Of a DNA stretch of 64,000 nt, positions 1 through 64,000 are shown one piece after another. Numbering within the stretch: position 1 is the stretch's first letter; the number at the start of each line of letters is the position of its first letter. A program made the translations under genes and the position numbers. This stretch comes from Thomasclavelia ramosa DSM 1402. Lineage in GTDB: Bacteria; Bacillota_I; Bacilli_A; Erysipelotrichales; Coprobacillaceae. The notes under the pieces were generated by a model. That model had not been told where the DNA came from, made no database searches, and saw only the letters and a program-made list of their open reading frames with translations. Location of the stretch: contig NZ_CP036346.1 of the NCBI RefSeq assembly GCF_014131695.1, positions 2,666,001-2,730,000 on the forward strand, in the 5' to 3' direction.

Positions 1-46
1 TTGCATCATCGAGTATTTCGTTATGACAGCATGGACAAGTCTTCAT
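1..46 (-). CDS. Partial zinc-ribbon protein, N-terminus only
   Basis: The first 15 codons of a minus-strand gene run off the left edge. The peptide begins MKTCPCCHNEILDD. The Cys-Pro-Cys-Cys cluster resembles half of a zinc ribbon. The start is supported by an AAGGAG ribosome binding site about 10 bases upstream. It follows the PTS gene after an 18-base gap on the same strand, so the two may be cotranscribed. Function cannot be inferred from this fragment. Confidence 0.55.
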   Translation of the reverse strand, partial: MKTCPCCHNEILDDA

Positions 47-64
47 CTTAATTTCTCCTTTTCA

Positions 65-1378
65 TTAAACAGCTACTTCAGTAGCTTTCTGCTCTTCTAA
101 TTTTTTTATTTCGTTCTTTTCATATGCTTTCCAGAACGGATACATGATAACCATACCGATTGCAAAGTTAATAAATACTAATAATACTGCACCAATTGAT
201 CCGGCAGTTGCCAAATATGCTAAAATTGGCGAAGGTGTTGCCCACGGAATGCTTATAACAAATCTTCCTACGAAACCAATTGAGGTTAACAAATAACTTA
301 CTGCAGCAGTAATAGTATGAATTAACACAAATGGAATTGCTAAGAAAGGATTTAATACAATAGGTAACCCAAACATCAAAGGTTCCACAATACAGAAAAT
401 CATTGATGGTGTTGATAACACAGCTAGTGGTTTTAATTGTGGTAACTTTTTAGAACTCATATACATGTAGATTAAGATCGGCCAACAAGTAGATACATAT
501 TGGAATAATCTATTTAATTGATCAATCCATATATGAGGTGCTGCTAAACCAGCTGTATATGCTTCTGTATTTTCAATCATCCAAGTTTGTAACATTGGAG
601 AGATAACTGTCCCCACAATATTATCACCATGAATACCACATACCCAACATAATGAGGCAAAGAAATATGCAAAACAGAAAACAAAGATGTTATCCGCACC
701 GGAAAGAACTGGTAATAAAATATTTGTGATTACTGCAGGAATGTCGAATCCCATAATAGTACGAATTGACCAACAAATTAAAGCAACAAATAAATATGGC
801 ACAATAGATGAAAAACTATCTGAAATTGCCGGTGGTACACTACTTGGTAATTTGATCATAATGTTATATTTGTAACATAAATGAATAACATTTACAGATA
901 TCGCCATCGCAATAATAGCAGTAACAATCCCCGCACTACCCCAATATGTAATTTCTAATGCATTTACACCTTCAGAAGTTGCTGCGATACCGTTATAGTT
1001 TAATAAAATGAACGCAAATAACGCTCCTACAGCACCAGTAGTTTTATTAATATCCTTAATATCAGCATATTCAGCTCCCATTGCCACACACATATAAATT
1101 GCCATGATATTCATTGACAAACTATTAATTAATGACAATTGGTCAATATATGGTGTTAAAAACGGTAATAATGCTTTTTCTGTAATATTTCCATCAGCTC
1201 CAAATAAACAAATAACCAAAAAGATTGATCCAACCATTGTAACACCAATTGACGAAACCATTCCTCTTTGTAAACCTTGAATAAATGGAATTTGACCAAA
1301 TTTGATTAACGGACTGGAAATTTTATCCATAGGTCCCATAATCTTATCTACAAAAGAATTTTTTTCCTTTTTAGACAT
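65..1378 (-). CDS. PTS lactose/cellobiose-family EIIC permease (CelB-like)
   Basis: This 437-residue integral membrane protein has the layout of the lactose/cellobiose EIIC family: a short charged N-terminus followed by about ten hydrophobic segments. Family-like stretches include WGSAGIVTAIIAMAIS, the FWVCGIHGDN-like segment LCWVCGIHGDN and the EPLMFGLPIVLNP segment that lines the sugar site. EIIC translocates and phosphorylates a beta-glucoside or N,N'-diacetylchitobiose-type sugar using phosphate from EIIB, but neither EIIA nor EIIB is in the window. A strong GGAGGAGAG site precedes the ATG. A cre-like site sits just upstream, consistent with catabolite repression. The exact sugar is unknown. 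Confidence 0.9.
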   Translation of the reverse strand: MSKKEKNSFVDKIMGPMDKISSPLIKFGQIPFIQGLQRGMVSSIGVTMVGSIFLVICLFGADGNITEKALLPFLTPYIDQLSLINSLSMNIMAIYMCVAMGAEYADIKDINKTTGAVGALFAFILLNYNGIAATSEGVNALEITYWGSAGIVTAIIAMAISVNVIHLCYKYNIMIKLPSSVPPAISDSFSSIVPYLFVALICWSIRTIMGFDIPAVITNILLPVLSGADNIFVFCFAYFFASLCWVCGIHGDNIVGTVISPMLQTWMIENTEAYTAGLAAPHIWIDQLNRLFQYVSTCWPILIYMYMSSKKLPQLKPLAVLSTPSMIFCIVEPLMFGLPIVLNPFLAIPFVLIHTITAAVSYLLTSIGFVGRFVISIPWATPSPILAYLATAGSIGAVLLVFINFAIGMVIMYPFWKAYEKNEIKKLEEQKATEVAV

Positions 1379-1404
1379 GATACTCTCCTCCTCTTCAATC
1401 GAAA

Positions 1405-1418
1405 AATAAGCGCTTTCT
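1405..1418 (-). promoter_or_regulatory. Candidate cre (CcpA) site upstream of the PTS permease
   Basis: The minus-strand sequence AGAAAGCGCTTATT matches most positions of the cre consensus TGWAANCGNTNWCA, including the central GCGC. It lies about 27-40 bases upstream of the EIIC start codon, between promoter and gene. CcpA control of sugar PTS genes is common in Firmicutes. Binding here is inferred. Confidence 0.5.
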
Positions 1419-1625
1419 TTTTTCTAAAATCATTATAGATTTTAATGTCTATTTTATCAATTTTTCTAAACGAGCTTATATGTGCCGTTTTATTACATGT
1501 CTATATTCACTCTTATTTATGAAAAAACTGTAACACACCAATTGCTCATCTTATTGGTAATATTACAGTTTTATAATCATTTATATTTTTTAATTTTGTA
1601 ATAATCTTTTTATAACTTTTTTCTT

Positions 1626-1924
1626 TACCAAACAACGTACTAGTTTATAAAACAAACTCTTTGACACTTACCTTTGATAACATCGCAATTTCTCCGGGAA
1701 ATAAGTACTGAGAAAAAATAGAAGATGCTCACAAAGGTATTTCTTGATCAACTTCTTTAAAACAGACTAAATGGTTTGCTGAAAGATACAAAAACGTAGA
1801 TGATAGATGCAGTATATTAGTAAAAGCAAAGATCAATAAAAAATATATACTAGCATCTTTTGAGGACAAAGATGAAGTAGTAATTGACTACAAAAGATTT
1901 TTTGATTTAGAATTCTTAAAATAA
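1626..1924 (+). pseudogene. Decayed ORF with two in-frame TGA codons
   Basis: One plus-strand frame reads as protein-like sequence (FDNIAISPGNKY, stop, EKIEDAHKGIS, stop, then about 58 residues ending DYKRFFDLEFLK). It is interrupted by TGA at 1709-1711 and 1745-1747. The last segment (VKAKINKKYILASFEDKDE) is vaguely reminiscent of DUF2442 proteins, but this is weak. No start codon or ribosome binding site was found. Both TGAs sit where Trp could be read, but genes nearby use TGG for Trp, so decay is more likely than recoding. Confidence 0.35.
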
Positions 1925-2071
1925 ACAGTATAAAAAATAATTGTTATAATATTTAGGAAAATAAGTATCCGTCCCAAAGTTCTCATTTCTCAATCATGTA
2001 TAGAAGGACATGTAGATGAATAAAGAAATACGCGATGTTCTTTATTCATCTTACCAGAGAAGTTTATATAC

Positions 2072-2125
2072 AAAAAGCCTGTTAACTGAAGTGAACTAAA
2101 AAACACTTTAGTTAACAGGTTTTTA
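2072..2125. terminator. Bidirectional terminator hairpin
   Basis: AAAAGCCTGTTAACT pairs with AGTTAACAGGTTTTT around a loop, with T-runs on both strands. It lies immediately downstream of the secreted-protein gene that ends at 2129 on the minus strand. Confidence 0.75.
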
Positions 2126-2128
2126 TTC

Positions 2129-2725
2129 TTATAAATTAAAGTTTACTGTAAAAGATTTGTTTGATACAACTCCTGAAGGAGTTATGACTCTTCCCTTTGC
2201 AATAATGCTATATGTTTTATTAGAATTCTTAAATGACCCAGTATGACTACTCATTTCAAAGAAGTTTTTAGTATTTACCTTAGTAACAGTTACCCCTGGT
2301 TTATAGCTTGTATCAAATTTACTACCACTATATTTATATTTTAATATCATTTTATTATTTCCGTTATAAAATGATAAAGTTCTACTTCCTGAAGTTGAAC
2401 GAAAATATGTTTCGATATTTACATTAATAGTTTCACTATCAACTGTAATATTGACTATTAATTCATTTTCTAGTTCGTTTAAGTCATAATTTAATAAATG
2501 TTTAACATAATCATCATAAGACTTGAAAGTATCCGTAATTTCTGAGTTAATAAACTCTTCCTCAGATAAAATGTAATAATTGGAATTATAAATTTCATTA
2601 ATATGGTCAATCCGTCTTATTAATAAGTCTAACTCAGTTTCATTATCAAAAGCTTTTGTCGGAACTATATTAATTAACATTATCATTGATAGTGTTAAAA
2701 GGAATGTAAACATTATTTTTCTCAT
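2129..2725 (-). CDS. Predicted secreted protein of unknown function
   Basis: The ATG at 2725 is preferred over an upstream TTG because CGGAG precedes it by 7 bases. It gives 198 residues starting MRKIMFTFLLTLSMIMLIN, a typical signal peptide with likely cleavage near PTKA. The mature part is acidic at first, then beta-rich (TINVNIETYFRS, KMILKYKYSGSK, KSFTVNFNL). No catalytic motif or known domain was recognised. It is the last gene of a three-gene cluster; its start overlaps the stop of the winged-helix regulator by a few bases, which implies translational coupling. It could be a surface or secreted effector controlled by that regulator. Confidence 0.75.
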   Translation of the reverse strand: MRKIMFTFLLTLSMIMLINIVPTKAFDNETELDLLIRRIDHINEIYNSNYYILSEEEFINSEITDTFKSYDDYVKHLLNYDLNELENELIVNITVDSETINVNIETYFRSTSGSRTLSFYNGNNKMILKYKYSGSKFDTSYKPGVTVTKVNTKNFFEMSSHTGSFKNSNKTYSIIAKGRVITPSGVVSNKSFTVNFNL

Positions 2726-2726
2726 T

Positions 2727-3023
2727 TTATTTCTCCGTTTCTTCAATAATTTTTTTTAAAAATTTAATGTACTCCTTAAATTCCTTTTGCCCATATTCTG
2801 TCAAATTGTAAGTTGTTTTTGGTTTATTGTTGACAAATTCTTTTTTTACATCTATAAAACCAGCAGAAACTAGTTTTTTAGTATGTGTTGCTATATTACC
2901 ATCACTACAATTGCAAAGCTCTCGTAGCTGATTATAAGTCAAATTAGATTTTGATAATCCTGCAACCATTTTTAGCCTAATATTTGATTCAAAAATTTTA
3001 AAGGTTTCTCTTCCTTTTATCAT
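2727..3023 (-). CDS. Winged-helix transcriptional regulator (HTH_27/ArsR-MarR-like)
   Basis: This 98-residue single-domain protein shows a winged-helix fold pattern: IRLKMVAGLSKSNLTYNQLRELCNCSDGNI, a recognition helix (NIATHTKKLVSAGFI) and a wing (VKKEFVNNKPKTTYNLTEYG). This is typical of the PF13601 family. The N-terminus overlaps the 3' end of the membrane-protein gene by 26 bases, and an AGAGGG site precedes the ATG. Such regulators are often paired with a membrane protein and control their own cluster. The ligand is unknown. Confidence 0.8.
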   Translation of the reverse strand: MIKGRETFKIFESNIRLKMVAGLSKSNLTYNQLRELCNCSDGNIATHTKKLVSAGFIDVKKEFVNNKPKTTYNLTEYGQKEFKEYIKFLKKIIEETEK

Positions 3024-3699
3024 CCGTATCCCTCTTTAGAAAAATAATAGTAAATAACATAATAATGGCTACAAGTCCATATGTATCAAAATCATAAAAT
3101 ATATTCATAAAAACACCAAAAGAATTAGAAATAGCTCTTGAACTATAAATGTAAGCCTTAAGAATAAAAGATACAACAATATAACATATAAACAATAAAG
3201 TTATAATCATTGTTCTCTTGTTTCTAAAGTAGGAATAAATATAAAATAATTCAATTAAAACTATAATATAGGACAAAGAAATAGTTTGATAAAAAGATAT
3301 CATTGCATCAGTGTTTAGATAGTTTGTTAATATCGGGATAATTATTTCTATGGAAAACAAAATAGGGAAAATAATCCATAATTTCAAAAACCTACGCTCT
3401 TTTACCGATAGTTCTTTTAAACATATTGTTTTCCAAATATATAAATTTATGCATATATTAAATAATACTTTTCCCCCATTATACAAATTGTAGAAATATT
3501 TGTAGTTATAAAAACCAAATTTAAAGTTTAAGATATCGATTACATATATAAGTAACATCATTGAAGAATAACATATAAGCCATTTACAAAACACACTAAT
3601 TATTCCACGATATGGTGAATACTCCGTTGTAATATACTCTGTATCTTTAATAGCCTGATTTATTATTTTTAATTTATTAATATCGTTATTTTTGCTCAT
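2998..3699 (-). CDS. Predicted polytopic membrane protein, partner of the winged-helix regulator
   Basis: This 233-residue protein has about six hydrophobic segments (for example WLICYSSMMLLIYVIDIL, LWIIFPILFSIEIIIPIL, SYIIVLIELFYIYSYF, MIITLLFICYIVVSFIL and LVAIIMLFTIIFL). It has a charged N-terminus and a Lys/Arg-rich tail. No transporter signature was recognised. It is the first gene of the cluster, and its 3' end overlaps the regulator. Membrane protein plus HTH_27 pairs are common in low-GC Firmicutes and may sense membrane stress, but the function is not known. Confidence 0.75.
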   Translation of the reverse strand: MSKNNDINKLKIINQAIKDTEYITTEYSPYRGIISVFCKWLICYSSMMLLIYVIDILNFKFGFYNYKYFYNLYNGGKVLFNICINLYIWKTICLKELSVKERRFLKLWIIFPILFSIEIIIPILTNYLNTDAMISFYQTISLSYIIVLIELFYIYSYFRNKRTMIITLLFICYIVVSFILKAYIYSSRAISNSFGVFMNIFYDFDTYGLVAIIMLFTIIFLKRDTDDKRKRNL

Positions 3700-3759
3700 T
3701 AGTATAACCTCGATTATATATAAGGATATTATAACTTATTTTATATAAATCTACAATTT

Positions 3760-3795
3760 AAAGCTAAACTGCCCCCATATAACAGTTTAGCTCTT
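3760..3795. terminator. Terminator hairpin
   Basis: AAAGCTAAACTG pairs with CAGTTTAGCT across an 11-base loop; the plus-strand side is followed by CTTTATTTT. It lies between the 3699 promoter region and the 3' end of the gene ending at 3852, and may terminate that minus-strand gene. Confidence 0.55.
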
Positions 3796-3851
3796 TATTT
3801 TGTATCATATCTATTTACTATTTAGATAGTTATATAGTAGATGATTTAAAA

Positions 3852-4592
3852 TTATAGTCTTTGGGAAATTAATACATTATAAGGAACGATGGCTCCCGAC
3901 TGTTGTGCTAGATACATCGCATTTACTGCAATACCTTCCATTCCATTATAATCACCACTTGCATAATCATAATAATCTGAGATATTAACTAATTTACTAC
4001 TAGAAGTCGGTTTGCTATAGTTAAAACTATGAAGTGCATAATAACAATCCTTTGATGCAGTTCCTCCAGTATTTGTGAAAATGTCACTTCCATTTGTCTT
4101 AGAACCATTTGCTATTTTAACAAATACACTGTGAGACTTAACTCTACTGCCGTTAGTTGGACTATATGTGGAGTTTTTGTTTGTATTTACAGTAGCATGT
4201 ATTAGTAATTCAGAGGCTAATTTATAATTTTTATTGCTAAAATAACCAATTACTGCAGCAACAGCGGTATTAGGCTGATTTGCTCTAGTTGTATTTTGAA
4301 TAAAAGCCATGTACTCTTTTTTTATTTTCTCTAAACCGCTTATTAAATCTTTAATCTTATTAATTTCGGTCAGATTTTTATTTTGTGTCTCAATTACAAG
4401 TATTTCTTGATACTCATTAGTCAATTTGTCTAACTCTGCAATAATATCTATATGTTCTGATTCTATTTGTTGCTCTAATAATTCATAAGTTTTTTCTTCT
4501 TGATTAATTGATTGTGCATAAACATTAGTTTGCAGCAGGCACATACAAGTAACAACACTAATACATCGGATGAGCTTAATTTTATTTTTCAT
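3852..4592 (-). CDS. Predicted secreted protein with N-terminal coiled coil, function unknown
   Basis: This 246-residue protein begins with a signal peptide (IRCISVVTCMCLLQTNVYA, cleavage likely after VYA). A Glu/Lys-rich helical region follows (about residues 30-95, probable coiled coil), then a Ser/Thr/Asn/Gly-rich C-terminal domain with NGSRVKSHSVFVKIANGSK and YYALHSFNYSKP. AGGAAG precedes the ATG. No known family was recognised. Its neighbours are other small exported proteins, so this looks like an accessory surface/secretion cluster. Confidence 0.75.
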   Translation of the reverse strand: MKNKIKLIRCISVVTCMCLLQTNVYAQSINQEEKTYELLEQQIESEHIDIIAELDKLTNEYQEILVIETQNKNLTEINKIKDLISGLEKIKKEYMAFIQNTTRANQPNTAVAAVIGYFSNKNYKLASELLIHATVNTNKNSTYSPTNGSRVKSHSVFVKIANGSKTNGSDIFTNTGGTASKDCYYALHSFNYSKPTSSSKLVNISDYYDYASGDYNGMEGIAVNAMYLAQQSGAIVPYNVLISQRL

Positions 4593-4666
4593 ATTCTTCC
4601 TTCTTTCTATAAATATTACCTAAAAATATATAGATTTTGAATATTCTTTCTTATAAATTATAATGG

Positions 4667-5095
4667 TTATGATAAAGATTGAATAATGTATAGCCTTGTC
4701 TTATTTTTGTTAATAATTACTAACAATTTATCGGAATTATTTTTTTCAATGTATTTCCAATAATAATCATTTTTGAAATCTGGATATTGATTTGTATTAA
4801 TTTTCAAGTTAACTAAGTATTCCTTAAATAATGCTTCAAAATCAGTATTTTTGTTAGAAGACAAATTGTTTGGAAGTTTACTTGTTTTTTCTAACTCAAA
4901 AATTTCATAAATAGTTCCGTCTCCCTGAAATCCGATTTCTGTTTTTTTCTCATATAGTGATTTCAAGTTAGAAGATAGTTCAATGTTCCAATTATTAATG
5001 TATTTTCTCGCATTTGAATTATGGACATAATAAAAATATGAGATTCCCAGAAATAGAAATAAAATAATAAATATAGATATGATAACCTTTTTCAT
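4667..5095 (-). CDS. Small membrane-anchored extracytoplasmic protein
   Basis: This 142-residue protein has one N-terminal hydrophobic segment (VIISIFIILFLFLGISYFYY), which could be an uncleaved anchor or a signal peptide. It is followed by a polar domain rich in Asn, Lys and aromatic residues. GGGGAGAG precedes the ATG. The gene lies 75 bases upstream of the secreted-protein gene that starts at 4592 on the same strand, so they may share a transcript. No known domain was recognised. Confidence 0.7.
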   Translation of the reverse strand: MKKVIISIFIILFLFLGISYFYYVHNSNARKYINNWNIELSSNLKSLYEKKTEIGFQGDGTIYEIFELEKTSKLPNNLSSNKNTDFEALFKEYLVNLKINTNQYPDFKNDYYWKYIEKNNSDKLLVIINKNKTRLYIIQSLS

Positions 5096-5128
5096 TTCTT
5101 CTCTCCCCTTTCTAATTTAAGTATATCA

Positions 5129-5155
5129 AAAGTACTTTTTATTAACAAGTACTTT
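5129..5155. promoter_or_regulatory. Palindromic operator candidate
   Basis: AAAGTACTT and AAGTACTTT form a perfect 9-bp inverted repeat separated by 9 bases. It ends 34 bases upstream of the 142-residue gene's start codon, in promoter position. The regulator is unknown. The remainder of 5156-5312 is A/T-rich and holds no gene that I can see. Confidence 0.45.
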
Positions 5156-5312
5156 GTAATATTGAGAATTATAAAGGCAAATAATTTTTATGAAAAAGTA
5201 ATGATAAAAAATTTTTTATTGACGATTTAACATTAATATTGATGAAAACAATTTAACACAAAAATAGACCTATATATTAAATAAAAATTTCTCATTTATA
5301 CCTCTTTTTTAA

Positions 5313-5840
5313 TTAACAATACCATTTAACTTTAACTGGATTATTTTCATTATCTATTGCTATCAGTTGCAGTGATTTTAATACTTTTTTAAACTCTTCT
5401 TTAGCAAGCTGATCATATATTTCTTTATTTTCACATAAGCCAGCTTGATGATACACTATTGCTGCCACAGCATAAAAAGTATAACCTAGAGCATTTGTTG
5501 GTGAATCTTTTGTTGCACATGCAATTAAAATTGCTCGCACAATTGCCAAAGGTACAATTGTCTCCTCAACATCTTTGATAAGCTCCTTAGCTTCTTTTAA
5601 AAGCATTCTTTGTTCTTTTTTTGTTTTAGTACCAGCTAAATATTTTCTAGTTTCACAAATAATATGTTTTAACCTTGCATCATCAGGATATTTATCTTGA
5701 TAAATACTTAATAAATTTTGTTCCACGTAATTCAAACTCCAATTTGCTAATGTTTCAGCACTTTGACTCTCAATTAAAGCCATTAATACAACCACCGTAG
5801 GATCATCTATATCGCCTAACATTCTTTTTAATTTTACCAT
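5313..5840 (-). CDS. Imm5-like putative immunity protein
   Basis: This 175-residue, mostly helical protein resembles the Imm-5-like putative immunity family. It opens with a sequence predicting helix-rich repeats (LANWSLNYVEQNLLSIYQDKYPDDARLKHII), in which the family's W...D/N-Y...P/Q...Y-P-D-D-x-R pattern is visible. An Ala/Ile-rich helical half follows. AAGGAG lies 6-8 bases upstream of the ATG. It is monocistronic. No cognate polymorphic toxin is next to it, so this may be an orphan immunity gene or a protein with another role. It lies just outside the rpsI-integrated element. Confidence 0.6.
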   Translation of the reverse strand: MVKLKRMLGDIDDPTVVVLMALIESQSAETLANWSLNYVEQNLLSIYQDKYPDDARLKHIICETRKYLAGTKTKKEQRMLLKEAKELIKDVEETIVPLAIVRAILIACATKDSPTNALGYTFYAVAAIVYHQAGLCENKEIYDQLAKEEFKKVLKSLQLIAIDNENNPVKVKWYC

Positions 5841-5956
5841 AAAATTATCTCCTTCTTAAATCTATTGCTTCGATAACAATATTATACCCATATCAACTTC
5901 TCCAAGCGATTAAATTGTTATTAATCCTACTTCTGTTTAGTTACTTATAAAAAGAA

Positions 5957-5982
5957 AAAATCCTTGAATAATCAAGGATTTT
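5957..5982. terminator. Terminator, probably the displaced native rpsI terminator
   Basis: AAAATCCTTGA pairs perfectly with TCAAGGATTTT around ATAA. On the minus strand it is followed by TTTTTTCTTTTT-like sequence. It lies 20 bases outside the left att repeat. If the 11-kb element were excised, this hairpin would fall directly downstream of the rpsI stop codon, where a ribosomal-protein operon terminator is expected. Confidence 0.75.
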
Positions 5983-6001
5983 ATAAACAACACATTTGAT
6001 A

Positions 6002-6019
6002 AAATTAACGTTTTGAGAA
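6002..6019. repeat. Left attachment site (att), 18-bp direct repeat
   Basis: AAATTAACGTTTTGAGAA is identical to 17087-17104, which forms the last codons, stop codon and flank of rpsI. On the minus strand this copy still encodes the rpsI tail Phe-Ser-Lys-Arg-stop (preceded by a Ser-Glu rather than Pro-Gln reading). It marks the left boundary of the element. The adjoining 6020-6184 has no gene but contains a CTTACTTGTTGCATTGC stretch resembling the integrase arm-site motif near the right end. Confidence 0.8.
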
Positions 6020-6184
6020 CTCCGAAACTTTATAAAATAAGTGTTTTAAAGTCTTTTTGTCGCTTACTTGTTGCATTGCTAAAACAAGTGAACACTATCT
6101 ATTAAAACAGATTTTTATAATCACAAATTTTTATTGTTGTTCATAAGTGATTTATTATTTAATATTATTAATTACTTCAATTAT

Positions 6185-6511
6185 TTATTTCAACTTTAGA
6201 TATGACGAACTAATTCTTGTTAAAAAATTAGTTTCTCTTTCCTCCTCAATACTTAACACTGTAAAATCAACTGGTAATCCACATTCCTTTTCTAAAATGG
6301 AACAAATAAAATTTAAATCGTGTATTATATTATCCGATCTCTCTGAATAAATAAGTAATATATCAATATCATTTGGAACTTTATTAACGTCTAATAATGA
6401 CCCAAACAAATAAACATAATTGAAATTTTCAAACAATGTAATATGTTGTTTAATTAATCTACTTATCTCTTTATTGCTTTTTAATCTCATATATGTATTT
6501 ATAAAAATCAT
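6185..6511 (-). CDS. MNT-type nucleotidyltransferase-domain protein
   Basis: This protein of about 100-108 residues has the minimal NTP-transferase signature: LFGSLLD followed 9-10 residues later by NDIDILLIY (the G-S...D-x-D metal-binding pattern). No HEPN partner is adjacent. The start overlaps the 3' end of the HNH gene by 41 bases (ATG at 6511); an internal ATG at 6490 is an alternative, and neither has a strong ribosome binding site, so coupled translation is likely. MntA-like proteins can AMPylate a toxin partner or act in defence. Here the coupling to an HNH protein suggests a two-component module. The third Asp of the classical triad is not obvious. Confidence 0.7.
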   Translation of the reverse strand: MIFINTYMRLKSNKEISRLIKQHITLFENFNYVYLFGSLLDVNKVPNDIDILLIYSERSDNIIHDLNFICSILEKECGLPVDFTVLSIEEERETNFLTRISSSYLKLK

Positions 6512-7622
6512 TCATAGTTAACAATGTTACTTTCATTTTTTCGGCAAGTTCATATGCTTGTTTGGAAATACAAGATTCCCCGTTCCAATTATGTAAATTA
6601 ACAATAACATCATTTTCTTCTGGCATTAGATTTAATAGTTCAACCTCACTCAAACAATATTCATATACAAAAACTAATTTGACACCATTCACATCAACTT
6701 CTCTTAAATTGTTGTACGTAAAAAATCTATAAAATACGTCTCTGGATTTCATATATTTTAATGCAAAGTTTAAACTTTCTAATCTAACCTTAGCATATTT
6801 ACAACAATCATAGTCAAAATATAATTGCCTCAATCTGGGGGTATCAAATAAATACAATTTACTTGATTCATCGTTCTCAATTAATTGAATATATGGATTA
6901 TCTATTCCCAAAACTATAGTTTCAAATTTACCATCAGCTGTTAATTTTGTTATTAAATCTTCTAAGGTTTCTGTAGATGGTAAAAGAAACTCTTCAATTG
7001 GCTTTATTCCAAACATAGAGTTAATTATTTTAGGAAAAAGAACCTGTCTATTCTTTTCATCTTCACCACGAGTGGTTTCAAATTCATCTATATGTAACAT
7101 AAATCTATGTATATATGCTAAATTTGAATATTCTTTTTTTGGATGACGTTGAATCAAGTCAAAATTTTTCTCAAACAGTTTTTTTATTTTTCTATTATTT
7201 ACTAATATTTTAAGTTCAAATTTATCCCATAATTTCTTATTATGACCTAAATAATAATTTTCATAAATTGTTTTATTTTCTAAAAGAAGTGGTGCTACTT
7301 CTTTCTTTAATTCATCAAAAGTTTCAAATTTTCTTTGAAAAAATCTATTAACCTCATTTTCTCTAATTTTCTTCCATTCTTTAACTTCATCAGCTGTAAA
7401 CAAAGAATTTTTATCGAAATCCTTATGACAATTAGGACACAAGATTATTAGATTTTCAAATGAATTATCAGCAGTTTCACAATAAGGAAGAATATGTGCC
7501 TTTTCAATTATATCTCCATCTTTTCTAAACAATTCTCTTTGACAGCTAGGATTCATGCATCTTCCTATTGATTCTGCATATAATTTTCTTTTAACATCTT
7601 CTGATATACTTTCTCTACTCAT
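6471..7622 (-). CDS. HNH endonuclease with large C-terminal domain
   Basis: The ATG at 7622 is chosen because AAAGGAG lies 10 bases upstream, giving 383 residues; an earlier ATG lies at 7643. The N-terminal 80 residues are an HNH nuclease with zinc knuckles: CMNPSC, EKAHILPY and LIILCPNCHKDF carry the Cys pairs and the catalytic His. The remaining 300 residues match no family I recognise. They contain a helical segment (KKLFEKNFDLIQRH...IHRFMLHIDEFE) and an alpha/beta C-terminal region (VIVNLHNWNGESCISKQAYELAEK) that could be a sensor or second effector. It lies in the left part of the rpsI element, coupled to a nucleotidyltransferase. A role in phage defence is inferred. Confidence 0.75.
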   Translation of the reverse strand: MSRESISEDVKRKLYAESIGRCMNPSCQRELFRKDGDIIEKAHILPYCETADNSFENLIILCPNCHKDFDKNSLFTADEVKEWKKIRENEVNRFFQRKFETFDELKKEVAPLLLENKTIYENYYLGHNKKLWDKFELKILVNNRKIKKLFEKNFDLIQRHPKKEYSNLAYIHRFMLHIDEFETTRGEDEKNRQVLFPKIINSMFGIKPIEEFLLPSTETLEDLITKLTADGKFETIVLGIDNPYIQLIENDESSKLYLFDTPRLRQLYFDYDCCKYAKVRLESLNFALKYMKSRDVFYRFFTYNNLREVDVNGVKLVFVYEYCLSEVELLNLMPEENDVIVNLHNWNGESCISKQAYELAEKMKVTLLTMNDFYKYIYEIKKQ

Positions 7623-7710
7623 CGTATAATTGCTCCTTTCCATAGTTCATCTTAAATGAGAGAGATTATACTCCTATTCATAAAAAGAAGTATCTAATCT
7701 TCTCATGACA

Positions 7711-7728
7711 ACATTTACGTTTTGACAA
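7711..7728. repeat. Degenerate att-like repeat (internal copy 1)
   Basis: ACATTTACGTTTTGACAA matches the 18-bp att core at 15 of 18 positions. As at the left end, it is followed by a GATAAAACAAG / TTTTTAAAG / TTTTG series at similar spacing. It separates the HNH/nucleotidyltransferase cassette from the DUF1016 cassette. Confidence 0.6.
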
Positions 7729-7791
7729 CTGTAAAATACGATAAAACAAGATTTTTAAAGTGGTTTTGTTACATTATCAAAACAAAATAAT

Positions 7792-8828
7792 TTAAGTCAA
7801 TTCGTTTTTATTATCATTAGATGATAATACAGCTTCAACCTGAGCAATTAATTGTTCCTTATCAGGCATATATGTTACATATTTTGAAGCAAAAATATTA
7901 TTACTCAATCCTCCTAATGCATACTGCATATCAACATTGCCTTTATCAGTGCATAAAATCAATCCAATTGGTGGATTATCATTTTCATCATTAATTTCTG
8001 CTGTATAATAATTCAAGTACATATTAAGTTGCCCAACTGCTTCAGGCATTAATTTGATAGTTTTTAATTCTATCAATACATAAGATTTTAAAATTTTGTT
8101 ATAGAAAACCATATCCACATAATAATGCGTATTTCCGAATGTTATCCTTTGCTGAGTTCCTACAAACATAAATCCTTTTCCAAGTTTCAAAAGAAACTTT
8201 TCAATTTGTCTAACAAGAGCTTCTTCCAAATCAGATTCCATCATTGGTTTATTTTCTGGCAGACAAAGAAATTCAAAAACATAAGGATCTTTTACTATAT
8301 CCTCTGGTTTAGCAATTTCATTTCCTTTTAACGCTAATTCAAGAACCTTCTTTTTATTAGTCTCCCCATTTGATAATAACAATCTTTCAAATAATGAAGT
8401 GCTAATTTGTCTTTTTAACTCTCTTACTGACCAATTTGCATTAATTGCTTCTTTTTCATAGAAACTACGTTTGTCATCATCAGATATATATAATAATTCG
8501 CAATAATGTGACCAACTTAATTTGCTAGACAGTGTCTGGCAATTTGGATATTTTAAATAAAGCAATCTCATATTTTGAAGATTTGCTCGAGAAAATCCTT
8601 TTCCAAATTTATTTGTAAGAGTTTTCGATAGTGTAAGTAATTGTTTTTTTCCATATTCGCCACGCTGAGATTTTAACTCATCCTCAACTATAATACGTCC
8701 TATATTCCAATATGCATTAATTAACTCAGTATTAATATTTTAATGACATTAGTTCTAGCATTTGTAATAATACTAGCGATTTCATTTACTAATGCTTCAT
8801 TGTTTAACAAATTATTTCCCACAATCAA
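7792..8828 (-). pseudogene. DUF1016/YhcG PD-(D/E)XK nuclease, frameshifted
   Basis: The 3' part (from about 8740 down to 7792) encodes nearly all of a YhcG-family protein: AYWNIGR, KGFSRANLQNMRLLYLKYP, WSVRELKRQIST, then the C-terminal nuclease core with YVDMVFYNKILKSYVLIELK (the D...ExK motif). The N-terminal 35 codons (NNEALVNEIASIITNARTNVIK) lie in another frame from about 8828 (TTG, or GTG at 8822) and hit a stop at 8721. Adding one A to the four-A run (TTTT on the plus strand, 8738-8741) would rejoin the frames as NVIK-N-INTELINAYW. A shortened protein from an internal ATG (8571) would keep the nuclease domain. YhcG proteins occur in defence islands and type I R-M loci. Confidence 0.75.
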
Positions 8829-8943
8829 CTACTACTTTCAATATTAATTATTCTTATTATACCCTTATTTTAAAAAGAAAAAAAGAAGTATCTAAACTTC
8901 TCACAAAGTCCAAATACTTCTCTAAACATCTCATTACTGTTAT

Positions 8944-8961
8944 TACTAACGTTTTGTTAAT
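8944..8961. repeat. Degenerate att-like repeat (internal copy 2)
   Basis: The sequence shares AACGTTTTG and flanking bases with the att core (13 of 18 positions). It is followed at the same spacing by ATGATAAAATCAG and then TTTTGCATCTTACCTGCTTATTTGCC, which resembles the arm-like motif near both element ends. It separates the DUF1016 cassette from the AIPR cassette. No gene is visible in 8962-9113. Confidence 0.5.
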
Positions 8962-9113
8962 TCCTAGATATGATAAAATCAGCACTTTTTATTGATTTTG
9001 CATCTTACCTGCTTATTTGCCAAACCACTTCAAACCAATTTATTACTATGATTTTTTAATATTTTAGTTTTATTAAAATTATTATTAGTATTTTAAAAAA
9101 ATCTCATTTGATG

Positions 9114-9142
9114 TTGACGTTATAACGATATTTCGCTATAAT
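9114..9142 (+). promoter_or_regulatory. Promoter with overlapping operator for the AIPR-XRE operon
   Basis: TTGACG (9114-9119) and TATAAT (9137-9142) are separated by exactly 17 bases. The imperfect palindrome TTATAACGA-TATT-TCGCTATAA (9120-9141, one mismatch) fills the spacer and -10 box. This is an ideal position for repression, most simply by the XRE protein encoded as the second gene. Confidence 0.75.
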
Positions 9143-9180
9143 GTAATTATAAAAGCTAACTTTATAAAATATTAATTCTG

Positions 9181-9198
9181 TTAACACTATGGTGTTAA
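9181..9198 (+). promoter_or_regulatory. Second palindrome in the AIPR 5' untranslated region
   Basis: TTAACAC-TATG-GTGTTAA is a perfect 7-bp inverted repeat 20 bases before the AIPR start codon, just ahead of the AAAAGGAG site. It could be a second operator or an RNA hairpin. Confidence 0.5.
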
Positions 9199-9218
9199 GT
9201 AGAGAAAAGGAGACAAAT

Positions 9219-10382
9219 ATGATTACAAAAACATTTAAAGTTAAAGCAAATACATTTAGAAAATTAGATGATCCATTTGAAAATGGAAAATCAAAAAAAT
9301 ATGTATTTTATGTAAAAACATCGGATATCCCTGAGGGAATTCCTATGGCAACCAATCCACGTGAACAAAAATTATCTTCATCTGTTGCTAAAGCCATTGA
9401 GGAATCATTATGTAGCAATGATGGGTACTTTCATTTAAAAAATCGTGGTATTGTAATATCAGCAGGAAAAGTCATTTTTAATAACAAGAAAGAGGAAGTA
9501 ACGATTGAATTTGATGATAACGCCCTCCATGGAAATATTGATGGTGGTCATACATATAAAATTATTTGCGAACACAAAGATGATTCAAAAATTGATCAAT
9601 ATGTACAATTTGAGATTATGACAGGTGTAGAAGATATTATAGAAGATTTGGCTAGGGCACGTAATACATCTGTACAAGTCGATGAAAAATCCATGGCTGA
9701 ATTAGCTAATAAATTTGATCCAATTAAAGAAGGACTTGAAGGAATGCCATTCTATAATAGAATTGCTTTCAAACAAAATCAAATAGAAATTGATAACACA
9801 AATGGAAAAAATTTAAAAATGATTGATGCTAGAGAAATTGTTGCTATTATAAATATGTTTAATATCGATCGTTTTGATTTCAAAACACACCCAACTCAAG
9901 CATATTCTTCTAAAGCAAAAATGTTATCCATATATCTTGAAAATCCTGAGCACTATAGAAAATTCGTTAATATTGCACCAGATATTTTTGATCTTTATGA
10001 TGCAATAGAAACTGAGTTTGCAGATGCTTATAACGAAGCAGGAGGACGATATGGTAGAAAAAAATATTCTGGTTATAAAGATGGACGCATTGTTGGAAAA
10101 AGTAAATTTGAGCAAAATGAACTTACATACAAAATACCAGATGGTCTTCTATATCCAGTAGTGGCTGCTTTTAGAACTTTAGTTGTTGATAACAATGTAA
10201 CAGGAAAATATGAGTGGTATAATGGAGTGGATCCAATTAAAATTTGGAAAAAATGCAAAGTAGAATTAGTAAATAAAATAATGAGTTTTGCTAATTCAAT
10301 TGGTGATAATCCAAATGCAGTTGGTAAGGATCAAAATATTTGGGATTTAGCATATATGACTGTATTATTTCAAAAAGAGTAA
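9219..10382 (+). CDS. AIPR-family abortive-infection protein
   Basis: The ATG at 9219 has AAAAGGAG 6 bases upstream, giving 387 residues. The protein shows the AIPR (abortive infection phage resistance) family pattern: an early YFHLKNRGIVISAGKV block, then HGNIDGGHTYKII, then DLARARNTSVQVDEKSMAELANKFD (about residues 145-175), and the C-terminal KIPDGLLYPVVAAFR region. The family includes AbiR-type phage-resistance proteins and related putative nucleases of incompletely known mechanism. It forms an operon with a small XRE regulator 11 bases downstream and has its own regulated promoter, as expected for a toxic effector held in check. Confidence 0.85.
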   Translation: MITKTFKVKANTFRKLDDPFENGKSKKYVFYVKTSDIPEGIPMATNPREQKLSSSVAKAIEESLCSNDGYFHLKNRGIVISAGKVIFNNKKEEVTIEFDDNALHGNIDGGHTYKIICEHKDDSKIDQYVQFEIMTGVEDIIEDLARARNTSVQVDEKSMAELANKFDPIKEGLEGMPFYNRIAFKQNQIEIDNTNGKNLKMIDAREIVAIINMFNIDRFDFKTHPTQAYSSKAKMLSIYLENPEHYRKFVNIAPDIFDLYDAIETEFADAYNEAGGRYGRKKYSGYKDGRIVGKSKFEQNELTYKIPDGLLYPVVAAFRTLVVDNNVTGKYEWYNGVDPIKIWKKCKVELVNKIMSFANSIGDNPNAVGKDQNIWDLAYMTVLFQKE

Positions 10383-10393
10383 AAGGAGAGTTT

Positions 10394-10609
10394 ATGAGCT
10401 ATTCTATACACATTCGATTAAAAGAAATTTTAGATAGTAGAAACATCACACAAAAAGAGCTTGCCAAAATGGCTAATATTAGAGAATCAACAATAAGCGA
10501 TATTTGTCGTGGAACTCGAACAGTAATGAATTTTGAACATATTGCCAAAATTGCAGAAGTTCTAAAAATAACAGATATTAGCGATTTAATTGAACTCACT
10601 AAAAAATAA
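10394..10609 (+). CDS. Small XRE-family regulator of the AIPR operon
   Basis: This 71-residue protein is a single Cro/CI helix-turn-helix: LKEILDSRNITQKELAKMANI then RESTISDICRG as the recognition helix. AAGGAGAG lies 3 bases upstream of the chosen ATG, directly after the AIPR stop. It probably represses the operon through the palindromes at 9120 and 9181. The arrangement resembles an effector-antitoxin or effector-repressor pair. Which of these applies is not shown by the sequence. Confidence 0.85.
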   Translation: MSYSIHIRLKEILDSRNITQKELAKMANIRESTISDICRGTRTVMNFEHIAKIAEVLKITDISDLIELTKK

Positions 10610-10718
10610 CAGAGATAAAATTTTTGTTTTTCAATAAAAAGATTAATACCCATTTGTTTTAATGGGTCTCTAAATTTTGACGGGGTTTGTCACTCGTAAA
10701 AATTTAAATATCTGTTTT

Positions 10719-10742
10719 AAGCACATTTTAATGTGCTTTTTT
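10719..10742 (+). terminator. Terminator of the AIPR-XRE operon
   Basis: AAGCACAT-TTTA-ATGTGCTT is followed by TTTTTT. A weaker hairpin (ACCCATT...AATGGGT, about 10648-10666) precedes it. Confidence 0.85.
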
Positions 10743-11114
10743 ATTATAAAATTTAGTTAACTATCTGATATATGTAATTATTAAATATTCTAATCTTTAA
10801 ATTAAAATCAAAACCATTCAACAATATAAATTTTCTGTATTAATTTAAAACAACTAAACGTTGTTCCCTTTAAAAAATCATAATAAATAACATATTAATG
10901 TAAAACATATGTGAAATACCTTTATATTATTTACATCATCAAAACCATAATATTCTGTAAAATTTCCATATCTATATAGTTAGCTTTCAATATATTCTTT
11001 TAGTTAATAAACAAATATATTGCTATAAAAAATTTTATCATTAAATTTTTTTAAATAATATTTTTCTAATTTTATTAAATCACACCATCTTTTTATTATT
11101 TTAAAATATTTAAA
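10743..11114. other. AT-rich non-coding stretch inside the element
   Basis: About 370 bases of roughly 80% A+T lie between the AIPR operon terminator and the repressor gene. I see no plausible ORF, strong repeat or RNA gene here. Low-complexity A/T tracts are common in such intergenic joins between cassettes. Confidence 0.5.
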
Positions 11115-11585
11115 TTAATCTCTATTAGAAATGTTTTCATTTCTTGTATCTTCCACATCAATATACGTCTTTTCATTAAATGGGCATAATAATTTCCATA
11201 ATTCATAATTTTGATGCGTTTCAAATCCTTCAGTTAACATTTCTTTTAAACTCATCCAATTATGTAAAAAACGATTAAGATCATCATCATCAAACTCTAA
11301 AGTGTATTTAGTTCCTTTTCTTTGTATTTTCAAAGGAAACTTCTCATCTATTGCAAATAATAAAGGTAATATATCAGGTTTTTCATCAATATGATATTCA
11401 TAAAAAGTATTTAATGGTACATTTAATGCATTTGCAATTTTTAATAACTGTTCTTGCTTTGGCATAACCTTGTTCAACTCATACTTTCGAATAGCAACCT
11501 CATGAATACCCGAAAGCTCTCCTAATTGCTTTTGTGTTAATCCTCTATAATTTCTGATTTTTTTTATTTTATCACCTGTTGTCAT
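11115..11585 (-). CDS. CI-like XRE repressor of the element
   Basis: This 156-residue protein has an N-terminal Cro/CI HTH (DKIKKIRNYRGLTQKQLGELSGIHEVAIRKYE, about residues 5-60) and an acidic C-terminal region of about 90 residues without a LexA-type Ser/Lys protease motif. It is divergent from the excisionase-like/ATPase/relaxase genes, with paired AGAG...CTCT operators between them. It probably represses element mobilisation and its own gene. Release by an anti-repressor or another protein is possible; cleavage by RecA is unlikely given the missing protease domain. Confidence 0.85.
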   Translation of the reverse strand: MTTGDKIKKIRNYRGLTQKQLGELSGIHEVAIRKYELNKVMPKQEQLLKIANALNVPLNTFYEYHIDEKPDILPLLFAIDEKFPLKIQRKGTKYTLEFDDDDLNRFLHNWMSLKEMLTEGFETHQNYELWKLLCPFNEKTYIDVEDTRNENISNRD

Positions 11586-11656
11586 TATAACGTCTCCTTT
11601 ATATCTTATAATTATATCATACTATTTTAGTTTTACAATAAAACTTTATAATATCG

Positions 11657-11710
11657 TTGACAGAGTATATAATGCTCTGTATAATATTTTTATAGAGCAA
11701 TAATTGCTCT
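11657..11710 (+). promoter_or_regulatory. Rightward element promoter with two repressor operators
   Basis: TTGACA (11657-11662) and TATAAT (11680-11685) have a 17-base spacer. Operator 1, AGAGTATATAATGCTCT (11662-11678), fills the spacer. Operator 2, AGAGCAATAATTGCTCT (11694-11710), is a perfect 7-bp inverted repeat at the transcription start. Both share AGAG...CTCT half-sites and are likely bound by the divergent XRE repressor. Confidence 0.8.
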
Positions 11711-11750
11711 GAAATATAATTGGAGGTGATAAATTGTTAAAATAAAAAAA

Positions 11751-11851
11751 TTCATTAGACTCCGCGACCAAACTTTGTCTAATGAACTATGTATCGAAAG
11801 AACAGTTTTTATAATGTCCTTTCTTTGAACATTATATCAAAACATTCTTTC
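11751..11851 (+). ncRNA. Structured leader upstream of the excisionase-like gene
   Basis: Two strong stem-loops occur in tandem. TTCATTAGAC/GTCTAATGAA forms a perfect 10-bp stem (11751-11786). A longer imperfect stem follows, with GAAAGAA...TATAATGT pairing to ACATTATA...TTCTTTC (11796-11851). A GGAGGTGAT site with a four-codon frame (TTG TTA AAA TAA) lies just upstream at about 11722-11745. The next gene has its own AAAGGAGG. The leader could attenuate expression or be a replication or recombination site. No known Rfam family was recognised. Confidence 0.5.
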
Positions 11852-11886
11852 GTATTCAAATACTCTTACAAAGGAGGTATAAGTTT

Positions 11887-12123
11887 ATGGAAGAAAAAAG
11901 AGTATATATTGAATTACCAGCCTTTACTGGTAGAAATGTACCGATTAGTGAATTAGCAAAAGCTATAGGTAAAGATGCTCAATACATTCGTATCGGATTA
12001 CAAATGGGTATCTTAAAATTTGGATATGCATTGAAAAGAGAAAATTCTTCAGAATTTAATTATTATTGTCCTGATAAAAAAGTATGGGAAGAAACAGGAT
12101 ATTTTAAAGAGGTTCGTGTATGA
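11887..12123 (+). CDS. Small HTH/excisionase-like protein
   Basis: This 78-residue protein contains a MerR/Xis-like pattern: NVPISELAKAIGKDAQYIRIGLQMGIL followed by a short wing (FGYALKRENSSEFNYYCPDKKVW). AAAGGAGG precedes the ATG. Its stop overlaps the start of the ATPase gene by 4 bases. Comparable small proteins sit at the head of the excision/replication operon in Firmicute integrative elements. It may act as excision factor or replication accessory protein. Confidence 0.7.
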   Translation: MEEKRVYIELPAFTGRNVPISELAKAIGKDAQYIRIGLQMGILKFGYALKRENSSEFNYYCPDKKVWEETGYFKEVRV

Positions 12124-13052
12124 GTAAACCAAAATTAGAATTGATTTCATTAGAGGAAGTTAATGCTAAAAGCGTAGATTGGTTATGGTATCCGTATATT
12201 CCATTAGGAAAGGTAACAATTATTCAAGGTGATCCTGGCGGAGGAAAGACAACATTAATTCTCCGTCTTTCTTCCCTCCTATCTAGAGGTAAACCTCTTC
12301 CTTTTGAAAATCAAGATATAAACAAAGAACCTATTAAAATCATTTATCAAACTGCTGAAGATGGTTATGATGATACCATTAAACCTAGATTACTTGATGC
12401 TAATGCTGATTGTTCTCAAATTCAATTTATTAATGAAGCGGATATACCTTTAACTATGTTAGATGAAAGAATTGAAGAAGCAATAATTAGACTTCAAGCA
12501 AAATTATTTATTCTTGATCCAATTCAAGCCTATCTAGGTTCAAATGTTGATATGAATAGAGCCAATGAAATTCGACCACTTATGAAAAATCTAGCAAATA
12601 TTGCAAGTAGACAAAATTGTGCAATCGTTTTAGTTGGTCATATGAATAAAACAAGAGGTAATAAATCAATATATCGAGGTATAGGTACCATTGATATTCC
12701 TGCTGCAGCTAGAAGTGTGTTAATAGTTGGTGAATTAAAAAGCAACCTAGATATTAGAGCAGTTATTCATGATAAAAGTAGTCTTGCTCCAAAAGGTGAT
12801 GCATTTGCATTCAAATTAAGCAAAGAAAAAGGATTTCAATGGATTGGCAAATATGATATTAATTCCGATGAATTATTAGCCGGATACCATAAAGAATCTG
12901 AAAAATCAAGAGCCACCCAATTTATCTTAGAACAACTTCCATCTGGTCCAGTTGCCTCTGTAGAAATATTTAAGCAAGCAAAAATAAATAATATATGTGA
13001 AAGAACTCTCAATCAAGCTAAGGCAGAATTAAATGTCCGCTCAAAAAAATAG
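12120..13052 (+). CDS. RecA-fold AAA ATPase (AAA_25, RepA/DnaB-like)
   Basis: This 310-residue protein carries Walker A (IQGDPGGGKTTLILRL, about residues 35-50), Walker B (AKLFILDPIQAYLG) and the SRQNCAIVLVGHMNKTRGNK sensor region of RepA/DnaB-like hexameric ATPases found on plasmids and integrative elements. It probably supports element replication after excision. It ends at TAG after a seven-A run (13043-13049). In the neighbouring frame the run is followed by IGTSWCWILND and a stop, which looks like the normal C-terminus of such proteins, so a one-base slip or a real frameshift has shortened it. It is coupled to the upstream gene by overlap. Confidence 0.85.
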   Translation: MSKPKLELISLEEVNAKSVDWLWYPYIPLGKVTIIQGDPGGGKTTLILRLSSLLSRGKPLPFENQDINKEPIKIIYQTAEDGYDDTIKPRLLDANADCSQIQFINEADIPLTMLDERIEEAIIRLQAKLFILDPIQAYLGSNVDMNRANEIRPLMKNLANIASRQNCAIVLVGHMNKTRGNKSIYRGIGTIDIPAAARSVLIVGELKSNLDIRAVIHDKSSLAPKGDAFAFKLSKEKGFQWIGKYDINSDELLAGYHKESEKSRATQFILEQLPSGPVASVEIFKQAKINNICERTLNQAKAELNVRSKK

Positions 13053-13082
13053 GTACTTCATGGTGTTGGATATTAAACGATT

Positions 13083-13198
13083 AAGATTGCATGAATGCAA
13101 AACCTTTAAATACTGCAATATTACAATCTTCCTTTCTGTCAGGTACCTTTGTTACTTTGTCGAAAGTAACGCAAATGCACTTTTGACAATATCAAAAG
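13083..13198 (+). other. Candidate origin of transfer (oriT) upstream of the relaxase
   Basis: The intergenic region before the relaxase gene holds a dense set of inverted repeats. AAGATTG (13083) pairs with CAATCTT (13124) and encloses TTGCATGAATGCAA. GTTACTTT-GTCG-AAAGTAAC (13151-13170) is a perfect hairpin. CTTTTGA-CAATA-TCAAAAG (13180-13198) is another. MobV relaxases usually nick beside a hairpin just upstream of their own gene, so this is the expected place. The nick site itself is not identified. Confidence 0.5.
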
Positions 13199-13238
13199 AT
13201 GCTTGCGCTCTGCGAGGCATTTTAAGGAGTAAAACCAA

Positions 13239-14429
13239 ATGGAACGTACAATAAGTGTAATGATTGGTAGAGGAAACGTTAATCATAATAGACGTCATTT
13301 TATCACTAAAAATGTAGATGCATCCCGTACAATATACAATCATGAATATGTTTATATAGACATTCGAGATGCATATCATTTTCTCTTCGATGAAGCATTG
13401 CAAAGATATAATAGTAAGCAATATAGAAAAGACCGTGTAATTGATGATTATTATGAAAAAATAAGATTAAGCAAACAAGAAAAGAGTTTTCATGAAATCA
13501 TTATTCAAATAGGAAATAAAGATGATATGAATGTCAAATCAGAAAATGGAGAGTTAGCAAAAAATATTCTTGATGAATATATGAAAAGTTTTCAGGAAAG
13601 AAATCCAAATCTATATGTATATTCTGCTCATCTTCATATGGATGAAGAAACACCTCATTTGCATATTGATTTTATTCCATTCATTACTAACAGTAAAAGA
13701 GGACTAGATACACGAGTATCATTGAAACAAGCACTTAATAATCAAGGATTTAAGGGTGGTACAAGAACAAATACAGAGTGGAATCAATGGATTTTATCAG
13801 AAAAACAATATCTTGCTAAAATAATGAAAAAATATCAGATCAAGTGGAAACAACTCGGTACACATGAACAACATCTAGATATATTAGATTTTAAAAAAAT
13901 GAAAAGAAATGAAGAAATTATATCTCTTAAAAATGAAATAAATGATTTAACAAATCAAAAACAACATTTAAACCATATAATTTCATCTACAAAAGAAGAA
14001 ATCAATGAGATTGAGAACAGACTCACAATTATTAAAGAGGATGAAAAATTATTTAACAAATTAAGTAGTGAAGTTAAAAATGATAAAATTTGGAATATAC
14101 CTAAACCGTCCCATATGATAAGTTCAAAAACTTATCACAAAAATACAGTGATTCCATTTATTCAAAATATCAAATCATATGTTAATAAAATTATCAAAAA
14201 GTGTATTGATTTAACTAAACAAGTAAAATATCTTAATCAATCAACATTTAAATTAAAAATTCAAGTCAATGAACTTAATGAAACAATTGATAAACTCATT
14301 AAGGAAAATAGAGAAATAAAAAATGATTTATCTGCAATTCGAAAAGCTCTAGGTCATAGACAATTTCAAGAAATCTTAAATCAAAAAAAGGAAAGAGAGG
14401 TTAATCAAAATGAAAAAAATAATCGTTGA
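13239..14429 (+). CDS. MobV-family relaxase (plasmid recombination/mobilisation protein)
   Basis: This 396-residue protein has the MobV/Mob_Pre signature HLHMDEETPHLHIDFIP (about residues 129-145), in which the His residues bind metal. An N-terminal RGNVNHNRRHF region precedes it, and a long C-terminal coiled coil (residues about 220-385) is typical of the family. AAGGAG lies upstream of the ATG. It would nick oriT and lead the strand during transfer promoted by a helper conjugative system. No type IV secretion genes are in the element, so it is mobilizable, not self-transmissible. Confidence 0.88.
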   Translation: MERTISVMIGRGNVNHNRRHFITKNVDASRTIYNHEYVYIDIRDAYHFLFDEALQRYNSKQYRKDRVIDDYYEKIRLSKQEKSFHEIIIQIGNKDDMNVKSENGELAKNILDEYMKSFQERNPNLYVYSAHLHMDEETPHLHIDFIPFITNSKRGLDTRVSLKQALNNQGFKGGTRTNTEWNQWILSEKQYLAKIMKKYQIKWKQLGTHEQHLDILDFKKMKRNEEIISLKNEINDLTNQKQHLNHIISSTKEEINEIENRLTIIKEDEKLFNKLSSEVKNDKIWNIPKPSHMISSKTYHKNTVIPFIQNIKSYVNKIIKKCIDLTKQVKYLNQSTFKLKIQVNELNETIDKLIKENREIKNDLSAIRKALGHRQFQEILNQKKEREVNQNEKNNR

Positions 14430-14652
14430 TGAAAAGAATCATATAGCATATCAATTAATAGGAGATATTTATTATCCTATTTTATGTAACTATCAATTAC
14501 CATTAGGTAATTACGCAAAAGAAAAGATACAATATTTGAAAAGTTATTATCCTAAAGAATATGTACAGTTATTAAAAGACAAAGATTTTCATAATCAACT
14601 ATTTATCTTAAACTGCTATTGTGAACAATATTATCAAAAGAGACTTATATAA
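14410..14652 (+). CDS. TnpV-like small protein
   Basis: This 80-residue protein begins MKKIIVDEKNHIAYQLIGD and continues YYPILCNYQLP, closely matching the opening of TnpV proteins found beside relaxases and recombinases in clostridial mobile elements. It overlaps the relaxase 3' end by 20 bases. After its TAA stop the same frame stays open for 32 more codons (14653-14748: WFNSHPHAKPIEIKDFQ and on) to a TAG directly before the integrase ribosome binding site. The gene may therefore be a nonsense-truncated version of a protein of about 113 residues. Function of TnpV is unknown. Confidence 0.65.
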   Translation: MKKIIVDEKNHIAYQLIGDIYYPILCNYQLPLGNYAKEKIQYLKSYYPKEYVQLLKDKDFHNQLFILNCYCEQYYQKRLI

Positions 14653-14762
14653 TGGTTCAATTCCCATCCTCATGCCAAGCCAATAGAAATTAAAGATTTT
14701 CAGACAAAATTAAAAAAACAAATTATAGAACAATATATTAATACAAAGTAGGAGGATTTCAC

Positions 14763-15854
14763 ATGAAAAATATTAAACTACCAAATAGTTATGGAGGCGT
14801 TATAAAAATGGGTAATGCCTCCCGTAGAAGAAGACCATATATGGTAAGAATTACCACAGGCTATGAAATAAATGAAAAAACAGGAAAATCAAAACAAAAG
14901 TATGGAATCATTGGATATGCAAAAACAAGGACAGAAAGATTACAAATGCTTGCCGACTACCATAATGCACCTTTTGATTTAAATAATAGTTCTACTACAT
15001 TTAGAGAAGTTTATGAGCAATGGTCTAAAGAAAAGTTTGAAAATGCTTCTAAATCTACAATCAATGGTTATCGTGCTTCATATAATACATGTACATTATT
15101 ATTTGAAAGAACATTTAGAGAATTAAAAACTTCAGATTTACAAAAAGTTATTGATACTTGTGAAAAAAACTATCCAACATTAAAGAATATTAAAATATTA
15201 TTTAATCAACTTTATAAATATGCTATGAAAAATGATATTTGCAATAAAGATTATTCAAAGTATGTAGACATTGCTAAATACAGTAATAAAAATCCTAATT
15301 CAGTTGAAAGAAAACCTTTCACTAAAGAACAAATTGATATATTTTGGGATTTATCAGATGATATATACTATCAAATTATCCTTATGTTGATTTATACAGG
15401 TGTGAGAATAAGTGAGATGTTAGATTTAAAAAAAGAAAACATTTATTTAGATGAACAATATTTTGAAATTATTGACTCGAAAACAGAAAATGGCATACGT
15501 AAAGTTCCTATTTCAGACTATATACTACCATTCTTTAAAAATTGGTATCAATCATCAAAAATAGAATACTTACTTCATACTCCAGATCAAAAACACTTTA
15601 AATATAGAAACTATTATGATAGTTACTTTAGACCATTATTAGACAGATTCAATTTAGATCATACACCTCATTGTTGTAGACATACTCTTGTATCACTAAT
15701 GGCAGAAGCTAATATATCATCAACATTTAATAAAATGATTATTGGTCATGCTGGAGCAATGTCATTAAATGAAAAAGTATATACACATATAGATATAAAA
15801 GAATTAGTAAAAACTGTTAATAGTGTTTATTATCCATCTTTTATAAAAAAATAA
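14763..15854 (+). CDS. Tyrosine recombinase (integrase) of the rpsI element
   Basis: This 363-residue phage-type integrase has an N-terminal arm-binding region (about 1-70), a SAM-like core-binding domain (about 75-165) and a catalytic domain with YTGVRISEMLDL (first Arg), PHCCRHTLVSLMAE (His-x-x-Arg), IIGHAG and the nucleophile Tyr in EKVYTHI. AGGAGG precedes the ATG. It lies 1.2 kb from the right att site. It should recombine the 18-bp repeat in the rpsI 3' end. All catalytic residues appear intact, so the element may still be excisable. Confidence 0.93.
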   Translation: MKNIKLPNSYGGVIKMGNASRRRRPYMVRITTGYEINEKTGKSKQKYGIIGYAKTRTERLQMLADYHNAPFDLNNSSTTFREVYEQWSKEKFENASKSTINGYRASYNTCTLLFERTFRELKTSDLQKVIDTCEKNYPTLKNIKILFNQLYKYAMKNDICNKDYSKYVDIAKYSNKNPNSVERKPFTKEQIDIFWDLSDDIYYQIILMLIYTGVRISEMLDLKKENIYLDEQYFEIIDSKTENGIRKVPISDYILPFFKNWYQSSKIEYLLHTPDQKHFKYRNYYDSYFRPLLDRFNLDHTPHCCRHTLVSLMAEANISSTFNKMIIGHAGAMSLNEKVYTHIDIKELVKTVNSVYYPSFIKK

Positions 15855-15897
15855 CACGAGTATAATCTAAAAATACATTTAAATCATTTTGCATAAA

Positions 15898-15929
15898 AAG
15901 AACTCTATTATAAATCAAATAGAGTTCTT
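15898..15929. terminator. Bidirectional terminator between integrase and EVE-HNH gene
   Basis: AAGAACTCTAT pairs perfectly with ATAGAGTTCTT around a 10-base loop, between two convergent genes. Confidence 0.8.
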
Positions 15930-15931
15930 GT

Positions 15932-16861
15932 TTATAAATCATAATAAGACAGTAATTTTATTAAAGAAATATAAATATTCTTTTTTTCTAACAGACTCTT
16001 TCTTTCATAATATAACTTTGTTATTAATTCTCTTGCATTCTCCCCATAATGAATTTCATTATGACAATTACTACACAATGATACTATATTCTCTTCTATA
16101 TCAATAGAAAAATCAAATTCATCTTGAAAAGCCATTGGTATCAAATGATGGGGTTCAGTATAAGGAACACCATCTTTTTTCCGCTTAAAAGTTTTATGTT
16201 TTTTATCAATTTCACAAGAAAAATTAGCTATCCCTAATGCATTAATAGCTACTGCTTTATTTCTTTTATATACTTTATTAAATTTATTTTCTACTAATTT
16301 TGGTTTAGGTTTTAAAACATCTGAATATGAATATATTTTTGATGGATTAATGATTATGTCAGTTATAACTGTTTTCAACATATCATCTAATTGATCATTC
16401 TGCTTCATTATTTTAGCACGTGTTTTATCTTTTTTGAATATACTAAGTGAATTATGAATATATTGACCAAATTCTAAAAGATTTCCCATTTCATCATATA
16501 ATTTTCTAGGTCCTTGTATATTTCCTATAAGCCCATTTTTATGTAACTCATCAATCGTTATTTGACTTGTGTCAAAATGTTCAACAAGTTTAAAACGTGT
16601 ATATTTTGAGTATTTTCTTCCCTTTTCATATTCCCCCATATCAACCCAATAATTCTTATCATCTATAACATTATCACTGGTAATATCAGTTTCAATAACA
16701 TCAACTAAAAACTCAATAGCACTTACTGGTTTAGTAGAATAAATAAAAACTTTATCTCCTACAGAATAATTAGCATTTTGTTTCCAATCAATATATGGTA
16801 ATTCTTTAAATGCTCTTACATGATCATATTTATTATGATTAGCTGAAATAATCCATTCCAA
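15932..16861 (-). CDS. EVE-like/PUA domain-HNH endonuclease (modification-dependent restriction candidate)
   Basis: The N-terminal domain reads EWIISANHNKYDHVRAF, then YSVGDKVFIYST, then RKYSKYTRFKLVEHF, which is the EVE/PUA-like pattern that binds modified bases. The C-terminal 90 residues are an HNH nuclease: EPHHLIPMAFQ, then NIVSLCSNCHNEIHYG. The EVE start pattern and a GGGAG site favour a TTG start at 16861 (310 residues); an ATG at 16933 would add 24 unlikely residues. EVE-HNH fusions are predicted type IV-like restriction enzymes that attack DNA with modified cytosines. It is cargo between the integrase and the right att, and is separately transcribed. Confidence 0.8.
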   Translation of the reverse strand: MEWIISANHNKYDHVRAFKELPYIDWKQNANYSVGDKVFIYSTKPVSAIEFLVDVIETDITSDNVIDDKNYWVDMGEYEKGRKYSKYTRFKLVEHFDTSQITIDELHKNGLIGNIQGPRKLYDEMGNLLEFGQYIHNSLSIFKKDKTRAKIMKQNDQLDDMLKTVITDIIINPSKIYSYSDVLKPKPKLVENKFNKVYKRNKAVAINALGIANFSCEIDKKHKTFKRKKDGVPYTEPHHLIPMAFQDEFDFSIDIEENIVSLCSNCHNEIHYGENARELITKLYYERKSLLEKKNIYISLIKLLSYYDL

Positions 16862-16945
16862 AAAAATCCACTCCCATCTATATATAACTTTTATTATAAT
16901 TAATTTTGATACTTTGTGCATCTTAAATGACAATTGTGCTAGTTA

Positions 16946-16981
16946 ATTTTGCATATTACTTGCTTCTTACGTGCTACTTAT
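16946..16981. repeat. Candidate integrase arm-type sites near the right end
   Basis: A TTTTGCATATTACTTGCTT stretch followed by ACGTGC and ACTT repeats lies about 110-140 bases inside the right att. Similar CTTACTTG/CTTACCTGCTT stretches follow the left att and internal copy 2. Short direct repeats of this kind are typical arm sites for tyrosine integrases. Confidence 0.35.
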
Positions 16982-17022
16982 CTTTAAAAATCCAAAAAAT
17001 TTTAAAACATCCATATACAACA

Positions 17023-17045
17023 AAAGCCCCATAAAAAGGGGCTTT
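17023..17045. terminator. Element-borne terminator downstream of rpsI
   Basis: AAAGCCCC-ATAAAAA-GGGGCTTT is a perfect 8-bp GC-rich stem just inside the right end of the element. It would terminate the rplM-rpsI transcript now that the native terminator is 11 kb away. On the minus strand it is followed by TTTGTTGT, a modest T-tract. Confidence 0.7.
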
Positions 17046-17050
17046 GTGTA

Positions 17051-17069
17051 GTTTTGAATTGTTCAAAAC
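17051..17069. repeat. Inverted repeat next to the right att
   Basis: GTTTTGAA-TTG-TTCAAAAC is a perfect 8-bp inverted repeat 17 bases from the att core. Its arms resemble the core's GTTTTGAGAA, so it may be an accessory recombinase or Xis binding site. Confidence 0.4.
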
Positions 17070-17086
17070 TGTGAAATAATTTGTGT

Positions 17087-17104
17087 AAATTAACGTTTTG
17101 AGAA
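17087..17104. repeat. Right attachment site within the rpsI 3' end
   Basis: AAATTAACGTTTTGAGAA is identical to 6002-6019. It includes the rpsI stop codon and the codons for Phe-Ser-Lys-Arg, so integration keeps the coding sequence of S9 intact. Confidence 0.85.
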
Positions 17105-17482
17105 TTGTGGAGCACGACGAGCTTTTTTAAGACCATATTTTTTACGTTCTTTAACGCGTGCATCACGAGTAAGGAATCCAGCTGCTTTTAAAGTTGGTCT
17201 ATAATCAGTACCAGCTTGTAATAATGCTCTTGAGATACCATGACGGATAGCTCCAGCTTGTCCAGAGTATCCACCACCATATACGTTTACACTAACATCA
17301 AATTGAGAAGTTGTGTTAGTCAATTCTAATGGTTGATTAACAATCATTAATAAAACGTCTGATGGTAAGTATTCTTTAGCTGGTTTATCGTTAATTACGA
17401 TATTTCCTGTACCTGGTGTTAGGATAACACGAGCTACAGAAGATTTTCTACGTCCAGTTCCTCTATATTGTACATTTGCCAT
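17090..17482 (-). CDS. rpsI: 30S ribosomal protein S9
   Basis: This 130-residue protein has the S9 signature: [15 protein letters not shown] at the N-terminus, [24 protein letters not shown] in the middle, and the conserved basic C-terminal tail [12 protein letters not shown] whose last Arg reaches the ribosomal P site. It follows rplM by 17 bases in the usual operon. Its last codons form the att site of the downstream element, and the tail is preserved exactly. Confidence 0.98.
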
Positions 17483-17499
17483 TGTTCTGTATTTCCCCC

Positions 17500-17937
17500 T
17501 TACCCTTTAATCTTCAATTCTTCTGGTTTTTGTGCTGCATGTGGATGTTCACTACCTGCATATACAAATAATTTCATCCCTTGTTTTCTACCTAATGTGT
17601 TATGTGGTAACATACCTTTTACCGCTGCTTCAACCCAACCAGTTGGATTTTGTTCTTTGAATTGGCGAGCAGTTTTAACTTTTAAACCACCTAACCATCC
17701 AGAGTGACGATAGTAATTTACTGTATCTAATTTCTTTCCAGTCATTACTACTTTATCAGCGTTTACGATGATTACATAATCACCAGTATCCACATGTGGT
17801 GTGTAAGTAGGTTTATTTTTACCTCTTAACACTGTTGCTACTTCTGATGCCAAACGACCTAAAGTTAAGTCAGTTGCATCAACTACGTACCATTTTCTTT
17901 CGATTGTGGCTGCATTAGCCATAGTTGTTTGTCTCAT
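17500..17937 (-). CDS. rplM: 50S ribosomal protein L13
   Basis: This L13 protein of 145 residues begins [21 protein letters not shown]. It has family motifs [31 protein letters not shown] and [15 protein letters not shown]. It is the first gene of the rplM-rpsI operon. A second in-frame ATG (residue 6) is possible, but the upstream start has AGGAGAAAG at good spacing. It assembles early in 50S formation. Confidence 0.97.
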
Positions 17938-17940
17938 TTT

Positions 17941-17990
17941 ACTTTCTCCTATATCCTTACCGGGGACTTAGAGTTCATAAGAACATTCTC
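17941..17990 (-). promoter_or_regulatory. Candidate L13 autoregulatory leader
   Basis: The 50 bases before rplM on the minus strand read GTTCTTATGAAC (a short palindrome), then CTAAGTCCCCGGTAAGG, then the ribosome binding site. Firmicute rplM transcripts often carry an L13-responsive leader here, and the GC-rich block in an AT-rich intergenic region suggests structure. I could not match it confidently to that family. No gene is visible in 17991-18160. Confidence 0.35.
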
Positions 17991-18160
17991 ATTATAAATA
18001 CTTCTATATTTAATGTCAATGATTTTTCTACAAATAAATTACCTTATTATCATATATTTTTCTATTTTTGACTTTTAAAAAAACTCTAGAATAAAAACAC
18101 CATTTTAATCATTATTTTTATTCATTAATTACTGTTACTATTTAATATTTAACTCATTTA

Positions 18161-18198
18161 AAAAGACAGTGCTAGAAATAATCAATAGCACTATCTTT
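18161..18198. terminator. Terminator of the GH16 gene
   Basis: AAAGACAGTGCTA pairs with TAGCACTATCTTT (one mismatch) and is followed by TTTAAATG on the minus strand, just downstream of the GH16 stop codon. Confidence 0.75.
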
Positions 18199-18203
18199 CT
18201 ATT

Positions 18204-20747
18204 TTAATTATACTTTCTTTTTTTAAACAATACTAAACCGCCCGCAGATAATAACAATGATGTCATAATTGCACCTAAATATGTATTATCACCAGTTTTA
18301 ACACTTGTATTAGGTTTATTTTCTGGTTTTACCTCAGGTTTCACTTCAGGTGTAGGAGCATCAATTTTAACTAATTTATCAATTGCTTCTGTTAATTGAG
18401 CATAAGCTGATTCAATTGCTTCTTTGTCACCTGATGTTATCGCACTTCTTACTTTTGCTAAAGCAGTACTTAATATATCTAGTGACTCTTTAGTATAAAT
18501 ATCTGTTTTCCCTAAAAATTCTTCACCTTTAGCAATCACTTGATCTAATTCTGCTTCTGTTACATATTTCTCAAGATTAGCTATAGCTGTATTTAAAGCT
18601 CTAATTGCTTCTTCTACAGCCTCTTTATTAGCACTTGTATCATTTAATACTTTAGTCGCTTCTTCGATTACTGTATTTAATTTTTCAATAGTTGCAGCTT
18701 TATATACATCTATCTTAGCTGCTTCAGCTGTTGCTTCTGCTAGCCTAGCTTTTAAACCTTCTTTATCAACGACAACTGCATTAACTACAACTTTTACTGT
18801 TTTTGAATATTCACCATTGACATATTTTACATCATATTCATCTGCTGTACCTGTAATTTTTGTTTCTGGATCAACCCAAGACCATCCTTCTGGTAATGCT
18901 ACATTTGCTAATTTATCACCAACGATTCCATTTAATTTAAAATCACTAGGGAAAGTACGTTCAGCAACTGTTAAAGTCATCGTTTTACGAGTGAATTTAT
19001 AATCACTTTCACGCTCTGGTCTATTTCCATCATATTCTATATCATTTGGAATAGCAGTATAATGAATGTTATATTTACCAACTGGTAATTTTGCTAAACT
19101 AGCTAGATCATCTTTGCCTGTACAAAGTAAATCAACACTAGTTAATCCACCTTCATTTTTAAACATATGTTCATTTTCAATTGAAAAATCTACAAAACTA
19201 TTACGATTAGATGTAACACCAGCTAATAGATCAGGTGTTGCTCCTTCTTGCATTGTTACATCTTTTAACCCACTAATTTCTGGTGCAGCATCGTAATATT
19301 CTTTTGCTGCAGCTTTTTGTTCTTCATTTTGAGCATAATATACATAATCAATTGCAAATTCAGTTCCTGCTAAATTAGTTTCTACATCACCAGGCCAGTT
19401 TCCACCCATAGCTAAGTTTAATTGAATATATTGTGGACGATTAAAACATTTTTTTGCAGATTCACCCCAAGTTGGATTAGTTAAATCTAGGGTATTATAA
19501 ATCACTCCATCGACGTACCATTCAATTTTATCTGGTGACCAATTGATACCAAATACATGATAATCATCATTGAAATCAGCACCGCTTGGGTTTGTATATG
19601 CTTTTCCCCCAGAACCAGTTGTATCTTGATCCCATTGATCACCGATATTTTTATCATAAAAATGTGGTGTCCCCCATACTTGTTTATTTCGAGCTTCACC
19701 TTCATAACCACCTAATAATTCCATGATATCGATTTCACCGCAACGTGACCATCCATATCCTTGTTTACCATTAATCTTTCCATCAAGTGTAAAATCAGCA
19801 CCTAATGTCCAAAACGCAGGGAATGCTCCTCTTCCTTTTGGTAATTTTGCTCTCATTTCAATTCTTCCGTATAAAAATTCTTGTTTTCCATGAGTTCTCA
19901 CACTTCCAGAATTATAGATTACTTGACGATTACCACGAGGATTTTTATATTGATCTTCTTTTGCACGATCAGTAGCCTTTAAAACTAAGTTTCCATCACG
20001 CATAAATACATTTTCGTCACTTTTTACATAGTGTTGTTGTTCAACACCACGAATACTTCCTAATTCATATCCCCAGTCACTTGTATCTAATTGCGATTCA
20101 TTAAAATCATCAGCCCATAAAATATCATAATTTGAATCTTCTTCGCTGTCTCCACCGATAAGTTCTACATCATCAAAATAAACAGTAGAATTTTTCAGTG
20201 AGTCACTTGCATTCCCATCTACCCAACGTGCAACACCAACAACATATGCTGTTTCTGATGATGTTGTAAATTCTAATTCTACTTCTTCCCATCCGTTGGT
20301 AGGACTAATTGGCTTATCCTTAAATGTTTTCGGAGCGTTTAATCCTCCCGTCTTAACATCCAAGGTAATTGTATCATCAGAATTTTCGCTTGAAAACTTA
20401 ACTTTTGCTTTTAATGTATATTTAGTGTTTGGTTTCAAGGTCACTTCTTGCCAAATATGTCCATTAGCATGCAAATCAGTAGTTGCCCCAAGTTTCCCTG
20501 ATTTACCAATAGTTACACCATCTTCAGCAACAACACCAGAATTTTGCCCTGCAATATTCCAGTTAGTAGCCCCATTATCAAAATTACCGTTTTTCAAAAC
20601 TGAATCTTTTTTCATCTCTACTAGATCATATTGATGATCTACAGCCGCATTTACTGGTGAAATTGTAGGTACTGCTGCCATACTAGTTAACATTCCTGCA
20701 ACTGCTACAGATGATAAAACTTTTCTAAAACTCCATCTTCTCTCCAT
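18204..20747 (-). CDS. Secreted, wall-anchored GH16 beta-glucanase (laminarinase-like)
   Basis: The ATG at 20747 (AAAGGAG 6 bases upstream) gives 847 residues. The order is: signal peptide (RKVLSSVAVAGMLTSMAAV), a carbohydrate-binding beta-sandwich (about 40-195), a GH16 catalytic domain (about 200-490), two Ig-like regions (about 500-640), two FIVAR helical repeats (about 660-790), a Pro/Glu/Lys spacer, and an anchor with SVKTGD, a hydrophobic segment and KKRKYN. The catalytic motif is GEIDIMELLGG, where both Glu residues and the Asp of ExDxxE are present. GH16 enzymes cleave beta-1,3 or beta-1,3/1,4 glucans; the exact substrate is uncertain. It is probably displayed on the cell wall by sortase. 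Confidence 0.92.
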   Translation of the reverse strand: MERRWSFRKVLSSVAVAGMLTSMAAVPTISPVNAAVDHQYDLVEMKKDSVLKNGNFDNGATNWNIAGQNSGVVAEDGVTIGKSGKLGATTDLHANGHIWQEVTLKPNTKYTLKAKVKFSSENSDDTITLDVKTGGLNAPKTFKDKPISPTNGWEEVELEFTTSSETAYVVGVARWVDGNASDSLKNSTVYFDDVELIGGDSEEDSNYDILWADDFNESQLDTSDWGYELGSIRGVEQQHYVKSDENVFMRDGNLVLKATDRAKEDQYKNPRGNRQVIYNSGSVRTHGKQEFLYGRIEMRAKLPKGRGAFPAFWTLGADFTLDGKINGKQGYGWSRCGEIDIMELLGGYEGEARNKQVWGTPHFYDKNIGDQWDQDTTGSGGKAYTNPSGADFNDDYHVFGINWSPDKIEWYVDGVIYNTLDLTNPTWGESAKKCFNRPQYIQLNLAMGGNWPGDVETNLAGTEFAIDYVYYAQNEEQKAAAKEYYDAAPEISGLKDVTMQEGATPDLLAGVTSNRNSFVDFSIENEHMFKNEGGLTSVDLLCTGKDDLASLAKLPVGKYNIHYTAIPNDIEYDGNRPERESDYKFTRKTMTLTVAERTFPSDFKLNGIVGDKLANVALPEGWSWVDPETKITGTADEYDVKYVNGEYSKTVKVVVNAVVVDKEGLKARLAEATAEAAKIDVYKAATIEKLNTVIEEATKVLNDTSANKEAVEEAIRALNTAIANLEKYVTEAELDQVIAKGEEFLGKTDIYTKESLDILSTALAKVRSAITSGDKEAIESAYAQLTEAIDKLVKIDAPTPEVKPEVKPENKPNTSVKTGDNTYLGAIMTSLLLSAGGLVLFKKRKYN

Positions 20748-20825
20748 AATGTTCTCCTTTTCTCGTATAGAATAGCGATTTAGATTATAACTTAATGTAT
20801 TTATTGTCCCACTTACCCAATACAA

Positions 20826-20911
20826 AAGACCTGACTAAAAACAACACGAAAACACGGTATAAAATACCTTACACTAAAAGTGTATTAATCGTATTCTTTT
20901 AATCAGGTCTT
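20826..20911. repeat. Multi-stem inverted repeat upstream of the GH16 gene
   Basis: A perfect outer stem AAGACCTGA (20826-20834) / TCAGGTCTT (20903-20911) encloses two small hairpins, GGTAT-AAA-ATACC (20856-20868) and ACACT-AAA-AGTGT (20871-20883). The whole lies about 80-165 bases before the GH16 start. It could be a structured 5' leader, a regulatory RNA on either strand or a small mobile remnant. No known riboswitch was recognised. Confidence 0.5.
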
Positions 20912-20998
20912 GCCTAATCTAATAGTAACAATCCTATCGCAATATCATTATATATTCTTTCATCACTAAAAGTCAATATTATTTTAGTAAATAATCAT

Positions 20999-21030
20999 AG
21001 TTAATTTACTTTCATTTTAGTAAATTAACT
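20999..21030. promoter_or_regulatory. Palindromic sequence between GH16 and esterase genes
   Basis: AGTTAATTTACT and AGTAAATTAACT form a perfect 12-bp inverted repeat with an 8-base loop. A related half-site TTTAGTAAAT lies 16 bases before it. It may be an operator for the GH16 gene. There is no T-tract, so termination is less likely. Confidence 0.4.
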
Positions 21031-21033
21031 AAC

Positions 21034-21060
21034 AAAAAAAGTAGAGCATAACTCTACTTA
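21034..21060 (-). terminator. Terminator of the tcdA-esterase operon
   Basis: GTAGAG-TTATG-CTCTAC followed by TTTTTTT on the minus strand overlaps the esterase stop codon. Confidence 0.85.
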
Positions 21061-21798
21061 CTTTGTTAAAAAATCCAACGATAATTTTAAAACTTCTTTA
21101 ATATGTTCAACAGTATCATAATTATGGTTTGCCCCTTCAATTGGTACAAATTTTAATTGTTGATTAAACTTGGGAACATATATTTTACTAATATCAAATG
21201 GTACAGTTGTATCATTTGTACCATGAATTACTAATAATTCATTTTTATATGTATCTAGATCAGCATAAAAATCTCTAGCCAAAATATCATCTACAAATGT
21301 CTGAGAGATTTCATAACCGCCATGATCATATAATCCATTAGAACTTGGCTCAACCTTACCAGTAAGATAATCTAAAGCTGCTGGTAAATTAAAAGCAGGA
21401 GCCCATAATACTAATTTGCTAATTACTTGTGGATATAACTTCGCTAATTCACTAGCAACTGCACCGCCCATAGAATGTCCTAAAACATAAATTTCAGTAC
21501 AGTTTTCCATTTTTAATGCTTCCTCTAGAATAACACGTGCACAAGCCAACTCATCTTTAAAAGTCATATCTTTAAAATTAAGATCACTTTCCCCACTACC
21601 TAAAAAATCAAATCTAAATGTAGCTATTCCTTTTGCTTCCAGCATCCTTGCTAATTGAACATAACAAAACTTCGTCCCCGTCTTTTGACCGGTAAAGCCG
21701 TGAAAAATTATACATACTGGATGTCTATCTAAATCCGGCTTATGAAAAAATCCTCTCATCGTTCCTTTTGGAGTAGGAATTTCACAATAATGTTGCAT
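21058..21798 (-). CDS. Alpha/beta hydrolase (feruloyl/cinnamoyl esterase-like)
   Basis: This 246-residue cytoplasmic hydrolase shows the oxyanion-hole motif IIFHGFTGQK, the nucleophile elbow VLGHSMGGAVAS (Ser), a late Asp in LVIHGTNDTTVP and the catalytic His near GANHNYD. The length and HGFTG motif fit the Est1E/LJ0536 cinnamoyl-esterase group, which cleaves ferulate or similar esters from plant polysaccharide. Other acyl-ester substrates are possible. The start codon overlaps the stop of the 80-residue gene (TAATG), so it is translationally coupled. Confidence 0.85.
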   Translation of the reverse strand: MQHYCEIPTPKGTMRGFFHKPDLDRHPVCIIFHGFTGQKTGTKFCYVQLARMLEAKGIATFRFDFLGSGESDLNFKDMTFKDELACARVILEEALKMENCTEIYVLGHSMGGAVASELAKLYPQVISKLVLWAPAFNLPAALDYLTGKVEPSSNGLYDHGGYEISQTFVDDILARDFYADLDTYKNELLVIHGTNDTTVPFDISKIYVPKFNQQLKFVPIEGANHNYDTVEHIKEVLKLSLDFLTK

Positions 21799-22040
21799 TA
21801 CAACACCTCGTGCGCTTTTTTAAAGCGTTTAATTCCACCATTATTAATGTATTGGTTTGTAATATTACGAATATTTGCTTCTTCAAAATCACCACCAATA
21901 AATAAACATGTATCCATAATTTCACCAGTTAAAGCAAGCCAGATTTCATCACTAAAATCTTCTTCAGTAATCATCTCTTTGACAATTTTTAAACAATTAT
22001 CAATGTAATCATCCTTATTAATTTCTGTAATTCCTTCCAT
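21798..22040 (-). CDS. Small conserved-looking protein of unknown function
   Basis: This 80-residue acidic, probably helical protein includes IDNCLKIVKEMITEEDFSDEIWLALTGEIM. It overlaps the genes on both sides by one base each (TAATG junctions), so it is part of a tightly coupled three-gene operon with tcdA and the esterase. No domain was recognised. Confidence 0.75.
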   Translation of the reverse strand: MEGITEINKDDYIDNCLKIVKEMITEEDFSDEIWLALTGEIMDTCLFIGGDFEEANIRNITNQYINNGGIKRFKKAHEVL

Positions 22041-22726
22041 TATTCTTCCTCCTTCACTAATTCTTTTATTACATACCCCGCAATCATCAGACCAGCTACA
22101 CTAGGAACAAAACTCACACTACCTGGTGTACTGCCGTCAACTTCTTGCGGAGATTCTGTCGAATATAAAATAGGACATTTTTTTATGCCCCGATTCTTTA
22201 GTTCACGACGCATTACTCGTGCTAATGGACACACACTAGTTTTATAAATATCTGTGATTTCAAAACGGCTTGGATCTAATTTATTACCTGTTCCCATTGA
22301 TGAAATGACTCTAACTCCAAGGTGCTGACAATTTTCAATTAGTGCCAATTTAGCCTTAACAGTATCAATTGCATCAACCACAAAATCACAATCTTCAAAA
22401 ATAGTTTCCATTCCTTGATCTGGTAAATAAAACTGTTGGTAGGTAGTGATCTTTAGATTAGGATTAATATCTAAACATCGTGCTCTAGCAACATCTACTT
22501 TATTCATCCCAATCGTTGAATGCAACGCATATAACTGACGATTCAAATTAGTTATATCAATAATATCATGATCAACCAAAACTAATTCGCCGATCCCGTT
22601 TCTAACAAGAGCCTCAACTACATAGCTCCCAACTCCCCCTAAACCAAAAACTGCAACTTTTTTATTTTGAAGACACTCGATCCATGAAGATCCTACCATC
22701 CTTGTAATTCTTGCAAACTGTTCCAT
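22040..22726 (-). CDS. tcdA: tRNA threonylcarbamoyladenosine dehydratase
   Basis: This 228-residue ThiF/MoeB/HesA-fold protein has the nucleotide-binding VAVFGLGGVGSYVVEALVRNG, then LVDHDIIDITNLNRQL, a catalytic CP segment (TSVCPLARVMR) and STESPQEVDGSTPGSVSFVPSVAG. These match TcdA (CsdL/YgdL), which dehydrates t6A37 to cyclic ct6A in ANN-decoding tRNAs using ATP. It is first in an operon with two coupled downstream genes. The SufE/CsdE partner seen in enterobacteria is not nearby. Confidence 0.92.
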   Translation of the reverse strand: MEQFARITRMVGSSWIECLQNKKVAVFGLGGVGSYVVEALVRNGIGELVLVDHDIIDITNLNRQLYALHSTIGMNKVDVARARCLDINPNLKITTYQQFYLPDQGMETIFEDCDFVVDAIDTVKAKLALIENCQHLGVRVISSMGTGNKLDPSRFEITDIYKTSVCPLARVMRRELKNRGIKKCPILYSTESPQEVDGSTPGSVSFVPSVAGLMIAGYVIKELVKEEE

Positions 22727-22795
22727 ATTCCACCTCGTGCTTATTATAAACTAATCTATCTCTTTTATAAAGAATAAGCAAATAATTTTTTCTTA

Positions 22796-22844
22796 GTCCA
22801 ATTTAGGACATTTATGCATAGACCAATAAGGTCCACTCTATAAT
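22796..22844 (+). promoter_or_regulatory. Promoter and paired palindromes of the first XRE gene
   Basis: GTCC-AATTTA-GGAC (22796-22809) and GACC-AATAA-GGTC (22821-22833) lie 25 bases apart, just before the -10 box TATAAT (22839-22844). They are candidate operators for the XRE pair. The -35 element is poor. Confidence 0.55.
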
Positions 22845-22863
22845 AAATTTAGGTGGTGGTTTT

Positions 22864-23094
22864 ATGTATTACAAAAGAATTCGCGATTTAAGAGAAGATA
22901 AAGACCTTACTCAAAAACAATTAGCAGAATATTTAAATGTCTCTCAAAAATCTTATTCTCGTTACGAACGAGGAGAAAGAACCATCGATCCAGAGATTTT
23001 ATCCAAACTCGCAACATTTCATGAAACCACTGTTGATTACTTGATCGAACGTACTGATGATAAAACTGATTACACTAAGAAAAAACGGCGCTAG
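22864..23094 (+). CDS. XRE-family regulator, first of a tandem pair
   Basis: This 76-residue single Cro/CI HTH protein contains RIRDLREDKDLTQKQLAEYLN and VSQKSYSRYERGERT. The tail VDYLIERTDDK is the common dimer-forming end of small clostridial XRE proteins. AGGTGGTGG precedes the ATG. It has its own terminator. It is about half identical to the second copy 89 bases downstream, so the pair arose by duplication. Confidence 0.88.
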   Translation: MYYKRIRDLREDKDLTQKQLAEYLNVSQKSYSRYERGERTIDPEILSKLATFHETTVDYLIERTDDKTDYTKKKRR

Positions 23095-23112
23095 TTAACT
23101 AGCGTTTTATTA
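23084..23112 (+). terminator. Terminator after the first XRE gene
   Basis: The palindrome CGCTAGTTAACTAGCG followed by TTTTATTATTTT directly overlaps and follows the stop codon. Confidence 0.8.
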
Positions 23113-23166
23113 TTTTAGACCGTTTTGGTCTAAAAACTTCTAGTCCTAATTAGACTAATCTATAAT
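23113..23166 (+). promoter_or_regulatory. Promoter and paired palindromes of the second XRE gene
   Basis: TTTTAGACC-GTTTT-GGTCTAAAA (23113-23135) is a perfect 9-bp inverted repeat, and TAGTC-CTAATTA-GACTA (23141-23157) follows. The -10 box TATAAT is at 23161-23166. The AGACC/GGTCT half-site is shared with the first gene's operator, which suggests cross-regulation. Confidence 0.6.
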
Positions 23167-23182
23167 TGAAAAAGGCGGTGAT

Positions 23183-23404
23183 ATGATGCAATACAAACGA
23201 TTAAAAGAGCTTCGAACTAAATATGGCTACACTCAAGAAAAAGTAGCCAAATATTTACATGTCGATCAAAAAACATACTCCCGCTATGAACTAGGTCAAC
23301 ACGAAATGACGCCTGATACGCTTGGAAAACTTGCAACTCTCTATGATACCTCCGTTGATTATCTAATTGAAAGAACTGATAATATAAAAAGTTTTACTAA
23401 ATAA
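23183..23404 (+). CDS. XRE-family regulator, second of a tandem pair
   Basis: This 73-residue Cro/CI HTH protein (LKELRTKYGYTQEKVAKYLHV, then QKTYSRYELGQHEM) is a paralogue of the preceding gene and keeps the same VDYLIERTDN tail. Two adjacent ATGs at 23183 and 23186 could start it; GGCGGTG precedes both. Targets beyond the local palindromes are unknown. Confidence 0.88.
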   Translation: MMQYKRLKELRTKYGYTQEKVAKYLHVDQKTYSRYELGQHEMTPDTLGKLATLYDTSVDYLIERTDNIKSFTK

Positions 23405-23431
23405 AAAACGTTTGATGTTCCAAACGTTTTT
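23404..23431. terminator. Bidirectional terminator between XRE gene and thrB
   Basis: AAAAAACGTTT pairs with AAACGTTTTTT around GATGTTCC, between convergent genes. Confidence 0.85.
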
Positions 23432-23433
23432 TA

Positions 23434-24327
23434 TTATTCATAATCAGCCGTGTAACCACGATTATCTAATTCCAATTTCACAACTTGCCAATCTTTAATT
23501 AATGCACCTAGCTCTTCTTTAATCCGAACTACACCCATCTTATCCTCACCACGAATAACAGCCATTATTGTTGGACCAGCCCCCGACAAATAAGCCCCAA
23601 GTACTTTTTCATCTTGTTCTAAAACTCCCATGATTTCATTAAAGCCTTTAATTAAATCACCACGATATGGTTGATGCAAACGGTCTTTAAAGCCTAATTT
23701 TAGCCCCTCATCATATCCATTAATCAATGAAGCAACCATCAACGCTAAATGAGATACGTTTTTAATCGCGTCAGCTCTTGGCAAAACCTGTGGTAAAACT
23801 GATCTTGATTGTTCAGTTGATAATGTAAATGGCGGAATCAATGTAACAAACCGATAGTCATGTTTAACAGGGATATTTAATGTTAATACATTATCTTCTT
23901 CCATTACTGATACTGTCAAGCCTCCAAAAATTGCCGGTGCCACATTATCAGGATGACCTTCAATTGCAGTTGCTAATTCTAGAATTTCTTGTCGATCTTC
24001 AACTTTATCTTTAAAAGCAAAAGCCCCAACGATTCCTGCTACAATACAAGTAGAACTACTACCCAATCCACGGGTATAAGGAACATCCCCACTACATTCA
24101 ATATTTACGCCTTGATATTCTAAGCCACAAATTTCAGCAGCTTGTTTAAAAGCCTGGTAGGTCATATTTTCTTCATTACAAAACTGTTCTGGACAACCAG
24201 TAATATTTAAACCTTGATCAGCCAGTTCAAAGGTAAAGGTATTATATAAAGTCAGTGCCAACCCTGCAACGTCAAATCCGGGTCCTAAGTTAGCACTTGT
24301 CGCTGGTACTTTTACTTTTACTTTCAT
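23434..24327 (-). CDS. thrB: Homoserine kinase
   Basis: This 297-residue GHMP kinase converts homoserine to O-phosphohomoserine with ATP. It shows the VKVPATSANLGPGFDVAGLAL opening, the ATP-binding motif PYTRGLGSSSTCIVAG (about residues 84-99), the EGHPDNVAPAIFGG motif and the C-terminal GAYLSGAGPTIMAV. GGAGGTTAGC precedes the ATG. It is second in the thrC-thrB operon, 9 bases after thrC. Confidence 0.96.
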   Translation of the reverse strand: MKVKVKVPATSANLGPGFDVAGLALTLYNTFTFELADQGLNITGCPEQFCNEENMTYQAFKQAAEICGLEYQGVNIECSGDVPYTRGLGSSSTCIVAGIVGAFAFKDKVEDRQEILELATAIEGHPDNVAPAIFGGLTVSVMEEDNVLTLNIPVKHDYRFVTLIPPFTLSTEQSRSVLPQVLPRADAIKNVSHLALMVASLINGYDEGLKLGFKDRLHQPYRGDLIKGFNEIMGVLEQDEKVLGAYLSGAGPTIMAVIRGEDKMGVVRIKEELGALIKDWQVVKLELDNRGYTADYE

Positions 24328-24336
24328 GCTAACCTC

Positions 24337-25821
24337 CTACATTGCTTCTATTTCTGATTTGATAAAACTAATAATCTCAGTTTTATCAATCGCTTCTTTA
24401 TGTAACACTTCACGCTCTTTAATTCCTGCTAATGCTTGAGGCACAGGAACACCAGTCTTTTCACTTAATTTATCAATTGCTGTATAAACATCAAGTTCTT
24501 CCCCATAAATAGCTTGATAAACTGATTCAGGGAACTTATAAGGAGATGCAGTTGATAATAATACTGTTTTAGTATGGTCTCCAGTCTCCTGCTGATATTG
24601 TTTTAGAACACCATAACCAATGGCAGTATGCGTATCTAATAAATATCCAGTTTCATTGAAACATGTTTTAATTGTAGTTAAGATTTCATCTTCACTTAAA
24701 CATCCTGCTTTAAACTGATCTTTAATTTTAGCAAAAGTTGCATCATCTACTTCATAAACACCTTCGCTATTTAATTTATCCATATATTGACGAACTTTTT
24801 CTCCATCACCATCAGACATAAACCAAACCAATCTTTCTAAGTTACTAGATACTAAAATATCCATAGCTGGAGCATTTGTTTTATAAAACTCACGATTTGC
24901 ATCATATTTACCAGTAGTAAAGAAATCTGTTAAAATATTATTTTTATTTGAAGCACAAACAAATTTATCAATTGGTAAACCCATTTTTTTAGCAAAATAT
25001 CCTGCTAAACAGTTACCAAAATTACCACTAGGAACACAGAAATTAATCTTATCTCCTAATTTGATTTCGTTATTTCTTACTAATTCAAAATAACTATGGA
25101 AATAGTAAACGATTTGAGGAATCAAACGTCCGACATTGATTGAATTTGCAGATGATAAGAAAACATTATGTTGATCACTTGCAACTTTCAATTCTTCAGA
25201 TGCAAAAGCTTTTTTTACCGCACTTTGAGCATCATCAAAATTACCGTGAATTCCTACTACCTTAACATTCTTTCCTGTTTGACTGACCATCTGTTGTTGT
25301 TGAATCGCAGATACCCCATCCAAAGGATAGAATACTTTGATACAAGTTCCCTCAACATCTTTAAAACCTTCTAATGCCGCTTTACCAGTATCGCCACTAG
25401 TAGCTGCTAAGATCATTACTTCACGTTCCTCTTTTAATTGTTTTAAAGATAACGTCATTAAATAAGGTAGTAACGATAATGCCATATCCTTGAATGCTGC
25501 CGTTTGTCCATGGAATAGTTCAGCAACATAAACATCACCAGCCTTTTTTACTGGTACAACGATTTCTGGAAATAATCCTTTTCCATACGCATTTAAACAC
25601 GCATCATGAATCAATTCTTTTCCTTCTTCAGGTACAAATGTACTTAATACTTCAGTTGCTAAATCAACATAATTCAATTTAGATAAAACATCTAAATCCA
25701 TCTTTGTAAAATCAAAATCCGGCACTAATAACCCACCGTCTTCCCCAATTCCTTGGACGATAGCCTGATAAAAATTAATCTCTTTTTGTTGGTTTCGTGT
25801 ACTTATATATTTCTTTTCCAT
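24337..25821 (-). CDS. thrC: Threonine synthase
   Basis: This 494-residue PLP enzyme of the longer threonine-synthase class makes threonine from O-phosphohomoserine. The PLP lysine lies in ELFHGQTAAFKDMALSLLP, the phosphate loop in ATSGDTGKAAL, and the substrate region in SSANSINVGRLIPQIVYYF with CVPSGNFGNCLAGYFAKKMG. Its promoter carries the ATTGTATACAAT palindrome over the -10 box. It is divergent from hom-lysC-asd. Confidence 0.96.
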   Translation of the reverse strand: MEKKYISTRNQQKEINFYQAIVQGIGEDGGLLVPDFDFTKMDLDVLSKLNYVDLATEVLSTFVPEEGKELIHDACLNAYGKGLFPEIVVPVKKAGDVYVAELFHGQTAAFKDMALSLLPYLMTLSLKQLKEEREVMILAATSGDTGKAALEGFKDVEGTCIKVFYPLDGVSAIQQQQMVSQTGKNVKVVGIHGNFDDAQSAVKKAFASEELKVASDQHNVFLSSANSINVGRLIPQIVYYFHSYFELVRNNEIKLGDKINFCVPSGNFGNCLAGYFAKKMGLPIDKFVCASNKNNILTDFFTTGKYDANREFYKTNAPAMDILVSSNLERLVWFMSDGDGEKVRQYMDKLNSEGVYEVDDATFAKIKDQFKAGCLSEDEILTTIKTCFNETGYLLDTHTAIGYGVLKQYQQETGDHTKTVLLSTASPYKFPESVYQAIYGEELDVYTAIDKLSEKTGVPVPQALAGIKEREVLHKEAIDKTEIISFIKSEIEAM

Positions 25822-25848
25822 TGTTCATCCCCCTGTGTGATTTAAACT

Positions 25849-25877
25849 ATTGTATACAATTTATTTATATAAGTCAA
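25849..25877 (-). promoter_or_regulatory. thrC promoter with ATTGTATACAAT operator
   Basis: On the minus strand TTGACT (25877-25872) and TACAAT (25854-25849) have a 17-base spacer. The 12-bp perfect palindrome ATTGTATACAAT (25849-25860) covers the -10 box. The same palindrome occurs in the divergent hom promoter. Confidence 0.8.
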
Positions 25878-25942
25878 TACATACTTATTATAACATATCA
25901 AAGTAAAATAACTTTGATTATTTCAATTATTATTGATTACCA

Positions 25943-25971
25943 TTGACTATTGTATACAATCGTGGTAATAT
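25943..25971 (+). promoter_or_regulatory. hom promoter with ATTGTATACAAT operator
   Basis: TTGACT (25943-25948) and TAATAT (25966-25971) have a 17-base spacer, and the palindrome ATTGTATACAAT fills it at 25949-25960. Placement between -35 and -10 in both divergent promoters indicates a repressor shared by the threonine-pathway operons; TTGTATACAA-type sites are often used by GntR-family proteins. Confidence 0.8.
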
Positions 25972-26002
25972 GTCATAAATTAGGAAATTGGAGGACCGAG
26001 AT

Positions 26003-26071
26003 ATGTTATCAATGAACATGTTTGCAATAATTATGGCAACGATTAGTTCCATTATTGTGCATGCTCAATAA
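26003..26071 (+). CDS. Leader peptide of the hom-lysC-asd operon (Met/Ile-rich)
   Basis: A 22-codon ORF begins 32 bases after the -10 box, with GGAGG eight bases before the ATG. It reads MLSMNMFAIIMATISSI and ends IVHAQ. Four of 22 codons are Met and five are Ile, both products of this pathway branch, and one is Thr. It is followed by a terminator just before hom. This layout fits translation-coupled attenuation, with ribosome stalling when Met- or Ile-tRNA is scarce. Expression is inferred. Confidence 0.65.
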   Translation: MLSMNMFAIIMATISSIIVHAQ

Positions 26072-26102
26072 TATATTGGTTCTGCTATTTATTTAATGAT
26101 AT

Positions 26103-26130
26103 TGGGACCTTATTTTAAAGGTCTATTTTT
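26103..26130 (+). terminator. Attenuator-type terminator before hom
   Basis: GACCTT-ATTTTA-AAGGTC is followed by TATTTTTATT and ends about 20 bases before the hom start codon. As an intrinsic terminator inside the leader it would cut transcription unless an antiterminator forms. The upstream stretch 26072-26102 could supply the competing strand, for example TATTGGTTC or GATATTGGGACC, but the alternative fold needs computation. Confidence 0.65.
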
Positions 26131-26150
26131 ATTATATAAGGGGGAATTAG

Positions 26151-27305
26151 ATGAAAATCGGTGTTATCGGACTAGGTACTGTTGGTTATGGAGTTATCGA
26201 AATCCTAACTAATGAAAGAAAACGTCTCGAAAAAGTCATTAATGATGAAGTAATGATTAAATATGGTTGTGGTCTTGAAGAGGTTGATCTACCAGAGGGG
26301 GTAATTTACACAAAAGACTTTAATGATGTTATAAATGATCATGAAATTGATGTTGTAGTTGAATTGATTGGTGGAGTAACTGTCGCTAAAACAATTATTT
26401 TAGAAGCTATAAGAAATGGTAAACATGTTGTTACTGCCAATAAAGCATTATTAGCCCATGATGGTAAAGAAATCTTTATGGCAGCAAAAGAAAAAAATGT
26501 CCACATTTTCTACGAAGCTAGTGTTGGTGGCGGAATCCCTGTTTTAGTCAGCCAAAAAGAAAGTTTAGTCGCTAACAACACAAAAGAAATCATTGGTATA
26601 TTAAATGGAACAACAAACTTTATTTTAACTTTGATGGAAAATGAAAATTTAGATTTTGATGAAGCTTTGACCATTGCCGATGGCCTAGGTTATGTTGAAG
26701 CAAATCCAGCATTGGATTTAGATGGAATCGATGCTGCCCATAAAATTTGTATTTTAGCTCAAAATGGATTTAAAAAATATATTGATTTTGATAAAATTAG
26801 TGCTAGTGGAATCCGTAATGTAACTAAAGTTGATATGGATTATGCTAAAAAACTGGGATATCGTTTTAAGATGATTGCTCAGGCAAAAGAAGTTAATAAC
26901 GGAATTGGAATTGATGTCGCAGCTACTCTAGTTAGTAAAAAAGAACTAGTAGCAAACGTCATGGATGCATATAATGTAGTAGAGATCGATAATGACTATG
27001 TTGAAAATGTTATTTACTACGGTAAAGGTGCAGGTCGTTATGTTACCGCTTCTGCAGTTGTAAGTGATATAATTAAAACTACCCAAGTAGAAAGATGGGA
27101 TCATGATTATGAAGACTGCTCAAACATCTACCCGATTACTAAATCTAAGTATTATCTTAGAGCAAATAAGCCATTAGATGTTGATTATGAAATGTACTTC
27201 ACTGAAAAACACGATCACATCTACATTACTCATGAAATTGAGTTAGCAGATCTAACTACAGATCTTGGTGATACAGAATACACAATTTTCAAAGTGAGGG
27301 GATAA
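26151..27305 (+). CDS. hom: Homoserine dehydrogenase
   Basis: This 384-residue enzyme reduces aspartate semialdehyde to homoserine. It shows a Rossmann motif (IGVIGLGTVGYGVIEIL), VVTANKALLAHDG, the catalytic/substrate motif IGILNGTTNFILTLM, and the LGYVEANPALDLDGIDAAHKICIL block with the active-site Lys region. It is shorter than the usual 420-450 residues, and the C-terminal ACT domain appears reduced or absent, which could lower threonine feedback inhibition. It is first in hom-lysC-asd, 1 base before lysC, and lies behind the leader peptide and terminator. Confidence 0.95.
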   Translation: MKIGVIGLGTVGYGVIEILTNERKRLEKVINDEVMIKYGCGLEEVDLPEGVIYTKDFNDVINDHEIDVVVELIGGVTVAKTIILEAIRNGKHVVTANKALLAHDGKEIFMAAKEKNVHIFYEASVGGGIPVLVSQKESLVANNTKEIIGILNGTTNFILTLMENENLDFDEALTIADGLGYVEANPALDLDGIDAAHKICILAQNGFKKYIDFDKISASGIRNVTKVDMDYAKKLGYRFKMIAQAKEVNNGIGIDVAATLVSKKELVANVMDAYNVVEIDNDYVENVIYYGKGAGRYVTASAVVSDIIKTTQVERWDHDYEDCSNIYPITKSKYYLRANKPLDVDYEMYFTEKHDHIYITHEIELADLTTDLGDTEYTIFKVRG

Positions 27306-27306
27306 A

Positions 27307-28548
27307 ATGAACATAATTGTCCAAAAATTTGGTGGTACTTCCACTCGTTCGCGTGAATCACGTTCAACCATGTACAACAATATTATTAGAGAAATCAATA
27401 ATGGTAATAAAGTTGTTGCGGTTGTTTCGGCGATGGGTCGTTATGATGATCCATATGCTACTGATACACTATTATCAATTGTTAATACCCAGCAGTTAAC
27501 AGATGAGGAGATTGATCGTCTAACTAGTATTGGTGAAACAATTTCAACTTTAGTTTGTAAAGGAGAAGTTGCTTCTCTCGGTTATCGAGCGGCAACAATC
27601 ACTAATTCAGAATTAGGAATTGTTACAGATTCAACTTTTAATAACGCAACGATCAATAAGGTTGAAGGTAAAGATATTATTGAAAAATTAAAATACGCTG
27701 ATGTCGTATTTTGCCCTGGTTTTCAAGGGCATTCTATCCATGGTAAAATTACCACTTTAGGTCGCGGGGGGAGCGATTTATCAGCAGTTGCAATTGGGGT
27801 AGCAATTGATGCTAGTGAAGTAGAGATATACAGTGATGTAAATGGAATCTACACTGCTGATCCAAGATTAGTTCCTGATGCTCTTAAATTGGATTGTATC
27901 AGTTATGCAGAAATGCTGGAACTAGCTAAAAATGGTGCTAAAGTTTTAAATCACCGTTGTGTTCAATTAGCAGCTAGTCACAATATTGCAATTCACGCCC
28001 GTTCTTCATTTGAAGACACTAAAGGGACATATGTTATAGGAGATGAGCGCATTATGAAAGAAAATTTAAATCAATTAATTATTTCCGGAATCACCGGTTC
28101 ACAAAATGAAGCGCGGATCACTTTAGTTAAAGTAGATGCCACCAACAATAGTGCGGGAAGCTTATTTGAAAAAATTGCTGATGCTGGCGTTAATGTAAAT
28201 GTATTTAATCAAGCATTAGTTGGAGGCGGAAGAATGGATATTTCACTAGTTATTAGTGATGTTGATGTTCCTACTGTCGTTGATATTATCAATGATTTAA
28301 AACCACAGTTAAATGCTGATCGTATCATTGTCCGTGGTAACATTGGTAAAGTATCGGTTATTGGGGTTGGAATTAAAAATAATCGTGGAATGTTCCAAAA
28401 AGCATATAATACATTAAGCAGCAATGGTATTAATGTTGAAATGACATCTTGCTCAGAAATAAATATTTCTTGTTACATCGATCGTGACGATGTTAAAAAA
28501 GCACAAATTTTATTACATGAAGCGTTTTTAGGAAAGGTTGGTAAATAA
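27307..28548 (+). CDS. lysC: Aspartate kinase
   Basis: This 413-residue enzyme phosphorylates aspartate at the head of the Lys/Met/Thr pathway. It has the KFGGTST motif, VVAVVSAMGRYDDPYATDTL, the catalytic loop FQGHSIHGKITTLGRGGSDLSAVAI, and two C-terminal ACT domains (from about residue 255: ISGITGSQNEARITLV and VSVIGVGIKNNRGMFQK) that bind a feedback amino acid, lysine and/or threonine. It lies 1 base after hom and 3 bases before asd. Confidence 0.96.
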   Translation: MNIIVQKFGGTSTRSRESRSTMYNNIIREINNGNKVVAVVSAMGRYDDPYATDTLLSIVNTQQLTDEEIDRLTSIGETISTLVCKGEVASLGYRAATITNSELGIVTDSTFNNATINKVEGKDIIEKLKYADVVFCPGFQGHSIHGKITTLGRGGSDLSAVAIGVAIDASEVEIYSDVNGIYTADPRLVPDALKLDCISYAEMLELAKNGAKVLNHRCVQLAASHNIAIHARSSFEDTKGTYVIGDERIMKENLNQLIISGITGSQNEARITLVKVDATNNSAGSLFEKIADAGVNVNVFNQALVGGGRMDISLVISDVDVPTVVDIINDLKPQLNADRIIVRGNIGKVSVIGVGIKNNRGMFQKAYNTLSSNGINVEMTSCSEINISCYIDRDDVKKAQILLHEAFLGKVGK

Positions 28549-28551
28549 AAA

Positions 28552-29586
28552 ATGAAAAAATATAAAGTTGCAGTCGTGGGGGCTACTGGAGCCGTCGGAA
28601 GAGAAATGTTAAGATGTATCTTCCAATTTAAATTTCCTTTTGAAAGTATTAAATTATTAGCATCAGCTCGTAGTGCAGGAAAAGTTGTTGAATTTGAAGG
28701 TCATGAATTTACTGTTGAAGAATTAACAGAAAATAGCTTTGAAGGTATCGATGTAGCGTTTTGGTCTGCCGGGGGAAGTATTTCTGAAAAATATATGCCA
28801 TTCGCTGTTAAAGCTGGGTGTGTCAATATTGATAATACTAGTCATTTCAGAATGGATCCTGAGGTGCCATTAGTAGTACCTGAAGTAAACGGAGAAGCTT
28901 TAAGAAATCATAAAGGAATTATTGCTAATCCAAACTGCACTACTATCCAAATGGTTAGTGCTTTAAATCGTTTAAATGAATATTTTGATATCGAAAGAAT
29001 CATCGTTTCTACTTATCAAGCGGTTTCAGGAGCAGGTGTTGCAGGAATGGAAGAATTATACCGCCAGTCTCAAGAAATCTTAGATGGTAAAGAACCTGTT
29101 GCCAAAACATTACCTTGCGCTGGGGATAAAAAACATTTTCCAATTGCTTTCAATTGCATTCCACAAGTTGATAAATTTGATTTAGACAATCATTTTTCTA
29201 AAGAAGAAATGAAAATGGTTAATGAAACTAAAAAAATCTTCAATAAAGATATCAAGGTCAATGCTACTTGTGTTCGTGTTCCTGTACTTCGGGGACATTC
29301 TGAATCAGTATATATTGAAACTAAAAAACCAATCGATATTGATAAAGTATTCGAGCTACTAAACAATTCTACTGGGGTTGAATTATATGATGATATTGAA
29401 AATCAAATCTATCCAATGGCTAATTTATTTGTTGGAGATGAGTTAGTACACGTTGGACGTGTTCGTAAAGATTTAGATAACCCTAACGGATTAAGTTTAT
29501 GGGTAGTTGCCGATCAATTAATGAAAGGTGCTGCTTACAACTCTGTTGATATTGGACTTAAAATGATTGAAATGGGCTTAATTTAA
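28552..29586 (+). CDS. asd: Aspartate-semialdehyde dehydrogenase
   Basis: This 344-residue NADPH enzyme reduces aspartyl phosphate. It shows VAVVGATGAVGREMLRC (nucleotide binding), the active-site Cys in IIANPNCTTIQMV (about residue 128), the YQAVSGAGVAGMEEL region and VRVPVLRGHSESVYIE with the catalytic His. It is the third gene of the operon. A very long hairpin follows its stop codon. Confidence 0.96.
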   Translation: MKKYKVAVVGATGAVGREMLRCIFQFKFPFESIKLLASARSAGKVVEFEGHEFTVEELTENSFEGIDVAFWSAGGSISEKYMPFAVKAGCVNIDNTSHFRMDPEVPLVVPEVNGEALRNHKGIIANPNCTTIQMVSALNRLNEYFDIERIIVSTYQAVSGAGVAGMEELYRQSQEILDGKEPVAKTLPCAGDKKHFPIAFNCIPQVDKFDLDNHFSKEEMKMVNETKKIFNKDIKVNATCVRVPVLRGHSESVYIETKKPIDIDKVFELLNNSTGVELYDDIENQIYPMANLFVGDELVHVGRVRKDLDNPNGLSLWVVADQLMKGAAYNSVDIGLKMIEMGLI

Positions 29587-29588
29587 TA

Positions 29589-29697
29589 AAAAAGGAATTT
29601 TATTCGATGGTGATATGCCCCTTGTTAAGTAGATAAGGTAAATAACCAAAATCTACTTAAGGAGGAGCGTACCATAGCTTGAATAAAGTTCCTTTTT
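29589..29697. terminator. Very long imperfect hairpin, bidirectional terminator
   Basis: The inner stem TTAAGTAGAT/ATCTACTTAA is perfect (29625-29634, 29651-29660). An imperfect outer stem, from AAAAAGGAA...TTTATTC to GAATAAAGTTCCTTTTT, extends it to about 45 pairs with bulges. T-runs occur on both strands. It lies between convergent asd and the EAL gene. The length is unusual for a simple terminator. Confidence 0.75.
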
Positions 29698-29699
29698 AT

Positions 29700-31889
29700 T
29701 TATTTATTTATATTTTCCAATACAAATAATGCTTCAAATTCTTTTAGCAGCATCGGCCGATAATAATAATACCCTTGAATATAATCACAATCATGAGCTT
29801 CAAGAAACTCTTTTTGTTCAATCGTTTCCACTCCCTCGGCTACAACTTCAAGGTTTAACTTATGACATAATTGGATTATCTCTTCAATAATAATATGACT
29901 GCGAGTATGTGTATAGTCATTTGTTCTAAAAAACTCCTGATCAATCTTCACTACATCAATAGGAAGATCTTTTAAGATATTCAAGGATGAATATCCGCTT
30001 CCAAAATCATCTAATGCTACTTTAAAATGATAACTTTTTAATTGATTTAAAATCTTAATTAACTCTTCTTTATGATTAAGTGCTGTTGTTTCTGTGATTT
30101 CAATCTCTACTTGTTCGGGATTAACATTACACGCTTTAACCAGATGAATCAATTTATCCACATATCCCTCATTAAAAATATAAGTTCTTGAAACATTGAC
30201 AGAGATACTTATCTTAATACCATAATACTTGTTCCAATAATCGATCTGTTCCAAAGCTTTTTTAAAAATATGGAAATCAAGAGCTTCCAACATTCCGTTT
30301 TTTTCATAAACCGGGATAAAATCACCAGGTGAAATAATATTGTACTCAGGATGATGCCAACGTGTTAAAATTTCGCCTGAGCAAACCTTCCCTGTTTGAA
30401 GATTTACTTTCGGTTGAATGTAAGCTTTAAAATGATTAGCTTTTAACGAATCTTGAAACTCTTTTTCAATTTGCAATGCATAAAGCTCTTTTTGAAAAAC
30501 TTCTTCTTGATAAAAGCTCACATCATCTTTTGATAAACGTTTTAAATCATTACTAGTATATTGAGTCTTCTTGAAAGCCAAATTAATGTCAACATCATCC
30601 TCAAGAATTTTATAAACACCAAAATGGAAATAATATGGTGAGGTATTATATTCTTTCGCAAATTCACCTCTAATATAATTGGCTAACACAAATAAACGAT
30701 TCTTGATTTGTTCAAAGTCATCACTATCCAATAAAATTACAAAATGATCGGCAGATTGGCGACAGCAAAATTCTTCATTTTGACATTGAGTATCTATGCA
30801 AATAATAATTTGTTTTAATAATCTATTAGCAATCTCTTCTCCATATATTTCATTAAACCATTTAAATCCTTTAACATCACAATTTACTAAAACATATTTA
30901 GATAAATGATTGATATTTTGACAATATTCAATAAACCGATAGTAATTATAATGACCAGTAATCTCATCTTCATAAGCTAATTTAGTAATTTGCAGCTTAT
31001 TTTTCCCTTGAATAAAATAAAAATAAGCAACTACGACTGCACTGCCAACCCCAATTATAAGCCAGGTAAGATAAGCTGTTTGAATAAAATTTTGAAACTT
31101 CCCAGTTACAGCTTCTTTGGGAAAAACAGAAGCAACTAGCCAATCATTACCTTCAATATTAGCATAAATCAAATAATTAAGAGTATTATTTTCATCACGA
31201 AAGTTTATTATGCCCTTCCCATTTATATCGATATCATTAAGATCAATGCCATTCAACGATTCAATATTATTAAAATCATCTGTCTTCTTATTACTTAAAA
31301 CAACATCACCATTTTCATTAAAAATAAATGCATAGCCAACATTATTATAAGTTGCAGACGACAAAATACTTGATAACTTATCTGTATAAAAAGTAGCAAA
31401 CAAAACCCCACTAACTTCATTATGTTTATATATTGGTACAGAATAAACATTGATTGCCTCACCATCCGTATAATCAGTAATACTTTTCGAGGTTACAGTT
31501 TTACCATTTAATGAATCTTTAAAATAATCTCGATCAGAAATATTAAAAGTCTGATGATCAGAGGTTACTACATTTCCTTGTAAATCTGCTATACCAAAAC
31601 GCTTTACCCCATCCCTTTGTGCCAACTGGTTTAGATAATCAAGTAATGGCTCTTGAAGAATTCCATCTTGTTGAATAATTAAACTTATCGTCGTTAATTG
31701 GGTCAAATTTTCATTGATCCGGTTTTTTATTGCTTTAGCTGTCTGATTGGTTAAATCATTCAAATACTCGTCAGTTTCACTATACAGATTATCTGACAAG
31801 TTATTAATATACAAAGTTGCTAAAGTTCCAAAGAGAATTAATAGTATTATTGCAACAATAATTGATTTCTTCATTATTGAACTTCTCAT
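29700..31889 (-). CDS. Membrane-bound EAL phosphodiesterase with degenerate GGDEF and dCache sensor
   Basis: GGTGAAG favours the ATG at 31889 (729 residues). Order: TM helix (about 8-30), dCache-type extracytoplasmic sensor (about 35-260; FGIADLQGNVVTSDHQTFNISDRDYF), second TM (about 280-300), degenerate GGDEF (active loop reads RQSADHF, so no cyclase), EAL domain (about 470-720). The EAL domain keeps GEILTRWHHPE (EIL variant with the key Glu), NVSRTY, ALDDFGSGYSSL, KIDQEFF, EGVE and QGYYYYRPM. It probably hydrolyses c-di-GMP in response to an external ligand. No other c-di-GMP gene is in the window. Confidence 0.9.
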   Translation of the reverse strand: MRSSIMKKSIIVAIILLILFGTLATLYINNLSDNLYSETDEYLNDLTNQTAKAIKNRINENLTQLTTISLIIQQDGILQEPLLDYLNQLAQRDGVKRFGIADLQGNVVTSDHQTFNISDRDYFKDSLNGKTVTSKSITDYTDGEAINVYSVPIYKHNEVSGVLFATFYTDKLSSILSSATYNNVGYAFIFNENGDVVLSNKKTDDFNNIESLNGIDLNDIDINGKGIINFRDENNTLNYLIYANIEGNDWLVASVFPKEAVTGKFQNFIQTAYLTWLIIGVGSAVVVAYFYFIQGKNKLQITKLAYEDEITGHYNYYRFIEYCQNINHLSKYVLVNCDVKGFKWFNEIYGEEIANRLLKQIIICIDTQCQNEEFCCRQSADHFVILLDSDDFEQIKNRLFVLANYIRGEFAKEYNTSPYYFHFGVYKILEDDVDINLAFKKTQYTSNDLKRLSKDDVSFYQEEVFQKELYALQIEKEFQDSLKANHFKAYIQPKVNLQTGKVCSGEILTRWHHPEYNIISPGDFIPVYEKNGMLEALDFHIFKKALEQIDYWNKYYGIKISISVNVSRTYIFNEGYVDKLIHLVKACNVNPEQVEIEITETTALNHKEELIKILNQLKSYHFKVALDDFGSGYSSLNILKDLPIDVVKIDQEFFRTNDYTHTRSHIIIEEIIQLCHKLNLEVVAEGVETIEQKEFLEAHDCDYIQGYYYYRPMLLKEFEALFVLENINK

Positions 31890-31947
31890 TATCTTCACCA
31901 CTCTTTCTTCTATTATAGCTAATTCTATAAAGAAAAGCATTAAAATA

Positions 31948-31997
31948 AAAAGGCCATAGCCTAAATAAGTTAAATAAACTCATTTGACTATAACCAT
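31948..31997 (-). terminator. Terminator of the thiol-redox operon
   Basis: On the minus strand an imperfect long stem closes around AACTTATTT/AAATGAGTT and GGCTATGGCC, followed by TTTTTATTTT. It lies just downstream of the HxlR gene. Confidence 0.6.
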
Positions 31998-31998
31998 A

Positions 31999-32430
31999 TT
32001 ATTCTTTGGGAGCAATTTTTAAATCTTCCTTATTAATAATTTCACCACATTCTTTACAACGATAAACAATCTCGATTTCACCTTGACATCCATCATGGCT
32101 AATACATTTATAACTTTTATCTAAATGGCGATCACCCCAGATAATCAAAGCATTATAAATATCATCAAGATCAATACTTTTAGCTGTTAAACTATATCGA
32201 TAACGGGGAGGATGTTTTGAATATAGTTCACATTGTAATAAATCATCTTGACAGAGCTCCTTAAGTCGATTTGATAATAAATTTGTAGGGATACCTGGTA
32301 ATGACTCATGAATCTCTTTATAAGTATGTTTTTTTTCTTTTACCGCATGAAGAATCAATAATGTCCATTTATCACCAATTATATTTAATGTTTGAGCGAT
32401 ATTACAACAAAGATCATATTGCTTTTTCAT
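31999..32430 (-). CDS. HxlR-family winged-helix regulator with C-terminal zinc ribbon
   Basis: This protein of about 143 residues (ATG at 32430 with GAGGTG upstream; GTG 32439 possible) has the HxlR core: CCNIAQTLNIIGDKWTLLILHAV, PGIPTNLLSNRLKELCQDDLL and YRYSLTAKSIDLDDI. A C-terminal zinc-ribbon-like addition has a CKECGE pair and an earlier Cys (SHDGCQGE). HxlR proteins often sense electrophiles, hypochlorite or diamide through Cys residues; the N-terminal CC pair is a candidate. It is the last gene of the thiol-redox operon, and so likely its regulator. Confidence 0.85.
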   Translation of the reverse strand: MKKQYDLCCNIAQTLNIIGDKWTLLILHAVKEKKHTYKEIHESLPGIPTNLLSNRLKELCQDDLLQCELYSKHPPRYRYSLTAKSIDLDDIYNALIIWGDRHLDKSYKCISHDGCQGEIEIVYRCKECGEIINKEDLKIAPKE

Positions 32431-32456
32431 TTTATTCACCTCAGTTCAATCATATC

Positions 32457-33617
32457 TTACTTGCCTTTTAACGTTCGGTCAATAATATTTTCCATCATAT
32501 CACTCGATAATTGTCCAACTACAGAGCCGTATACATTCCCATCACGATCAAACATATATGTTGTTGGTAAGCTTGTAATCTGAAAGCTACTGCTTAAACG
32601 ACCATCATCAAATATAACTGGCATAGTAAAGCCTTTTTCTTTTAAAAACTTTTTAATTCCAGCAGCATCCATTTCCTGACCTCCTGGCATTACAACTGTT
32701 AGAATAGCTATATCTTCACTATTTTGATATTTTTCTGAAAGTTTTTGAATTTCCGGCATTTCTCTTTGGCAGGGAGGGCACCAAGTTGCCCAAAAATTCA
32801 AAAATACTACCTTTCCATGATAATCAGCTAAGCTAATCGGTTTATCATCTTGATTCAATAAAGCATTGCCATAATTAACCGAATCATCACTATTTTCAGC
32901 TTGGTTAGTGGATACTTGCCCTTGTGAAGGTGACATATAATTGCTAATTGTATTAAGTTTGCCACTAAACATCATCAAACCAAAGATAATCAAAATAACA
33001 GCGCCTATTTTAGTTGTATATTTAACTATATCACGATGGCTATTTAACCAGTTTAAAGCTTTATTTGTAAACAATCCTAAAACTAGAAATGGTAAAGTAA
33101 AACCAAAAGCATAAATAATCATTAGAAAATTACTATACCAAAAATCACCTGAACTAGCTGCTAAAAGTAAGATTGATGACAGCGCTGGCCCAATACAAGG
33201 AGTCCAAGCAAAACTAAATGTAAATCCCATGATAAACGCCACCATCACATTCATTTTATTATCTGTTTTTAAAGAAAAACGGAAAGTTCGTTGTAAAAAA
33301 TTTATTTTGATAAATCCTAACTGATAAATTCCTAATAAAACGATAAGAATACCGCCGATTCGAACAAATAAAGTCATGTGTTCTTTTAAAAAACTTTGTA
33401 ATAAATTTATTGACGCATTCATCAGAAAAATTGCTAAAAGTATCCCAAAGATAAAGCTGATTGTAAATAATAATACTTTTTTATTTGAGTTTCTTTTTTC
33501 GTTACTATTACCAGCTAAATAGCCCATATAAATAGGAATTATTGGTAAAACACAGGGTGAAAGAAACGATACTAACCCTTCAACAAAAACTAATGCAAGA
33601 CTTATATGTGTTGCCAT
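32457..33617 (-). CDS. CcdA-type thiol transporter fused to a TlpA-like thioredoxin
   Basis: This 386-residue protein has an N-terminal CcdA/DsbD-beta domain of six TM helices (SFLSPCVLPIIPIYMGYLAG with the first Cys, FAWTPCIGPALSSILLL with the second). A seventh segment is followed by an extracytoplasmic TlpA/ResA domain (about residues 240-386) with FLNFWATWCPPCQREMPE and the cis-Pro SLPTTYMFD. It would move electrons from cytoplasmic thioredoxin to its own external thioredoxin domain. It lies 1 base downstream of trxA, its likely electron donor. Confidence 0.93.
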   Translation of the reverse strand: MATHISLALVFVEGLVSFLSPCVLPIIPIYMGYLAGNSNEKRNSNKKVLLFTISFIFGILLAIFLMNASINLLQSFLKEHMTLFVRIGGILIVLLGIYQLGFIKINFLQRTFRFSLKTDNKMNVMVAFIMGFTFSFAWTPCIGPALSSILLLAASSGDFWYSNFLMIIYAFGFTLPFLVLGLFTNKALNWLNSHRDIVKYTTKIGAVILIIFGLMMFSGKLNTISNYMSPSQGQVSTNQAENSDDSVNYGNALLNQDDKPISLADYHGKVVFLNFWATWCPPCQREMPEIQKLSEKYQNSEDIAILTVVMPGGQEMDAAGIKKFLKEKGFTMPVIFDDGRLSSSFQITSLPTTYMFDRDGNVYGSVVGQLSSDMMENIIDRTLKGK

Positions 33618-33618
33618 T

Positions 33619-33927
33619 TTAACTTGTAATCATTGCTAAGATTTCAGGATATGGAATAAATCCAATTTTTTGATTTACAATCTGTCCTTTTTTAAAGGCT
33701 ATTAGTGTCGGGATTGTTTGAACCCCATATACCGCAGCAATTTCTGGATGTTTATCAACATCAATCTTTATCACTGTAGCATCAGCATTTTCTTCCGCTA
33801 GTTTTTCAATATTAGGACCAATCATCTTACATGGTCCACACCATGTTGCAAAAAAATCTACTAATACTTTTTCATTTTTGATTAATTCATCAAATTCTTG
33901 TTTATTTGGATATAATACATTACTCAT
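33619..33927 (-). CDS. trxA: Thioredoxin
   Basis: This 102-residue thioredoxin has the active site FATWCGPCKMIGP (about residues 27-39) and the cis-Pro motif VQTIPTLIAFKKGQ. It lies between the RclA-like reductase and the CcdA-TlpA gene in one operon, with 24 and 1 base gaps. It probably passes electrons to CcdA and repairs cytoplasmic disulfides. Confidence 0.95.
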   Translation of the reverse strand: MSNVLYPNKQEFDELIKNEKVLVDFFATWCGPCKMIGPNIEKLAEENADATVIKIDVDKHPEIAAVYGVQTIPTLIAFKKGQIVNQKIGFIPYPEILAMITS

Positions 33928-33951
33928 TTTTATTTTCTCCTTTTTTCTATT

Positions 33952-35271
33952 TTATAAATCAAACAAATCATTTAACGCTTCAGCCATTGTTGGATGTGTA
34001 AAGATTTGGTTCTTTAGGACCTTGTAAGATAAATCATTATTCATCACTAAAGTTACTAAATTAATTAATTCTTCTGAATGTTCACATAACAATACACAAC
34101 CTAAGATTCGCTCAGTTTTTTTATCAATGATCGCTTTCAACAATCCTTCTGGTTTTTTTAGAACATTAGCTTTAGGTACTGCAGCTGTTAATAACTTAGT
34201 CACAATCACTTCATAACCGGCAGCTTTAGCTTCTACTTCACTTAAACCAATTCTTGAAAAAGTTGGTGAAATAAATACCGAATAAGCAATATTACCACGA
34301 TTTAAAGTAGAACGCTTTTTATCACCAAATAGATAATCCATAACAATTCTTGAATCATCTAAAGAAATATAAGTAAACTGAAGACTACCTTTTACATCAC
34401 CAAGAGCAAAAATATTTTTCTTTGTTGTTTGCAGATACTTATTGACTACAATTTCACCTCGTTGGTTAACCTCAATACCTGCAGCATCAAGATTTAAATC
34501 AGCTGTATTTGCCTTACGACCAGTAGCCATCAATATCCCGGCGAAGCGTTGTGAAACTTGGTCATTATAAGTAACTAGAACTTCTTCGCCTTCATTAGCA
34601 AGAGCTTGAATATTAGCATTAAAAACAAACTTAACACCTTGTTTTTCTAAAATTCTTTGAATTTCTTCAGCAATATCCCGATCCTCACGAGCAATCAAAC
34701 GATCATTACTTTCATATACTGTTACCTCGCTACCATAACGTGCATACATACTAGCAAATTCTAAACCAATATATCCACCGCCAATGATTGCTAAGGTTTT
34801 TGGCAGTTCTTCTAATTTCATCAAACTAGCACTTGTGTATACTTTGTTAGCAGTTGCTAGCCCCTTAATTGGAGGCATAACTGGAGTAGCTCCAGTATTA
34901 ACAAAGATCAGGTCACCAAAAATTATTTCTTCTTCATTTTCGGTACAGATAGCTACATGGTGGTCATCCACAAATTTGGCAGTTGCTGTAATTACATCAA
35001 CATTTTGTAAATCAGCTAATTTTGCATAATTCTTATTACGTAATTTAGTAATTAAATCCTCTTTATTAATTATCGCATCATGATAATTATATTTTTCTGC
35101 TTGAGTGATTAATGATTTTGAAGGAATACACCCTTCATTGATACATGTCCCACCATACATTTGAGCGGATTTTTCAATTATTGCAACCCTTTTTCCTAAT
35201 TTTGCCATCTTACCAGCAATTGTTTTACCACCTTTTCCAAAACCAATTATTATTGCATCATACTGTTTCAT
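33952..35271 (-). CDS. FAD/NAD(P) disulfide oxidoreductase, RclA/Har-like
   Basis: This 439-residue pyridine nucleotide-disulfide oxidoreductase has the FAD motif IIGFGKGGKTIAGKMAKLGKR, the redox pair in GGTCINEGCIPSKSL (Cys-x4-Cys), the NAD(P) motif LAIIGGGYIGLEFASMYARYG, the FALGDVKGS motif and the dimer end FTHPTMAEALNDLF. The CINEGCIPSK form and length fit the RclA/hypothiocyanous-acid-reductase group rather than lipoamide dehydrogenase or glutathione reductase. It heads an operon with thioredoxin, CcdA-TlpA and an HxlR regulator, which supports an oxidant or thiol-stress role. Substrate identity is inferred. Confidence 0.85.
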   Translation of the reverse strand: MKQYDAIIIGFGKGGKTIAGKMAKLGKRVAIIEKSAQMYGGTCINEGCIPSKSLITQAEKYNYHDAIINKEDLITKLRNKNYAKLADLQNVDVITATAKFVDDHHVAICTENEEEIIFGDLIFVNTGATPVMPPIKGLATANKVYTSASLMKLEELPKTLAIIGGGYIGLEFASMYARYGSEVTVYESNDRLIAREDRDIAEEIQRILEKQGVKFVFNANIQALANEGEEVLVTYNDQVSQRFAGILMATGRKANTADLNLDAAGIEVNQRGEIVVNKYLQTTKKNIFALGDVKGSLQFTYISLDDSRIVMDYLFGDKKRSTLNRGNIAYSVFISPTFSRIGLSEVEAKAAGYEVIVTKLLTAAVPKANVLKKPEGLLKAIIDKKTERILGCVLLCEHSEELINLVTLVMNNDLSYKVLKNQIFTHPTMAEALNDLFDL

Positions 35272-35360
35272 TTTCAGTTCCTCCGTTCCTTACATTTACA
35301 CTTTAACATAGTAACTTTATTTTTTCAAGTAATTTGATTTAAGAAAGTTATAATTAATAA

Positions 35361-35385
35361 AAAAACTGGATTTTTCCAGCTTTAT
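35361..35385 (-). terminator. Terminator of the ArsR-nitroreductase operon
   Basis: CTGGA-AAAA-TCCAG followed by TTTTTTTATT on the minus strand overlaps the nitroreductase stop codon. Confidence 0.8.
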
Positions 35386-36047
35386 TGCCATATAAAGTTG
35401 TTCGTTCCAGCTCCAATTTCAAAATGATATTTAACAATTCCTAAATCTAGCTTTGTATAAAAACCCAGACCCGGCTTTACTTTGACAGTATTATCATTAA
35501 GGATAAACTTAAACTTTTGTTGATTCATCGCTGTTGGCGCTAATAAAGCAGTTTTAACACCTGTTTCAAACCAACTAGGCATATCTCCAGTAACTTCACT
35601 AACTTGCTCAATCGTCTTAATTTTATGTGTAGCTCCATTATCAATACCATAACCAAGTGTAATCAAGCAACATAAACGCTCATCATCGTCAATCACAAAG
35701 GCACTTTTAACTTTCTTGTATGTCAAAGCCACCCAACAACTGTTCAATCCAAGCTGCTGAGCTTTTAAAACGATTTTCTCACCATAATAACCGCACATTT
35801 CCTCAAGTTTCACACTCTTTTTTCCAATTAATGCCAAATAATTTTTGACCCCACTGAATTTACCATAATGAGCCATAAAGTTATCAAAGGCTTTTGGTTC
35901 ATCCAAAATCAATTGAATATTTAAACCACTTGTCTGATTACATTGATTAATAAAATCCAATAATTCTTTTTTTATAGAATCTGGAATTTCTCTATCTTGA
36001 TACATTCTGACTGAATGCCGTTTTTGAACTGCTTCTAAAAGTTCCAT
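35382..36047 (-). CDS. Nitroreductase-family protein
   Basis: This 221-residue flavoprotein shows a nitroreductase N-terminus (LEAVQKRHSVRMYQDREIPDS), AQQLGLNSCWVALTYKK and the late APTAMNQQKFKF motif. It looks like the putative TM-nitroreductase subgroup with a duplicated half (a second SAMNQQ-like block at the C-terminal side). FMN-dependent reduction of nitro, quinone or similar compounds is likely. Its start codon overlaps the stop of the ArsR gene, so they are coupled. Confidence 0.85.
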   Translation of the reverse strand: MELLEAVQKRHSVRMYQDREIPDSIKKELLDFINQCNQTSGLNIQLILDEPKAFDNFMAHYGKFSGVKNYLALIGKKSVKLEEMCGYYGEKIVLKAQQLGLNSCWVALTYKKVKSAFVIDDDERLCCLITLGYGIDNGATHKIKTIEQVSEVTGDMPSWFETGVKTALLAPTAMNQQKFKFILNDNTVKVKPGLGFYTKLDLGIVKYHFEIGAGTNNFIWQ

Positions 36048-36406
36048 TACTCTTCCTCCATTTCACACCTTGATACATTATTCATAATCTCTTTAATATG
36101 CTGAAATAAATTAATCAGTTTATCAATTTCACAATGCTGCGGTTCTAAATAATAATAAATACAAGTCTTAACTTTCCGCGTCTTAACAATTCCTGCCTGC
36201 TTTAATATTTGTAAATGATGAGATACCGCCGGTCTAGAAAGATTTACTTTGGGAGCCAAATCAATTACCCGACTACCATCACATGAACCTTCAAGCATAA
36301 TCAATAATAAATACATTCTTGTCTCATCACCAAGTGCATTAAAAACTTTTTGACTCGCTAAAAATTGTTTTCTCAAAGATTCGCTATCTTGAATTGTATT
36401 TTTCAT
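36047..36406 (-). CDS. ArsR-family winged-helix regulator
   Basis: The ATG at 36406 with GGGAGG upstream gives 119 residues. It has the ArsR core: FNALGDETRMYLLLIMLEGSCDGSRVIDLAPKVNLSRPAVSHHLQILKQAGIVKTRKVKTCIYYYLEP. No metal-binding Cys cluster typical of ArsR/CadC/SmtB is evident. Coupled to a nitroreductase gene, it probably senses a redox-active or electrophilic compound. Confidence 0.88.
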   Translation of the reverse strand: MKNTIQDSESLRKQFLASQKVFNALGDETRMYLLLIMLEGSCDGSRVIDLAPKVNLSRPAVSHHLQILKQAGIVKTRKVKTCIYYYLEPQHCEIDKLINLFQHIKEIMNNVSRCEMEEE

Positions 36407-36589
36407 CGATTCATCCTCCCTGTTCAAATATTTAAACACTTGTATTATAGCATAATAACTGTTACTTATTTTATCGGTAAAGAAAATCAAGATAGAGATA
36501 TTATCTTTAAGTTTTCTTTAGAATCACTTTTTAACTTTTGCTAGTTATGTTTTAGATTCGTTGTCTATACTAATAACGAGGTGAAAAAG

Positions 36590-37267
36590 ATGGATAAACT
36601 AAATGAGCATAAAAAAAACCTTTCGCTTTTAATAACCGGTTTCATAATTATTACAATTCTGTGTCTAGTTCTTTATCATTTTTTTGAAAACTTTTTAAAT
36701 GATCCTATTGAATTGAAAGAAAAGTTAACTGAATTTGGTAGTTGGGGAAAATTAATTCTTGTTGCTGCTATGGCAATCCAAGTTATTTTTGTTTTTTTAC
36801 CAGGTGAAATAATCGAGATTGCTGCCGGATTTAGTTATGGAACTATTGAAGGGATGGCAATTTGTTTACTTGGTGCTATTATTGGTACTATCGTTATCTA
36901 TGCTATTGTTAATAGATATGGCATCAAGTTAGTTAATCATTTTTATGATACTAACAAATTTAATGAAATTTCATTTTTAAAAAAAGAAAAAAATCTTGAA
37001 ATTATCCTCTTTGTCATCTTCTTTATTCCCGGCACTCCTAAAGACATTTTAACATACCTTGCACCTTTTACGCGTTTAAAACTTTCAAGTTTTATATTCA
37101 TTACTAGTATCGCTAGAATCCCATCTGTAATTACAAGTACAATAGGGGGCAACGCTATCTCAAATCAAAATTATCGTTTTACAATATTTATTTTTGTAAT
37201 TACTGGAATTATTTCCATTTTTGGCCTTCTTAGCTATAAGCGTTACATCAAGAAAAAAAATCTTTAG
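36590..37267 (+). CDS. TVP38/TMEM64-family membrane protein (DedA-like)
   Basis: GAGGTG before the ATG at 36590 gives 225 residues. It has about six hydrophobic segments and the family signature FLPGEIIEIAAGFSYGTIEGMAICLLGAIIGT and FIPGTPKDILTYLAPFT (re-entrant loops). Such proteins are implicated in lipid or undecaprenyl-phosphate translocation. It is plus-strand and immediately upstream of a two-component system. Confidence 0.88.
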   Translation: MDKLNEHKKNLSLLITGFIIITILCLVLYHFFENFLNDPIELKEKLTEFGSWGKLILVAAMAIQVIFVFLPGEIIEIAAGFSYGTIEGMAICLLGAIIGTIVIYAIVNRYGIKLVNHFYDTNKFNEISFLKKEKNLEIILFVIFFIPGTPKDILTYLAPFTRLKLSSFIFITSIARIPSVITSTIGGNAISNQNYRFTIFIFVITGIISIFGLLSYKRYIKKKNL

Positions 37268-37342
37268 AAAATCTTTTGAAATCATTTCTACTATTCTTTA
37301 ATGATTGGCTTTATAATTAATATTATGAAAGAGGGTATGAGG

Positions 37343-38053
37343 ATGAATCAAGATAATATATTAGTGGTAGAAGACGAAATTGAAATTGCCAAAGCCATTG
37401 AAATATACTTAAAATCACAAGGTTATAATGTATATATTGCTAATAACGGGAAAGCTGGTTTAGAGATGGTGGAAAGATATGATATCCATCTTGCTATCGT
37501 AGATATTATGATGCCAGTAATGGATGGAATTGAAATGACAATGAAAATAAGGGAAAATTATGATTTCCCAATTATTTTCTTATCCGCTAAATCTGAGGAT
37601 ATTGATAAAATTACAGGATTAAATATTGGTGGTGATGATTATGTCACCAAACCATTTGTTCCAATGGAACTCCTAGCGCGTGTTTCTTCACAATTACGAC
37701 GCTATCATAAATATTTAAATATGATCGGTAAGATTCAAGAAGATCAAGCAGCAAATAAATATGTTGTGGGTGGTCTAGAACTTGATCTTGATACCAAAGA
37801 AGTTAGTGTTGACGGTAAAGCTGTTAAAGTCACTCCAATTGAATTAAAAATTCTCGAATTACTAATGGAAAAGCCCGGGAGAGTTTTTTCAAGCGAACAA
37901 ATTTATGAAAATGTTTGGCATGAAGCTGCAATCAACACAGAAACAGTCATGGTTCATGTGCGAAATTTGCGAGAAAAAATCGAAATTAACCCTAGTAATC
38001 CCCAATATTTAAAAGTTGTCTGGGGTGTCGGTTATAAAATTGAAAAACAGTAG
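37343..38053 (+). CDS. OmpR-type response regulator
   Basis: Choosing ATG at 37343 (GAGGG 7 bases upstream) gives 236 residues. The receiver domain has acidic EDE near residue 10, the phospho-Asp in LAIVDIMMPVMDG, and Lys in YVTKPF. The C-terminal winged helix is LEMPIELKILELLMEKPG-like (reads VTPIELKILELLMEKPGRVFSSE). VanR/RegX3-like. It precedes its kinase by 8 bases. The kinase is frameshifted, so signal input may be lost. Confidence 0.93.
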   Translation: MNQDNILVVEDEIEIAKAIEIYLKSQGYNVYIANNGKAGLEMVERYDIHLAIVDIMMPVMDGIEMTMKIRENYDFPIIFLSAKSEDIDKITGLNIGGDDYVTKPFVPMELLARVSSQLRRYHKYLNMIGKIQEDQAANKYVVGGLELDLDTKEVSVDGKAVKVTPIELKILELLMEKPGRVFSSEQIYENVWHEAAINTETVMVHVRNLREKIEINPSNPQYLKVVWGVGYKIEKQ

Positions 38054-38061
38054 GTGATAAA

Positions 38062-40148
38062 ATGAACAGAAAAAAAATAATTTTTTCAATTTTAACAATT
38101 GTAATTATTCTCCTTAGCAGTGTTGGTATATATAGCTGCTATGAGGTTGTAGAAACCAGTAACGGGAAAAGTATTAACTTTTCAAGTAATCAAATTCTTT
38201 ATGATATTTTTGACAATATCTATGCTCTGAGCTTCCAGCTTGACAATGTCAGCAAAAAAGAAGGTATTCCAAAATATCTTACTGCCAACGAAGAAGCTAG
38301 TGATGAATTTTATCGGAATAATATTTTATATTGTCGTGAAATGATGTCTGAAAAGAAAAATATTAAATACTATGCAGAAGGCAATAATAATAGCTTAGGT
38401 AATACTAATGACGATATAAAAAACATTCGTAACAATAAAGAATTGAAAGAAAAATATCAATGGTATTTAATGATTCACTTTGATGAAAATGGTCAATTTA
38501 GCTATGATACTTTAGGCTGTTTAGTAGCTGGCAATCAAAACTATGAACTAGTTTGGAATAATTATAAACAAACATATTTTCAATATCTCCAAGAGTATGA
38601 TGAAGATAGTACATTGCATAATCCAGTAAATACAACTATCTACTTTGCCGTTCCCCATAAAATCGTAAGCAATTCAATTGATACGATTGCCTGGTATAGC
38701 GAAAAAAACAATCGAACTATAAATGTTGAAAATATTGTGCCATTTGCTGCAATTGCTGTAGCTGCTGTTGGCTTATTTATCTTATTAGCTCCATATGAAA
38801 CAATTAAAGAAATCAACATCTTTAAATATCCCGCTAAAATCAAATTAGAACCATTAGTAATTGGGATTACATTGGCATTTGCAGGAATAATCGTTGTAAT
38901 TTATGGTTTAATTCTCGATACCATAAACGGCTATTACATTACTAAATTGTCAGGGATTGGTTTTGGTGAATCAAGTGAACTGATCCTTGGAGCGATGAAT
39001 GTACTATCATGGGCAGCTTTTTTATTCCTATGTATGTTCTCTGTCTTTTATTTAAAATCATTCTTTAAAGAAGGGATTATTAATTCTATTAAAAAAATAC
39101 TGTTTGTATTTGGTTACTTAATGTATTAAGAAAGATAATTTATAAAGCCAGTAGATTTGACTTAAATGATGATACAAATAAAACAATTCTTAAAATCGTT
39201 TTAGCAAACTGCTTAATTATATCAATAATCTGTTGTTTCTTTACCTTTGGTATTTTCTTTGCCTTAGTATATTCTGCCATTTTATTTATTATTTTAAGAA
39301 AACGATTTGATGAACTTAAACATGATTATGAAATTCTATTGGATGCTGTTAAACGTTTATCAAACGGTGATTTTGATGTTGAAATCAATCAAGATATTGG
39401 TATGTTTAATTCTTTAGGTACTGAATTTTCTAATATTAAAGATGGCTTTGAAAAAGCTGTTAGCGAGGAAGTAAAATCACAAAAAATGAAAACTGAATTA
39501 ATCTCTAATGTCTCTCACGACTTAAAAACACCATTAACCTCCATCATTACTTATATTGATTTGTTAAAAGACGAACAACTTGATTATGAAAAAAGAAAAG
39601 AATATCTCGATACACTAGATCGTAATTCACTTAGATTAAAGAACTTAATTGATGATCTTTTTGAAGTTAGTAAAGTCAATAGTGGTGATGTAAAACTCAA
39701 CCTTGTTGATGTCGATATTATTGCATTGATCCAGCAAGCTAAGTTTGAATTAATAGATAAATTTAACGAAAAAAGCCTAATTTTTAAAACTGCTTTTCCA
39801 AATGAAAAAATTATTTTATCATTAGATAGTTTAAAAACATATCGTATTTTTGAAAATCTCTTAATGAATATTGGAAAATACGCTTTAGAAAATACACGTG
39901 TTTATATCGATATTGACAATAGTGATGATGAAGTTACAATCACTTTTAAAAATATATCAGCAGATGAAATAAAAGTTAGCGAAGATGAATTAGTTGAGCG
40001 TTTTGTTCAAGGTGATACTTCAAGAAATACTAGTGGTAGTGGCCTCGGTTTAGCTATTGCTAAAAGTTTCACTGAACTGCAAAAAGGTAATTTTAAAATT
40101 AGTGTTGATGGTGATTTATTCAAAGCATCGGTAACTTTTAAAAAATAA
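38062..40148 (+). pseudogene. Sensor histidine kinase, frameshifted
   Basis: Two frames together encode one kinase of about 695 residues. The first frame (38062-39129) holds an N-terminal TM, an extracytoplasmic domain (about 30-220) and several TM segments, ending KKILFVFGYLMY then stop. The second frame is open from about 39120 (LRKIIYKASRFDLNDDTNKT, two TM segments) through HAMP-like, HisKA (SNVSHDLKTPLTSIITY) and HATPase (TSGSGLGLAIAKSF). A missing base near 39118-39124 would rejoin them as YLM-(L)-LRKII. A separate kinase core could start at a TTG (39339). VanS-like kinases are similar in layout. Confidence 0.8.
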
Positions 40149-40154
40149 TTTCAT

Positions 40155-40200
40155 ACAAAAAGACTTGTATCCTAACAAATAAGGTCTACAAGTCTTTTTA
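40155..40200. terminator. Bidirectional terminator between kinase and degV
   Basis: AAAAAGACTTGTA pairs with TACAAGTCTTTTT between convergent genes. Confidence 0.85.
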
Positions 40201-40219
40201 TCATAATTGAATTTTCATT

Positions 40220-41116
40220 TTACTTTTGTAATTTTTCAAGTAGACCAACACCTAGTGGATGTGGTCCTGTATGAACACCGATCGTTGCTCCAATTTGCCG
40301 AATTGGTACCTCAGCACTAAATGATGGATCAAACCCTTTCAAAGCAGCAAGGAATGTTGTTTTAAACTCTACAGCCTCATCATAATCATAACCAAATCCT
40401 ATACAAAAACGATATTTACTCAATTCCAAATTATCTTCCTTAAAATAATTAATAATTTGTTCAACTATCTTTTGTTTAGATTTTTTTCGTCCGCGTGTTA
40501 ATCCGTTATTAAATATTTCTCCTTCTTTAAGCAAGATCAAAGGTTTAATTCCCAAAGCTCCAGCCGCAATTCCTGATAATTTTCCAACTCTTCCACCATG
40601 AACTAAATAATCCATACCACCAATAGTAAAGAAGATCCTTCCAGTGATTTTAATTTTGTTAATATATGCAACCGTCTCCTCAAAGGTTGCACCCATCTGC
40701 TTGTATGCAACCGCTTCTTCTACTAACATTCCTTGTAATACCGTATTAACGGTAGCATCGATAACTTCAATTTTCACATCAGGAAATTCATCAGTAAGCA
40801 TATTTTTAGCATTCATTGCTGAATTATATGATCCCGAAAATTTTGTTGTAATACAAATACAAATAATATCAATACCATCTTTAGCCAAAGGTCCAAAAAC
40901 ATCTAAATAATCTTGAATCGACGGCATTGACGTTTTAGGAAATACTTTGGGGTTATCAATCATAAATTGATAGAAATCACGGATACCCAATTCAACAATT
41001 TCCTTTTGATGATTAATCCCATCTGTTGATACATAAAAAGGTACTACTGACACATCAAGCTCTTGTGCACGTTCGGTTGACAGATCGCAAGATCCATCTG
41101 TTATAATCTTATACAT
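40220..41116 (-). CDS. DegV-family fatty-acid-binding protein
   Basis: This 298-residue protein shows the DegV pattern: IITDGSCDLSTERAQELDVSVVPFYV, then PKTSMPSIQDYLDVF, ICICITTKFSGSYNSA and GGMDYLVHGGRVGKLSG, ending with a conserved GATIGVHTGPHPLGVGLLEK. DegV/FakB proteins bind fatty acids, and FakB presents them to the kinase FakA, which is not present in the window. Monocistronic. Confidence 0.93.
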   Translation of the reverse strand: MYKIITDGSCDLSTERAQELDVSVVPFYVSTDGINHQKEIVELGIRDFYQFMIDNPKVFPKTSMPSIQDYLDVFGPLAKDGIDIICICITTKFSGSYNSAMNAKNMLTDEFPDVKIEVIDATVNTVLQGMLVEEAVAYKQMGATFEETVAYINKIKITGRIFFTIGGMDYLVHGGRVGKLSGIAAGALGIKPLILLKEGEIFNNGLTRGRKKSKQKIVEQIINYFKEDNLELSKYRFCIGFGYDYDEAVEFKTTFLAALKGFDPSFSAEVPIRQIGATIGVHTGPHPLGVGLLEKLQK

Positions 41117-41168
41117 TCTTTTTCCTCTTCTCTATAATACTATAATTATAACCCCTAATTATTAACTT

Positions 41169-41888
41169 TTAATAAACTACTTTACTTTTTCTTTTATTGA
41201 TCAGCGATAAACTCCGTTCTATTTCAGCTTGGACAACTGGATTTTGAAAATCCAGCTGTTTTAAAAAAGCCTCACTTTGATTAAACGACGATAAACAAAT
41301 GATCAATTTCCATTTCATCAATTCATTATCATGATAACGTTCAAATGATTGAATAACTGTTTGATAATTTTTAGCAGTTGCCAATTCTTGATGATAAAAA
41401 ACCATCCAGCCAATTGCATCAATTGCTTCTGCAACCACTTTATCTTCAGGATAATTAATGATTTCTAAAATCGTAGAAAAATAATCAGGATTCATTTTAG
41501 CCATAGTTCTAGCAATAATATCCCGTGGCAAAGGATAGCTTTTTTTCTTTGATACCTTTTCAGGAATCGTCCGATGTTGATTACCTCTAATTGTCCCCAT
41601 ATAAGGAATCATTCTTTTTATTGTCAACTCATTTCCGGTAGTCAAAATATCGCATATTTCTAATTTAGTATATAAGGCTTTTTCTTTAACCAACATTCTA
41701 AGTAAGATTTCATCAAGTTCATTAATGTCAACAAAGCTTCTAAGAATAAATAACGCCGCAGTACGATTTACGGCTGTTTTATCTTTTAATAGTTCTAATA
41801 ACTCCTCTTTTGAATATAAAAAGTAGGGTTCGGCTTCTGTATTTGTTAAAAAGCCACGTTTTCTAAGTGTTTCAGTATCTGTTTTCAT
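41169..41888 (-). CDS. HEAT-repeat-like protein, possibly leaderless transcript
   Basis: This 239-residue all-helical protein has repeat-like segments (AALFILRSFVDINELDEILLRML, IDAIGWMVFYHQELATAK) that resemble HEAT or armadillo repeats. No catalytic residues are visible. The -10 box TATAAT ends only six bases before the ATG, and there is no ribosome binding site, so the mRNA is probably leaderless. Function unknown. Confidence 0.7.
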   Translation of the reverse strand: MKTDTETLRKRGFLTNTEAEPYFLYSKEELLELLKDKTAVNRTAALFILRSFVDINELDEILLRMLVKEKALYTKLEICDILTTGNELTIKRMIPYMGTIRGNQHRTIPEKVSKKKSYPLPRDIIARTMAKMNPDYFSTILEIINYPEDKVVAEAIDAIGWMVFYHQELATAKNYQTVIQSFERYHDNELMKWKLIICLSSFNQSEAFLKQLDFQNPVVQAEIERSLSLINKRKSKVVY

Positions 41889-41947
41889 AGTCTTATTATA
41901 CCAAAAATTAATTCGCTTAAAAAGTTTATTACTACTTCAATCTACAA

Positions 41948-41976
41948 ATAAAAAGCCACAGTTATCAAACTGTGAC
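41948..41976 (-). terminator. Terminator of the phosphate regulon operon
   Basis: CACAGTT-TGAT-AACTGTG followed by GCTTTTTATTTG on the minus strand lies at the end of the kinase gene. Confidence 0.8.
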
Positions 41977-43673
41977 TAAATAACTTCTTCTTCCATTGGT
42001 AAAGTTACTTTAAATGTTGTTCCTTCATGTAATTTACTTGTTAATGTAATATTTCCTTGATAATATTGAACGATATGTTTGACAATCGCTAATCCTAGAC
42101 CAGTTCCCCCTGTTTCTTTATCACGACCTTGATCACACCTAAAGAAACGTTCAAATACTCGTCCTTGATCAATTTTTGAAATTCCTCGTCCAGTATCACT
42201 AACTTCAATGATAATATTACGACCAAATTGGTATGACTTAATTATAATTTTACCACCATCAACATTATACTTAATTGCATTAGTAATCAAATTACTTAAT
42301 AACTGATGCATATGCTGATGATTTGATGTATATGTAATATCTTCTAATTCTTTATCTACTTGTAAATGTTTCTTATCAATCTCTACTTGCATCGTATCAA
42401 TTATCTCATCTACTAGTGGTGTTAAATGAACTGGATGCTTGATTACATCAACATCTTTATTTTCTAATCTCGATATCATTAAAATATCATTAATTAAAGT
42501 AGACATATTATTCACTTCATCATGAATTTTATCCAATGCTTTTTTTGAAGCATCTTTATCATTGATAACTCCCGTTTCTAATAATTCACTATATCCACGA
42601 ATCGAAGTCATTGGTGTTTTCAACTCATGAGAAACATTAGAGAAAAATTCCTGACGCATCTTCATAGCATTATGCTGCTCAGTAATATTTACAAACAGCA
42701 AAGTTACCCCATAATCAACCTTAGCGACATAACAGTTATAGAATTCTTTTTCCTTTTCAACTTCAACTACCTGTTGTTCATCACTTAAATGGTCAAGTGC
42801 ATTAATAATTTTAAAGTCAAAAATAAAGTCTTTGATTGAACAATTTAACTTGATTGTATGACCATATAATTTTTGAGCTTTACGATTAACCATTAAAACT
42901 GTTAAATCACTATCTAATAAGACAAAGCCCTCTTTCATTTGATCAAGAATCCCATTGATTTTTATTTGTTCACTTTTAAGCTTTTTCATAGTATCATGAA
43001 TTGTTTTAGCCTGTTCTTCCAATTTTGAAGCAATGATATTAAACTCATCATATTTATAACTATCAAATTCTAGTTCACGATAATCCTTCATTTTTGTAAC
43101 CTGTGTCGTAATATCCTGAATTGGTGCTGTCAATGTATTAGCAAATCGTTTCGATAAGAATAAAGCAATGACTAACGACATTATCGCGCCTACCCCTAGC
43201 GGTCTAACCAAAGTTGGAAGATTATCAAAAATACCATTATATGGTAAAGCCAGACGAACTATATATCCTTTATTAAATACTGCCACATAGAGCATATTTC
43301 TTTTAACAGTACTTGAGTAACGGGTTGCATAACCAACCCCTTCACTTAGAGCCTGTTTAACTTCTTCACGACCTTTATGATTTTCATCAATTTCTTCACT
43401 ACCACTATCTGCTAATACTTCACCATTAGTATCAATGACAGTTAATCTAGTTTGATCATTGTAAGCAAGTGGATTCAATGCATCTACTTGTGCTTTTAAA
43501 TCGTGTGATTCATCTAATTGATAATCAACCAACTTAACCGCGTAAAGCATATCATGTTTAGTATTTTCCAACATTTGACTTGATAAAATAACCATTGAAA
43601 CACTGCTTGATAAAACTAGAGTGACTAATAAAACTGTGAGAAAATAGCGAAAAATAGTTTTATTCACTACCAT
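41976..43673 (-). CDS. phoR: PhoR-type sensor histidine kinase
   Basis: The ATG at 43673 (GAGG 6 bases upstream) gives 565 residues and overlaps the 3' end of the regulator gene by 14 bases; GTG at 43667 is an alternative. Domains: TM1 (FRYFLTVLLVTLVLSSSVSM), an extracytoplasmic Cache-like region, TM2 (about residue 160-180), HAMP, PAS (MKEGFVLLDSDLTVLMVN), HisKA with SHELKTPMTSIRGYSELL, and HATPase with DTGRGISKIDQGRVFERFF and GGTGLGLAIVKHIVQYY. It probably phosphorylates the adjacent regulator under phosphate limitation, with PstSCAB and PhoU input. Confidence 0.92.
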   Translation of the reverse strand: MVVNKTIFRYFLTVLLVTLVLSSSVSMVILSSQMLENTKHDMLYAVKLVDYQLDESHDLKAQVDALNPLAYNDQTRLTVIDTNGEVLADSGSEEIDENHKGREEVKQALSEGVGYATRYSSTVKRNMLYVAVFNKGYIVRLALPYNGIFDNLPTLVRPLGVGAIMSLVIALFLSKRFANTLTAPIQDITTQVTKMKDYRELEFDSYKYDEFNIIASKLEEQAKTIHDTMKKLKSEQIKINGILDQMKEGFVLLDSDLTVLMVNRKAQKLYGHTIKLNCSIKDFIFDFKIINALDHLSDEQQVVEVEKEKEFYNCYVAKVDYGVTLLFVNITEQHNAMKMRQEFFSNVSHELKTPMTSIRGYSELLETGVINDKDASKKALDKIHDEVNNMSTLINDILMISRLENKDVDVIKHPVHLTPLVDEIIDTMQVEIDKKHLQVDKELEDITYTSNHQHMHQLLSNLITNAIKYNVDGGKIIIKSYQFGRNIIIEVSDTGRGISKIDQGRVFERFFRCDQGRDKETGGTGLGLAIVKHIVQYYQGNITLTSKLHEGTTFKVTLPMEEEVI

Positions 43674-44343
43674 CACCTTCCTCATAAAAACGATATCCAA
43701 CACTACGTATCGTCTTAATATACTTATGGCCATCATCATTTAATTTACTTCGTAAAGCACGAATATGAACATCTAAAGCACGAGATTCACCAATAAAATC
43801 ATATCCCCAAATTTCGTTTAATAATTCTTCACGTTCAACTACACGATGTTTATTATCCATTAAATAGACCAATAATTGATACTCTTTATTAGTTAATTCT
43901 AATTTCTGATCATCTAATTTTACTAAACGTGTTTGCTTGTCAACAGTAAGATGTTTAGTTCTAATAATATCGCTAGTAACATGGCGTCTTAATAATGAGC
44001 GAACGCGAGCTTGCAATTCAAGAATCCCAAACGGTTTAGTCATATAGTCATCAGAACCGCTATCTAAACCATTAACCTTATCTATCTCACGATCTTTAGC
44101 ACTTAAAATTAAGATAGGTAATTCACTATCAGTTTCACGAATTTCCTTGATTGCATCAATTCCGCTCATTTTTGGTAACATTAAATCAAAAATAGCTAAT
44201 GATGGTGCTTTTTTATCAATTTCTGCCAGTGCATCGATAGCATTATCAAATTGAACAACTTCATAACCATTGCTTACTAATGCTAAATTAATTATCTCGC
44301 GGATATTTTCATCATCTTCAACTACAAATATACGTTCACCCAT
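43660..44343 (-). CDS. phoP: PhoP-type response regulator
   Basis: This 227-residue OmpR-type regulator has receiver residues EDDEN near the N-terminus, phospho-Asp in LAIFDLMLPKMSG, LPILILSAKDREIDKVNGLDSGSDDYMTKPF, and a C-terminal winged helix (ELTNKEYQLLVYLMDNKH, then SRALDVHIRALRSKL). It lies between phoU and the kinase. It is the likely activator that binds the PhoP-box repeats upstream of pstS. Confidence 0.92.
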   Translation of the reverse strand: MGERIFVVEDDENIREIINLALVSNGYEVVQFDNAIDALAEIDKKAPSLAIFDLMLPKMSGIDAIKEIRETDSELPILILSAKDREIDKVNGLDSGSDDYMTKPFGILELQARVRSLLRRHVTSDIIRTKHLTVDKQTRLVKLDDQKLELTNKEYQLLVYLMDNKHRVVEREELLNEIWGYDFIGESRALDVHIRALRSKLNDDGHKYIKTIRSVGYRFYEEGDGSE

Positions 44344-44355
44344 GTTCAGTCCCCC

Positions 44356-45015
44356 TTAGATCAAACGATAATTATCAACTGTTCCAGTTTGGTTAAATTC
44401 AACCCATTCACAAATATTTACAGCATGATCACCAATTCTTTCGAAATATTTAGCAATCATTAGGAAGTTAATCGCTAAATCAATCGTTTCCTTTGACTCA
44501 TTTACTATTTGTATTAATTCTACCTTAACTTCTTCAAATAGTCCATCCATATCATCTTCCAATTTTTTTACTTCTGAAGCTTTTTTTAAATCATGCTGAT
44601 GAAAAGCTTCAATTGATTGTTTAACCATATTTTTAGCAAGATGAGCCATATTAGGTATATGTTCAACCATTTTATAAGGGCAGGTTACATCTGTATCTAA
44701 TAAAATTTCTGCAATATCTGCTCCTTGGTCACCAATTCTTTCTAAATCTGTAACGACTTTTAAAGCTGTAGACACATTTCTTAAATCACTAGCTACAGGC
44801 TGTTGTTTTAAAATTAACGATAGACAACGAGCTTCTATCGTTCTTTCCATATCATTAATCACTTTGTCTCCAGCTAAAATATCACGGCATAATTCACGAT
44901 CTCCTGATTTAAATGCCACAATACAGTTTTCAATTGCTAAAATAACTAGATGACACATCTTATCAAGATCTACGTGTAATTTGTTTAAATCATTTTCAAA
45001 ATTTGTTCTTAACAT
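44356..45015 (-). CDS. phoU: Phosphate transport system regulator PhoU
   Basis: This 219-residue helical protein has two PhoU repeats with metal-binding E-x3-D-rich motifs (GDRELCRDILAGDKVIN, VVTDLERIGDQGADIAE, and AKYFERIGDHAVNICEW). It links the Pst transporter to the kinase and keeps the regulator off when phosphate is ample. It lies 9 bases downstream of pstB and 12 bases before phoP. Confidence 0.95.
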   Translation of the reverse strand: MLRTNFENDLNKLHVDLDKMCHLVILAIENCIVAFKSGDRELCRDILAGDKVINDMERTIEARCLSLILKQQPVASDLRNVSTALKVVTDLERIGDQGADIAEILLDTDVTCPYKMVEHIPNMAHLAKNMVKQSIEAFHQHDLKKASEVKKLEDDMDGLFEEVKVELIQIVNESKETIDLAINFLMIAKYFERIGDHAVNICEWVEFNQTGTVDNYRLI

Positions 45016-45024
45016 TTTTTTCTC

Positions 45025-45780
45025 CTATCCAAATCTTCCGGTAATATAATCTTCAGTACGTTTATCTTTAGGCATTGCAAAAACATCCTTAGTTTTTCCA
45101 TATTCAACCATCTCACCTACTAAGAAAAACGCAGTATAATCAGCGATACGACTCGCTTGCTGCATATTATGTGTAACAATTGCAATCGTATACTTTTCTT
45201 TAAGTTCCATTAACAATTCTTCAATTTTTAATGTTGAAATTGGATCCAATGCACTTGTTGGTTCATCTAATAAGATCACATCAGGTTCTACTGCTAAAGC
45301 ACGAGCAATGCACAAACGTTGCTGTTGTCCTCCAGATAATCCTAAAGCACTGCTGTGCAAACGATCTTTTACCTCTTCATATAAAGCAGCTGCTTCTAAT
45401 GAATCTTTAACAATCTTATCTAACTGTTTTTTATTTTTGATTCCATGAATTCTTGGTCCATATGCGATATTATCATAAATACTCATCGGAAACGGATTTG
45501 GCTGTTGGAAAACCATTCCAACTTTTTTCCTCAAAACCGTTGTATCAACACGACTATCATAAATATCTTCACCATCAAGAACCACACTACCAGTTATCTT
45601 AATATCTTTAACATAATCATTCATGCGATTTAATGTCTTTAAAAATGTTGATTTACCACAACCGGAAGGCCCGATAAAAGCCGTAATTTTATTTGTTTTA
45701 ATATCTAGACTAACATTTTTTAAAGCATGCTTTTCACCATAATACAGATCTAGATTTTTTGCTTCAATTTTATTTTCCAT
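45025..45780 (-). CDS. pstB: Phosphate ABC transporter ATP-binding protein
   Basis: This 251-residue ATPase has Walker [21 protein letters not shown]-loop [18 protein letters not shown], the ABC signature [18 protein letters not shown], Walker [14 protein letters not shown] and the His switch [10 protein letters not shown]. The RMND and FPMSIYDN blocks are diagnostic for PstB. It powers phosphate import through PstA-PstC. Confidence 0.97.
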
Positions 45781-45781
45781 T

Positions 45782-46642
45782 CTAATCCACCCTATTTACA
45801 TCAAATTTATTTGTAATCAGTTTTGCTAACATATTTAATCCTAAAACAATAACAATTAAAACTAAGGCAATCACAAAGGCCGATTCATAATTAGCTTTAG
45901 CCATCTCCAAATATAATTGAATCGTTAGTGTTGCACCTGAACTTGATAAATGTGTAAAGATATTTTTTGGCAAAACACTTACTGAACCAGCTGTAAACAA
46001 TAACGCCGCTGATTCTGCAACAATTCTACCCATTCCTAGGATCACACCCGTTAAAATTCCTGGCATAGCACTTGGCAATAACACAGTTCTAATCATATAC
46101 CATTTAGTAGCTCCAATACCCAATGCAGCTTCACGATAACTTTTTGGTACCCCTTCTAAAGCTACCTGAGTATTTCTTGTAATAATTGGTAAGATCATAA
46201 TTGCAAGTGTGAAAGAACCCGTTAATATTGAGAATTTAAATCCTAATAAATTTCCAAAAAATAACATCCCAAATAAACCATATATAATCGAAGGAATTCC
46301 CGCTAATACTTCAGTTGTAAAAGAAATAATATTAACAAATTTCTTATTTTTTGCATACTCATTTAAATAGATTGCTCCCCCAATCCCAATTGGGCAGGCA
46401 ATTAATAAAGTAATTACAATAATATATAATGTGTTAATAATATTTGGTAGTATCCCTACCGTACCTTTTAAAATACTAGTAGTATTAATTAAATATGAAA
46501 AATTAAAGTATGGTAATCCACGATATAAAATATATCCAATACATACAACCAAGATCAGCACTGACAAGGCACTAGAAAGCTGTATCAAAAAATTTAATAT
46601 TTTATCGCTGCTGCGATGTCTTCTTTCAAAGATACTATTCAT
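45782..46642 (-). CDS. pstA: Phosphate ABC transporter permease PstA
   Basis: This 286-residue permease has six TM helices and the PstA-type EAA loop ([31 protein letters not shown]). The [12 protein letters not shown] and [14 protein letters not shown] motifs are typical. GGAGATCAGC precedes the ATG. It overlaps the end of pstC by 8 bases. Confidence 0.95.
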
Positions 46643-47567
46643 GCTGATCTCCTCTCTTAATAATAAATGTTAGGATCAAGTTAATAATTATGATGAAAAC
46701 AAATAGTACTAATCCAATCGTAAATAAAACTTGACGGTGTGTCCCTGAGGCATATCCCATTTCAGAAACAATTCCCGTAGTTAAAAAACGAACTGAATTG
46801 AATGGTAAAGGCAGATTAACTGAGTTTCCTGCTACTAATAAAATTGCCATTGCTTCCCCAATTGCACGCCCTACTCCTAATACAATTGCTGAAACTATCC
46901 CTGATTTAGCACTAGGCAAAACAACTTTAAAAATTGTTTGCATTTGACTTGCCCCTAAAGCCAATGAACTTTTACGATAATCATCTGGAACTGCCTTTAA
47001 AGCTGTTTCAGTAATATTGATCAAAGTTGGTAAAATCATAATCGCAAGAACTAAAATTGCTGAAATCAGATTTGCCCCACCAGTAAACTGATGAGTCTTT
47101 GATCCTGCAAAAATTAATAATTCTAACCTATACATAAACGGACAAATAATTAAAATTCCTAGTAATCCATATACCACTGAAGGAATTCCGGCAAGTAATT
47201 CGATTGCAGATTTAACAATTTTACGCACTTTCGGATTTGCCAATTCAGCTAAATTGATAGCTGTAAACAATCCGATTGGTACCCCAATACAAATAGCTAA
47301 AAAAACACCAATAATTGAGGTAAGTATAATTAAAAGGATTCCAAATTGAGGATCAGCAGCGGTTGGCGCCCAAACAGTTCCAAAAAGAATATCTAGTATT
47401 CCCACTTTGAAAATAGCTGGTGTACCAGAAATAATCATATAACCTGTAATAGAGACAACAGCAATGATAGACATAACAGCACAGCCACGAAAAATTATCG
47501 CGGCTGTTTTCTCTACCAAAGATTTTGTTTTTCTATTACTTATAATAGATAACATATCTTTTTCCAT
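46635..47567 (-). CDS. pstC: Phosphate ABC transporter permease PstC
   Basis: This 310-residue permease shows VGILDILFGTVWAPTAADPQFG, LLAGIPSVVYGLLGILII and the EAA loop YRKSSLALGASQMQTIFKVVLPSA, with GVGRAIGEAMAILLVAGN. These identify PstC. It lies 9 bases after pstS and overlaps pstA. Confidence 0.95.
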   Translation of the reverse strand: MEKDMLSIISNRKTKSLVEKTAAIIFRGCAVMSIIAVVSITGYMIISGTPAIFKVGILDILFGTVWAPTAADPQFGILLIILTSIIGVFLAICIGVPIGLFTAINLAELANPKVRKIVKSAIELLAGIPSVVYGLLGILIICPFMYRLELLIFAGSKTHQFTGGANLISAILVLAIMILPTLINITETALKAVPDDYRKSSLALGASQMQTIFKVVLPSAKSGIVSAIVLGVGRAIGEAMAILLVAGNSVNLPLPFNSVRFLTTGIVSEMGYASGTHRQVLFTIGLVLFVFIIIINLILTFIIKRGDQHE

Positions 47568-47576
47568 AATTAACTC

Positions 47577-48419
47577 CTATTTTTTATCTGGAATTATTAA
47601 ACCAACTTGTTCAATAACTTTTTGTCCAGCTTCACTATTGATAAAATCGAACACAGCTTGTACTTCTTTACTTTGTTCACTGATTTTTCCTTTAGTAGCC
47701 ATTACGAATGGTCTTTGTAAAGTGTAGCTTCCATCTTTAATAGTTTTTTCAGAAGCTTTTACACCATCTAATTTTAATGATTTAACTGTGTCATCAACAA
47801 CATCTAAAGAAACATAACCAATTGCTCCTGCTGTTTCACTAACTTTTGCCATTACTGCACCAGTTTCGTTTAATTCTTGAGCATATTTACAAGCATCTTC
47901 AATTCCTAAAATTTCTTCAAATGCTCCACGAGTTCCTGAACCAGCTTCACGTCCAACAACAACGATTGCTTGATCATCACCACCTAAATCTTTCCAGTTT
48001 GTAATTTCACCAGTATAGATTTTCTTTAAGTCATCAGTAGTTAAATCAGACACTTTGTTATCTTTATGAGTAACTACAGCAATACCATCAATAGCAACAA
48101 TATTTTCTTCAATTCCTTTTGCTTTTTCTTCATCTTTTAAAGCTCTTGAAGAATCTCCGATATCAGCAGTTCCATTTGTAACAGCTTCAATCCCTGCACC
48201 TGAACCAGTAAATTGTGGTTCTAATGTTAAGTTTGGATATTCTTCAGTAATCGCTTCTTTTAAAGCATTTACGAATTTTTCCATAGATGTAGACCCGTTA
48301 AGGCTAACATTTCCGCTTACATCGTTTCCACTTGCAGAAGAATCATCACCAGATCCCCCACATCCAGTAAGCCCTAAGCATAATACTAATGTTAATAAAA
48401 CTCCGAATACTTTTTTCAT
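47577..48419 (-). CDS. pstS: Phosphate-binding lipoprotein PstS
   Basis: This 280-residue lipoprotein has a signal with lipobox LTGC (Cys about residue 20) and a Ser/Gly linker. Phosphate-binding loops are SLNGSTSMEKFVNALKEA, QFTGSGAGIEAVTNGTADIGDSSR and VVGREAGSGTRGAFEEILG. It captures phosphate outside the membrane. It is first in the pstSCAB-phoU-phoPR operon, downstream of three PhoP-box half-sites. Confidence 0.96.
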   Translation of the reverse strand: MKKVFGVLLTLVLCLGLTGCGGSGDDSSASGNDVSGNVSLNGSTSMEKFVNALKEAITEEYPNLTLEPQFTGSGAGIEAVTNGTADIGDSSRALKDEEKAKGIEENIVAIDGIAVVTHKDNKVSDLTTDDLKKIYTGEITNWKDLGGDDQAIVVVGREAGSGTRGAFEEILGIEDACKYAQELNETGAVMAKVSETAGAIGYVSLDVVDDTVKSLKLDGVKASEKTIKDGSYTLQRPFVMATKGKISEQSKEVQAVFDFINSEAGQKVIEQVGLIIPDKK

Positions 48420-48498
48420 ATTTAATAATCCCTTTCTTTATCTTTTCTTAAGACACCTATATAATAATCAAATTGCAATTTACGATATATCAATAAAT

Positions 48499-48526
48499 TG
48501 TATTTATTATGTTAAGTTTACGTAAA
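48499..48526 (-). promoter_or_regulatory. PhoP-box direct repeats upstream of pstS
   Basis: On the minus strand TTTACG, TTAACA and AATACA occur with exactly 5-base spacers (11-bp period), matching the TTHACA repeats bound by PhoP in Bacillus. They lie about 80-107 bases before the pstS ATG. A TATATC-like -10 follows about 9 bases downstream of the last repeat. Confidence 0.65.
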
Positions 48527-48530
48527 GAAA

Positions 48531-48553
48531 AAAGAGAACCCTCAAGTTCTCTA
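48531..48553 (-). terminator. Terminator of the WYL-regulator operon
   Basis: AGAGAACTTGAGGGTTCTCT followed by TTTTTTC on the minus strand overlaps the stop codon of the WYL gene. Confidence 0.8.
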
Positions 48554-49537
48554 TTCATATATCCTTAACATAGCCCTTATTCGTGTCTTTACAATCTCTT
48601 TTAGACTTAAAGGAAAAACAACTTCAACCTTATCTTGAAGCATCATTATCCAGCCAATTAAACCATCTGATAAAGCCACATCTTTAATAAATGCTTCAAT
48701 TCGACCATCAAAGCATTTATTTACATTAATATCTTGTCCAAACTGATTAACAACTTCTCTTAGTACACTAGATTCAAAAGCAATCTTTAAATCGATTCGT
48801 TCATTACTAACATACATATTAACATTATTTTCAAATTCTTTTTCCATATCGAAACGATCTTGAATATCTTCATAACTACTGCTATGATTTCTCACGATAC
48901 GCATTCGATCAATTCGATAAACACTTAAACTATCTTTTCTTTTATCAAAATAACCAATCAAATAATAATTAGAATTTCTAAGAATCAATTTATATGGGGA
49001 AATAACATATGTTTCAGGATTAAGATTACCATTAGTATGGTATACCTCTTGAAGAGCATTATCTTTGATATCATAACTAATATATTTAAAAGCAATATTT
49101 TTGTGGTTATTAATTGCTTTGATTACCGTAGTTAAATTTAATAATAGATCATATGTTAATTCATTATCATTTTGATGTTCCGTATTTAAACGTTCCATTT
49201 GAATAACTGAACTAATCAAAGCTAATTTATTAACTAAATCATTCGCTGATTTTTTATCAAGATTGGGATTAAATAAAACACTGTCAATTAATAGCTGCAG
49301 CTGTCCATCTTCAAAAAAATCCTCATCAATAATATAACCCCTTCTTCTAATTGTTTTTATTAACTGCTTATTACTCAAACAATAATAAAAATCATTAAGT
49401 TTTTTTATTAAACTATATACCGTTTTAATATCTAGAAAAATCTCATAATTTTCCAAACGCTTTAAAATATCTTTAGCACTAATCGGCTCCCTAGCTTCCT
49501 TAATGATTTTAAAAACATAATACAGTTTTTCACCCAT
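48551..49537 (-). CDS. WYL-domain transcriptional regulator
   Basis: This 328-residue protein has an N-terminal winged helix (LYYVFKIIKEAREPISAKDILKRLENYEI, then IKTVYSLIKKL) and a C-terminal WYL domain (ALQEVYHTNGNLNPETYVISPYKLILRNSNYYLIGYFDKRKDSLSVYRIDRM). WYL domains sense nucleic-acid or nucleotide ligands. It is second in a two-gene operon after a 210-residue helical protein. The target genes are unknown. Confidence 0.85.
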   Translation of the reverse strand: MGEKLYYVFKIIKEAREPISAKDILKRLENYEIFLDIKTVYSLIKKLNDFYYCLSNKQLIKTIRRRGYIIDEDFFEDGQLQLLIDSVLFNPNLDKKSANDLVNKLALISSVIQMERLNTEHQNDNELTYDLLLNLTTVIKAINNHKNIAFKYISYDIKDNALQEVYHTNGNLNPETYVISPYKLILRNSNYYLIGYFDKRKDSLSVYRIDRMRIVRNHSSSYEDIQDRFDMEKEFENNVNMYVSNERIDLKIAFESSVLREVVNQFGQDINVNKCFDGRIEAFIKDVALSDGLIGWIMMLQDKVEVVFPLSLKEIVKTRIRAMLRIYE

Positions 49538-49550
49538 AATTTCCTTACTC

Positions 49551-50183
49551 CTACATTATCGCTAAATTTAATGGTATATACATCATTCTAGCATATTTGT
49601 TGTATAATCGGGGACTAAAGTTATACAACGCCGGTAAATAACGTCCCAGTCTTTCATCAATTGTAATGTATTCAAGATGATTATATACTTTTTTATATTG
49701 CTTTTCTAATAATAAGATATGACTTGCAAGATAGTGATAACGTTCATTACTAAAGTTTAAACGTGTAGCCAAAGCCATGATAAAATCATTAAGATTATTA
49801 TTAGTAAACTTAATTAGATGTCTTAATAAACAATACGTTTCAATTGAAAATCCACCATTTTCAATAATATAATTTAATAACTTATATTTATATGTCAACA
49901 TCGGACTATAATGTTTATCCAATAAAAGATTCATCATGATCAAATGATTTTCCATCTCATTTAAACCCTGAGCCTGATCAATTAGTTTTTTTATCTTACT
50001 AAATACTGCTAATTCTAAATCCTTACGTCTCATTAATTTTTTGCGAATAATTTTAACATCCATACTTATATTAATAAGATCATGGATATCCTGCATCCAA
50101 TATCCTTCACTTATATCCAATAAATACTGTTTAACTTCAATAATATCCTTATCTATAACTTTTTGATAACTTTGCTTTTTCAT
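49551..50183 (-). CDS. Helical protein of unknown function, partner of the WYL regulator
   Basis: This 210-residue protein is predominantly helical and rich in Leu, Tyr and Lys (MENHLIMMNLLLDKHYSPML, NFSNERYHYLASHILLLEKQ). It may be a TPR-like or other repeat scaffold. No domain was recognised. It lies 13 bases upstream of the WYL gene, which suggests a partner role. Confidence 0.65.
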   Translation of the reverse strand: MKKQSYQKVIDKDIIEVKQYLLDISEGYWMQDIHDLINISMDVKIIRKKLMRRKDLELAVFSKIKKLIDQAQGLNEMENHLIMMNLLLDKHYSPMLTYKYKLLNYIIENGGFSIETYCLLRHLIKFTNNNLNDFIMALATRLNFSNERYHYLASHILLLEKQYKKVYNHLEYITIDERLGRYLPALYNFSPRLYNKYARMMYIPLNLAIM

Positions 50184-50247
50184 GATATCACTCCTTTAAC
50201 TACTTCTATTATAGTAATTTAAAAAATTTTTATACCAAAAATAAGCT

Positions 50248-50277
50248 AATTAAAAACCGTTATTTTGGTTTTTAATT
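50248..50277. promoter_or_regulatory. 11-bp inverted repeat upstream of the WYL operon
   Basis: AATTAAAAACC and GGTTTTTAATT form a perfect inverted repeat with an 8-base loop, 65-95 bases before the 50183 start. It may be the WYL regulator's own operator or part of a terminator. Confidence 0.4.
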
Positions 50278-50299
50278 ATTTTGTTAAAATTTGTCGTAA

Positions 50300-50343
50300 G
50301 AAAAACTAAGGAAATCCATTTCAGATAAAATGTTCTTCCTTAG
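50300..50343 (-). terminator. Terminator of the P-type ATPase gene
   Basis: CTAAGGAA (50306-50313) pairs with TTCCTTAG (50336-50343), followed on the minus strand by TTTTTCTT. Confidence 0.7.
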
Positions 50344-50398
50344 CTATCAATAAAATATATTTATTTAAATTAGCAAAAAGTCTTCAATCCCTTAACAA

Positions 50399-52717
50399 TT
50401 ATGCGAGTCTTTTCTTAATAACAAAATGAATAATTCTTTCAATAAATAGTCCAAAAATAGATAAAATTAAACCAATAAAAACTAAATTTAATGTTATCGG
50501 TGCTAAATGTAATAAACCACTAAATAATAATACTGCACCATAAAAACCTCCAGCCATCATCGTACAGATAATAATTCTTAACATTGTAAAAGGATAACAA
50601 GAGCGTATTACCGCTGCCATAGAAATAGTTCCTAAAACTAAATACATTAATGTTACTAGTTCTAAATCATTTATTTTCCACATTGGTCCAAAAATCATGA
50701 TAGCAATGAATAAAATCACAATACTTAGTGCATTACCAGCTGCTTTACTAAATACTTTAGGCAAAAAACGTCCAGTAATTTTACGAGTATCAGCTTCAAA
50801 AATCGTCATAAACGATGGCATTGCTTCAATCAATAAATCAATTAATGTAATTTGTAACGGAATAAATGGGAAGGCAGTATTACTGATTACACAAAACAAC
50901 GATAATAAAATCGTATAAATTGTTTTGATAAAGAATACACCCGCTACACGCGTAACATTATTAACAACTTTACGTCCTTCGAGAAGAACATCTGGTAAAC
51001 ATGTAAAATCTGAATTTAATAAAACTACTTGTGAGATTTGTTTTGAAGCATCACTTCCATCAGCAATTGCAATTGAACAATCAGCTTCTTTTAACGCTAA
51101 CAGGTCATTAACTCCATCACCTGTCATAGCTACATGATGACCATCATTTTTTAAAGCTTCGACAATCATTTTCTTTTGACTAGGAGTTACCCGACCAAAA
51201 ATAGTGTAATTACGAACTACCTCTTGAATTTCATCATCATTTATCGTTGACATATCAATGCAACGTTCATAATTTAATACCCCTGCTTTTTTAGCAATTG
51301 CCATAACTGTATTTACATTATCACCAGAAATAATTTTCGCATCTATTCCTTCTTGATGAAAATATTCTAATGTTTCTTTAGTATTATTTCTAATTGTATC
51401 TGATAAAATAATCGCCATTAGTGGTTGTAATCGTGGCAACTCTTCTTTATCATCAACAGTCTTTTCAGTATAACCAATGGCAATCGCACGCATTCCTTGC
51501 AACATTAATTCATGAATATCTTCAGGCAGTTCACCAGAAATAATTTTTTCTGCTGCTCCTACGACGATGGTTCCTATACCTTTAAATTCAATCGCACTCC
51601 ACTTACGTAATGAAGAAAATGGGATCTTTTTAACATATTCATAAAGATTATTTTCTCCAAAATAGCTATTCATCGCTTGAAAAGTTGCATTATTATCATC
51701 ACTGGCACGCATATATGAGCCCATTACTTCATCGAGTTTAAAATTCTGAGTTGTTTCTAACGTATATGTTTTTTCGACCTTCATTTTTCCATCAGTGATT
51801 GTTCCTGTTTTATCTAAACACAAAACATCAACATGCGATAATGTCTCTAATGAATATAAATCTTGAATCAACACTTTACGTCTTGCTAAACGAGTCACTC
51901 CATTTGCTAACGACACACTAGTTAACAAGACTAACCCTTTAGGCAACATTCCTAATAATCCTGCTGCCGAAGAGACAACTGCATTAAATAACGTATCTTG
52001 TCGTAAATACATTGCTTCAACAAACAAAATAATTCCCAATGGGATTATCATAAAAGTAGTAACTTTTGTAACTTTATTCATTGAATCCATTAATTCAGAA
52101 TTCTTCTCTTTAACTTTTTGTGCCTCTTTAACAATAGTTGTTGCATAATTACTATCACCAACATTTTTAACCCTTGCATAACATTTTCCAGAAACTACAC
52201 TACTACCTGACAGCAGGTGCCCACCTATATTTTTATGAATCGGATCTGATTCCCCAGTTAATAGTGACTCATTGGCCTCAATCATTCCATGAATCACAGT
52301 TGCATCATTACATACTTGATTTCCACTTTCAAGAACTAAAACATCATCTAGAACAACTTCATTAATATCGACAATTACATGTCTGCTGTTACGAACAACC
52401 ATAATTGTTGGCTTAGTTAAAATTGATAATTGATCTACTAGTTTTTTTGCCTTTACTTCTTGCCAAATTCCAATAACTGAGTTGGTAACAATAATTGCCA
52501 TAAAAACTAAATTTGACCAAGCCTGAACAAATACTAAAGCTACAAATATTAAAAAATTCAAAAGATTAAATAATGTGCAAACATTATCTTTTATAATCTG
52601 CCCATAACTTTTACTGACAGGCTTACTAACTCCGTTAACTTGCCCCTTAGCAATTCTTTCCTGGACTTCACTATCATTTAAACCCACTTTATAATACATA
52701 GGTAATTCCTTTTCCAT
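50399..52717 (-). CDS. P-type cation-transporting ATPase (CtpE-like)
   Basis: This 772-residue P-type ATPase has the actuator motif LLTGESDP, phosphorylation motif CLDKTGTITDGK, KISGDNVNT and the hinge MTGDGVNDLLALKEADCSIAI. Ten or so TM segments are visible, including PKGLVLLTSVSLA for TM4. No Cys-Pro-Cys heavy-metal motif or N-terminal metal domain is present. The overall form fits the CtpE-like/HAD-IC group implicated in calcium uptake; Mg2+ or other ions are possible. GGAGG lies 8-10 bases before the ATG. Monocistronic. Confidence 0.88.
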   Translation of the reverse strand: MEKELPMYYKVGLNDSEVQERIAKGQVNGVSKPVSKSYGQIIKDNVCTLFNLLNFLIFVALVFVQAWSNLVFMAIIVTNSVIGIWQEVKAKKLVDQLSILTKPTIMVVRNSRHVIVDINEVVLDDVLVLESGNQVCNDATVIHGMIEANESLLTGESDPIHKNIGGHLLSGSSVVSGKCYARVKNVGDSNYATTIVKEAQKVKEKNSELMDSMNKVTKVTTFMIIPLGIILFVEAMYLRQDTLFNAVVSSAAGLLGMLPKGLVLLTSVSLANGVTRLARRKVLIQDLYSLETLSHVDVLCLDKTGTITDGKMKVEKTYTLETTQNFKLDEVMGSYMRASDDNNATFQAMNSYFGENNLYEYVKKIPFSSLRKWSAIEFKGIGTIVVGAAEKIISGELPEDIHELMLQGMRAIAIGYTEKTVDDKEELPRLQPLMAIILSDTIRNNTKETLEYFHQEGIDAKIISGDNVNTVMAIAKKAGVLNYERCIDMSTINDDEIQEVVRNYTIFGRVTPSQKKMIVEALKNDGHHVAMTGDGVNDLLALKEADCSIAIADGSDASKQISQVVLLNSDFTCLPDVLLEGRKVVNNVTRVAGVFFIKTIYTILLSLFCVISNTAFPFIPLQITLIDLLIEAMPSFMTIFEADTRKITGRFLPKVFSKAAGNALSIVILFIAIMIFGPMWKINDLELVTLMYLVLGTISMAAVIRSCYPFTMLRIIICTMMAGGFYGAVLLFSGLLHLAPITLNLVFIGLILSIFGLFIERIIHFVIKKRLA

Positions 52718-52814
52718 CTATTCCACCTCCGGATTTCTCATCATTATATTACACTTTGTTGAGCAAGCATATACACTTTACTAATTCTTAACATTCCCTT
52801 AACTAAAATAAAAC

Positions 52815-52838
52815 AAAAAAGGATAACTAAGCGTTATC
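52815..52838 (-). terminator. Terminator of the sipW operon
   Basis: GGATAAC-GCTTA-GTTATCC followed by TTTTTTG on the minus strand overlaps the end of the signal peptidase gene. Confidence 0.8.
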
Positions 52839-53396
52839 CAATTTTCGCGGTATTTTAACCTCATCATCAAGCTCTCCCTTTTCTTCCCAGTGAGCTTTTA
52901 TTGTTTTATTGATTAGCCAAATCAGTAAAAATTCACAATATAGAATCCAACTGAATTTGCTTTGAATAAACATAATAAACTTTCCTAATAATGGTATATG
53001 CCAAACATATTTACCAATGATATCACTACGTTTTGTATAATATAGATCTAATTCATCTCGACCCTCGGCATTTGTTCGATAATATAATTGTCCATTTTCT
53101 TCTTGTGTTTTATTAAAATGATGTGTCAACACTATTTCTTGCTCTCCCCGCTGAACTTTAAATGTAATTATTTCTCCAGGGGCAATAGATTCATTTTCAT
53201 CAATTGTTTTAGTAAGTACCATTGAATACGTTGGAATTCTAGGTTCCATGCTATCCGTCATGACTGCATAAAAGCGATATCCAATAAAATCAGTTATCTC
53301 TTGAGCATAAAATTGCATCCCAACAATATACATCAATATCATTCCCAATATCAGCCAATATGCCAGCTTGCTAAATTTTCTCACCTTTTCTTTCAT
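52827..53396 (-). CDS. sipW: SipW-type signal peptidase I
   Basis: With ATG at 53396 (GTG at 53405 is also possible) it has 189 residues. It has one N-terminal TM (LAYWLILGMILMYIVGMQFY), the catalytic Ser in FYAVMTDSMEPRIPTYSMVL, and ER-type features (His instead of Lys: LTHHFNKTQEENGQLYYRTNAEG). A C-terminal TM segment follows (WILYCEFLLIWLIN). It is predicted to process the TasA/camelysin-like protein encoded 54 bases upstream. Confidence 0.88.
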   Translation of the reverse strand: MKEKVRKFSKLAYWLILGMILMYIVGMQFYAQEITDFIGYRFYAVMTDSMEPRIPTYSMVLTKTIDENESIAPGEIITFKVQRGEQEIVLTHHFNKTQEENGQLYYRTNAEGRDELDLYYTKRSDIIGKYVWHIPLLGKFIMFIQSKFSWILYCEFLLIWLINKTIKAHWEEKGELDDEVKIPRKLDNA

Positions 53397-53449
53397 GACT
53401 TTCACATCCTATATTATATACTTGGACAAAAATGCCATTATTGATAGCA

Positions 53450-53962
53450 TTAAACAGTAGTCTTTTGTAATGTTGCTTTTAGTTCAACAGTTACTTTTTT
53501 ATTTGCTAACGCATCAGTTCCAGCTTTATCATCTGTTGCAGTAACTACTACTTTGTAAGTATTAGTTCCAGTAAGACTTTTATCAACATTACCGGCGACT
53601 TTTTCTGCCGATTCCTCTGTTCCATCATAAATTTCTAAAGTATAGCCAGTTGAAATTGCTGTATCATTAGCTTTAACTACTGGTTCTAATTTTAGTTCCT
53701 TACCACTTAAATCAGCTGCATCTATACCTGTTATATTAAATGTTACTTCCCCACTTGAACTAGGTACGTAAGAACTAGTTAAATCACTAGCAACTGGCTC
53801 GGTAAGAACAATATCAGCTGCCTTTTCCACATTAATTTGTTTAAATGTCACTTCATTGCTTGTAGTAGTATCAGATAAATTATCCCATGCCGCAAAGGTC
53901 ATTGCAGAAGTTAAAGCTACGGCACCAACTGATGCCATTGTTAATAATGTACTCTTTTTCAT
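53450..53962 (-). CDS. SipW-dependent secreted protein (TasA/camelysin-like)
   Basis: This 170-residue protein has an N-terminal signal resembling the SipW-dependent type: KKSTLLTMASVGAVALTSAMTFAAW followed by SDTTTSNEVTFKQINVEKA. A beta-rich Thr/Val/Ala mature part follows (YVPSSSGEVTFNITGIDAADL, NTYKVVVTATDDKAG). The family includes biofilm fibre proteins and camelysin proteases. It is short, so it probably lacks a protease site. It heads a two-gene operon with sipW. Confidence 0.8.
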   Translation of the reverse strand: MKKSTLLTMASVGAVALTSAMTFAAWDNLSDTTTSNEVTFKQINVEKAADIVLTEPVASDLTSSYVPSSSGEVTFNITGIDAADLSGKELKLEPVVKANDTAISTGYTLEIYDGTEESAEKVAGNVDKSLTGTNTYKVVVTATDDKAGTDALANKKVTVELKATLQKTTV

Positions 53963-54102
53963 AATAATTTTCTCCTTTAGTATTTTTTATATTATATGTG
54001 TCGGAATTTGTCATTCCTGTTTCTATACCTATATTCTAATACTAAATTCAAAAAGCAGTTAATACTTATCTTGGTAGGTCTAGTTATACTTTTTGTGTAT
54101 AT

Positions 54103-55023
54103 CTACATATCCGCATAATTATCGTTAATAATTTCTAAAAATATTTTAGCAGCATCTGATAAAATTTCTCTTTTACGCTTAATAATAATGAATGATTTAT
54201 TTATATTACAATTTTGAAACTGCATACTTTTTATTCTTGAATGTTTCAGTTCTTCTATTTGCCATTTATGCCCCAACATAAAAGCATCAGTATGATTAAG
54301 CATATTGATAATAGCATGATAATTACTCATCGTAATAGTTTTATGAAAACTGCTGATTTGAATACTGCCGTCAATCGTTAGTGATAAATTTAAATTAGAA
54401 AAGAAATCATGAGGCAAATGGATATATGTACTGCTAACCAATTCTTTAGCATCTATAATTTCGCCCTTAGCTAACGGATTTTGTTCGTTTATATGAACAT
54501 ATAATGGTCCTGTTCCAAGTACAATCATTTCTACATCTTTCAATTCTGTCATTTTTCTAAAGATTGCCAACTGATAATTATTTAGAATTACTATTCCTAT
54601 TTCAGATGTCATATCACTAACGTTATTTAGAACTTCTTCTGCCGTAGTCTCAATCATTTTTATTTCGGTATCTGCAGACTTAATGTGATTATAGAATTGT
54701 AAAATCAGGTCATCCCTTAAAAAAATAGAATCGACTGATACTGCTAATTTACTATAAATCGATTCCTCACTTAAATTCTTTAATTTCTCTAAAACTTGAA
54801 ACTGTTCTAAAATTGAGCTCCCGTAATAATATAGCAATCTCCCTGTTGGCGTAAGTGTAACTCCCCGATTACTGCGAATAACTAATTCTTTCCCCATTTC
54901 CTCTTCTAATGAATGAATTGAACGACTTAAACTTGGCTGTGAAACATAAAGTTGTTCAGCAGCTTTATTGATACTGCCACAATCAACAACTTTAATAAAA
55001 TTCCGTAACTGCTCATTTTTCAT
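54103..55023 (-). CDS. LysR-family transcriptional regulator
   Basis: This 306-residue protein has the LysR HTH (LRNFIKVVDCGSINKAAEQLYVSQPSLSRSIHSLEEEMG, about residues 5-45) followed by an effector domain. No clear target is divergent beside it; the aminotransferase gene is upstream on the same strand. Ligand unknown. Confidence 0.88.
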   Translation of the reverse strand: MKNEQLRNFIKVVDCGSINKAAEQLYVSQPSLSRSIHSLEEEMGKELVIRSNRGVTLTPTGRLLYYYGSSILEQFQVLEKLKNLSEESIYSKLAVSVDSIFLRDDLILQFYNHIKSADTEIKMIETTAEEVLNNVSDMTSEIGIVILNNYQLAIFRKMTELKDVEMIVLGTGPLYVHINEQNPLAKGEIIDAKELVSSTYIHLPHDFFSNLNLSLTIDGSIQISSFHKTITMSNYHAIINMLNHTDAFMLGHKWQIEELKHSRIKSMQFQNCNINKSFIIIKRKREILSDAAKIFLEIINDNYADM

Positions 55024-55071
55024 GCTATCCCTCCAATAACTTATATATCACTATTGTATCACATGAAAATA

Positions 55072-55102
55072 CAAAAAAATAACGCTATTAACGTTATTTT
55101 TT
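55072..55102 (-). terminator. Terminator of the Lrp-aminotransferase operon
   Basis: AAAAAATAACG pairs with CGTTATTTTTT around CTATTAA, overlapping the aminotransferase stop codon. Confidence 0.75.
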
Positions 55103-56263
55103 CAATTTATCTAGGAATTTTTTTATTCTTGATGTAGCTTCCTTGATTTGTTCGATTGAGTAAGCATACGATACCCTAATAAATCCTTCACCAGCTTCCC
55201 CAAAGGCAGTACCAGGGACACAAGCAACTAATTGATCCTTTAATAATTCTTCACAAAATTGATCAGAAGTCATTCCTGTTGATTTAATACACGGGAATAC
55301 ATAAAATGCTCCTTGAGGAGTAAATGTATGTAATCCTAAATCATTAAATGCTTTAACAATGTAATTACGACGAAGCATGTATGCTTTTCGCATTTCTTCA
55401 ATTTCATTATCACAATGACGCATTGCTTCAATTGCTCCATATTGAGCACCTGTCGGTGCTGACATGATTACATATTGATGAATTTTATTCATTGCTTTAG
55501 TCAAAACTTCATTAGCTAATACATATCCTAAACGCCAGCCTGTCATTGCATAAGCTTTAGAATATCCGCTGACTAAAATTACCTGATCCTTGATTTCATC
55601 AAATGCAGCAATTGAACAAAATTTTTGTTCATATGATAATTCGGCATATATTTCATCAGTTATTACAATAATCTCATGCTTTTTTATAATTGAAACAATC
55701 TTTTCATAATCCTCACGAGTCATAAATCCACCTGTTGGATTACTTGGATAGTTTAATAAGATTGCTTTTGTTTTAGGTGTAATAGCAGCTTCTAATAATT
55801 CAGGTGTTAATTTAAACTCATTGTCTTCTTTAAGCTCAATATTTACTACCTTTCCACCTGCTAAAGCAACTCCTGGAGTATATGCGACATAACTCGGCTG
55901 TAATAAAATCACTTCATCTCCAGGATTGATAATTGCACGAAAAGCAAGATCAATCGCCTCTGAGCCCCCAACTGTAACGATACATTCCTTATCATAACAA
56001 TAATCCAAACCAAATCTTCTTTTTTGATAACGACAAATTTCTTTTCTCAGTTCTACTAAACCTTGATTAGCTGTATAAAAGGTTTTACCTTGTTCAATTG
56101 AATAAATTGCAGCCTCTCTAATTTTCCATGGAGTATCAAAATCGGGTTCCCCAACCCCTAAAGATATAACTCCCTCCATTTGATTAGCTAAATCAAAGAA
56201 TTTTCGAATACCACTAGGTGGTATTTCTCTTACTGTATCATTTAATACCTTATTGAAATCCAT
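55094..56263 (-). CDS. PLP-dependent class I/II aminotransferase
   Basis: This 389-residue fold-type I aminotransferase shows the N-terminal RKFFDLANQMEGVISLGVGEPDFDTP, the PLP Lys in ILVSGYSKAYAMTGWRLGY (about residue 235) and the substrate Arg in GFIRVSYAYS. It fits the alanine/aromatic aminotransferase (PatA/AspC-like) group, but the amino-acid substrate cannot be assigned. Its start overlaps the Lrp stop (TAATG), so the two are coupled. Confidence 0.9.
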   Translation of the reverse strand: MDFNKVLNDTVREIPPSGIRKFFDLANQMEGVISLGVGEPDFDTPWKIREAAIYSIEQGKTFYTANQGLVELRKEICRYQKRRFGLDYCYDKECIVTVGGSEAIDLAFRAIINPGDEVILLQPSYVAYTPGVALAGGKVVNIELKEDNEFKLTPELLEAAITPKTKAILLNYPSNPTGGFMTREDYEKIVSIIKKHEIIVITDEIYAELSYEQKFCSIAAFDEIKDQVILVSGYSKAYAMTGWRLGYVLANEVLTKAMNKIHQYVIMSAPTGAQYGAIEAMRHCDNEIEEMRKAYMLRRNYIVKAFNDLGLHTFTPQGAFYVFPCIKSTGMTSDQFCEELLKDQLVACVPGTAFGEAGEGFIRVSYAYSIEQIKEATSRIKKFLDKLKK

Positions 56264-56754
56264 TATGGAGTTACCAATAATCTTTCTGCAGCTTCTTTGT
56301 CATCATCATCAAAACTTAATCCATTATTTTTATATTGCTTTAATACAAACATTGTTGCAGTACCAGTTACCCCTTCTAATGGTGCCAATTTAGAGGCAAC
56401 GAAACGGGCGGCTTCTTGCATTGTGTGTCCTTTAACAATCGCAACGAATTCAAAGCTTCCGCTTAGCAAATACATTGTATCTACTTCTGGGAATGCATAG
56501 ATCTTTTTAGCAATACGATCATAACCATACTCACGTTCAGGAGTTGCATTAATTTGAATTAATGCCATTACATTATCAACGTTTGTACGATCCCAATTAA
56601 TAATCGTATGATATCCGCAGATAACTTTATCCTTTTCTAATTGGCTGATGGTATCAACAACATTATCTTCTGTTTCGTTTAATGCCATCGCAAGATCCGT
56701 AACGTCCATACGTGCATTATTATGAAGTAATGTTAATAATAAGTTCTCATCCAT
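56263..56754 (-). CDS. Lrp/AsnC-family regulator
   Basis: GGAGG precedes ATG at 56754 (163 residues). The N-terminal HTH (LLTLLHNNARMDVTDLAMALNETEDNVVDTISQLEKDKVI) is followed by a RAM ligand domain (VMALIQINATPEREYGYDRIAKKIYAFPEVDTMYLLSGSFEFVAIV). It is likely to sense an amino acid and control the coupled aminotransferase. Confidence 0.9.
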   Translation of the reverse strand: MDENLLLTLLHNNARMDVTDLAMALNETEDNVVDTISQLEKDKVICGYHTIINWDRTNVDNVMALIQINATPEREYGYDRIAKKIYAFPEVDTMYLLSGSFEFVAIVKGHTMQEAARFVASKLAPLEGVTGTATMFVLKQYKNNGLSFDDDDKEAAERLLVTP

Positions 56755-56876
56755 ATTTCTTTCCTCCAATTTATTTTACTCATTATATAACATTTTATGT
56801 TTGAGGTAAAGGTGAAGAACTATTACAATCATTATTTTTTTCTTTAAAAACCATTATTCAAAGTGACTTCCAACAT

Positions 56877-57003
56877 TTAGCTTTTCTTCCTCTTTTTCAC
56901 CACTATCACCCCAATTACATTAATTGCCATAATCTATATAGGTACCATCTTAATCCCATCACTTGTAGATCCCAATAATTTTGGATATCTTGTTTGCCAT
57001 TAT
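56877..57003 (-). pseudogene. Decayed membrane-protein 3' remnant
   Basis: On the minus strand one frame reads WQTRYPKLLGSTSDGIKMVPI, stop, IMAINVIGVIVVKKRKKS, stop at 56877. A hydrophobic segment with a basic tail is typical of a membrane-protein C-terminus. Other fragments upstream to about 57160 (NLAMAVTGLEEIIEVPD, EFSDRILLLRSLKT) lie in different frames. It probably belonged to a transporter gene regulated by the adjoining broken TetR. The family cannot be named. The rest of 56770-57163 holds nothing else that I recognise. Confidence 0.4.
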
Positions 57004-57163
57004 TGTTAGGTATTTCTTAATCAGGTACTTCAATAATTTCTTCTAAACCAGTCACGGCCATAGCTAAGTTTTCAGTGATCTTAACAATAAGATTCTATCG
57101 CTAAATTCAGGTAAGACTAAGCGTAACTAAAAAAGTAACAATCATTAATATTTGTCACCTTCT

Positions 57164-57702
57164 TTAAAAATAATTATTAACCATAGCTTTAACTGCCCAT
57201 TTATGAGAACTTAACACCATCTCTCGTGGTGTAAGTTCTAAATCATTAATCAACCATTTCTTTATTAACATAACTTGTGAAGCAGCAAAAAAGTAAGCTG
57301 CATACTCCTTTTCGACTAAACTTATTTCTACATCTTTTAATATCTCTAAGTTAATTTCCTCAAAACAATATAAAAGACAATGTTCTAAAGAATTATTCCC
57401 CTCAATATTTATAGCCTTTACATAAAACTCTTTTTCGTCATAAAAATGTTGATACATCTTTTCTAATATAATCGGTTGATTTAATTCCACCTTTCCTAAC
57501 AATTCTAGCATTCCTTTTAAATCACTAATCACATTATCAACAACAATGCGTTCAATCACTTCATATTTATCATGATATAATGCATAAAAAGTTTTTCTCG
57601 AAACATTTGCCATTTGACAGATCATTTTAACAGTAATATTCTCAAATTTTTTGTTTTAACAAGTTCCTTAGCAGCAGTTTCTATCTTCTGATATGATTTC
57701 AC
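57164..57702 (-). pseudogene. TetR/AcrR-family regulator, frameshifted in the HTH
   Basis: From GTG at 57702 the first 25 codons read KSYQKIETAAKELVKTKN and then run out of frame (LRILLLK, stop). The remainder from 57625 (MICQMANVSRKTFYALYHDKYEVIERIV...) is the HTH recognition part and the ligand domain in another frame. One extra base in the AAAAAATTT tract near 57640-57648 would give KTK(K/N)FENITVKMICQ, a standard TetR HTH. The shortened ORF alone would lack helix 1, so DNA binding is probably lost. Confidence 0.75.
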
Positions 57703-57957
57703 TTATACCATCTCACTTTCACTTTTAATTATAAACAAATACATTAATTATTTACTATAATAGTCCAAACAATATATATTGTCTACACAAATAAATTACT
57801 AAATATCTTTTATTTTTATAATCAACCATTTATAATCAAATTCAAAGGTTAGTAGTTAATAAAACATTTATTAAGAATAAAAATTTATTGCAAAAATGGT
57901 ATAATAAAACCCTTTCATTAATAATTTATGATAAAATAAAAACAAGGAGGTTTTAAC

Positions 57958-58998
57958 ATGAAAACATTCTATGTATCTAGTTATGGTAAAAGTGACAATA
58001 AAGGAATTTACATTATTGATCTTAATGAAGAAAATCAAAAATTATCTCTGGTACAACATATAGTAACCCATGATTATCCATCTTACATGATCACTAAAAA
58101 TAATATTTTATACGTAGCTTACAAAAATGCTAGTCGACTTAATAATGGAGGTGGAATTGGAAGTTTTTCAATTCACAAAGAAGAACTTATTCCCAACAAT
58201 AATTATAATTCTAATGGACGTTCTTATACCCATTTATGTGTTAGCGATAATTCACGATATCTTTTTGCAGCTAACTATCATGTTGGTTCCACAGCATCAT
58301 ATTTATTAGAAAATAATTTTATTAAAGAAAAAATCTGTGCTATCCACCATACTGGACTTGGTCCCGATCTACTAAAACGACAAACTGGACCACACTGCCA
58401 TTATGTTGGAATAACCCCTGATAAGGAATTTGTTTATGCTGTTGATTTAGGAGCTGATAAAGTAATCATGTATACTTATCAGGATGGAAAATTAGAAGAA
58501 GATGTTGAACATACTTTAAATGTGGTACCAGGCTCTGGACCACGTCACATGATTTTCTCTAAAGATGGTCGTTTTGCTTATCTAGTAAATGAGATTTCTA
58601 ATAATTTAATGGTTTATAAATATAATGATAAATATTTAAATCTAATTCAAGTTATTCATACAACGCCTCGTCATTTTCACGGTTTTTCTAGCGCTAGCGC
58701 TATTCGTCTAAGTGCGACAGGAAATCATTTATTCATTTCAAACCGTGGTCATGATAGCATCGTTCTATATCGAGTCAACCAAGAAACTGGTAAAGTTTCA
58801 TTACTATATATGGTTCATACTGGTAAAAATCCTCGTGATTTTAATATTATTGATGATAAATATTTAATTGTTGGTGCGCAAGACGATGATGAATTAGAGT
58901 TATTAACATTTGATGAAAAAAGCGAACAACTAGTTAGAACAGCTTCAACTTTAGCTATTCCTGCACCAGTTTGTATCGCAATAAATAAGGAGAAATAA
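57958..58998 (+). CDS. Lactonase-family beta-propeller protein
   Basis: This 346-residue protein matches the 6-phosphogluconolactonase-like lactonase family (PF10282): repeats such as ITKNNILYVAYKN, NSRYLFAANYHVG, QTGPHCHYVGITPDKEFVYAVDLGADKVIMYTY, GSGPRHMIFSKDGRFAYLVNE and NPRDFNIIDDKYLIVGAQDD. A strong AAGGAGG precedes the ATG. It would hydrolyse 6-phosphogluconolactone or another sugar lactone. It is cotranscribed with the AIM24-family gene 1 base downstream. 57703-57957 is an AT-rich promoter region with no gene. Confidence 0.88.
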   Translation: MKTFYVSSYGKSDNKGIYIIDLNEENQKLSLVQHIVTHDYPSYMITKNNILYVAYKNASRLNNGGGIGSFSIHKEELIPNNNYNSNGRSYTHLCVSDNSRYLFAANYHVGSTASYLLENNFIKEKICAIHHTGLGPDLLKRQTGPHCHYVGITPDKEFVYAVDLGADKVIMYTYQDGKLEEDVEHTLNVVPGSGPRHMIFSKDGRFAYLVNEISNNLMVYKYNDKYLNLIQVIHTTPRHFHGFSSASAIRLSATGNHLFISNRGHDSIVLYRVNQETGKVSLLYMVHTGKNPRDFNIIDDKYLIVGAQDDDELELLTFDEKSEQLVRTASTLAIPAPVCIAINKEK

Positions 58999-58999
58999 A

Positions 59000-59674
59000 A
59001 TGAAATACGAGATTAAAGGGGACAATCTCCCTGTAGTGATTTGTCACTTAGAAAAAGGAGAATCAATGATTACTGATAGCGGTGCCATGAGTTGGATGGA
59101 TCCCGTTATGGAAATGGAAACAACAAGTGGTGGTTTTGGTAAAGCATTTGGTCGAATGTTTAGTGGAGAAACAATGTTCCAAAATCGTTATCATGCTAAA
59201 GAAGACGGCATGATTGCTTTTGCATCTTCTTTTCCAGGGTCAATCGAAGCTGTTGAAATTAATCCAAATCATGAAATTATTGTACAAAAGTCATCATTCC
59301 TAGCAGGAACTTCAGGAATTGACATGTCAGTTTTTTTCAATAAAAAAATGGCAACAGGAATTTTTGGTGGTGAAGGATTCATTATGAATAAGATCAGCGG
59401 TACAGGTACTGTCTTTTTAGAAATTGACGGTTCAGCTATTTCTTACGATTTATTACCTGGTCAACAAATGGTTATTGATACAGGATATCTAGCTATGATG
59501 GATGCTACATGCAAGATGGAAATTCAAAGCGTTAAAGGAGTTAAAAATAAACTGTTAGGTGGTGAAGGTTTTTTTAATACGGTTGTCACAGGACCAGGAA
59601 AAGTAGTTCTTCAATCAATGCCAATCAGTGCCGTAGCAGCGGGATTAATTCCATTTTTACCAAGCGGAAAATAA
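59000..59674 (+). CDS. AIM24/TIGR00266-family protein
   Basis: This 224-residue beta-helical protein has family features: VICHLEKGESMITDSGAMSWMDP at the N-terminus, KAFGRMFSGETMFQNRYHAKEDG and GGEGFIMNKISGTGTVFLE, then GQQMVIDTGYLAMMD. The biochemical function is unknown. It is in an operon with the lactonase-family gene. Confidence 0.9.
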   Translation: MKYEIKGDNLPVVICHLEKGESMITDSGAMSWMDPVMEMETTSGGFGKAFGRMFSGETMFQNRYHAKEDGMIAFASSFPGSIEAVEINPNHEIIVQKSSFLAGTSGIDMSVFFNKKMATGIFGGEGFIMNKISGTGTVFLEIDGSAISYDLLPGQQMVIDTGYLAMMDATCKMEIQSVKGVKNKLLGGEGFFNTVVTGPGKVVLQSMPISAVAAGLIPFLPSGK

Positions 59675-59681
59675 TTTAATT

Positions 59682-59711
59682 AAGGAATATGTTTAGTCAT
59701 ATTCCTTTTTT
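59682..59711 (+). terminator. Terminator of the lactonase-AIM24 operon
   Basis: AAGGAATATG-TTTAGT-CATATTCCTT is followed by TTTTG. Confidence 0.88.
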
Positions 59712-59764
59712 GTTTACATTCATAGGTATGCTTGCTAAAATATACGCATGAAAAGGGGGAGCTT

Positions 59765-60535
59765 ATGAAACCAATGATTTTCTTTGATGTTGATGGAACA
59801 TTAATGGATAACCATGACTACCAGGTTACTCCATCAACTAAAAAAGCATTACAAAAATTACAAGAGAATGGTTATAAAATTGGAATTGCAACTGGTCGTG
59901 CTGTTAATTCATTAAAACGTACCGGGGTTGTTGATATTGCTAATTGGGACGGCTTTGTTTGTAATAATGGTCAAACTGTGCTTAATAAAAATTTTCAAAT
60001 CGTCGAAGAATTGGTTATTTCCCCGGAAATAGTCCATCGTTGTATAAAAATTGCTAAAGATAATAATATTCCACTCGCTTTAAAAATGGAGCATCGAATC
60101 ATTACCCAAGAGCCCGATGAAAATGTTTACACTGCACGCAAATTTTTTAACTCTATCATCCCTCCGGTAGGTATTTATCAAAACCAAAAAGTTGAAGCGA
60201 TGATTGCCTATGGACCAAATGGATATGATTATGCGCCATTTAAACAATTAGAAGGTTTACATATCTTACCCGGAGTCTCTACATATTGTGATATAACTCA
60301 TGCTGATGCAACTAAAGCAACTGGTATTCAAGTTATCTTAAAACAATATAATCTTGATAAATATATTTGTTTTGGCGATTCTTTAAATGATGTTGAGATG
60401 TTTAATCATGCTGCTATCTCTATTTGCATGGGACAAGGTGACGCATATCTTAAAAACATTGCAACTTTTGTCACTGACAGTATTGATGATGATGGTATTT
60501 ATAACGCTTGTATTAACTTAGGTTTATTTAAATAG
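59765..60535 (+). CDS. Cof-type HAD-IIB phosphatase
   Basis: The ATG at 59765 (AAAGGGGAG upstream) gives 256 residues. HAD motif I is FFDVDGTLMDN, motif II is in GIATGRAVNS, and motif IV is ICFGDSLNDVEMFNHAAISICMG. A C2B cap lies between. It is a haloacid dehalogenase-type phosphatase for a small phosphorylated sugar, nucleotide or cofactor; the substrate cannot be told. Confidence 0.92.
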   Translation: MKPMIFFDVDGTLMDNHDYQVTPSTKKALQKLQENGYKIGIATGRAVNSLKRTGVVDIANWDGFVCNNGQTVLNKNFQIVEELVISPEIVHRCIKIAKDNNIPLALKMEHRIITQEPDENVYTARKFFNSIIPPVGIYQNQKVEAMIAYGPNGYDYAPFKQLEGLHILPGVSTYCDITHADATKATGIQVILKQYNLDKYICFGDSLNDVEMFNHAAISICMGQGDAYLKNIATFVTDSIDDDGIYNACINLGLFK

Positions 60536-60538
60536 TTA

Positions 60539-60571
60539 TAAAAAGTTCTACAAAAATGTAGAACTTTTTTC
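60539..60571. terminator. Bidirectional terminator
   Basis: AAAAGTTCTACA-AAAA-TGTAGAACTTTTTT lies between convergent genes. Confidence 0.88.
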
Positions 60572-62155
60572 TTAATCAAATTTTCGTTTAGATACAGCTA
60601 CCATCATCAATGAAATAATCATTAAGCTTCCAGCACCTAAAACATTTAAATCATCGCCTGTTTTAACAGCTGTTTGTTTATCATCAGGATTTGTTGTTGA
60701 ATTATCCTCAACAATCATTGGTAGAGCTACTGATGCTAGTTTATATCTAATCTTAGTCGCAAGATTACGAGCCAAAGAAGTATAATTTAATACTCCATTC
60801 TGTGTTGCTAAATCTAATATGATATTACCCTTTTCATTTACTGATACTCTAGCCACCTCAATATCTACAGGCTCATCTTCGCTTCCAAAAATTCCATAAG
60901 ACTGAACATCACCTTTAACCAAACCACTAGCATCACTATTGTATCCGGTTATTTTAAACATCTCAGTTGTTAATTTAGAAGCATCAACTTTCTTACCGTT
61001 CATATCAATTTCAAGAGCCGTTATTTTTTCACCACTATTAGTTACTGTAGCAATTAAGTTATAAGCATAAATATTGTCACCTACTGCTTCTCCAGCTACA
61101 GGATTAGTAACTGTTTTTAATTGATAATCATTAGTTGAAGTTGATAAAGATTTAAACCATGTAATCGTATCTAAACTCGCATTAGTTGAAGCATAAACAT
61201 CACCATTCAACATTTTGATCCACGACCAGTGAGCGCTGCTATATGTTTCATCAGGATAACTGACATCCTCAAATAAACCACAGTAGATATCTCCATCAAG
61301 CCCCCTGTCATCACGATAGGATTTAATCATATTATAAGCATATTGAGTCCATCCATAATAGATTGTTGTATCATAATAACAATGTACCATGAAAATCGGA
61401 ACATTGCTTACGGCAATATTTTCTAGCCATTCGTCATAATTAGCTAAATATTGATTGAAATCAACTGGTTTCTTAAAGGTATCACCACTTGTATAAGCAT
61501 CACCAGCATCTAAATATTCAGTAGAATCAGTGTAATTTCCACCTAGACCTTCAACATATTGGTCATTTTTGGCAATAGCAGCACATGACATTAATGCGCC
61601 TGCAAAGAAATCACCATATTTTGCTAACATCCGTTGTGTCATTAAACCGCCTGCTGATAATCCAGAAACAAATACTTCTTTAATTCCAAATTCTGCTATA
61701 GCTTGATCAATAATAGTTTTTGCTTGTTGCGTATAATCATTATACCAATAATCTGGTGCTTGAAAAGCTAATACATAAGCTCCCTTAAAAGCACTTTGTA
61801 GTTCATCAGTTGTATAAGTTACAGCTAAACGATTAGCAGCTATCTGTGAGTAGTTATTACTAACCCCATCAACACCACCTTCTCCATTACCATGAAAAAC
61901 AACGATTAGAGTATCTCCAGATAATGGTTTATAAACTTTTGAAGCAATGCTTGTATAATTCCCAGCACTTCCTGAAACCTTACTATAAGTTTCAAATTGA
62001 TCTGTTTCATAATTTACATAACCATATGTATTACTTGTGTTCGTATTTTGAACAAACGAGCTATTTACCTCTAATGCACTTAGATTAGAAGTAACCATTG
62101 TTGCAACTATCATTATTGCAATTAGCGATGATAAAAACTTTTTAATCTTTTTCAT
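60572..62155 (-). CDS. Secreted, wall-anchored alpha/beta hydrolase (esterase-like)
   Basis: This 527-residue protein has a signal peptide (FLSSLIAIMIVATMVTSNLSALE), an alpha/beta hydrolase domain (about 60-330) with TLIVVFHGNGEGG (oxyanion hole) and VFVSGLSAGGLMTQRML (G-x-S-x-G nucleophile), a beta-sandwich (about 340-480) and a C-terminal anchor TAVKTGDDLNVLGAG, hydrophobic stretch, SKRKFD. It resembles PHB-depolymerase/feruloyl-esterase-like secreted hydrolases, but the substrate is unknown. The KTGD anchor is shared with the GH16 enzyme, suggesting the same sortase. Confidence 0.87.
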   Translation of the reverse strand: MKKIKKFLSSLIAIMIVATMVTSNLSALEVNSSFVQNTNTSNTYGYVNYETDQFETYSKVSGSAGNYTSIASKVYKPLSGDTLIVVFHGNGEGGVDGVSNNYSQIAANRLAVTYTTDELQSAFKGAYVLAFQAPDYWYNDYTQQAKTIIDQAIAEFGIKEVFVSGLSAGGLMTQRMLAKYGDFFAGALMSCAAIAKNDQYVEGLGGNYTDSTEYLDAGDAYTSGDTFKKPVDFNQYLANYDEWLENIAVSNVPIFMVHCYYDTTIYYGWTQYAYNMIKSYRDDRGLDGDIYCGLFEDVSYPDETYSSAHWSWIKMLNGDVYASTNASLDTITWFKSLSTSTNDYQLKTVTNPVAGEAVGDNIYAYNLIATVTNSGEKITALEIDMNGKKVDASKLTTEMFKITGYNSDASGLVKGDVQSYGIFGSEDEPVDIEVARVSVNEKGNIILDLATQNGVLNYTSLARNLATKIRYKLASVALPMIVEDNSTTNPDDKQTAVKTGDDLNVLGAGSLMIISLMMVAVSKRKFD

Positions 62156-62237
62156 AACATCCTCCTCTTTGACACTTATCTTAGCATGGCGGATTTTATT
62201 ATTATTGTTGTTTATTTGTTTTAATCTTCATTAATCT

Positions 62238-63068
62238 TTACTTCTTATTCTTTTCACGATACTGCTTTGGTGTCATTTGATAAACTTCTTTAAATACACG
62301 ATTAAATATTTGAATATTTGCAAATCCGTTATTTAAAGCAATACTTACAATCGTATCATCAGAATGTTTTAGTTCATATAAACAATGCTGCATTCTGACA
62401 TTACGTAAATACTCAAAAATAGTAATACCTGTCTTTTTCTTAAAAATATTTGATAAATAAGTCTTGTTATAGCATGTCATTCTTGCTAAATCATCTAAAC
62501 TAATTTTTTGAGCATAATGATAATCAATATATTCAGTAATCGAAATAACTAATTCATAACTTTCATCATCATGCTTTTCTTTAATATAATGCCCCTCTAA
62601 CATTAACTGTTCAGCCAAAACACTAATAATTTCTAAAACAATAATATTAGCTTTAACTTTATTATTATTTTCATAGGCTTCTACTAATTTGAATAAATAA
62701 TCCACAATTTTCTTTTTAGCTAATGGTTCTTTTTCCAAGCTAAAGCCACGTTCAATACATTGTGGACAAACATGGTCAATATAATTACGGTCAATCAATA
62801 AGACAATCCCCTCTAATCCCTTCTTTACATCAACATCATGAATTACTCCCGAATTCACTAATAACAAAGTTCCTGCTGGTGCAATAACTTCTTTATTCTC
62901 CATCTGTTGAACCTTTAAGCCCTTTACTACATAAGTGATTTCAATACTATTATGCCAATGATTTTCCATATAATAATCTTTATCATAATGTGTATGGGCA
63001 AGTGTAAAGAAAGTACTGCGCTGATAATCAATTTTTTCGTGTTTGCGCACCACTATACGATGTGACAT
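62238..63068 (-). CDS. AraC-family transcriptional regulator with cupin sensor
   Basis: The ATG at 63068 (AAGGAAGG upstream) gives 276 residues. The N-terminal cupin-like domain (HWHNSIEITYVVKGLKVQQMENKEVIAPAGTLLLVNSGVIHDV) is followed by a CPQC pair and a C-terminal AraC domain (ITEYIDYHYAQKISLDDLARMTCYNKTYLSNIFKKKTGITIFEYL, then IALNNGFANIQIFNRVFKEVYQMTPKQYR). It is upstream of and on the same strand as the esterase gene, so it may control it. Confidence 0.9.
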   Translation of the reverse strand: MSHRIVVRKHEKIDYQRSTFFTLAHTHYDKDYYMENHWHNSIEITYVVKGLKVQQMENKEVIAPAGTLLLVNSGVIHDVDVKKGLEGIVLLIDRNYIDHVCPQCIERGFSLEKEPLAKKKIVDYLFKLVEAYENNNKVKANIIVLEIISVLAEQLMLEGHYIKEKHDDESYELVISITEYIDYHYAQKISLDDLARMTCYNKTYLSNIFKKKTGITIFEYLRNVRMQHCLYELKHSDDTIVSIALNNGFANIQIFNRVFKEVYQMTPKQYREKNKK

Positions 63069-63313
63069 GTTAACCTTCCTTTCGTAATTATACATCATTA
63101 TTATCGTATCACATATTTTATTAATTAGGATTAATCTTTTTGATAAAAAGAGCAAGTATTTAATTTTAAATATTGTTTTATTTATATAAAATATTTTAAT
63201 TCTCATATTCCTATACAGAAAGACTAGTCTTTTTACTTAAAATAGTATATAATATCCATGTTTTCAATGAGGTGACATTTAAGTGAAAATAATACTATGA
63301 AAGGATATAATAT

Positions 63314-63796
63314 ATGAACAAAGGTATTTCAGTAAAACTGGTTGTAATCAATGCGATGATTGCGGGGGTTTATGCTGTACTCACTTTAGCAATCTCACCC
63401 ATCGCATATTCAGAAATCCAATTTAGGCTATCAGAAATAATTGTTTTTTTAGCATTTTATAATCGACGCTATATTCCTGGCTTAACGATTGGTTGCATTA
63501 TTGCTAATCTATTTTCACCAATGGGAATGTTAGATATTGTCTTTGGAACTTTAAGTACGATTATAGTATGTATTGCTATGTACTTGATTAAAAATCGCTA
63601 TTTAGCTGCTGGAGCAGGAGCAATTATAACAGGAATGATTATTGGGGCTGAATTATGGTATGCTTTCAATATTCCATATGTAATAAACGCAATCTATGTT
63701 GCTGTTGGAGAATTAATTGTTTTAATTATCGGAGCACTTGTCTTTAAATCATTAGAAAAAAATGACCGTTTAATGAACTTATTAGATTTAAAATAA
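63314..63796 (+). CDS. queT: QueT-family queuosine precursor transporter
   Basis: This 160-residue protein has about five TM helices and QueT motifs: VYAVLTLAISPIAYSEIQFRLSEIIVFLAFYNRRYIPGLTIGCIIANLFSPMGMLDIVFGTLSTI. The family is an ECF-transporter S component for preQ1/preQ0. AAAGGATATA is a weak ribosome binding site. Such genes often have a preQ1 riboswitch. The upstream 63240-63313 has TTTTCA...TGAAAA pairing, but I could not match the preQ1 consensus. Confidence 0.92.
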   Translation: MNKGISVKLVVINAMIAGVYAVLTLAISPIAYSEIQFRLSEIIVFLAFYNRRYIPGLTIGCIIANLFSPMGMLDIVFGTLSTIIVCIAMYLIKNRYLAAGAGAIITGMIIGAELWYAFNIPYVINAIYVAVGELIVLIIGALVFKSLEKNDRLMNLLDLK

Positions 63797-63832
63797 GATC
63801 ATTGACGGTCTTTTATTACTTTAATATTCTTT

Positions 63833-64000
63833 TTAATCATTAAGCAGTTTTTTAAGATCAGCAACTGACACATCCATTTTTTTTGAAATCTGCTCCGTTG
63901 TCATCCCACGATCAATAAAACGGTTAATTACCATCTTCATCGACTCACCTACTTCAATAATATGTTTATCCAAGTCATAAAAACGGACTACTCGTTGACC
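63833..64000 (-). CDS. Partial VOC-family protein, C-terminus
   Basis: The minus-strand frame reads GQRVVRFYDLDKHIIEVGES, then a C-terminal helical tail ending DLKKLLND and stop. RFYD-x-D-x-HxIEVGES is the metal-binding end of glyoxalase/bleomycin-resistance (VOC) proteins. The gene continues beyond the right edge of the window. Confidence 0.8.
   Translation of the reverse strand, partial: GQRVVRFYDLDKHIIEVGESMKMVINRFIDRGMTTEQISKKMDVSVADLKKLLND

Follow-up and report, generated by a model that had tools for sequence, protein, structure and literature searches.

A putative ribosome-mediated attenuator with an Ile-, Met- and Thr-rich leader peptide precedes hom-lysC-asd in Thomasclavelia ramosa and related gut bacteria

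Sequence analysis of a 64,000-nucleotide window (the whole stretch of DNA examined here, positions 2666001-2730000 of the 3.25 Mb genome of Thomasclavelia ramosa DSM 1402) suggests that the leader of the hom-lysC-asd operon is, with high probability, a ribosome-mediated transcription attenuator. Such a leader very likely turns on the genes for isoleucine, methionine and threonine synthesis at times of shortage in the Thomasclavelia group, a trick that these bacteria would have in common with E. coli. The operon is separated from the divergent thrC-thrB operon by a region of 329 bases, and the features of the locus are as follows (window coordinates; those of the promoter are predicted by consensus match).

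23434-24327, minus strand: thrB (homoserine kinase), in the divergent thrC-thrB operon (NCBIfam TIGR00191)
24337-25821, minus strand: thrC (threonine synthase; NCBIfam TIGR00260)
25849-25860, no strand: ATTGTATACAAT palindrome over the -10 element of the thrC promoter, candidate repressor operator
25943-25971, plus strand: predicted hom promoter, with -35 element TTGACT (25943-25948) and extended -10 element TGGTAATAT ending at 25971
25949-25960, no strand: second ATTGTATACAAT palindrome, in the spacer between the -35 and -10 elements of the hom promoter, candidate repressor operator
25990-25994, plus strand: Shine-Dalgarno sequence GGAGG of the leader ORF, invariant in nine members of the genus
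25992-25997, plus strand: segment 1 (AGGACC), partner of segment 2
26003-26071, plus strand: leader peptide ORF MLSMNMFAIIMATISSIIVHAQ*, enriched in frame for Ile, Met and Thr
26078-26083, plus strand: segment 2 (GGTTCT), partner of segment 1 (anti-antiterminator) or of segment 3 (antiterminator)
26104-26109, plus strand: segment 3 (GGGACC), 5' arm of the terminator and alternative partner of segment 2
26105-26134, plus strand: intrinsic terminator, with its stem at 26105-26124 (segments 3 and 4) and a U-rich tail at 26125-26134
26151-27305, plus strand: hom (homoserine dehydrogenase), first gene of the operon (NCBIfam NF004976)
27307-28548, plus strand: lysC (aspartate kinase; NCBIfam)
28552-29586, plus strand: asd (aspartate-semialdehyde dehydrogenase; NCBIfam NF011456 / TIGR01296)

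The initial annotation had proposed that a short ORF with a good ribosome binding site and a terminator precede hom, and both elements are confirmed. The ORF has 22 codons, four of them Met including the start (codons 1, 4, 6 and 11) and five Ile (codons 9, 10, 14, 17 and 18). The terminator, with stem GGACCTT/AAGGTCT and tail ATTTTTATTA, is the single terminator-like site on the plus strand between 25000 and 30500; its tail ends about 16 nt, and its stem 26 nt, before hom. Moreover, the fold of 25978-26150 (-45.0 kcal/mol, z = -4.17) is not equalled by any of 200 shuffled sequences.

We searched for hom in the family (43 genomes) and compared the upstream regions in 40 genomes. All nine members of the genus, which besides the window species comprises Thomasclavelia saccharogumia, T. 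cocleata and relatives, have the leader ORF and terminator upstream of hom, in support of the attenuator reading that the initial annotation had put forward. The same layout of Shine-Dalgarno sequence and ORF, hairpin between segments 1 and 2 (1:2), terminator and hom is present in genera g9 (Faecalibacillus and relatives), g14, g16, g20, g17, g6 and g3, and it is partial in g12 and g2, where single members have the ORF and terminator. Of 24 family leaders, 21 have an intrinsic terminator, compared to an expectation of 0.3 from dinucleotide shuffles. The leader peptides, mostly 6 to 28 residues long, are nearly unrelated in sequence and have a common composition, as illustrated by MLSMGMNSMMIIITSLIMPMNK, MMTIITIIDAFNK, MIIHMTV, MKLMIMTS, MIKTINSSKTIMCLIYC and MYKMMTMCISN. 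Seven genera of the family (g7, g8, g11, g13, g15, g18 and g19) have no such leader; on the hom tree it occurs in two large groups and is absent from g13, g18 and the clade formed by g7, g8, g11, g15 and g19, a distribution on which one gain with losses and two gains are indistinguishable. A covariance model of the genus leader gave confident matches only to the nine hom leaders of the genus and, in the genomes searched, found neither a second locus nor another genus. The element is therefore not a conserved-sequence RNA and, at the sensitivity of this model, is not reused elsewhere in these genomes.

Leaders that depart from this layout were also seen. The hairpins are kept but the ATG is absent in g4, in three of the four leaders of g12 and in three of the five of g2. 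Four of these (L018, L019 and L021 in g12, and L037 in g4) retain the Shine-Dalgarno sequence, hairpins and terminator and have an AUU at the right distance from the former, so that they may represent either AUU-initiated leaders or decaying attenuators. In L044 and L036, a shifted stop extends the leader frame into or through the terminator, and ribosome release might take place inside the terminator in these two cases.

The coding content of the ORF is the feature common to these leaders. Across the family, Ile, Met and Thr account for 155 of 322 non-start codons in frame (48%), compared to 34/322 and 31/322 (about 10%) in the other two frames. When one leader was taken for each of nine genera, the three amino acids occupied 54 codons against 22.4 +/- 4.3 expected (p = 0.0005, which is the floor of this test). 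Ile is the most frequent (86 codons, 27%), followed by Met (36, 11%) and Thr (33, 10%) at similar levels. The earlier suggestion that Met and Ile, rather than Thr and Ile, are the control codons consequently describes the window species only, and Thr is as frequent as Met when the whole family is considered.

Three mutually exclusive helices can be drawn in the leader, namely 1:2, an antiterminator formed by segments 2 and 3 (2:3), and the terminator, in which segment 3 pairs with segment 4 (AAGGTC; 3:4). The alternative fold that the initial annotation had proposed to look for can thus be drawn, with 52/54 paired cells for 2:3 in the nine members of the genus, and the corresponding counts are 54/54 for 1:2 and 66/70 for 3:4. 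Helix 1:2 masks the Shine-Dalgarno sequence of the leader. When the partners are slid by one to three columns, the 1:2 structure, taken with its inner hairpin, falls from 92% to 34-44%, and in 22 of 25 leaders the 1:2 pairing is better than in shuffled sequences (p<0.05). In the inner hairpin, which lies inside the ORF (GGGCAT/ATGCCC), three pairs have changed on both sides, more than in most shuffles. Substitutions have also kept both alternative pairings together; U at alignment column 103, for example, stands opposite A or G at 132, and column 149 tracks 132 as U or C. Support for 2:3 in individual leaders is modest, with 7 of 25 beating shuffles at p<=0.05, the p values for g9 being too pessimistic because the terminator arm was taken there without its loop; the shuffle control for covariation in 2:3 carries no information, as each change there affects one side only. 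In g9, the roles of the segments are filled by the unrelated sequences TGACCATTATTA, TAATAATGGTTT, AGACCATT and GGTCTAT.

On the basis of this anatomy, we infer the following mechanism. Translation of the leader ORF would accompany transcription of the leader. With an ample supply of charged Ile-, Met- and Thr-tRNAs, the ribosome would clear the ORF and be released, upon which segment 1 would pair with segment 2, and segments 3 and 4 would form the terminator that stops transcription before hom. If any one of these tRNAs were short, the ribosome would stall in the ORF and disrupt the long 1:2 hairpin, and segment 2 could then capture segment 3 before segment 4 is made, permitting readthrough into hom-lysC-asd. 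A transcript carrying no ribosome would be expected to terminate as well because 1:2 hides the Shine-Dalgarno sequence of the leader.

To model ribosome stalling, the transcript was folded as far as segment 4 with a ribosome footprint masked at each codon in turn. For g9 species such as L010-L012, the probability of 2:3 is 0.00 when no ribosome is present and has a mean of 0.84-0.97 for stalls at Thr, Ile and Met codons; in L010 and L012 it peaks at 0.98 at Met, Thr and Ile codons and returns to 0.00 once the ribosome is past them or at the stop. A similar change (0.00 to 0.98) is predicted for g14. In the window species, the modelled probability rises from 0.09 to 0.5-0.6 at M4, I10 and M11, and reaches 0.75-0.78 at codons 2-3. 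When genus averages are compared, 2:3 is favored more by stalls at Ile, Met and Thr codons than by stalls at other codons (p = 0.0004), an effect due to g9 and g6; in the window species taken by itself, the former are not significantly better than the latter (p = 0.33), and in g16, g20 and g3 the 2:3 helix is weak and little switching is modelled. In addition, the equilibrium probability of the terminator is at least 0.9 under most modelled stalls in several species, which implies that readthrough must be decided during transcription. The anatomy of the leader is therefore firm; for the detailed switch, these models give good support in some genera, and elsewhere it is no more than plausible.

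Known RNA regulators were sought at the same locus. No Rfam family matches the leader at the gathering threshold and there is no credible match at E<=10 in 25822-26150; the enterobacterial threonine operon leader, specifically, has no gathering match in the window and none at E<=10 in 25822-26150. These searches bear out the earlier statement that neither a T-box nor a SAM riboswitch is evident at this position, as T-boxes (RF00230), SAM riboswitches (RF00162) and lysine riboswitches (RF00168) are all absent from the hom leader. The genome nevertheless holds 22 T-boxes, and the genes behind them, judging the proteins by eye, include leuS, tyrS, hisS, ileS, alaS, pheS, lysS, metG, thrS, argC, trpE and asnB. 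By the same kind of gene call, the one SAM riboswitch lies upstream of metK, and of two lysine riboswitches, both located elsewhere, one precedes a transporter-like gene and the other an ACT-domain gene with dapA. A separate sensor thus serves the lysine branch, in keeping with a leader of hom-lysC-asd that responds to Ile, Met and Thr.

The earlier account of the hom region had missed the two ATTGTATACAAT palindromes over the thrC and hom promoters. The palindrome has 12 copies in the genome, compared to two for a reversed control pattern, and TTGTATACAA is found at the same place in the hom promoter in all nine members of the genus. Other copies (genome positions 403164, 728542, 728581, 1285445, 1668689, 1668712, 1884625, 2020969, 2111134 and 2318141) were also recorded. 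Copies lie near serC-serA, the his operon, a T-box-led DAHP synthase gene, citrate synthase, a PEP-carboxykinase-like gene and an amino-acid symporter, and the complete sibling genome G042 shares five of the locations (hom/thrC, serC, his, citrate synthase and the symporter). The palindrome resembles an operator to which a global amino-acid regulator, as yet undescribed, would bind. Its presence at both divergent promoters and near other amino-acid and central-carbon genes, together with its recurrence in G042, makes a promoter-level repressor likely, and such a repressor could even dominate. Control of the operon is thus probably two-layered, with a palindrome-binding repressor that probably sets promoter activity as the first layer and the attenuator as the second. 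At the 20 hom loci read in the other family of this order, we saw no combination of leader ORF and terminator upstream of hom. Sixteen of these promoters (L070, L072-L074 and L077-L088) have a conserved ACAAGTGT(TTTT) element just after the -10 element, compared to 0.3 expected by chance; this element is often preceded by ATGATACAATG and occupies the place of the palindrome and leader in the window's family.

Given these palindromes, the repressor might be the main control, with the terminator lowering the basal level and the ORF serving to keep the leader translated rather than to sense amino acids. Perfect, conserved palindromes at both promoters, which also mark other amino-acid genes, are consistent with this explanation, as is the fact that genera having no leader retain the pathway. 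It leaves unexplained, however, why Ile, Met and Thr codons are about five times as frequent as in the other frames of leaders that are nearly unrelated, and why the competing helices are conserved, and we regard it as unlikely. That the leader is instead a metabolite-binding riboswitch or a variant T-box, the ORF being incidental, might be suggested by its strong folding (z -4.17) and by the status of T-boxes as the usual device of this genome. Credible Rfam matches are lacking even at E<=10, however, and no primary sequence is common between genera, where conservation would be expected of a ligand pocket or of the bulge of a T-box; the conserved part is the coding content, and this alternative is very improbable.

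The reality of the coding signal is also compatible with a peptide that itself acts, whether as an arrest peptide in the ribosome tunnel or as a small protein in trans. Either activity would need a conserved sequence, whereas the leader peptides share composition only, which leaves this explanation with a slighter chance than even the riboswitch. Finally, short ORFs are common in AT-rich DNA, and a chance ORF might have fallen beside a chance hairpin in this intergenic stretch. Conservation across genera, the frame-specific codon bias and the excess of terminators over expectation refute this idea, and the probability that we leave to it is negligible. Ribosome-mediated attenuation is the reading that we retain.

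We also consider a broader proposal, which we hold tentatively and at slightly less than even probability, that one leader peptide integrates the supply of Ile, Met and Thr while an undescribed global amino-acid repressor recognizes ATTGTATACAAT at the same promoters. A peptide leader might serve these three end products because several tRNAs can be read together only by a peptide, a T-box sensing a single one. If this proposal is true, Ile, Met and Thr are sensed jointly in a firmicute that elsewhere relies on T-boxes, each for a single tRNA, and the lysine branch is left to the lysine riboswitch. Our results also suggest the presence of a 22-codon gene that lacks an annotation and, in this clade, of a regulator of amino-acid synthesis that acts at the promoter.

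In Firmicutes, T-boxes or riboswitches are generally said to take the place that leader peptides have in proteobacteria. The conserved hom leader would be an exception to this rule for the aspartate family, present in common gut bacteria and in a genome with 22 T-boxes. A close parallel is the enterobacterial thr attenuator (thrL), in which Thr and Ile control codons, competing helices and a terminator precede the genes of the homoserine branch. Peptides from g9 such as MTIITIIDAFKK are much like thrL in composition. The present system differs in its genes, which are monofunctional hom-lysC-asd instead of thrABC, in the addition of Met codons, in the location of the Shine-Dalgarno sequence inside helix 1:2, and in giving no match to Rfam. 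The initial annotation had called the attenuator likely new, and this stands insofar as we found no report, in open papers, of a threonine or hom attenuator in Firmicutes or of leader peptides in C. ramosum, although a prior description is possible; his and ilv-leu attenuators, on the other hand, have already been described. What appears to be new is a leader-peptide attenuator for the threonine/methionine branch in Firmicutes, and its distinctive point is the multi-amino-acid content.

Attenuators of his operons have been predicted in six Erysipelotrichales, including Erysipelatoclostridium and Coprobacillus (PMC9413887). These belong to the same order and likewise have a leader peptide, terminator and antiterminator, but they contain His codons, precede his genes and concern a single amino acid instead of three. 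A His leader peptide, MKTTTNLQLHHHHWIA, with a terminator is also present in the T. ramosa genome before hisZ-hisG (L048 1450-1640, minus strand); it fits those predictions and has a ATTGTATACAAT palindrome directly upstream. His leader peptides before hisS and hisZ in bacilli were an early report of leader-peptide attenuators that replace T-boxes in Firmicutes (PMC2965389), and these, unlike the hom leader, concern histidine only. The ilv-leu attenuator of S. aureus, which has Leu and Ile codons and operates beneath CodY, has experimental support (PMC5794164). It differs from the system described here in its genes and in its repressor, but it is likewise a leader-peptide attenuator of a Firmicute placed under a promoter-level repressor, the same two-layer design that we predict for hom-lysC-asd.
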